Source: an uncultured bacterium
GTDB taxonomy: Bacteria > Desulfobacterota > BSN033 > UBA1163
Assembly: GCA_938045955.1 (NCBI GenBank)
Contig: CALIBK010000126.1
Span: 1 to 37,489, forward strand
Reading direction: 5' to 3'
Length of the DNA: 37,489 bases
Below the pieces are notes generated by a model. The model did not search any database. It saw only the letters and a program-made list of their open reading frames with translations, and was not told the DNA's origin. Positions within the stretch are counted from its first letter, which is position 1. Each line of letters starts with the position of its first letter. Both the position numbers and the translations under genes were made by a program. Positions 1 to 37,489 of the stretch are shown one piece after another.

Positions 1-117
<117 letters not shown>

Positions 118-159
118 GCCTTATTAACTATAACCACACCTTCAAAACTGCATAGCGGG

Positions 160-3160
<3,001 letters not shown>

Positions 3161-3201
3161 TACCCACTATGCAGTTTTCAAGGTGCGGTCAATCTGTTCT
3201 T

Positions 3202-3277
3202 TGGTGGAGATGAGCGGATTCGAACCGCTGACCCCCTGCTTGCAAAGCAGGTGCTCTCCCAGCTGAGCTACATCCCC
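3202..3277 (-). tRNA. tRNA-Ala (anticodon UGC), CCA encoded
   Basis: Reverse complement GGGGATGTAGCTCAGCTGGGAGAGCACCTGCTTTGCAAGCAGGGGGTCAGCGGTTCGAATCCGCTCATCTCCACCA folds as a cloverleaf with TGC anticodon. Confidence 0.97.
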
Positions 3278-3279
3278 AA

Positions 3280-3356
<77 letters not shown>

Positions 3357-3387
3357 AAAGGACTAGTAAGAGGAAGAGTCCTACATA

Positions 3388-4967
<1,580 letters not shown>

Positions 4968-5010
4968 TTTTTTAAAAACAGAGACCCAAAACGAATAACC
5001 CCTCTATTCT

Positions 5011-5024
5011 ATTTTCAAAGAACA
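5011..5024 (-). promoter_or_regulatory. boxA-like antitermination element in the rRNA leader
   Basis: Minus strand TGTTCTTTGAAAAT upstream of 16S resembles rRNA boxA; by eye only. Confidence 0.4.
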
Positions 5025-5044
5025 ATTATACTCGCAATTTATAT

Positions 5045-5072
5045 ATATTAAACTATAATTTTTTTTTGTCAA
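5045..5072 (-). promoter_or_regulatory. Candidate rRNA operon promoter
   Basis: Minus strand TTGACA (5072..5067), 16-nt spacer, TAATAT (5050..5045); a further TATAAT lies downstream (GAGTATAATTG). Confidence 0.6.
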
Positions 5073-5096
5073 GAGGGAAAAAAATATTTAAAAATC

Positions 5097-6350
5097 TTAT
5101 TTATTTTCAATTAGTTTGAATCGATGAAATTTTTTCTTACCCGCTCTCAGCAAGATTTCGCCTCTCTCGTTAAAATCATTTAAGGTAACGATTTGATCGA
5201 ACTGGTCAATTCTTTTTTTATTGAGATATCCCCCTCCTTGAAGGATCAACCTTCTCGCTTCAGAGCTCGACTTTGAAAGTCCTGCAATCTCAAATAATTT
5301 AAATATCGGGATCCCTTCTTTCATCTTTTTCGTTTCAATAAAAGTGGTCGGGATCGCATCCTCCCTTGCTTCTATTTCTGAGAAAAGGACCCTTGAGGCA
5401 TCTCGAGCTCTCTCTGCCTCCTCTTGTCCATGGACAATCTTTGTGGCTTCAAAAGCCAAAACTTCTTTTGCCTTTCTGATCTCGGCTCCTTTTAACTTCC
5501 CATATTCTTTAATTTCCTCCATAGGGAGGAAAGTAAACAGGGACAAAAATCTTTCCACGTCTCGATCATCCGTATTAATCCAAAATTGATAATATTCGTA
5601 GGGAGAGGTTTTATTCGGATCCAACCAGATAGCCCCCTTTTCGGTCTTTCCCATCTTTCTCCCATCCGCTGTCTTAATAAGTGGAAAGGTGATCCCATAC
5701 GCCTGTTTTCCTTCAAGCCGTCGAATAAGATCGATTCCGGCAACAATATTTCCCCACTGATCACTTCCACCCATTTGAATCAAACATTGATAATGTTTGA
5801 AGAGATACCAAAAATCATATGCCTGAAGAAGCTGATAATTAAATTCTATAAAAGAGAGCCCTGTTTCTAAACGAATTTTGATAGATTCCGTGGCTAACAT
5901 TCTATTCACACTGAAATGTACCCCGATCTCTCTTAAAAAATCTATATAGTTGAGTTTGGTTAACCAATCTGCATTATTTAAGAGAAGGGCTTTCCCTTCC
6001 GAGAAATCTAAAAAACGAGAAAACTGTTTTTTCTGTGCCTCTGCATTTCGCTGGATCTCTTCGTAGGTCAAAATCTGACGCATCTCATCCTTTCCACTTG
6101 GATCTCCAACCAGTCCTGTTCCTCCACCGATTAAAGCAATAGGACGATGCCCAGAACGTTGCATATGAGAGAGGGCCATAATAGGAACTAAGTTTCCAAC
6201 ATGAAAGCTGGAGGCCGTGGGGTCAAACCCGATATAACAGGTCACCCTGCCTTCCAACAGTTCTGCGATTCTTTCTTCATCTGTGACCTGTTCAATAAAT
6301 CCTCTCTCTTTAAATACTTCAAACAACGTCTTCTTTTCCCTCACTTCCAT
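5097..6350 (-). CDS. tyrS: Tyrosyl-tRNA synthetase
   Basis: 417 aa; YIGFDPTASSFHVGNL and KMGKTEKGAIWL class I motifs plus C-terminal S4-like domain. Confidence 0.95.
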   Translation of the reverse strand: MEVREKKTLFEVFKERGFIEQVTDEERIAELLEGRVTCYIGFDPTASSFHVGNLVPIMALSHMQRSGHRPIALIGGGTGLVGDPSGKDEMRQILTYEEIQRNAEAQKKQFSRFLDFSEGKALLLNNADWLTKLNYIDFLREIGVHFSVNRMLATESIKIRLETGLSFIEFNYQLLQAYDFWYLFKHYQCLIQMGGSDQWGNIVAGIDLIRRLEGKQAYGITFPLIKTADGRKMGKTEKGAIWLDPNKTSPYEYYQFWINTDDRDVERFLSLFTFLPMEEIKEYGKLKGAEIRKAKEVLAFEATKIVHGQEEAERARDASRVLFSEIEAREDAIPTTFIETKKMKEGIPIFKLFEIAGLSKSSSEARRLILQGGGYLNKKRIDQFDQIVTLNDFNERGEILLRAGKKKFHRFKLIENK

Positions 6351-7146
6351 AGGTCCTTTCCCTCTCGTTCAGTGGGATTCGAAGTCTTTTGATCCTTTTA
6401 GATTTCCCTGTCCTTTCGTCGATCTCTACCATGACCCCTTGAAGTTCGATCTCTCCAGAGGCCACATCAAATTTCCATGGAATTTGAGTGAGAAAGCGAT
6501 CAAGGGCCACCTGTTTCCGGATCCCGATGACGGAATCCATGGGGCCGGTCATCCCCACATCGGTGATATAGGCTGTTCCCTCATTGAGGATTCTATCATC
6601 ACAGGTTTGAATGTGGGTATGGGTTCCAAGGACTGCAGAAACCCCCCCATCTAAGAACCAACCCATCGCCATTTTTTCTGAAGTTGCTTCAGCATGAAAA
6701 TCAACGATAATCGCTAATGTCTCTTTCCTCAACCTTTCAACTTCTTTCTCTCCTACTCGAAAAGGACAATCTAAATGTTTCATAAATACTCTTCCCTCTA
6801 AATTGAGCACCCCTACTTTTTGCCCTTGCTTTGAGGAAAAAATTCCCGATCCTCTCCCTGGAACCTGCTCAGGATAATTTGCGGGTCTCAACATTCGAGG
6901 TTCTTCATTTAAAAAAGAGAGGATTTCCTTTTTCGCCCAGATATGGTTTCCGGAGGTAAGTACGTCCACTCCCATTTCAAAAATCTCCATGGCAATCGCT
7001 GGAGTGATTCCCATTCCCCCAGCTGCATTCTCTCCATTGGCAATCGTAAAGTCAATCTGATATTCCTCCACTACTCTGCCCAATAACTCCCGAAGGGCCC
7101 TACGTCCCGGTCTCCCAATAATATCCCCCACAAAGAGAATTTTCAT
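6319..7146 (-). CDS. YmdB-family metallophosphoesterase
   Basis: 275 aa; MKILFVGDIIGRPGRRAL, NGENAAGGMGIT, TSGNHIW, VDFHAEATSEK, GTHTHIQTCD motifs; 3' end overlaps the tyrS start. Confidence 0.9.
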   Translation of the reverse strand: MKILFVGDIIGRPGRRALRELLGRVVEEYQIDFTIANGENAAGGMGITPAIAMEIFEMGVDVLTSGNHIWAKKEILSFLNEEPRMLRPANYPEQVPGRGSGIFSSKQGQKVGVLNLEGRVFMKHLDCPFRVGEKEVERLRKETLAIIVDFHAEATSEKMAMGWFLDGGVSAVLGTHTHIQTCDDRILNEGTAYITDVGMTGPMDSVIGIRKQVALDRFLTQIPWKFDVASGEIELQGVMVEIDERTGKSKRIKRLRIPLNERERTYGSEGKEDVV

Positions 7147-7188
7147 GTTAAATGGTCCTGGGTTCGGAGGGAAACATCTATCTCCGAA

Positions 7189-8757
7189 CTACTTGGCAAT
7201 ATCTACCGAGCGCGTTTCCCGAATGACGGTCACTTTGATTTGACCCGGATAAGTCAATTCCTTTTCAATCTTCCTCGCAATATCCCGACAAAGGATCACC
7301 GACTCTTCATCTGAAATTTTTTCAGGCTGAACAATGACCCGGATTTCTCTCCCCGCTTGAATGGCATAGGATTTCTCAACTCCAGAAAAGGATTGAGCAA
7401 TCCTTTCTAAATCCTCCAATCGCTTCACATAGGTCTCTAATGTCTCCCGTCTTGCCCCCGGTCTGGCTCCAGAAAGAGCATCTGCGGCAGCCACCAGGAC
7501 ATCCAGTAGAGTTTCAGGTTTTTCTTCTTCATGATGGGATAAAATGGCATGAACAATCACGGGAGTCTCTCCATATTTTCTTGCTAACTCTGCACCAATC
7601 TTTGCATGGGACCCCTCAACCTCATGATCCACTGCCTTTCCTATATCGTGCAAAAGTCCTGCCCGCTTTGCCTGTTTGATATTGAGACCTAATTCAGAAG
7701 CCATGATTCCGCAAAGAAAGGCCACCTCTAAAGAATGTTGATAAACATTTTGGGCATAACTGGTGCGGTATTTGAGCCGTCCGATCAGTTTAACCAATTC
7801 CGGATGAATCCCATGGACCCCTACATCAAAGGTCGCCTGTTCACCTGCCTCACGAATAGAAGCTTCCACTTCCTGTTCCACTTTCTGTACAATCTCTTCT
7901 ATCCGGGCCGGGTGAATTCTTCCATCGCTGACCAAACGCTCCAACGAGATTCGGGCAATCTCCCTTCGAATCGGATTAAAACCAGAAAGGATTACAGCCT
8001 CGGGGGTATCATCGATGATTAAATCCACTCCTGTAGCTGCTTCAAGGGCCCGAATATTTCTCCCCTCCCTTCCAATAATCCTCCCTTTCATTTCTTCATT
8101 CGGCAGATTGACCACGGAGACCGTCTTCTCTGCCACGTAATCCCCTGCATAGCGTTGAATAGCAAGACTGATAATCTCCTTGGCCTTTTTATCTGCAATT
8201 TCTCGAGCTTCTTCCTCCATTCTTTTAATTTTCTTAGCAATCTCATGCTTGGCCTCTTCCTCCATCGATTCCATAAGCATTCTTTTGGCTTCCTCCGCCG
8301 TCATTTTAGAAATGTTCTCCAACTGGATTCGCTGCCTTTGGAGAAGCTCTGTCACCTTCCTTTCCATCTCTTGAATCATTTTTTCCTGCTGGATTAATGC
8401 CTTTTCTTTTTTTACAATTTCTCCTTCTCGAGTTTCGATAAGCTCTATCTTCTTATCTAAGTTCGACTCCCTTTGGGCAATTCGCCTCTCTAAATTTTGA
8501 AGTTCCTGCCTCTTTTCGCTTATCTCTTTTTCAAACGCTGCCTTCTCTTGATAGAATTGGTCTTTGGCACGAAGGAGGGCTTCCTTCTTAATAATCTCAG
8601 CCTCCTTCTCTGCTTCTTCAATGACCCTTTTTGCAACCTCTTGGATAGACTCCATCTTTGATTCGATATATCTTTTTCTAACCAGAAACCCGATGAGAGC
8701 TCCAAGAAATGCAATAAGGAAGATAATCAGAACATACATTCCAATAGATAGACTCAA
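7189..8757 (-). CDS. rny: Ribonuclease Y (apparent TTG start)
   Basis: 522 aa; N-terminal TM helix, long coiled coil, KH domain ([15 protein letters not shown]), HD motif ([12 protein letters not shown]). GAGGAGGTG SD precedes TTG. Confidence 0.95.
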
Positions 8758-8873
8758 GGGTTTTTCACCTCCTCTTAAATCCTTAAAAAAAATTTTCTAC
8801 CAAAAGTTCATCCCTCTCAAATCCCTTTGGAATTTAAGGCCTTTTCGAGCTTCGAAAGAGAATGAGAGGGTTC

Positions 8874-9162
8874 AAGATAGAGGAAAGGGTTCTTTTAGGA
8901 GAACCTGATAGGGGTGAGAAAATGAGTGAAGATTATCGGAAAATTCTTTGGCCTCTTTTTTTATATTTCTAAACCGCAGTCTTTTTAAAAAGGGAAAGAG
9001 GAAGACCCCCCCTCGCTTAGTCTCAGGCCGATCGGGAGCTTTCTTCTTCGTTTCCCTTTCAAAGAACTTAAGAAGAATCTCAATAATTTTCAAATGTTGA
9101 AGCGGAAAAAACCTCATTTTTCTCATTTATCAGGTTGTTTCTGATCCCCTTTTCTCTATCTT
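8874..9162 (-). ncRNA. Candidate long rod-shaped structured RNA between zapA and rny (6S-like position; family unproven)
   Basis: Nested complementary arms: 9147-9162/8874-8889 (15 of 16), 9128-9136/8902-8910 (9 of 9), 9113-9125/8915-8926 (12 bp, one bulge), 9081-9092/8927-8938 (11 of 12 with one wobble in minus-strand RNA), plus apical hairpin 9051-9059/8989-8997 (9 of 9). Confidence 0.5.
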
Positions 9163-9194
9163 CCACCTAATTTTTTATTTCGATCCCTTAATCC

Positions 9195-9524
9195 TTATCC
9201 TGTGATACTCACCTTTTTGAGCTCTTTTCCTCCAATTTTAATATCTATCCTTTCGGCCAGATCCTTAGATTTGGACTCAATTTCTTGGAGAAGAATCATT
9301 CTTTTTTCTCTTTCTCTTAAAAGATCGTCAGCGATGTTAAGAGCGGTAAGAATCGCCACATTGAGGGTAGAAACACTCCGTGTCTTTTTTAGAATTTCGT
9401 CCGCTTTATCATTCACATATTTTGCAACTTCCTGAATATGCTTTTCTTCGGCATCGGTTTTTACCGTATAGGTTTGTCCAAACACTTTGATTTCAACTGT
9501 CCTCTCCTTTCCCATCTCCCTCAT
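9195..9524 (-). CDS. zapA: Cell division protein ZapA
   Basis: 109 aa; VEIKVFGQTYTVKTDAEEKHIQEVAKYVNDKADEI...LNVAILTALNIADDLL is typical ZapA. The first residues (MREMGKE) may not be the true start. Confidence 0.9.
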   Translation of the reverse strand: MREMGKERTVEIKVFGQTYTVKTDAEEKHIQEVAKYVNDKADEILKKTRSVSTLNVAILTALNIADDLLREREKRMILLQEIESKSKDLAERIDIKIGGKELKKVSITG

Positions 9525-9550
9525 CCAGATGAGTCTATCCTCTCTCTAAG

Positions 9551-9763
9551 TTATAATTCGATTCCCCTCAGTCTTTGGAGGAGCTGGTCAATTCTCATCT
9601 TGACCCGTTCTCGATCTTGAGAGAGGAGTTCCATCTTTTTTTCGATCTCTAATCTTTTTTCCCTCTCTTCCTTAAGGGCAGAGAGGAGTCTTTCTCTTTC
9701 ATCCACAAGGTCCTGATATTTGGCTAACAACTCGGAAATTTTCTCTTCGAGGTTTTCAAGCAT
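9551..9763 (-). CDS. ZapB-like coiled-coil cell division protein
   Basis: 70-aa all-helical heptad-rich protein directly upstream of zapA. Confidence 0.65.
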   Translation of the reverse strand: MLENLEEKISELLAKYQDLVDERERLLSALKEEREKRLEIEKKMELLSQDRERVKMRIDQLLQRLRGIEL

Positions 9764-9808
9764 AAATGCTCCCCTTCGAAGATCCTCTTGTCAGCCTGTA
9801 TATTTTCA

Positions 9809-9837
9809 ATAATATTTCTTCGCTCAAAAAAAGTCAA
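9809..9837 (-). promoter_or_regulatory. Candidate sigma70-type promoter for the zapB-zapA block
   Basis: Minus strand TTGACT (9837..9832), 17-nt spacer, TATTAT (9814..9809). Confidence 0.6.
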
Positions 9838-9878
9838 TCCTTCTAAAAATTTTTATGTAAGAATCGAAAAATACGGAT

Positions 9879-10974
9879 TTAGACTGCATTTCCATTCAAT
9901 AGATAAGCTCTTATGAACTCATCAATCTCGCCATCTAACACGCGGTCGACCTGATAGATGACTTTATTAGTACGGTGGTCTTTCACCATTTTATATGGAT
10001 GTAAAATATAGGAACGAATTTGGCTCCCCCAAGCAATCTCTTTTTTCGAATTATGAAGCTCCCGTAATCTTTCCTCTTTCTCCTTCCGTTCCCTCTCATA
10101 AAGCCTGGCCTTTAATATTTTTAAGGCCATCGCTTTATTCTTATGTTGGGACCGTTCATTTTGACATTGAACGACGATTCCCGTGGGAAGGTGGGTGATT
10201 CGGACCGCAGAATCTGTTTTATTGACATGCTGCCCACCTGCTCCACTGGAGCGAAAGGTATCCACTCTCAAATCCTTTTCATCAATCTCGATAGTTATCT
10301 CTTCAGAGACTTCTGGAATCACAAATACAGATGCAAAAGAGGTATGTCGTCTCGCTCCTGCGTCAAAGGGAGAGATCCGAACCAATCGATGGATTCCCAC
10401 TTCCGCCTTTAAATATCCATAAGCATACTTTCCATTGACTGTAAATGTCACATTCTTTATTCCTGCTTCCTCTCCAGGCAGGATATCGACAATTTCAGTC
10501 TGATATCCTCTCTTTTCTGCCCATCTCAAATACATTCTAAGAAGCATTTCGGCCCAATCTTGGGCTTCTGTTCCTCCTGCCCCCGCATTTATACTCACAA
10601 TGGCATTTCTCTCATCGTTCTCTCCTCTCAGCATCTGTCTAAATTCCATCTCCTTGATGGCTTCTTCATTCTGCTCGATTTTTTTAAGAAGTTCTTCAGC
10701 CTCTTTTTCATCATTCTGTTCCTCAATGAGTTGGAGAAGAACTTCCATCTCTTCAATCTCTTTCTTCTTTTCCTGCCAGCTCAGAAGGCCTTCTAAAAGG
10801 GAATTCCTTTCTTTCAAAATCTTTTGGGTGGTGTCCCCACCCTCCCAGAAATTAGGCTCCGACATCATCTTCCCAATCTCATTTAATCTTTTCTCCTTTT
10901 TTTCGAGGTCAAAGATAGCCTCGCATAATTTCTAAACGATTATTTAATTCCTTCAAACGACCCTTAAGTTCCAT
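9879..10974 (-). CDS. prfB: Peptide chain release factor 2, programmed +1 frameshift
   Basis: Main ORF 9879..10868 has [25 protein letters not shown]. Zero-frame start at 10974 gives [21 protein letters not shown] then TGA (10911..10909) in CTTTGAC; +1 shift continues [22 protein letters not shown]. Confidence 0.95.
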
Positions 10975-11076
10975 AATCATAATCATCACCCACTTTGTGA
11001 TTATCTATAATAAATTATTAACATAACTTGAAAAAAAGTTAAATTGTTTATTTAATTATTTGATATTATTAAATTT

Positions 11077-11949
11077 TTAATTTTCAATAATTTTTGCCAT
11101 TTCTTCACCCACGAGTGCTGGATTTTTAACCACCCGAACACCTGCTTTTTCTAAGGCCTCCATCTTCTCCTGGGCTGTGCCTTTACCTCCGGAAATGATC
11201 GCTCCTGCATGGCCCATTCTCCTTCCTGGGGGAGCTGTCAATCCAGCAATGAAGGCAACGACCGGTTTTCGGATTTCTTTTTCAATAAATTTAGCCGCTT
11301 CTTCTTCCGCTATCCCTCCGATCTCCCCAATCATAATTAATGCCCTGGTTTCTGGATCTTTTTCAAAAAGTCGAAGAAGATCCACGTAATCCAGTCCTAT
11401 GATTTGATCTCCACCGATTCCCACGCAGGTAGACTGCCCAATTCCTTTTTTGGTCAATTGATCCACCACTTCATAAGTTAGTGTTCCACTCCTTGACATG
11501 ATTCCAACAGGCCCTTGCCTATGGATATAACCGGCCATCACCCCAATCTTACATTTTCCAGGAGAGATAATCCCGGGGGTATTTGGACCAATCAGATTGA
11601 CATTTTTTTTACGAAGGTATTCCTTCACTTTAATCATATCTAAAGTAGGAATTCCCTCTGTTAAACAGACAATAAGAGGGATATTGGCATCGGCCGCCTC
11701 CAAAATCGCATCGGCTGCAAAGGCCGGGGGTACAAAGATTGCAGAGGCGTTCGCCTCAGTCTCCCTTACCGCCTCTGAAACGGTATTGAACACGGGAATT
11801 CCATCGACCTTCTGTCCCCCTTTCCCCGGAGTAACCCCGGCCACAATCCTTGTACCATACTCCACCATCTGGCGGGTATGAAACATTCCCTCATTTCCCG
11901 TAATCCCTTGAACTAACACCCTTGTATTCTCGTCCACTAAAATACTCAT
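11077..11949 (-). CDS. sucD: Succinyl-CoA synthetase alpha subunit
   Basis: [50 protein letters not shown] at 11949 preceded by AAAGGAGG; the 11973 ORF start is less likely. Confidence 0.95.
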
Positions 11950-11962
11950 TGGCCTTCCTCCT

Positions 11963-13135
11963 TTAGGCTCCAACCTTTTTTAAGGCTTCCACAACCTTCT
12001 GTGCCCCCTCGTACATCCCAGCCGCTACAGTAAAGTTGAGTCCAGAGTCGTTGAGAATCTTTCTTCCTTCCTCAACGTTTGTTCCTTCCAATCTTACCAC
12101 GATGGGAACCTTCACTTTTACCTCTCTTACCGCTTCTGTGACCCCTTTTGCGAGAGTGTCACATCGAAGAATTCCTCCAAAAATATTAATAAACACCACT
12201 TTTACATCGGGATCGGACATTAAAATTTTAAATCCATTCTTTACCATCTCCACCGTGGCTCCTCCTCCCACATCAAGGAAATTTGCAGGCTCTGCCCCAA
12301 AAACTTTTATAATATCCATCGTTGCCATCGCGAGGCCTGCCCCATTCACCATACAACCCACATTTCCGTTAAGTTTAATATAGTTTAAATTATATTTGGA
12401 CGCCTCAATCTCTAAAGGATCTTCCTCATGAAGATCCCTTAGGACAACAATCTCTTTATGCCGAAAGAGTCCATTGTCATCAAAATTCATTTTTGCATCC
12501 AAGGCAATAAATTCTCCATTCTTCGTTAGGATAAGAGGATTGATTTCAGCAAGTAGACAATCCTTCTCATGAAAGGCATTAAAAAGCCCAGTGATAATGG
12601 GTCTCAATTTTCCAACCTCCACTGGTCCAAAGCCTAATCCATATCCAATCTTATTCACCTGAAACGGCCTCAATCCTATGGAAGGATCTATCCATTCTTT
12701 TACAATCTTTTCAGGAGATTCAGCCGCAACCTTCTCGATCTCTATTCCTCCTTCTCTGCTTGCCATAATGACGGGGGAGGCTTTGGCCCGATCAATGACA
12801 ACCCCTAAATAGAGCTCTTCTTTTATTTCTACTCTTTCCTCGATCAAAACCTTTCGAACCACCTTCCCCTTTGGACCTGTCTGGGGAGTCACGAGGGTCA
12901 TCCCGATCATCTCCCTTGCTACTTTTTCTACCTCTGAAAGGTTCCTGACCACCCGGACCCCTCCTCCTTTCCCTCTACCACCTGCGTGGATCTGGGCTTT
13001 CAGAACAACTGGTTCAGTTCCGATCTCCTCAGAAACCCTCTTAGCCTCTTCCGCAGTTTGTATTACTCTACCTTTTGGAACAGGTACCCCATATTGTCTA
13101 AGGATCTCTTTCGCTTGATATTCATGAATCTTCAT
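11963..13135 (-). CDS. sucC: Succinyl-CoA synthetase beta subunit
   Basis: 390 aa; [41 protein letters not shown]-like/[21 protein letters not shown]. Confidence 0.95.
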
Positions 13136-13170
13136 TTTGTCCTCCCTCTTCTGTAAATCAATTCTTAAAT

Positions 13171-13198
13171 ATTATAATGATTTTTTTAATTCTAACAA
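13171..13198 (-). promoter_or_regulatory. Candidate internal promoter for sucCD
   Basis: Minus strand TTGTTA (13198..13193), 16-nt spacer, TATAAT (13176..13171), upstream of the sucC ATG. Confidence 0.5.
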
Positions 13199-13371
13199 TA
13201 TTTTTATATCCACCATCCTAAATTCTCGACGAAGGATGGGAATCATGGTCTGATAGGGGGGGTTAAACCAAGAGTGATGGATTACACCCAATCCCTAATC
13301 CACCTCCTCTCGTGAGGGAAGGGAGGAATGGGCCTGGATGGGATACTAAAAAGGTGAACTAAGGCTGGAAA

Positions 13372-15045
13372 TTAACGGAGCGTCCCGAGATAGTGAGTCG
13401 TAAGTTGACGTTCACGAACCTTGGGATTGGTATAATCCGGCAGAAGCATTGGAGCCACCCGATCGGTGACAATTCCTGCTTCTTCAAGCTCTCTGTGATA
13501 CCTCCTCACATGATCCAACGTCAACTTTCCATCTTTAAATTTCTCTTTGGCATAAATGGCCGCGTTCTCTCCTGCAATCCTGCCGAAGACACAGACATCA
13601 AGAAGGGAGTTTCCCATCAAACGATTTTCGCCATGAACCCCTCCGGTCACCTCCCCTGCTGCAAAAAACCCCGGGACAGAGGTCTCACATCGGCAATTGT
13701 ATTCTAATCCGCCGTTTTGATAATGAAGGGTAGGATAGACCAGTATAGGTTCTTTTGAAATGTCGATCCCATATCTTTTAAATAGAATATATTTCCCTGG
13801 AAACTCTCTCTTCACTGTTCCTTCGCCCCATAACATATCAATCATCGGAGAATCCAACCAGACCCCTACCTTCCCGGTTGGAGTAGGAACTCCTTTCCCC
13901 CTTTCTGTACATTCCCGAATAAACGAAGCCGATTCTACATCCCTTGGTTCTCGTTCGTTGACAAATTGTTCTCCATCAATATTCAGAACATTTGCACCCG
14001 CCCCTCTGAATTTCTCGGTGATTAAAAGCCCCTCTGCTTGTTCGGGAAATACTGCGCCTGTAGGATGATATTGGACTGTATGAAGAAAGCATAGTTTAAC
14101 CCCTGCTCGGTAGCCCATGACCAATCCATCTCCTGTGGCCCCATAGTGATTGGTTGTCATGAATCCCTGAATATGAAGCCTCCCCGAGCCTCCCGTGGCC
14201 ATAATGACCGCTTTTGCTTTGACCACGAAATATTCTTCTGTTTCAAGATTATAAAGAACAGCCCCTGAGCAATGTCCATGCTCATTCAATATCAATTCGA
14301 CTGCAGGAGAGAACTCAAGGACCTTTATCTCCTCAGGATGATTCCTCGCCTCATCCCTGAGAGTCCTCATAATCTCCGCTCCCGTAATATCCGCGGCATA
14401 ATGCATTCTTTTCCGGCAGGTTCCTCCCCCATGAAGGGTTTTGAGTCGTCCATCAGGGAACTTTGTAAACATACATCCCAAACTCTCTAACCAGGCGATG
14501 ACCTTGGGAGCCTCGGTGACCAAGGTATAGACTAATTCTGGATCATTTTTGAAATGTCCTCCTCCTATCACATCCAGATAATGGAAATAAGGAGAATCCT
14601 TCGTTCCCTTGGTCGCCGCTTGAATCCCTCCTTCGGCCATCATGGTATTGGCATCCCCGTGACGGAGTTTCGTAGCGATCAACACCTTTGCTCCCCTCTC
14701 CCGAGCCGTTAATGCAGCAGCGGTGCCCGCCCCTCCCCCTCCAATAATCAGGACATCTGTTTCATAAGCGATCTTTGTAAGGTCGATCAAATCTGGATCA
14801 ACCCGGCTCCGAGCTTCCAGAAGATCGACAATCTCGGGGGAGATCGCATAACCCTTATTAACTCCTACTCGAATCTCTCGTCGGGCGCCTTCTACGAAAT
14901 CAGGGTGATATTTTCTTAACCTCTCTTCTCTCTCTTTGAGAGAAAGAAGGGGAAATTCCTCCCCCCTCTTCTTCCGTTCGACCCTTGCCGGTCGGGTGGC
15001 TTCCACCTTCCTGATCAATTCTTTTAATTCCCTGGTATAAGGCAT
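13372..15045 (-). CDS. Fumarate reductase/succinate dehydrogenase-like flavoprotein (TfrA/SdhA family)
   Basis: 557 aa; FAD motif DVLIIGGGGAGTAAALTARERGA, HYQNGGLEYN, FFAAGEVTGGVHGENRLMGNSLLDVCVFGRIAG. Confidence 0.88.
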   Translation of the reverse strand: MPYTRELKELIRKVEATRPARVERKKRGEEFPLLSLKEREERLRKYHPDFVEGARREIRVGVNKGYAISPEIVDLLEARSRVDPDLIDLTKIAYETDVLIIGGGGAGTAAALTARERGAKVLIATKLRHGDANTMMAEGGIQAATKGTKDSPYFHYLDVIGGGHFKNDPELVYTLVTEAPKVIAWLESLGCMFTKFPDGRLKTLHGGGTCRKRMHYAADITGAEIMRTLRDEARNHPEEIKVLEFSPAVELILNEHGHCSGAVLYNLETEEYFVVKAKAVIMATGGSGRLHIQGFMTTNHYGATGDGLVMGYRAGVKLCFLHTVQYHPTGAVFPEQAEGLLITEKFRGAGANVLNIDGEQFVNEREPRDVESASFIRECTERGKGVPTPTGKVGVWLDSPMIDMLWGEGTVKREFPGKYILFKRYGIDISKEPILVYPTLHYQNGGLEYNCRCETSVPGFFAAGEVTGGVHGENRLMGNSLLDVCVFGRIAGENAAIYAKEKFKDGKLTLDHVRRYHRELEEAGIVTDRVAPMLLPDYTNPKVRERQLTTHYLGTLR

Positions 15046-15126
15046 AATCCCTCCAAATCTATTGTCATTAGGTTAAGAATACAGCTCATTGCCCACAAAG
15101 GATTTTTCCTATGCGTCCTCTGTATT

Positions 15127-15867
15127 TTATAGAAATGATTTGTCTTTTGGTTCCCAAAATTCATCTGCCTGTTCAGGTTCGATCTCCCTTTCGTTATAAA
15201 GTTTTTTAAGCGTCTCCTCATTGGTATCCATCAGTTCCCTGAGCATCTGTTCATACTTCCCCTGTCGAACTTGTTCTACCATCTCAGTAAGATGCTCCGC
15301 TTTGGGGAGAATATATTTCCCGTATAGACGTCTGCCCAGTATAGCGACATTATACTGGCAGATCTCCGCAGGACAACGAGCTGTGCAGAGCCCGCACATG
15401 ACGCAATCGAAAGAGAGTTCGGCCAATCGAGCAATATCACCTCTCATCGCCGCAGCGATATAGTCCATCACCTCAATATCCATTGGGCAGGATTTAGTAC
15501 ATGTATTACACTGGAGACACCTCAGGACTTCAGGATAGTATTTTACGATGGTTTCGATCGAAGGTTTGACCTTTTCTATATCATAAACCCTCTTTGTCGC
15601 CGGAAAGAAAGGAATCTGGGCAAGATACATATTCGGTTGGACCACGGTCTGACAGGCTAATCCCACTTCGATTTTATAGCTCCCCGGGAATCGATAAACC
15701 GTACCACAGGCTCCACAGATTCCTCCGCGACAGCCACACCCCCGAATCAATTGATATCCCGCGTATTCCATTGCTTTTTGAATGGTCAGGGAAGAAGGAA
15801 CGTCATATCGTTTTCCCATGATAAATATGGGGACTAACTCTTCCTTTTTCACTCCCTGTTCTTCCAT
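15127..15867 (-). CDS. Fumarate reductase/succinate dehydrogenase-like iron-sulfur subunit (TfrB/SdhB-like, no C-terminal CCG domain)
   Basis: 246 aa; [2Fe-2S] Cys set GCGCRGGICGACG...LAC and two CxxCxxCxxxCP motifs (CLQCNTCTKSCP, CVMCGLCTARCP). Confidence 0.85.
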   Translation of the reverse strand: MEEQGVKKEELVPIFIMGKRYDVPSSLTIQKAMEYAGYQLIRGCGCRGGICGACGTVYRFPGSYKIEVGLACQTVVQPNMYLAQIPFFPATKRVYDIEKVKPSIETIVKYYPEVLRCLQCNTCTKSCPMDIEVMDYIAAAMRGDIARLAELSFDCVMCGLCTARCPAEICQYNVAILGRRLYGKYILPKAEHLTEMVEQVRQGKYEQMLRELMDTNEETLKKLYNEREIEPEQADEFWEPKDKSFL

Positions 15868-15924
15868 AGGTCCCTCCTGATATTCCCAATCAGCTTGGAA
15901 TTCAAAAATAGCTCTTTCTCTTAT

Positions 15925-17073
15925 TTAGATTGCACCGGATTCGAGTTTTAGTTCATCTTCTTTGAAGGTGGCCACTGGGGGTGGTTCGTTGACATCCCTT
16001 CCGGGCACATAGTCGAACATCTTCTGAATCCTATCTCCCACGCTTCGAAAGAGCACCGCCACCGGGAGTCGGCTCGGACAGGCACTCTCGCAGAGTCCGC
16101 ATCCGATGCAAGAGGTCACCATATGGGACATCCGGATCAAATGGAAGATGAGTGTATCGGTGGGCATCCGGATAGCTCCCTTGCGATCGGCCCATCTTAG
16201 AAATTGATCCCCTTCGTGTTCGAAGACGGCTGTTCGAAACACACATTCCTTACAATAACAGATCGGACAGGCCACCATACAATTGTGACATCGAATACAG
16301 GTCGAAAAAAGATCCAGAAACGACCCGAGGCTCTTCACCTTTCCTCTGAATTCCTCAAAAGTCTCATCTCTTTTCTTTCTCCTCTTTTCAATCACCTTCC
16401 TGAGAATTTCTTCTCTCTTCGGGTATCCCTCCGAAGTCTCCAGGTGTAATCCCTTCTCCTCCATCTCCTTCCCGAGCTTCTCCCCAACCTCCAATCCAAT
16501 CTCCCTCTCCGTTGGATATCCATAGAGTTGAATCCAGAGATCTGCCCGGGTCACCGGAAACTCACAGATCTCACAGGCTTTACGAAAGGCATATCCCTCC
16601 GGAGCCCTCTCCTCCCCTTGCTCCATTCCTTTGAAGAGCTCTTGAAAGAGGACCCCATCGCCCTTCCCCTCCTCCACCATCCTGGAATAATCGTTCACTT
16701 CAAAAGTCCCAGGACAGTCAATCCCGATGAGAAAGAGATGATCCAGTTTCACCTGAAGAAACTTCGAAAGCTCCACCATTGCCCGAATCTCACAGGCCTT
16801 AAGCACCAGGGCTACGGGTTTACTCAAATTCCTCACCGAGAGATAAGAAGCCACCCTTGCTGACTGCACCGGCATGGTGGGAGAAAGTAAACAGAGCCCT
16901 TCCATCTTCTCAGGATTACGAATCAATGTCTGGACAACCCCTTGCCCCGAAGGAAGCCTCTTAGGCACCAGGAGTGCCTCCACCACTTTCTTCTCCAAAA
17001 GGCTTCTCAATAACCCTTGAAGTGCCTCCTCGGTCTTCCCTTCAGAAACTTTCACCACCGCCTGCTTCGCCAT
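15925..17073 (-). CDS. FrhB/FdhB-like flavin/Fe-S electron transfer protein with two [4Fe-4S] motifs
   Basis: KACEIRAMVELSKFLQVKLDHLFLIGIDCPGTFEV resembles the FrhB/FdhB domain; CIRCHNCMVACP and CIGCGLCESACP. ATG at 17073 (MAKQAVVKV) has an upstream SD; ORF opens to 17115. Confidence 0.7.
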   Translation of the reverse strand: MAKQAVVKVSEGKTEEALQGLLRSLLEKKVVEALLVPKRLPSGQGVVQTLIRNPEKMEGLCLLSPTMPVQSARVASYLSVRNLSKPVALVLKACEIRAMVELSKFLQVKLDHLFLIGIDCPGTFEVNDYSRMVEEGKGDGVLFQELFKGMEQGEERAPEGYAFRKACEICEFPVTRADLWIQLYGYPTEREIGLEVGEKLGKEMEEKGLHLETSEGYPKREEILRKVIEKRRKKRDETFEEFRGKVKSLGSFLDLFSTCIRCHNCMVACPICYCKECVFRTAVFEHEGDQFLRWADRKGAIRMPTDTLIFHLIRMSHMVTSCIGCGLCESACPSRLPVAVLFRSVGDRIQKMFDYVPGRDVNEPPPVATFKEDELKLESGAI

Positions 17074-17102
17074 CTTCAGTCCTTCTCCTTTCTTTTTCTC
17101 TA

Positions 17103-17525
17103 TCAGGCATTCCACAACCGTCGCATTGGATTGGGTCCCATCTTCTTTAATTCCTCCACCATCCTGGTCACCGTATCCGCAAACAGCTTCCCCTCACTGG
17201 CACTGATCCACCTCAGCCAGATCCGATCCTCGCTAAAACCCAGCTCCCTCAGAATCTCCTTGAGAATCGCCACCCTCCTCCGAGCCTTATAATTGCCTGT
17301 CTGATAATGGCAGTCTCCGGGATGACATCCTCCGATCAACACCCCATCGGCCCCATCAATCAAAGCCTTCAAGACATAAATCGAATCCACCGCTCCGGAG
17401 CACATCAAATGAATGATTCGAATATTTGGTGGATACTGTTGACGGGTCGTTCCAGCTAAATCCGCCCCTGTATAGGTGCACCAGTGACAGAGAAATGCAA
17501 TAATCCGAGGCTCAAACTCTGCCAT
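17103..17525 (-). CDS. mvhD: MvhD-like hydrogenase/Hdr iron-sulfur delta subunit
   Basis: 140 aa; IIAFLCHWCTYTGADLAGTTRQQYPPNIRIIHLMCSGAVD...GCHPGDCHYQTGN. Confidence 0.92.
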   Translation of the reverse strand: MAEFEPRIIAFLCHWCTYTGADLAGTTRQQYPPNIRIIHLMCSGAVDSIYVLKALIDGADGVLIGGCHPGDCHYQTGNYKARRRVAILKEILRELGFSEDRIWLRWISASEGKLFADTVTRMVEELKKMGPNPMRRLWNA

Positions 17526-17574
17526 AACAACCTCCTTCCATCAAAAACTCGCATAGCCCATAGGCTTCCCGGGG

Positions 17575-20500
17575 TCAGTCGATGGCTGAATCGAGGACCA
17601 CCAGATTCAATCCCTTCTCAAAGTTCTGCTGCTCGGAAGCGGCATTCCGACAGGCCACCACGCAATTCCCGCATCCCTCACAAAGAGCATCCCTCACCTC
17701 GGCCTTCCCCTCTTCATTCAGCACCCTCGCCCCATAAGGACAGACCGTGACACAGAGGCCACATCCACAGCATAACCTCGAAATGACATAAGCCCGGTAG
17801 GGTTTCTCCTCCCTTCTGCCCTTCGAAAGAATTACAGCCGCTCGGGCTGCCACTGCATTGCCCTGAGAGATGACATCCTCTATCAAATTAGGTGAATGAC
17901 ATAAACCACAAAAGAACTTCCCCCGCTCCAGGCCATCCAGAGGAGCCGCCTTCGGGTTGGGCTCCTTAAAAAACCCATCCGAATTAAGCTCCAACCCAAA
18001 AATTTGAGCCAAATCTTTATGATCATTCGGTTCAATCCCTGCACTCAAAATTAATCTATCAGCAGGTAAATTCACCCGATTCCCGAGGGCCGGATCAAAC
18101 ACCGAAACCCAGAGCCTCCCATCCTCCCTAATGACCTTTGGCTTCTCCTCCGGTTCATACCGAATAAAGATAACCCCCTTCTGCCTCGCCTCATGATAAT
18201 AACTCTCATAAAACCCGTAGGTCCTCACATCCCGGTAAAGGACATAGACCCTCGCCTCCGGCCTCCACCCCTTCAGCCGAAGGGCATTCTTTACCGCATG
18301 AGCGCAACAGATGCGACTGCAATAGGGATGCTCCTCATCCCTTGACCCCACACACTGAATCATCACGACGGAGCGGAGACTCCTTAGAGCCTCCTCCTGT
18401 ATGTGAATGGCCCTCTCAAACTCTCGCTGGGTCATCACCCGAGAATCCTCTCCATAAAGATACTCCTTCGGCCTGATCTCCCTGCCCCCCGTCGCAAGGA
18501 TGACCACCCCATGATCAATCCTCTCCTCACCTTCCGAAGTCCTGATCCCCGTCCGATACTGTCCATTCTTTCTCTCGCACCCTATGACCTCCGCCCCCAA
18601 AAAGAGATGAATCAAAGGATTCCCCTTTACCTTCTGAATCAGCTCTTCAAGAAATCGCTGAGGATCCTCCCCTCTTAAGGTATAATAAGACTTTCTCGCA
18701 TTCCCTCCTAACTCCTGCTCCCTTTCTACCAGAAAGACCTCATAGCCCTGTTCCGCTAACCGAAGGGAAGCGATCATCCCGGCAACCCCACCTCCAACCA
18801 CTAAACCCTTCCTTTCAACCTGATGAGACCCTCTCCGAAGAGGCTGGATCCTTCTGGCTCGCTCCACAGCCATTCGAATCAACGTAAAAGCCTTCGCCGT
18901 TGCCTCCCGTGGAAATCCTGAATGGACTAAGGCACACTGCTCCCCGATATTTGCATACTCGATCAGATAAGGATTAAACCCCATCCCCCTGGCCATCTCC
19001 TCCATCCCTTTCCGAATCTCCTTGGAAGTACAGCCCGCCACCACCACCCGATTCAAACCCTCCTCCCCGATCTTTACCTTTATTGGATGAAGATCCTCGG
19101 AGAGATGAAGTTCCTCGAGCTCTCCCACATAAACCACCTCTCGAAGTTCCTTGATCTTCTGAACCAACTCCTCCATCAAAATATTCTTCCTTAACTCCTC
19201 TCCTCGATGGCAGATAAAGACCCCTATCTTCGGAATCTCCTCCCCCAAGGCCCCTTCTACAGGATACTCCCTCTCCCTCACAGGAGAAACAGAAGAAAGA
19301 AAAGAGGCTACCATCGCCGCCGCACTGGAGCCCTCCACCACCGTTTCCGGAATATCCCGGGGAGCCCGAAAAGCGCCCCCAACGAAAATCCCCTTCACCG
19401 AAGTCTCTGCAGGACGAAACTCCTCTGTCTCACAAAAACCCGAAGCATTCAACCGAACCCCTAACCGTTGAGCCAACTCCCTCACCCCACGAGAAGGAGT
19501 AAACCCAACAGAAAGCACCACCACATCGAACTCCCTCTCCTCAAACGTTCCATCCTCCCTCACATAGGTGATCAAAAGATTCTTCGACTGCTGCCACTCC
19601 TTAACCGAAGAAACAGCACTTCGAATATACTCAATCCCATACTCCCTCTTCGCCCTCTCATAATACCGCTCATAATCCTTTCCCATCGGCCGAATATCCA
19701 TGTAAAACAGAGTCGCTTGAAGATCAGGCGCCCGTTGCTTCGCGATCATCGCCTGCTTGGTCGCATACATACAACAGATCGTCGAACAATGGGGTTGATT
19801 CGAGGAAGGATCCCTCGAACCCACGCACTGAATAAAAGCAACCCTCCCGATCCTCCTTCCATCCGAAGGACGAATCGGATATCCCCCCGTAGGCCCTGAA
19901 GTCGAAAGAAGCCTCTCAAACTGAATACTCGTCATCACATTCCGATACCGACCAAACCCATACTCCCCCTTCCTTTGAGCCCAAAAAGGCTCAAACCCGA
20001 ATCCCAATACAATCGCCCCAACCCGAAGATCCTCCTCCTCTCCCTTCATCTCCAAATCAATGGCCCCAGGGCCACAAACCCTCACACACTCCCCACACCG
20101 AATACAATTCTCAGGATCAATCACAAGACCATGCGGGATCGATTGGGGAAAAGGTAAATAAATCGCCTTCCGCCTCTCCAACCCTCCCCCGAACTCCCTC
20201 TCCACCTCCACCGGACAGACCTCCACGCAAGCCCCACAAAACGTGCAACGCTTAAGATCCACAAACCGTGGCTTCCGAAATACCCTGACCCGAAAATCTC
20301 CACCCTCCCCCTCAACCCCCCTCACCTCACAATAAGGAAGAAGCTCTATATTCTCATGAAGACGACTCTCATAAATCGGACAGAAAGCAGGAGGCGTGGG
20401 ACTCAAAAAACAGACCCCACAGGAGTTCGTCGGAAACGTCCGGTCCAATAACGGAAAATACCCCCCAATCGCAGGCGCCTGATCCAGAAGAAAAACCCTC

Positions 20501-20604
20501 CTTCCCATCTCTCCCAATAGAAGAGCAGCCTGCATCCCCGCAATCCCAGCACCCATCACCAACACCGAACCCTTATCTCCCTTCATCTTTCCCTGCTCCA
20601 TCAC
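17575..20604 (-). CDS. hdrA: Tandem-fused HdrA-like protein with two FAD modules and ferredoxin motifs
   Basis: 1009 aa; two dinucleotide-binding starts (VLVMGAGIAGMQAALLLGEMG; LVVGGGVAGMIASLRLAEQG), two CVGSRD...CSxICC motifs, internal and C-terminal 4Fe-4S motifs. Confidence 0.9.
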   Translation of the reverse strand: MMEQGKMKGDKGSVLVMGAGIAGMQAALLLGEMGRRVFLLDQAPAIGGYFPLLDRTFPTNSCGVCFLSPTPPAFCPIYESRLHENIELLPYCEVRGVEGEGGDFRVRVFRKPRFVDLKRCTFCGACVEVCPVEVEREFGGGLERRKAIYLPFPQSIPHGLVIDPENCIRCGECVRVCGPGAIDLEMKGEEEDLRVGAIVLGFGFEPFWAQRKGEYGFGRYRNVMTSIQFERLLSTSGPTGGYPIRPSDGRRIGRVAFIQCVGSRDPSSNQPHCSTICCMYATKQAMIAKQRAPDLQATLFYMDIRPMGKDYERYYERAKREYGIEYIRSAVSSVKEWQQSKNLLITYVREDGTFEEREFDVVVLSVGFTPSRGVRELAQRLGVRLNASGFCETEEFRPAETSVKGIFVGGAFRAPRDIPETVVEGSSAAAMVASFLSSVSPVREREYPVEGALGEEIPKIGVFICHRGEELRKNILMEELVQKIKELREVVYVGELEELHLSEDLHPIKVKIGEEGLNRVVVAGCTSKEIRKGMEEMARGMGFNPYLIEYANIGEQCALVHSGFPREATAKAFTLIRMAVERARRIQPLRRGSHQVERKGLVVGGGVAGMIASLRLAEQGYEVFLVEREQELGGNARKSYYTLRGEDPQRFLEELIQKVKGNPLIHLFLGAEVIGCERKNGQYRTGIRTSEGEERIDHGVVILATGGREIRPKEYLYGEDSRVMTQREFERAIHIQEEALRSLRSVVMIQCVGSRDEEHPYCSRICCAHAVKNALRLKGWRPEARVYVLYRDVRTYGFYESYYHEARQKGVIFIRYEPEEKPKVIREDGRLWVSVFDPALGNRVNLPADRLILSAGIEPNDHKDLAQIFGLELNSDGFFKEPNPKAAPLDGLERGKFFCGLCHSPNLIEDVISQGNAVAARAAVILSKGRREEKPYRAYVISRLCCGCGLCVTVCPYGARVLNEEGKAEVRDALCEGCGNCVVACRNAASEQQNFEKGLNLVVLDSAID

Positions 20605-20641
20605 TCCCTCTCAGAAAAAATCCAAAGCTCCAACCAAAGAG

Positions 20642-21487
20642 TCATCCCAATCCCAGAGACTCCAGCAGAGGCCGAGGAGAAATTAAATGCTTCGCCCACC
20701 ACCTCTCCCTCTGCTCCACATCAAAAGCCAACCCCATCAACTCCGTAAAATAAAAGACAGGAAGACCCAACTCCTGCCTCATCTCCAAATTCATCTGACA
20801 TAACCCACAAGAAGTCACGATCGCCTGAGCCCCAGCCTCCACCGCCATAGAGAGAATCCTTCCCACCATCTGGCTCACAATCGATCCATAGGTCATCGCT
20901 AAATCCGCCCCACAACAGTCCACCTTATACGACCACTCCACCGGCTGAGCCCCAAGGGTCCTCATCAATCGCTCCATCGCCTGTGGATTCTCCGGATCAT
21001 CAAACCCCGTCACCTTAGGATGACGAACCAGGGCACACCCATAATAACAAGCCACCTTCAACCCCTTAAGAGGCCTCTTTACTCTCTCATCAATCCTATC
21101 CAAACCAATTCGATTCACCACCACATCCAATAACGCCAAAATCTCCAAAGAAGGATCATACCTAAAACCCACAATCTCCTCCACCACCCTCCTCTCCTTC
21201 TCATCATTCCTCAGGACATACTCCGTTTTCTTCAAATTACTAAAACACCCCGCACACGGAACCACCAGCCAAGAAAGCCCCGATCCCAAAGCCTTCGAGA
21301 TAATCCGCGCAGGAAGACAGAGAGAAAGAAGACGATTCAAACTGTGAGTGGCTGCAGCCCCACAACAGTTCCAATCCTCCACCTCCACTAACTCCACCCC
21401 TAAGACCCTGAATACCTCCTCCGTCGATAAGCCATACTCCATCGATGAAGAACGATCTGTACAACCCGGAAAATATGAAACCCTCAT
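20642..21487 (-). CDS. hdrB: HdrB-like CCG-domain subunit (set 1)
   Basis: 281 aa; two CCG motifs: NCCGAAATHS...PCAGC and DCCGADLA...SCGLC. Confidence 0.92.
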   Translation of the reverse strand: MRVSYFPGCTDRSSSMEYGLSTEEVFRVLGVELVEVEDWNCCGAAATHSLNRLLSLCLPARIISKALGSGLSWLVVPCAGCFSNLKKTEYVLRNDEKERRVVEEIVGFRYDPSLEILALLDVVVNRIGLDRIDERVKRPLKGLKVACYYGCALVRHPKVTGFDDPENPQAMERLMRTLGAQPVEWSYKVDCCGADLAMTYGSIVSQMVGRILSMAVEAGAQAIVTSCGLCQMNLEMRQELGLPVFYFTELMGLAFDVEQRERWWAKHLISPRPLLESLGLG

Positions 21488-21528
21488 CCCGAACCTCCAA
21501 AAAACCTACAGAAGGACAAACCCCCTCT

Positions 21529-22110
21529 CTATTGCTTCTTCGTACATCTCTCAAAGATCCTTCGAATCTCCTCCCTCTCCTTCACAAAACTCGGAAATAA
21601 AGGAAACTTACCCTTTAAAAAAAGCTTCACCCCCGAACCTAACGAATCCTTCATCAAATCCCTGCTCCTTAAGACATAATCCATCAGCATCGTCACCTCA
21701 TGAACCCTCCCCCCTCTCCTCACACTCTGAATAAAAGCCTCGTGAAGTAGGTGAATCCTTCTCTCCTTCACCTCCACCCCCTCTCCCACCGCCATCTCCC
21801 TGAGCGCATCCATCAACACCCCAATGTGAATCTCATTCGGACACCGGGTCCCACAGGTCTGACAATACACACAAAACCAGATCGCCCCACTGCCCAATAC
21901 CTCCCCTCTCCTCCCCATCTGAATCATCCGAATCAACTGATGCGGCTTAATATCCATATACGGAGCCGTCGGACAACCTGCCGTACACTTCATACACTGA
22001 TAACATAGATCCAAGTGTTCCCCACTCCGCCTCCGAACCTCCTCCAAAAAAGAGAAATCCCCTTCCCCTAACCTCAACCCACCTTCCCACATCTCCTTCA
22101 TCACTGCCAT
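21529..22110 (-). CDS. hdrC: HdrC-like iron-sulfur subunit (set 1)
   Basis: 193 aa; CYQCMKCTAGCPTAPYMDIKPHQLIRMIQMG and CVYCQTCGTRCPNEI. Confidence 0.92.
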   Translation of the reverse strand: MAVMKEMWEGGLRLGEGDFSFLEEVRRRSGEHLDLCYQCMKCTAGCPTAPYMDIKPHQLIRMIQMGRRGEVLGSGAIWFCVYCQTCGTRCPNEIHIGVLMDALREMAVGEGVEVKERRIHLLHEAFIQSVRRGGRVHEVTMLMDYVLRSRDLMKDSLGSGVKLFLKGKFPLFPSFVKEREEIRRIFERCTKKQ

Positions 22111-22125
22111 CCTCCGCTTAGGCTT

Positions 22126-24075
22126 TTATATAAAGGTATCCACCATTCGAAGGGTCTGAACCGATGATGAATTTCGTAACTCACATGCAAAATTAGGACA
22201 AGAAGCAATACAGGCCCCGCATCCTTGACAGAGGGCAACATGAACGATGGAGATTCCCCGTCGATAGTCCATCTCCCTTGCCTCATAGGGGCATATCTCA
22301 ACACAAATCCCACAACCGCTACAAACCGTTTCATCCACGTAAGCAATGAGTGGATCCTGAAAAAGTTTGTCCGTTGAAAGAAGGGCCTGGATTTTACCCG
22401 CTGTGGCCGATGCCTGGGAGACGGTATCGGTGATATCTTTGGGACTTTGCCCACAGCCTGCCAGATAGATCCCTTTGGTGGAACTCTCCACGGGGTAGAG
22501 TTTGATATGGGCTTCGGTCAAAAATCCGTGTTTATCAACAGTGGCTCTTAATTTGGCTGCGAGCTCCTTCACCCCCTCAGAGGGAATGATCGCTGTTGCC
22601 AGAACCACCAGATCTGCACCAATCTCTATCCCTTTTCCGGTCAGGGTATCCACCCCCCAGACTTTGACCTTCCCATCCTCCTGGAAAACCCTTGACACCC
22701 TTCCCCTGAGGTAGAGAACTCCATTCTCTTCGATCGTCTTCTGAAGAAATTCCTCATAACCCTTTCCATCCGAACGAATATCCATATAGAAGACATAGGG
22801 TTGTCCATCCGGAACCTGTTCTTTGTACATCTTTGCCTGTTTTGCAGTATACATACAACAGATTCTTGAACAGTAAGGCATATAACGATCAGGATCCCTC
22901 GAGGCCACACATTGGATAAAAACCATCTCCTTTGGAACCCTTCCATCAGAAGGACGGAGGATTTTCCCCCGGGTAGGCCCATCAGGTGATAACATCCGTT
23001 CAAAGGCGAGTCCATCGATCACATCCGGAATCTCCCCATACCCGTATTCTCCTAACCTTTCTTTTGGGAAAAGGTCAAATCCGGTGGCAATGACAATGGC
23101 TCCGACTTTTCTGTGGATCCTCTCATCTTTTTGATCGAATTGAATGGCTTTTTCAGGACAGACCTCCTCACACTTTCTGCAGCTTCGATCTTGGAAGTAC
23201 CGGCATTGAGTTGGAGTGACCTTAACGCGTTTAGGAACACAGTTGGGGTAAAGAAAATCGACCGCCTTTCTCATTCCCAACTCTCTATCAAAGGAAGAGG
23301 GATATTCCACCGGACAGACTTCGATACATCGTGCACACCCATTGCATCGTGTCCAATCCACATAGGTAGCTTTTTTATGGATAATTATCTCAAAATTTCC
23401 TACATAACCCTTCACCTCTTCCAGTTCCGAGCAACAAAATAATTCAATCTTTGGATGACTTACTATCTCTAAGGCCTTCGCGAGGAGATTTGGAAAAGCT
23501 GGTGAAAGATCGGGGAAGGTTTTTGAAAGTTGGGCCATATGTCCACCCAGGGCTGGCCCTTTCTCAACCAGGAACACTTCATATCCTCCCTGGGCCAGAT
23601 CGAGGGAGGCTGTCATTCCAGCAATGCCTCCTCCGATCACCAAAACATTTCTGTTGATGCTCATCGCTAAGGGTTCGAGTTCTTCATTCCTTCTCACTTT
23701 CTCTAAGGTGGCCTGAATGATTTCCATCGCCTTCCGGGTGGCTTCTTCTTTCTCTTTTTGATGAACCCAGCTGCACTGCTCCCGAATATTCGCGATTTCA
23801 CAGAGATAAGGGTTCATTCCCGCTGTCTTGACAGCTTTGCGAAAGGTATTTTCATGCATACTCGGCGAGCAACAGGCGACCACCACTCCCTCTAACTGCT
23901 TCTCCTGAATGGCCTCTCGAATGAGTTGTTGTCCGGGCTCTGAACACATGTAGATGTAGTCTATGCTATGACAGACATCCTCGATTTTACCAATCTCCTC
24001 TGCCACTTTTTTCACATCCACCGTGCCGGCGATATTCACTCCACAGTGACAGATAAAAACTCCCAATCTCCGCAT
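22126..24075 (-). CDS. hdrA: HdrA-like flavoprotein, full length (set 2)
   Basis: 649 aa; N-terminal GVFICHCGVNIAGTVDV domain, FAD domain, inserted ferredoxin, C-terminal CSGCGICVEICP...CQGCGACIASCP. Confidence 0.92.
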   Translation of the reverse strand: MRRLGVFICHCGVNIAGTVDVKKVAEEIGKIEDVCHSIDYIYMCSEPGQQLIREAIQEKQLEGVVVACCSPSMHENTFRKAVKTAGMNPYLCEIANIREQCSWVHQKEKEEATRKAMEIIQATLEKVRRNEELEPLAMSINRNVLVIGGGIAGMTASLDLAQGGYEVFLVEKGPALGGHMAQLSKTFPDLSPAFPNLLAKALEIVSHPKIELFCCSELEEVKGYVGNFEIIIHKKATYVDWTRCNGCARCIEVCPVEYPSSFDRELGMRKAVDFLYPNCVPKRVKVTPTQCRYFQDRSCRKCEEVCPEKAIQFDQKDERIHRKVGAIVIATGFDLFPKERLGEYGYGEIPDVIDGLAFERMLSPDGPTRGKILRPSDGRVPKEMVFIQCVASRDPDRYMPYCSRICCMYTAKQAKMYKEQVPDGQPYVFYMDIRSDGKGYEEFLQKTIEENGVLYLRGRVSRVFQEDGKVKVWGVDTLTGKGIEIGADLVVLATAIIPSEGVKELAAKLRATVDKHGFLTEAHIKLYPVESSTKGIYLAGCGQSPKDITDTVSQASATAGKIQALLSTDKLFQDPLIAYVDETVCSGCGICVEICPYEAREMDYRRGISIVHVALCQGCGACIASCPNFACELRNSSSVQTLRMVDTFI

Positions 24076-24109
24076 AGTTACCCTTAGATTTTATGCCTTC
24101 CGATGGTCG

Positions 24110-25423
24110 TCATGAGTATCTGGCGAATAAACTTTGGACCTTACTTGCCGCTGCATTCGCATGAGCCACTGTATCGGCAATATCTTTAGGCCCCTGGACA
24201 CACCCTGCTAAATAAATCCCTTCTCGGTTCGTCTCCACCGGTTTCAGTTTCCTATCGGCCTCGGTCAGGAAACCGTATAAATCAATGGGAATCCCTAATA
24301 TCTGAGCTAAAGCCTTCACCTCTTGATGAGGGATGATCGCTGTAGCCAGAACCACAAGATCGGCCAACACCTCTACCTTTTTCCCTGTCAGGGTATCCAC
24401 CCCCCAAACTGCAATCTTTTCTCCATCCCGGAAGATCCTTGAAACCCGTCCTCTTAAATAGAGAATCCCTTCTTCCATCGTCTGTTGAATAAATTCTTCG
24501 TATCCTTTTCCTGTAGATCGAATATCCATGTAAAAGATATAGACCTGGCCCTCATGAACTTTATGTTTGTACAGTCGGGCATGTTTCGCGGTATACATGC
24601 AGCAAACCCTTGAACAGTAGGGCATATATCGTTCCGGATCTCTTGAGCCTGTACACTGGATAAACACAACCTCTTTAGGAACCTTTCCGTCCGAAGGTCT
24701 TCGGATTTCTCCGTTCGTGGGTCCAGAGGCCGAATTCAGTCTCTCAAAAGAAAGCCCATCAATCACATCTGGAATCTCCCCATATCCATATTCTCCAAAT
24801 CGTTCGATGGGCATCAGATCAAAGCCGGTAGCGACAATAATCGCTCCAACCTTTTCTTCGATGATCCGATCCTCTTGTTGATAATTGATCGCCCCGACCG
24901 GACAGATCTTTTCACACACCCGGCATTTTTTCTCCAGAAAATAACGACAGTGAGAAGTGTTGATAACAGGTTTATTGGGAACGGCCTGGGGAGAGAGGGT
25001 ATAGATTGCCTTCCCAAGACCCATCCCTCGATCAAATTCAGATGGGTATTTAGAAGGACATTTCTGTTGACAAAGACCACATCCTGTACATTTCTCCCAA
25101 TCGACGTAGCTTGCTTTTTTACGAATCTGAACGATAAAATTCCCAGCTTGACCCTCTACCCGGACCACTTCTGAATAGGTGTGTAATTGAATTCGGGGGT
25201 GCTGACCTGTTTCTACGGTCTTTGGGGTAAGCGTGCACTGGGCACAGTCAAGGGTGGGAAAGGTCTCGGAAAGCTGAAGCATCCGGCCCCCAATGGAGGG
25301 TAATTTCTCTACCAGCAGGACATTGTATCCAGCATTCCCAATATCAATCGACGCAGTAATCCCGGCAATCCCCCCACCTATTACCATTGCCTTTTTGATA
25401 AAACCATTCCCGGAAGAACCCAT
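24110..25423 (-). CDS. hdrA: HdrA-like flavoprotein, truncated paralog (set 2)
   Basis: 437 aa; VIGGGIAGITASIDIGNAGYNV, FPTLDCAQCTLTPKTVE, inserted ferredoxin; lacks the N-terminal CHCG domain and C-terminal ferredoxin present in the neighbour. Confidence 0.9.
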   Translation of the reverse strand: MGSSGNGFIKKAMVIGGGIAGITASIDIGNAGYNVLLVEKLPSIGGRMLQLSETFPTLDCAQCTLTPKTVETGQHPRIQLHTYSEVVRVEGQAGNFIVQIRKKASYVDWEKCTGCGLCQQKCPSKYPSEFDRGMGLGKAIYTLSPQAVPNKPVINTSHCRYFLEKKCRVCEKICPVGAINYQQEDRIIEEKVGAIIVATGFDLMPIERFGEYGYGEIPDVIDGLSFERLNSASGPTNGEIRRPSDGKVPKEVVFIQCTGSRDPERYMPYCSRVCCMYTAKHARLYKHKVHEGQVYIFYMDIRSTGKGYEEFIQQTMEEGILYLRGRVSRIFRDGEKIAVWGVDTLTGKKVEVLADLVVLATAIIPHQEVKALAQILGIPIDLYGFLTEADRKLKPVETNREGIYLAGCVQGPKDIADTVAHANAAASKVQSLFARYS

Positions 25424-25472
25424 CTCTACCTCTCTTCCGCTTTCCCTCCCAGGAAGAGGAATTGAATGGATC

Positions 25473-26354
25473 CTAAACCAATCCTTTCCTTTTCAAAAGG
25501 GGGATTGGATCCACCGCATTCTGCTCAAATCCCAAGGTTCGGGGATCAAGGCCCATTGCCACTCCAAGGAGTTGAGTAAAATAGAGCACCGGAATCGTTT
25601 TGAAATCTAAGTGAGCTTTTAGGATATCCGATTGTTTCTGATCCAGGTTAAATGTACAGAGGGGGCAGGTCGAAACCACCACTTCAGCTCCTTGTTTCAT
25701 GGCAGAGGTTAAAATTCGATAGGCACATTCTGTAGCTACCTCCGGAGATCCCACAGACTGAAAGGAGCCACAGCATTCAATCTTATATGGAAAATCGACA
25801 GGCTTCGCTCCTAAAGATTCTAAAAACTCTTCAAAGAGGGTTGGCCTCTCTTTATCATCGAAACCCATCTCTTCGAAAGGGCGTAGAAGCATACACCCAT
25901 AATAAGGGGCAGCTTGAAGCTCATTCAAAGGTTTTTTCACCTTATCCTTGATGGTTGAAAAACCGATCTCCTGTTTTAATATTTCAAGATAGTGTAAGAC
26001 TTTCAGATCTCCAAGATAATTCATTTCCATAAACTCGTTAATCTTCTCCCGTTTTTCCCCATCCCTTTGAAGTAAATGATTTGTCCTTTTAATGACATTA
26101 AAACAGATGGCACAGAGGGTCGTAAGGATTTCTCCTTGCTCCTTAGCCCGGGCTAAAATTCTTGCAGGAGGAAGAAGGGCCATGAGGTTATCTGTGGCTA
26201 AAGGAAAGGTGGCTCCACAACACGTCCAGTTTGGAAGTTCAATAAGTTCAAATCCAAGGAGAAGAGAACAATTTCGAGCCGTTTGATCGAAGTTTTTAGC
26301 TTTTGTATAGAGGGTGCATCCTGGAAAGTAGAGATAATTCATAAGAAACTCCAA
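25473..26354 (-). CDS. hdrB: HdrB-like CCG-domain subunit (set 2)
   Basis: 293 aa; TCCGATFPLATDN...CAIC and ECCGSFQSVGS...CPLC. Confidence 0.92.
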   Translation of the reverse strand: MEFLMNYLYFPGCTLYTKAKNFDQTARNCSLLLGFELIELPNWTCCGATFPLATDNLMALLPPARILARAKEQGEILTTLCAICFNVIKRTNHLLQRDGEKREKINEFMEMNYLGDLKVLHYLEILKQEIGFSTIKDKVKKPLNELQAAPYYGCMLLRPFEEMGFDDKERPTLFEEFLESLGAKPVDFPYKIECCGSFQSVGSPEVATECAYRILTSAMKQGAEVVVSTCPLCTFNLDQKQSDILKAHLDFKTIPVLYFTQLLGVAMGLDPRTLGFEQNAVDPIPLLKRKGLV

Positions 26355-26425
26355 AACGGGATAGAGCTGAGAGTGGACCGCTAAATAGTAAAAAACCCAT
26401 GCCCCAAGCTCTATGGGCCCTTCTG

Positions 26426-26839
26426 TTACGAAAGAAACTTTCTGAAACCACTGATAAAGGCAATCTGAGGAACTCTTTCTAAAAATCCTTCCGGGAATTC
26501 AGAAATTTGAAGATAGTCTCTTCGTTCCTTCTTCCGCAGGATGACCATCCGAAGGGCATCCATCACCCGAGCAATATCAATGCCCTTGGGACATCTTGAA
26601 CTGCATTGAAGACAGGAGGCGCATAGCCAGAAGGTATTAACCGAAAGGACTTCTTCCTCCAGGCCCAGCAGGGTGTATCGAATCACTTCGTGAGGCCCAA
26701 GGTCCATGGCAAATGCCACAGGACAACCAGCGGTACAATTCCCACATTGATAACAGGCAAAGAGATTCTGTCCACTGATCCATTCCACTTTTTTTGCAAA
26801 CTCATTGTGAACTTTATCCCTGGATAATTCGATTTTCAT
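26426..26839 (-). CDS. hdrC: HdrC-like iron-sulfur subunit (set 2)
   Basis: 137 aa; CYQCGNCTAGCPVAFAMDLGPHEVIRYTLLG and CASCLQCSSRCPKGI. Confidence 0.92.
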   Translation of the reverse strand: MKIELSRDKVHNEFAKKVEWISGQNLFACYQCGNCTAGCPVAFAMDLGPHEVIRYTLLGLEEEVLSVNTFWLCASCLQCSSRCPKGIDIARVMDALRMVILRKKERRDYLQISEFPEGFLERVPQIAFISGFRKFLS

Positions 26840-26855
26840 AGAATCTCCCTAAGGT

Positions 26856-27413
26856 TCAGGGTCTTTTATACTTCTTCTCCCCTTCGATATAAAGATCATT
26901 TCCATATATATCATTTATGACGATCACCGGAAAGTCTTCAACCTCTAATCTACGGATGGCCTCTGGACCCAGGTCTTCATAGGCGACAATTTCAGCTCGT
27001 TTGATTCTTTTGGCTAAGAGCGCCCCGGCTCCACCTGTGGCTGCAAAATAGACCGCCTTATACTTCTTCATCGCCTCTTTCACCAAATCAGACCGCATTC
27101 CCTTCCCGATCATTCCTTTCAAGCCCTTTTCAATTAAAGCAGGAGAGTAGACATCCATCCGATAACTCGTCGTGGGCCCCGCAGACCCAAAGACCTTTCC
27201 GGGAGGAGCAGGAGAGGGTCCCACATAATATATAATCTGCCCTCTGATGTCAAAAGGAAGATCTTTTCCCCCTTGGATTAAATCAAAGAGTCTTTTATGG
27301 GCTGCATCCCTTCCTGTGTAAAGAATCCCATTAATAAGGACTCGATCTCCAATTCTCAATCTTTCTACATCCTCATCTCTGAGAGGCGTCTTTAGGCGAA
27401 TGGACTCAGGCAT
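26856..27413 (-). CDS. Fumarate hydratase class I, beta (C-terminal) subunit
   Basis: 185 aa; GPSPAPPGKVFGSAGPTTSYRMDVYSP, YFAATGGAGALLAK, EAIRRLEVEDFPVIVINDIYGNDLY. Confidence 0.93.
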   Translation of the reverse strand: MPESIRLKTPLRDEDVERLRIGDRVLINGILYTGRDAAHKRLFDLIQGGKDLPFDIRGQIIYYVGPSPAPPGKVFGSAGPTTSYRMDVYSPALIEKGLKGMIGKGMRSDLVKEAMKKYKAVYFAATGGAGALLAKRIKRAEIVAYEDLGPEAIRRLEVEDFPVIVINDIYGNDLYIEGEKKYKRP

Positions 27414-27439
27414 CTCTCCCCCTCTCTCCCAATCTTTTT

Positions 27440-28279
27440 TTAAAGGATAACCTCTTTATGTCGATGGGCATGGCATTGAATATTGACAGCCAGAGGTAAA
27501 CTGGCAATATGACATGGCATCATCAGGATATGAACAGCCAGAGAAGTCGTCCTTCCCCCCAGCCCCTGCGGCCCTATTCCAAGCCGGTTAATCTCTTCAA
27601 GAATTTCGGACTCCAATCGGTCAAGGTCTGGATCAGGGTTTCGGCTTCCAAGGGGCCGAAGTAAGCTCTTTTTTGCAAGAATTGCAGCCTGCTCAAAATT
27701 TCCACCAATCCCCATTCCAATGATTGTAGGGGGACAGGGATTTGACCCTGACTCTTTCACTCGCTGGACAACATATCTCTTGATGCCTTCCATGCCATCG
27801 GAAGGGCTCAGCATCACGACCCGACTCATATTTTCGCTCCCCCCACCCTTTGGAGCCACAATGAGCCTTACCCTATCTCCAGGAACGATTTCCATATGAA
27901 GAATTGGAGGAGTATTATCCCCTGTATTGGCCCGGCTAAAAGGATGGCACATGGATTTTCTCAGATACCCTTCTCGGTATCCTCGTCGGACTCCTTCAAA
28001 GAGGGCCTCTTTTAGATCTCCCCCAACAAAGTGAACCTCCTGTCCCACTTCAAGAAAGATGACAGCAACTCCGGTATCCTGGCAGATGGGAACCCTCTCC
28101 TCCTTTGCAATACGGGCATTCTCCTTCAACTCCTTGAGGATCTCAATGGCCAAGGGAGATTCTTCCTTCTCAATAGCACGATCAAAGGCTTGAAGAACAT
28201 CTTCCCCTAAATCGGTGTTCGCCTCGATGCAGAGTTCCTTTACCTTCTCGGTAATCCGTCTTACCTCTATCTCTCTCAT
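27440..28279 (-). CDS. Fumarate hydratase class I, alpha (N-terminal) subunit
   Basis: 279 aa; CQDTGVAVIFLEVG, PKGGGSENMSRV, CPPTIIGMGIGGNFEQAAILAKKSLLRP, MPCHIASLPLAVNIQCHAHRH. Confidence 0.93.
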   Translation of the reverse strand: MREIEVRRITEKVKELCIEANTDLGEDVLQAFDRAIEKEESPLAIEILKELKENARIAKEERVPICQDTGVAVIFLEVGQEVHFVGGDLKEALFEGVRRGYREGYLRKSMCHPFSRANTGDNTPPILHMEIVPGDRVRLIVAPKGGGSENMSRVVMLSPSDGMEGIKRYVVQRVKESGSNPCPPTIIGMGIGGNFEQAAILAKKSLLRPLGSRNPDPDLDRLESEILEEINRLGIGPQGLGGRTTSLAVHILMMPCHIASLPLAVNIQCHAHRHKEVIL

Positions 28280-28296
28280 TCTGTCTCCCTGTGGAT

Positions 28297-29241
<945 letters not shown>

Positions 29242-29255
29242 TTAGAATAAGTTCT

Positions 29256-30350
29256 CTAATCCTTTATCATATAATCCACCTTAAAGGACGCCTCGTTTAA
29301 ATATTTGGGTTCTACTTGATATCCTTTGAGATCATAACCACAGGTCTTTCGGATGACAAGCTCAGGCCTTAGGAATATTTCTTTTGGAGGCCCGGTTTCA
29401 CTCCCTTCAATTCTCTTGACTAATAACTCCGTAGCGATCGCCCCCATTTCAAACTTTTTCTGGCCAATGGTCGATAAATCAATCCCTTTGATGCCTGAAA
29501 GTTCAATATCATTAAATCCAATAAGGGCTATATCTTCAGGCACTCTTACCCCTTCCTCAATGAGGGCCTGATACACTCCGATCGCCATATAATCATTCGT
29601 GGCAAAAATAGCACTCGGAGGATCAACCATTTGGAGAAATTTCTTCCCTCCTTGATATCCAGATTCTCTTAAGAAGTTTCCCTCCAAAAAATATTCTTCC
29701 CGTGGTTCAATCCCATAAGCCTTGAGTGCCCTTTTCCCGCCCTCCAGACGTTCGAACCCTACGGAGGACTCTGAGGAACCTCCGACCACGCCAATTCTTT
29801 GATGCCCTAACCGGATCAGATGCTCAACCGCCATATATCCGCCCAAAAGATTATCAACCCCCACATAATCGACCCTTTCTTTCACTTTAAGATGATAGGT
29901 TCGACGGTTTACGAGAATGATAGGGAATCCCTCATCCGCCAGTTCCATAATATTGGGATCACCGATATGGGCCGAGGTGAAGATAATCCCATCCACCCCT
30001 TTACTTCTGAGCATCTCGATGTATTGTTTTTCGGTAGAGAGATCATAATTGGTACTACAAAAAATAATATTATATCCCAATTCTCTGGCAGTCATTTCAA
30101 TTCCCTGGGAGAGTTCGGTATAGAAGGGATTGGCAATGGTGGTGATGACGAGGCCTATGGTTTTGGTCCGCTTCATGACCAAACTTCGGGCAATGAAGTC
30201 GGGTCGATAGTTCAGCTGCCTGGCAATCGAAAGAATCCTCTCCTTTGTTTCAGGCCTGATTCGAGATTTATTATTTAACGCTCTTGATACGGTGGTATGA
30301 GAGACATTGGCCAATCGGGCAATGTCTTTAATATTGACCTTCTTTTTCAT
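29256..30350 (-). CDS. LacI-family transcriptional regulator
   Basis: 364 aa; N-terminal HTH VNIKDIARLANVSHTTVSRALNNKSRIRPETKERIL, C-terminal periplasmic-binding-like domain. Confidence 0.93.
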   Translation of the reverse strand: MKKKVNIKDIARLANVSHTTVSRALNNKSRIRPETKERILSIARQLNYRPDFIARSLVMKRTKTIGLVITTIANPFYTELSQGIEMTARELGYNIIFCSTNYDLSTEKQYIEMLRSKGVDGIIFTSAHIGDPNIMELADEGFPIILVNRRTYHLKVKERVDYVGVDNLLGGYMAVEHLIRLGHQRIGVVGGSSESSVGFERLEGGKRALKAYGIEPREEYFLEGNFLRESGYQGGKKFLQMVDPPSAIFATNDYMAIGVYQALIEEGVRVPEDIALIGFNDIELSGIKGIDLSTIGQKKFEMGAIATELLVKRIEGSETGPPKEIFLRPELVIRKTCGYDLKGYQVEPKYLNEASFKVDYMIKD

Positions 30351-30370
30351 TTTTAAATTCGATGGATCGG

Positions 30371-31858
30371 TTATCCTCTGGATAATTCTGCTTTGGCCTT
30401 TGCGATGGCTTCATCCTCCCGTTTCACATCTTCAAGAGTCTTGGGTTTTAATTTTTCAGGAACTGGTTCCAGTCCGTATTTCCACTTTAAGAATTGCACC
30501 CCTGTCTGAGGGAAAATGGCACAAATCAGAACATCGTAGAGATCTTTGGCTAATCCCCTGGTCTCCTCTTTGACCTTTTCAAGCTCTGGCTCGATCAGGT
30601 CTGCAGGGCGGCAGGTAATGGGTTCCGTCCCTTTTTTGTATCCTTTTAAGACCAATTTTCGGATCTCCTCGGATATCGGAACAGGAGACCTTCCATAAAG
30701 ACCATAGACATAATCTTGTGTCTCTTTGGAGACCATCTTATAGCGACCGAACAGGGTATTAAGGACGGCCTGGACCCCCACGATCTGGGAGGTCGGAGTG
30801 ACGAGGGGAGGATATCCCAGATCCTTTCTCGTTTTAGGAAGTTCTTCATAGACCTCGTTGATCCGATGAAGGGCCTTCTGCTGCTTGAGCTGGCTGACCA
30901 TGTTTGAAATCATTCCACCAGGAATCTGATGTCTGAGGACATTGGTATCAATAACCGACATCTTTGTCGTATCGAGGAAATCACGATATTTGGGTGCAAT
31001 GGTTTCCAGATATTCTCCCAATTTCAATATCTTCTCAAGATTGAGCCCAGAATCCCATGGGGTTCCTTCTAAGGCTACGATGATGGGTTCTACTGCGGGT
31101 TGAGAGGAACGAAGGGCAAAAGGAGCCAAGGCCGTATCAATAATATCCACTCCTGCTTCGATCGCTTTAAGGTAAGTCATCGAAGCCATCCCACTGGTGT
31201 AATGGGTATGGAGTTGAATGGGAATCTTAATGGTCTCTTTTAAAGCCTTCACCAGTGCATAAGCGTCATAGGGAGCCAATAATCCAGCCATATCTTTAAT
31301 ACACAGGGAGTCTGCCCCCATATCCACTAAGATTTTTGCCTTTTCTAAATAATACTTTAAATTGTATACGGGTCCTCCCATTCTCCTTTCCGTTAAGGAG
31401 TAACAAATCGTTCCTTGAATATGTTTCCCACACCGTTTAATCACTTTAAAAGGAGTTTCAAAATTCCTTTCGTCGTTGACGGCATCGAAACATCGAAAAA
31501 TATCGATCCCTACCTCAGCTGCCTTTTCAATGAAGGCCTCAGCGACATCGTCAGGATAGTTTCGATAGCCCACCAGATTTTGACCCCTCAGGAGCATCTG
31601 AAAGGGAGTTCGGGGCATGAGTTTTTTCAAAATTCTTACTCGCTCCCAGGGATCTTCGGCCAAAAATCGATGGGCCACATCAAAGGTTGCTCCTCCCCAC
31701 ATCTCTACCGAGTGGAATCCCACTTGATCTAACTCTTCAGCAATCGGGATCATATCTTCGGTTCTCATTCTCGTGGCCAGCGATGACTGATGACCATCCC
31801 TGAAAGTAGTATCAGTAATTTTTATTGGCCTCTTTGGGATTTTTTCCATTCCTTCCAT
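30371..31858 (-). CDS. Carboxyltransferase subunit (pyruvate carboxylase B / oxaloacetate decarboxylase alpha / transcarboxylase 5S-like), no biotin carrier domain
   Basis: 495 aa; ITDTTFRDGHQSSLATRMRTEDM, SVEMWGGATFDVAHRFLAEDPWERVRILKKLMPRTPFQMLLRGQNLVGYRNYPDDV. No C-terminal MKM biotinylation motif. Confidence 0.85.
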   Translation of the reverse strand: MEGMEKIPKRPIKITDTTFRDGHQSSLATRMRTEDMIPIAEELDQVGFHSVEMWGGATFDVAHRFLAEDPWERVRILKKLMPRTPFQMLLRGQNLVGYRNYPDDVAEAFIEKAAEVGIDIFRCFDAVNDERNFETPFKVIKRCGKHIQGTICYSLTERRMGGPVYNLKYYLEKAKILVDMGADSLCIKDMAGLLAPYDAYALVKALKETIKIPIQLHTHYTSGMASMTYLKAIEAGVDIIDTALAPFALRSSQPAVEPIIVALEGTPWDSGLNLEKILKLGEYLETIAPKYRDFLDTTKMSVIDTNVLRHQIPGGMISNMVSQLKQQKALHRINEVYEELPKTRKDLGYPPLVTPTSQIVGVQAVLNTLFGRYKMVSKETQDYVYGLYGRSPVPISEEIRKLVLKGYKKGTEPITCRPADLIEPELEKVKEETRGLAKDLYDVLICAIFPQTGVQFLKWKYGLEPVPEKLKPKTLEDVKREDEAIAKAKAELSRG

Positions 31859-31898
31859 TTTTTCACTCCTTTCAAAAATTATTTTCTACATTGAATGC

Positions 31899-31910
31899 GT
31901 TAACGTTAAC
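31899..31910. promoter_or_regulatory. Perfect palindrome GTTAACGTTAAC, candidate LacI-family operator
   Basis: 12-bp palindrome with central CG just downstream of a promoter-like sequence upstream of the carboxyltransferase-lacI-mdh operon. Confidence 0.65.
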
Positions 31911-31914
31911 ATCA

Positions 31915-31943
31915 AATTAACACTAAATTAGACCCTTTGTCAA
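31915..31943 (-). promoter_or_regulatory. Candidate promoter of the metabolic operon
   Basis: Minus strand TTGACA (31943..31938), 17-nt spacer, TTAATT (31920..31915). Confidence 0.55.
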
Positions 31944-32013
31944 GAAAAAAAGAATTTTTGTTGATATTTAAATTCTTTTATTAATTCAATAAGTTAAAAA
32001 TTATGAATTTATT

Positions 32014-32349
32014 TTAATGAAGAATCCCATTGGGATGGGTTCGTATTTTGAAAGGTCCTTCCCAGGGATGCTTGATTTCCTCTATAAACCTATCCCGGCA
32101 GCTTTTACAAAGCACTAACGTGAATTCTTCATAAACCTCTTTCTCCAATTCTTCAGGATTTGAACCTTCCACCTGCTCAAACAATTTTTTTAATTGTTCA
32201 TCGAGGCCTTCTTTGGGTTCTATTAAATAACCATCAAAACCCGCGAAAACTTCGATATTCACGACATAGGAAAGACTTCCAGGTGGAAGTTCTTTACCGC
32301 ATCGAAAACATCTCGCCTGACTTACTTCTTCCGATCCTTTATTTTTCAT
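32014..32349 (-). CDS. Small conserved-looking protein with two CxxC pairs (zinc-binding-like), unknown function
   Basis: From ATG at 32349: MKNKGSEEVSQARCFRCGKELPPGSLSYVVNIEVFAGFDGYL...LVLCKSCRDRFIEEIKHPWEGPF. Track ORF opens to 32388. Confidence 0.75.
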   Translation of the reverse strand: MKNKGSEEVSQARCFRCGKELPPGSLSYVVNIEVFAGFDGYLIEPKEGLDEQLKKLFEQVEGSNPEELEKEVYEEFTLVLCKSCRDRFIEEIKHPWEGPFKIRTHPNGILH

Positions 32350-32363
32350 CTTCTTTTCCTTCC

Positions 32364-33671
32364 TTAAAGATGATATTTTTCTTTCCATTCTTTTAATTCT
32401 TCCAATGCCCGCTGACTGAATAGAATTCGTTTTCGGCGACCCCTCGCTTTCTCCCTCAGGGGAGGGAACAATCCAAAATTGATGTTCATAGGCTGAAAAG
32501 GAAAATTTTTATAATTGAGAATATAATGGAGTAATGCACCGATAGCAGTAGTGCGTGGAGGGAAGACAGGATCCCTTCCCTGAAGATGACGAAGTGCATT
32601 TATACCGGCTAAAAGTCCCATGGCTGTAGATTCTAAATACCCCTCAACTCCTATGATCTGGCCTGCCATATAGAGATGAGGTTGAGTTCTTAGTTGGAGG
32701 GATGGGAGCAAGAGTCGGGGAGAATCAATAAAAGTGTTGCGATGAATTGAACCCCATCGAACAAATTCAGCCTCTTCGAGACCAGGAATCATCCGAAAAA
32801 TCCTCTTCTGTTCGCTCTGCTTCAAACGGGTCTGAAATCCTACGAGATTGTATAGGGTTCCGAACTCGTCTTCCTGCCTGAGTTGGACGACAGCAAAGGG
32901 TTGCCGCTTCGTTCTTGGATCAATGAGACCTACTGGACGGAGGGGACCAAAGGCCAGAGTATCTCTTCCTCGAATGGCGAGTTCTTCAATAGGAAGGCAA
33001 CCTTCAAAGAGATATCTTTTTTCAAAATTCCTCAAATGAACCTTCTCGGCACGAATCAATTCATCTACAAATCGATAGTAAATCTCTTCATCCATTGGAC
33101 AGTTGAGATAATCCTCCCCTCCCCTGCCGTATCTTGAAGCTCGAAATGTCTTTTCGAGGTTAATGGATTCATAAGTAACAATGGGTGAGATGGCATCATA
33201 GAAAAAAAGATTTTCATCCCCTGTCACCTTTTTGATTTCCACACTTAAGGCTTCAGATGTAAGAGGGCCTGTCGCAATGATTGTGACACGATCTCTGGGC
33301 AATGATCTGACTTCTTCTCGAATAATCTCGACTCCCTCAAGGTTTTCTATCATCTGGGTGATTTTCTTCGAAAATTGTTCCCTGTCTACAGCCAGTGATT
33401 CTCCTGCAGGAACTCGTGTCTCCCTTGCTATTTTTAAAATAAGAGAATCGAGAAGGCGAAGCTCTTCCTTTAAAATACCGGAGGCATTCTCAAGGGATTC
33501 TGATTTCAAGGAGTTACTACAGACCAGTTCCGCAAAGTAAGGGGATCGGTGAGCAGAGGAGTAAAGGGTGGGTTTCATCTCATAAAGAATGACTCGACCT
33601 CCCCTTTTGGCAATTTGCCAGGTTGCCTCACACCCCGCCAGACCTGCTCCTATGACCACAATCGATTCCAT
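32364..33671 (-). CDS. trmFO: Folate-dependent tRNA (uracil-5-)-methyltransferase TrmFO
   Basis: MESIVVIGAGLAGCEATWQIAKRGGRVILYEMKP, SAHRSPYFAELVCSNSLKS, YLESTAMGLLAGINALR. ATG at 33671 is more likely than the TTG at 33707. Confidence 0.95.
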   Translation of the reverse strand: MESIVVIGAGLAGCEATWQIAKRGGRVILYEMKPTLYSSAHRSPYFAELVCSNSLKSESLENASGILKEELRLLDSLILKIARETRVPAGESLAVDREQFSKKITQMIENLEGVEIIREEVRSLPRDRVTIIATGPLTSEALSVEIKKVTGDENLFFYDAISPIVTYESINLEKTFRASRYGRGGEDYLNCPMDEEIYYRFVDELIRAEKVHLRNFEKRYLFEGCLPIEELAIRGRDTLAFGPLRPVGLIDPRTKRQPFAVVQLRQEDEFGTLYNLVGFQTRLKQSEQKRIFRMIPGLEEAEFVRWGSIHRNTFIDSPRLLLPSLQLRTQPHLYMAGQIIGVEGYLESTAMGLLAGINALRHLQGRDPVFPPRTTAIGALLHYILNYKNFPFQPMNINFGLFPPLREKARGRRKRILFSQRALEELKEWKEKYHL

Positions 33672-33734
33672 AAATTCTATTTTATTTCTTCTTCTCTTGA
33701 TTTGCAAACCCTATGGGTCCCGTATTGATTTAAA

Positions 33735-33860
33735 TAAAGGGTTGAGAAAGTGAAGGAACATGTTGATCCTATGGTGATTGGTGAAACAGAAGAGGTTTGG
33801 TCCCATTTAATAGAGGATTTTATGGAGAAACCTATCGATCTCAACCGATCCCGGAGGTGA
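33735..33860 (+). pseudogene. Possible remnant of a B12-binding/radical SAM protein
   Basis: Plus strand frame reads RVEKVKEHVDPMVIGETEEVWSHLIEDFMEKPIDLNRSRR* between in-frame stops; similar in my recollection to (A)DxVVIGExExxWpxLlEDF of B12-binding radical SAM proteins. Confidence 0.4.
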
Positions 33861-33977
33861 TCGATAAGATTCGACATCTTCCCCACCGATGAATGATGGG
33901 TAATGACGAGACCATGGATTCAATATCGCTTTACGAAGAAAAAGATTCTCCGAGGAAGACGCCGATATCGAAGGAGG

Positions 33978-36197
33978 TTAATCCGAAACCCGATAGCCGC
34001 AATCTTTATTGGGGCACCTTTTTGAAATTCCCGAGCGGGTTGGTTTCTCAACCAAAAAAGGAAAGTTACACTGGGGGCAACGTTCCGGAATGGGTTTATC
34101 CCATAGGGCAAAGGTACAGTGGGGATAATTGGTACAACTGTAGAAGACCTTCCCCTTTCGGCTCTTTCGCTCGACGATCATCCCGTCACAATTCTCCTGG
34201 GGACAAGCCACTCCGGTGGTCAGGGATTTGGTAAACGTGCAGGCAGGATAATTGGAACAGGCTAAAAATCTTCCAAACTTTCCATTTTTGATAACCATGG
34301 GACTTCCACATTGTTGACATCGGGTATCGGTCTCTTCCATTGATACCCCGGCTTCATTTAGATCTTTGGTATAACGACAATCAGGATATTTAGAGCAGGC
34401 CAGGAAATATCCTCTCCTGCCCCAGCGTCGGACCATCTTTGAGCCACACCGCTCACATTTCTCATCCGTTGGAATCACCTCAGCCTTCATATTTCTCATG
34501 GAGACCTTGGCCATCTCAAGATCCTTCCTGAAATGGGAATAAAATTCCCGAAGCGTTTCCACCCATCCTTTCTTCTCCTCCTCAATTTGATCTAAACTCT
34601 CCTCCATCTGAGCTGTAAACTCGACATCAAAAATCTCGGGAAAATGAACGACCAAAAGATCATTCACTACAAATCCTAATTCAGTGGGAACAAATCTTCC
34701 CTTCTCCAACCGTACATATCCTTTTTCTTTAATCGTGCTTAGGATAGTCGCATAGGTGGAGGGCCTTCCGATTCCCTTCTCCTCCAATTCCTTAATTAAT
34801 GTCGCTTCTGAAAATCGATAGGGAGGTTGAGTAAAATGCTGTTTTGGAGTGAGGGCTAACAGGTCCAATACTTCACCCTCTGAAAGAGGGGGTAAGGATT
34901 CCTCTTTGTCCCCTTCGTGATTATCTTCACTCTCTACATAGAGGGCCATAAATCCCAAAAAGAGAGGGATAGAACCTGTGGCGCTAAAGAGGGCTTCACC
35001 TGATTGGATCTCCACCTGGGTTTGAAGAAAACGAGCTGGGACCATCTGGGAAGCCACAAACCGGTCCCAGATCAACTTATAAAGCTCAAATTGATCTTTG
35101 GTGAGATGGGGTCTAATCTTTTCTGGCTCAAGCTCCATCGAAGTTGGTCGGATGGCTTCGTGAGCCTCTTGCGCTCCCTTGCGACTCCGGTAGTGATTGG
35201 GTTTGGGGGGTAGATAGGTCTCTCCAAACTGCTTTTTGATCCATTCCCTCACATGATGGACTGCTTCCGTGGCGACCCGAACCGAATCTGTTCTCATATA
35301 GGTAATCAACCCCACCTGTCCCATCTTTCCGAGACTGACCCCTTCGTAAAGCTCCTGGGCAATCCTCATCGTCTTCTGGGCAGAAAAGTTGAGTTTCCGA
35401 AAGGCCTCCTGCTGTAGTCGACTGGTGATGAAAGGAGGAAGGGGGTGTCTTTCTCTCTCCTGTTGAATGATTTTGGTTACCCTAAATGGAAGGGATTCCA
35501 ATGTCTTTTTGATGGCCATCGCTTCCGCTTCATTGGCAATCTTGACTTTCTTGCCCTTCCATTTCACCAATTTAGCATCGAAAGAGGTCGTGGAACCTTT
35601 CCCTCTAAGAGTCGCTGTGAGACTCCAGTATTCCTCGGGAACGAAACTCTGAATCTCCCGTTCTCTTTCGCAGATGATTCGGACGGCTACGGTCTGGACG
35701 CGTCCGGCACTCAGTCCTCGTCTCACTTTCTCCCAGAGGAGAGGACTCACCTGGTAGCCCACCAGTCGATCCAAGATTCTTCTGGCTTGCTGGGCCTCGT
35801 ATTTGGAAGGCTGAAGTTTCCCCGGTTTCTGAAGAGCCTCGAGAACGGCTTTCTCTGTGATTTCGTGAAAAAGAACCCGATAGATATTCTTCCCTTTCTC
35901 TCCAATCTCTTCAGCGATATGCCAGGCAATAGCTTCCCCCTCTCGATCGGGGTCAGGACCCAGGTAAATCTCTTTGACCTCTCGACTGGCTTTTTTTAAT
36001 TCCCGAATAATTTTGGCCTTCCCGGGGAGGATGACGTAATGGGGCTTAAAATCATCCTCAATGTCCACGCCCAATTCATTCTCTGGCAGGTCTTTGATAT
36101 GCCCTACAGAAGCCTTGATGAGATATTCATTCCCTAAAAATTTTTGAAGCGTTTTCACTTTGGTAGGAGATTCGACGATCAGGAGTCCTTTCGGCAT
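33978..36197 (-). CDS. topA: DNA topoisomerase I with C-terminal zinc fingers
   Basis: 739 aa; MPKGLLIVESPTKVKTLQKFLG, YLGPDPDREGEAIAWH, YMRTDSVR; repeated CxxCxxxM/CxxxxxC zinc-finger repeats. Confidence 0.97.
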   Translation of the reverse strand: MPKGLLIVESPTKVKTLQKFLGNEYLIKASVGHIKDLPENELGVDIEDDFKPHYVILPGKAKIIRELKKASREVKEIYLGPDPDREGEAIAWHIAEEIGEKGKNIYRVLFHEITEKAVLEALQKPGKLQPSKYEAQQARRILDRLVGYQVSPLLWEKVRRGLSAGRVQTVAVRIICEREREIQSFVPEEYWSLTATLRGKGSTTSFDAKLVKWKGKKVKIANEAEAMAIKKTLESLPFRVTKIIQQERERHPLPPFITSRLQQEAFRKLNFSAQKTMRIAQELYEGVSLGKMGQVGLITYMRTDSVRVATEAVHHVREWIKKQFGETYLPPKPNHYRSRKGAQEAHEAIRPTSMELEPEKIRPHLTKDQFELYKLIWDRFVASQMVPARFLQTQVEIQSGEALFSATGSIPLFLGFMALYVESEDNHEGDKEESLPPLSEGEVLDLLALTPKQHFTQPPYRFSEATLIKELEEKGIGRPSTYATILSTIKEKGYVRLEKGRFVPTELGFVVNDLLVVHFPEIFDVEFTAQMEESLDQIEEEKKGWVETLREFYSHFRKDLEMAKVSMRNMKAEVIPTDEKCERCGSKMVRRWGRRGYFLACSKYPDCRYTKDLNEAGVSMEETDTRCQQCGSPMVIKNGKFGRFLACSNYPACTFTKSLTTGVACPQENCDGMIVERKSRKGKVFYSCTNYPHCTFALWDKPIPERCPQCNFPFLVEKPTRSGISKRCPNKDCGYRVSD

Positions 36198-36218
36198 TTA
36201 AGAGTTTCCCTTTCCTCT

Positions 36219-37319
36219 TCACATCTTTTTGCTAAAACACTTTCCGGGCCACTGAACAATTAACCCTTTCAGCTCTAAATTTAATAAAAGAGATGAAACC
36301 TTTCCAGGGTCAAGACCACTCTCTCTTATGATCGTATCAATGGGTAGGGGATTCTCTCCCATTTGTCTATAAATTTGTTGTTCTTCCTGAGTGAGTTCTG
36401 GGCCTGGAGATTCGGTCTCCCCTACCCTCTCTTTTTCCCTCTTCCATTGAGGAAGAATCTCTTCCAGAATATCCTCGCTCGATTCAACCAATTTGGCGCC
36501 CTGTCTGATCAGAAGATGAGTCCCCCGGCTTCCCCTGGTTCCTATATTCCCGGGGACTGCAAAAACCTCTCTTCCTTGTTCTAAGGCGTAGTGAGCAGTA
36601 ATCAAAGAACCGCTCTCCTCACTTGCTTCCACGACGACGACCCCGATGGAGAGGCCGCTGATAATTCGATTCCGTTTTGGGAAATGGCTGGCTTCCGGTG
36701 GAGAGCCCATAGGAAATTCACTGAGCACTGCTCCATGATCAATAATCCTCTTAAAGAGGCCTCGATTCTCTGAAGGGTAGACTCGGTCTACCCCGCAGCC
36801 TAAGACCGCAATCGTTCTTCCTTCAGCGGAAAGAGCGCCCAGATGAGCCACTGAGTCAATTCCCCTTGCCATCCCACTGATGATCGTTATTCCTTGAGAG
36901 GCTAACTCCTGACTGATCTTTTCAGTCACCCATCTCCCATAGGGTGAGGTTTTCCGACTCCCAACAATTGCAACAGCCAGCTCGTCCTCCTTTTTCAAGT
37001 CCCCTCGCATATACAGAATGGGGGGAGGATCATAGATTTCTTTGAGACGTTGGGGATAAATTTCGTTATTCAAGGTGATAATTTTTCCTCCGATTTCTTT
37101 CAATAACGAAAGTTCTCGATCTACTTTATGATCAGGAGGCCCTTTCCGAATCTCATAGGCCACCTTTTCACCTAATCCTTCAATCCTTAGTAAGTCTTTC
37201 AAAGAAGCCTGAAAAACAGCCTCCGGGGTTTTAAATTGGTCCAAAAGTCTTTTGATGAGAACACTTCCTAATCCAGGAATAAGATTTAGTGCAACCCAAT
37301 AAAAGGTATCATTAGTCAT
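36219..37319 (-). CDS. dprA: DNA processing protein DprA
   Basis: 366 aa; AIVGSRKTSPYGRWVTEKI, ISGMARGIDSVAHLGAL, RNRIISGLSIGVVVVEASEESGSLITAHYALEQGREVFAVPG. Confidence 0.95.
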   Translation of the reverse strand: MTNDTFYWVALNLIPGLGSVLIKRLLDQFKTPEAVFQASLKDLLRIEGLGEKVAYEIRKGPPDHKVDRELSLLKEIGGKIITLNNEIYPQRLKEIYDPPPILYMRGDLKKEDELAVAIVGSRKTSPYGRWVTEKISQELASQGITIISGMARGIDSVAHLGALSAEGRTIAVLGCGVDRVYPSENRGLFKRIIDHGAVLSEFPMGSPPEASHFPKRNRIISGLSIGVVVVEASEESGSLITAHYALEQGREVFAVPGNIGTRGSRGTHLLIRQGAKLVESSEDILEEILPQWKREKERVGETESPGPELTQEEQQIYRQMGENPLPIDTIIRESGLDPGKVSSLLLNLELKGLIVQWPGKCFSKKM

Positions 37320-37391
37320 CGAAGCAATCTTGATAAAAATTATTTATAACCTAAATTGGGCGATTTTTCGTCATTCATTGAATCAAATATA

Positions 37392-37469
37392 CTGGATTCC
37401 TGCTTCCGCAGGAATGACAACTACCAATCAATAAATGAAAACGTCATTCCCGTGAAAACGGGAATCCAG
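37392..37469. repeat. REP-like inverted pair of 27-nt hairpin units
   Basis: Unit 1 CTGGATTCCTGCTTCCGCAGGAATGAC (37392-37418) and inverted unit 2 GTCATTCCCGTGAAAACGGGAATCCAG (37443-37469), each with an internal 8-bp hairpin. Confidence 0.8.
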
Positions 37470-37489
37470 AAGGGTTATCTTTAAATAAT

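Follow-up and report, generated by a model that had tools for sequence, protein, structure and literature searches.

How might two adjacent HdrA genes function when neither encodes all the cofactor sites of an HdrA subunit? This question is raised by a locus within the window, the entire 37,489-nucleotide stretch of DNA analysed here, whose source genome (G000) is a MAG of 2.69 Mb from a family with Syntrophaceae/Deltaproteobacteria MAGs as its closest named relatives; three genes of the methylmalonyl-CoA-mutase family were found in it, and DsrA gave no match. The set of N-terminal domain (NTD), Cys197 and C-terminal ferredoxin, which a canonical HdrA carries on one chain, is here divided over two.

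Two HdrA paralogs in a fumarase and fumarate reductase gene cluster

Both genes lie on the minus strand, with HdrA-short (24110–25423; 437 aa) preceding HdrA-long (22126–24075; 649 aa) in transcription and 34 bp between them. Their best PDB matches are HdrA chains in both cases, and pairwise alignment of the FAD/inserted-ferredoxin core gave 256/426 identities (60%) with a single gap; all 4 + 8 cysteines of the TrxR/FAD four-Cys cluster motif and of the inserted 2x4Fe-4S ferredoxin are present in each. HdrA-short has neither an NTD nor a C-terminal ferredoxin, and its motif FPTLDCAQCTLTP holds Cys60 and Cys63 (codons 60–63, Cys-Ala-Gln-Cys, 25235–25246), the homologues of the two cysteines in the corresponding FPTNDCSICILAP of HdrA from 5ODC, which are 194 and 197 when numbered from the alignment. 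HdrA-long retains the NTD (23686–24075), with Cys9, Cys11, Cys44 and Cys69, as well as all eight cysteines of the C-terminal ferredoxin; its version of the motif, FPDLSPAFPNLL, has Pro192 and Pro195 in place of both cysteines (codons 192–195, Pro-Ala-Phe-Pro, 23491–23502). The first-pass annotation, made from the sequence alone, had described two proteins closely similar through the core, the shorter with the cysteine pair but without terminal domains and the longer with both domains but without the pair, and each part of this description holds at the residue level. The AlphaFold model of HdrA-long (pLDDT 83.7) fits solved HdrA chains with TM values of up to 0.89 (8rvu_A), and its Cys-less loop (188–192) is of low confidence and poorly ordered.

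Purifying selection on both genes is strong, with dN near 0.1 and dS saturated. Chance or an assembly error was rejected as the source of the architecture, because all same-order genomes with the pair show the Cys-less motif and the short form again; chance or decay was likewise rejected on the grounds of this conservation and of the selection acting on both genes.

On the minus strand, transcription would proceed from malate dehydrogenase through the fumarase subunits (26856–28279; alpha 27440–28279, beta 26856–27413), an HdrC-like 4Fe-4S protein (26426–26839) and an HdrB with CCG domains (Pfam PF02754; 25473–26339) to HdrA-short and HdrA-long. These are followed by a second HdrC-like 4Fe-4S protein (21529–22110), 15 bp downstream of HdrA-long, a second HdrB with CCG domains (20642–21487), a fused double HdrA of 1009 aa (17575–20604), an MvhD/FlpD electron-input subunit (PF02662, E 1.3e-52; 17103–17525), a 396-aa 4Fe-4S protein that is kept across this cluster type (15925–17115), FrdB-like (15127–15867) and FrdA/TfrA-like (13372–15045) proteins, and SucC and SucD of succinyl-CoA ligase (11077–13135). 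The intergenic gaps from fumarase to FrdA range from −13 to 86 bp, and the arrangement therefore resembles a single operon, with two Hdr modules of which the first contains the split HdrA.

Distribution, reciprocal losses and history of the split

The distribution of the pair was surveyed by a named-genome scan, an architecture table, 17 same-order genomes and a phylum sample of 247 genomes. Both paralogs occur in 16 of the 17 same-order genomes, adjacent in 15 and cut by a contig end in one; the pair is absent from the remaining genome. In the phylum sample, 27/247 genomes gave a strong match; nearly all of these have the two genes side by side, and two carry a single complete HdrA. A search of one archaeal phylum returned mostly full-length and long-frame HdrAs. 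Three states can be distinguished among Hdr-Frd clusters: a single complete HdrA in the same operon type (for example L015, L020 and L033), a split pair (L009, L010, L012, L014, L016, L019, L028, L030 and L038), and intermediates. By record title, the split pairs belong to Deltaproteobacteria, Methylomirabilis, Anaerolineae, Spirochaetales and a Pseudomonadota MAG. A lone half was never found in a cluster of this type, and the single-HdrA clusters (L015, L020, L033) carry a complete, symmetric HdrA. Orphan genes of the HdrA-short type, remote from any Hdr genes, are present in three Chloroflexota MAGs (L013, L021 and L023), and one of their genomes (G002) lacks a Cys-less long altogether. Obligate pairing, as initially suggested, thus stands for the operon but does not extend to all short-type HdrAs. 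In L021, a 570-aa ORF at 2723 resembles aldehyde:ferredoxin oxidoreductase.

In an alignment of 19 pairs with 19 full-length single HdrAs, every cysteine of the NTD, the Cys194/197 motif and the ferredoxins is present in all of the complete single proteins (19/19). Among the pairs, the C-terminal ferredoxin is restricted to the long copy without exception (19/19), while NTD cysteines are restricted to the long and Cys197 to the short copy in 17/19; the inserted ferredoxin has gone from the long copy in seven pairs and from the short copy in none. The two exceptions, L011 from a Thermodesulfobacteriota MAG and L185 from genome G091, are intermediates that still hold both features: their upstream copy has lost the C-terminal ferredoxin, and its NTD, although drifted, holds most or all of the cysteines, and their downstream copy has lost Cys194 (to Asp and Arg) and kept Cys197. 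No unit lacking both NTD and Cys197 was found among 169 HdrA units. The losses are reciprocal, conserved and under purifying selection, and together the two proteins provide one complete set of cofactor sites. Adjacent HdrA genes of which one is NTD+/Cys197− and the other NTD−/Cys197+, the arrangement by which Chadwick et al. 2022 recognize tandem HdrAs, are what is found here.

A tree built on 333 core columns, with the motif and the inserted ferredoxin excluded, places 16 pairs in a single duplication (support 100/98), with short and long subtrees of matching topology; the two L185 copies group together as sisters (97/97), whereas the placement of the Anaerolineae pair is unsettled. In the best tree, Cys197 has to be lost three times among the longs and the NTD three times among the shorts, with the two sets of events on matching branches. 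Single clades for all pairs except L011 were not rejected by AU tests (shorts, p = 0.135; longs, p = 0.406), nor were alternatives to a separate L185 duplication (p 0.18–0.19). The tree accordingly favours, without proving, parallel losses within the main clade, and asymmetry is likely to have arisen repeatedly within this HdrA lineage, probably with the same polarity more than once. Tree positions apart from the HdrA-short/HdrA-long pair are taken by the fused HdrAs and by another tandem type, described below, which supports the view that asymmetry as a whole arose more than once. The order of losses may have begun with the C-terminal ferredoxin of the short copy and Cys194 of the long copy, continued with the NTD and Cys197 together, and ended with the inserted ferredoxin of the long copy, the endpoint being the part list of a fused HdrA.

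A putative HdrA–HdrA′ heterodimer and its alternatives

One ligand of the NTD cluster in the solved HdrA dimer is Cys197 from the partner subunit (PMC9012536), so that among the possible combinations the short–long heterodimer alone would rebuild this site. We consider it probable, at roughly 85%, that HdrA-short and HdrA-long form an asymmetric HdrA–HdrA′ heterodimer that originated in the duplication of one full-length HdrA. The adjacency of the pair, the matching subtrees, the reciprocal losses and the same division within the fused HdrAs of the operon all point in this direction. Complementary loss after duplication, together with the known contribution of Cys197 to a cluster of the other subunit, also lends support to the original suggestion of subfunctionalization into an asymmetric pair. 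By analogy with the published homodimer, Cys63 of HdrA-short, the predicted ligand donated to HdrA-long on the basis of sequence and 5ODC homology, would complete the NTD cluster of HdrA-long, and the dimer would hold one such cluster, not two. Electrons would enter or leave via the sole remaining C-terminal ferredoxin, that of HdrA-long, and then the flavin, beyond which two branches may lead to HdrBC and, via the NTD cluster and the inserted ferredoxin, to free ferredoxin.

Several points count against the heterodimer: an orphan short in a genome without a Cys-less long (G002); the possibility that HdrA-long uses a non-cysteine ligand or holds a cluster with NTD ligands only; the retention of Cys197 in the long of the closest intermediate, L011; and a degraded NTD site in the fused HdrA of the window, so that a functional NTD cluster is not preserved in all HdrA units of the window. 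In one unlikely alternative, HdrA-long would form homodimers in which only the four NTD cysteines, or these plus a non-Cys ligand, bind the NTD cluster, and HdrA-short would be a separate electron carrier or a homodimer. All longs retain the four NTD cysteines, which are sufficient in number for a 4Fe-4S cluster, and orphan shorts occur in the three Chloroflexota MAGs. However, canonical HdrAs keep Cys194/197 as strictly as the NTD cysteines (19/19), and the loss of Cys197 in the long copy accompanies that of the NTD in the short copy, in genes that are adjacent and have matching trees.

The fused HdrA of the window offers another potential partner. Its short-like half, which comes first, keeps a Cys194/197-type motif, while the long-like half has an NTD and a C-terminal ferredoxin and no motif cysteines; two of the four NTD cysteines have been lost (FICHRG, HLSED). 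HdrA-short might pair with a half of this protein in a larger mixed assembly, leaving HdrA-long aside, and the presence of both kinds of half in the same operon as well as the degraded NTD site would agree with this. We nonetheless regard such an assembly as quite improbable: adjacency and mirrored trees tie HdrA-short to HdrA-long, and the fused protein in L009, L010 and L012 retains its own complete set. In these three loci the fused HdrA keeps its NTD cysteines; in L011, all of them are lost. As a natural stand-in for the heterodimer, the fused HdrA gave an AlphaFold model with a pTM of 0.83 that is consistent with two packed halves. Finally, the redundancy and decay of one HdrA copy, although domains and ligand cysteines have been lost from both, is very hard to maintain, being already contradicted by the purifying selection on both genes given above and by conservation, with the remaining Fe-S cysteines kept in both window copies and the state persisting over several phyla.

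The same genome carries a second tandem asymmetric HdrA pair (L089:4676-8885; G000:C105), composed of a 747-aa short with a large insertion and the Cys motif and a 644-aa long without the motif cysteines. Its neighbours are an acyl-CoA dehydrogenase, EtfAB and a methylmalonyl-CoA-mutase-type gene. Separately, several canonical HdrAs carry an in-frame TGA codon precisely where Cys197 would be encoded (FPTLDCSA*; L090, L102, L032, L049, L064, L072 and L078), and two of these, L090 (G000:C104:3554-5464) and L102, have a second at NTD Cys11. These codons likely specify selenocysteine at the inter-subunit cluster site; if so, their occurrence at both Cys197 and Cys11 fits the two residues sharing one site.

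Putative fumarate reductase link and relation to known Hdr systems

FrdA and FrdB are encoded together with HdrABC and MvhD, and no membrane anchor gene intervenes. No FlxA-like NADH-binding gene was seen in the window operon. The FrdB-like protein, with N-terminal 2Fe-2S-type cysteines and two 4Fe-4S motifs, was assigned by sequence and position. The FrdA-like protein retains the counterparts of the E. coli FrdA substrate-site residues (HPTG, the RG Arg, the PT-HY His and the NRL Arg), and an Asn aligns with the covalent-FAD histidine of the E. coli protein. Loss of covalent FAD in this family favours fumarate reduction over succinate oxidation, and the Asn may be taken as a lead towards the former. 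A FrdA paralog (57%) is located at G000:C121:6888-8483. From gene order, there is a somewhat better than even chance that the pair works with the HdrCB, fused HdrA, MvhD and FrdBA products in a soluble bifurcating or confurcating complex linked to fumarate/succinate. Its most likely role, as far as sequence can tell, would be to use the asymmetric HdrA dimer to couple the turnover of fumarate/succinate, in either direction, to ferredoxin; we infer both heterodimerization and fumarate-linked bifurcation. A fuller scenario, to which we hold tentatively and at less than even odds, is that of asymmetric heterodimers arising repeatedly with one polarity (upstream short, downstream long) and through ordered losses, with the operon encoding a bifurcating machine that is linked to fumarate and contains two asymmetric HdrA units.

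The concept of an asymmetric HdrA heterodimer is already published for ANME archaea and for a Moorella fusion. Tandem and fused HdrAs of ANME archaea show NTD/Cys197 complementarity, and heterodimers were proposed for them (Chadwick et al. 2022, PMC9012536). In ANME HdrA5/HdrA6 and HdrA12/HdrA13, an NTD+/Cys197− copy stands beside an NTD−/Cys197+ copy and the C-terminal ferredoxin is complementary, as it is here; by contrast, the present pair comes from a bacterium, is nested among the full-length HdrAs found in Hdr-Frd clusters, and is accompanied by intermediates with both features. Fused (type II) HdrAs (Lyu et al. 2025, PMC12054007), such as ANME HdrA3/HdrA4 and the HdrA of Moorella MetVF-HdrABC-MvhD, also combine two HdrA cores with complementary Cys197 and NTD, but do so in one chain, as does the fusion in the window (17575–20604), whereas the present pair is unfused and sits in another part of the tree. 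The Cys197 half comes first in the bacterial fusions, and the NTD half first in ANME HdrA3/4 according to Chadwick's text (PMC9012536). Methanogen HdrABC-MvhADG and other Hdr complexes (5ODC, 7BKB, 8RVU) have the same fold and cofactor motifs, but their HdrA is one complete gene and forms a dimer of identical chains. The 'succinate operon' of Pseudoclostridium thermosuccinogenes, a proposed bifurcating fumarate reductase, likewise unites fumarase, Hdr genes and fumarate reductase (PMC7282089, citing Koendjbiharie and van Kranenburg 2019); it is described there with a Flx-Hdr (NADH) module, whereas the window operon has two Hdr modules. A literature search, mostly of papers outside subscription journals, found no earlier description of a bacterial tandem pair with Frd.

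What is new here is the bacterial, comparative and evolutionary content. The heterodimer idea developed for ANME archaea is extended to bacteria with independent comparative evidence, and the intermediates L011 and L185 show a route from a symmetric to an asymmetric bifurcating dimer. Since one operon type exists with a single HdrA, in intermediate form and with the fully split pair, the role of asymmetry in electron bifurcation becomes testable.
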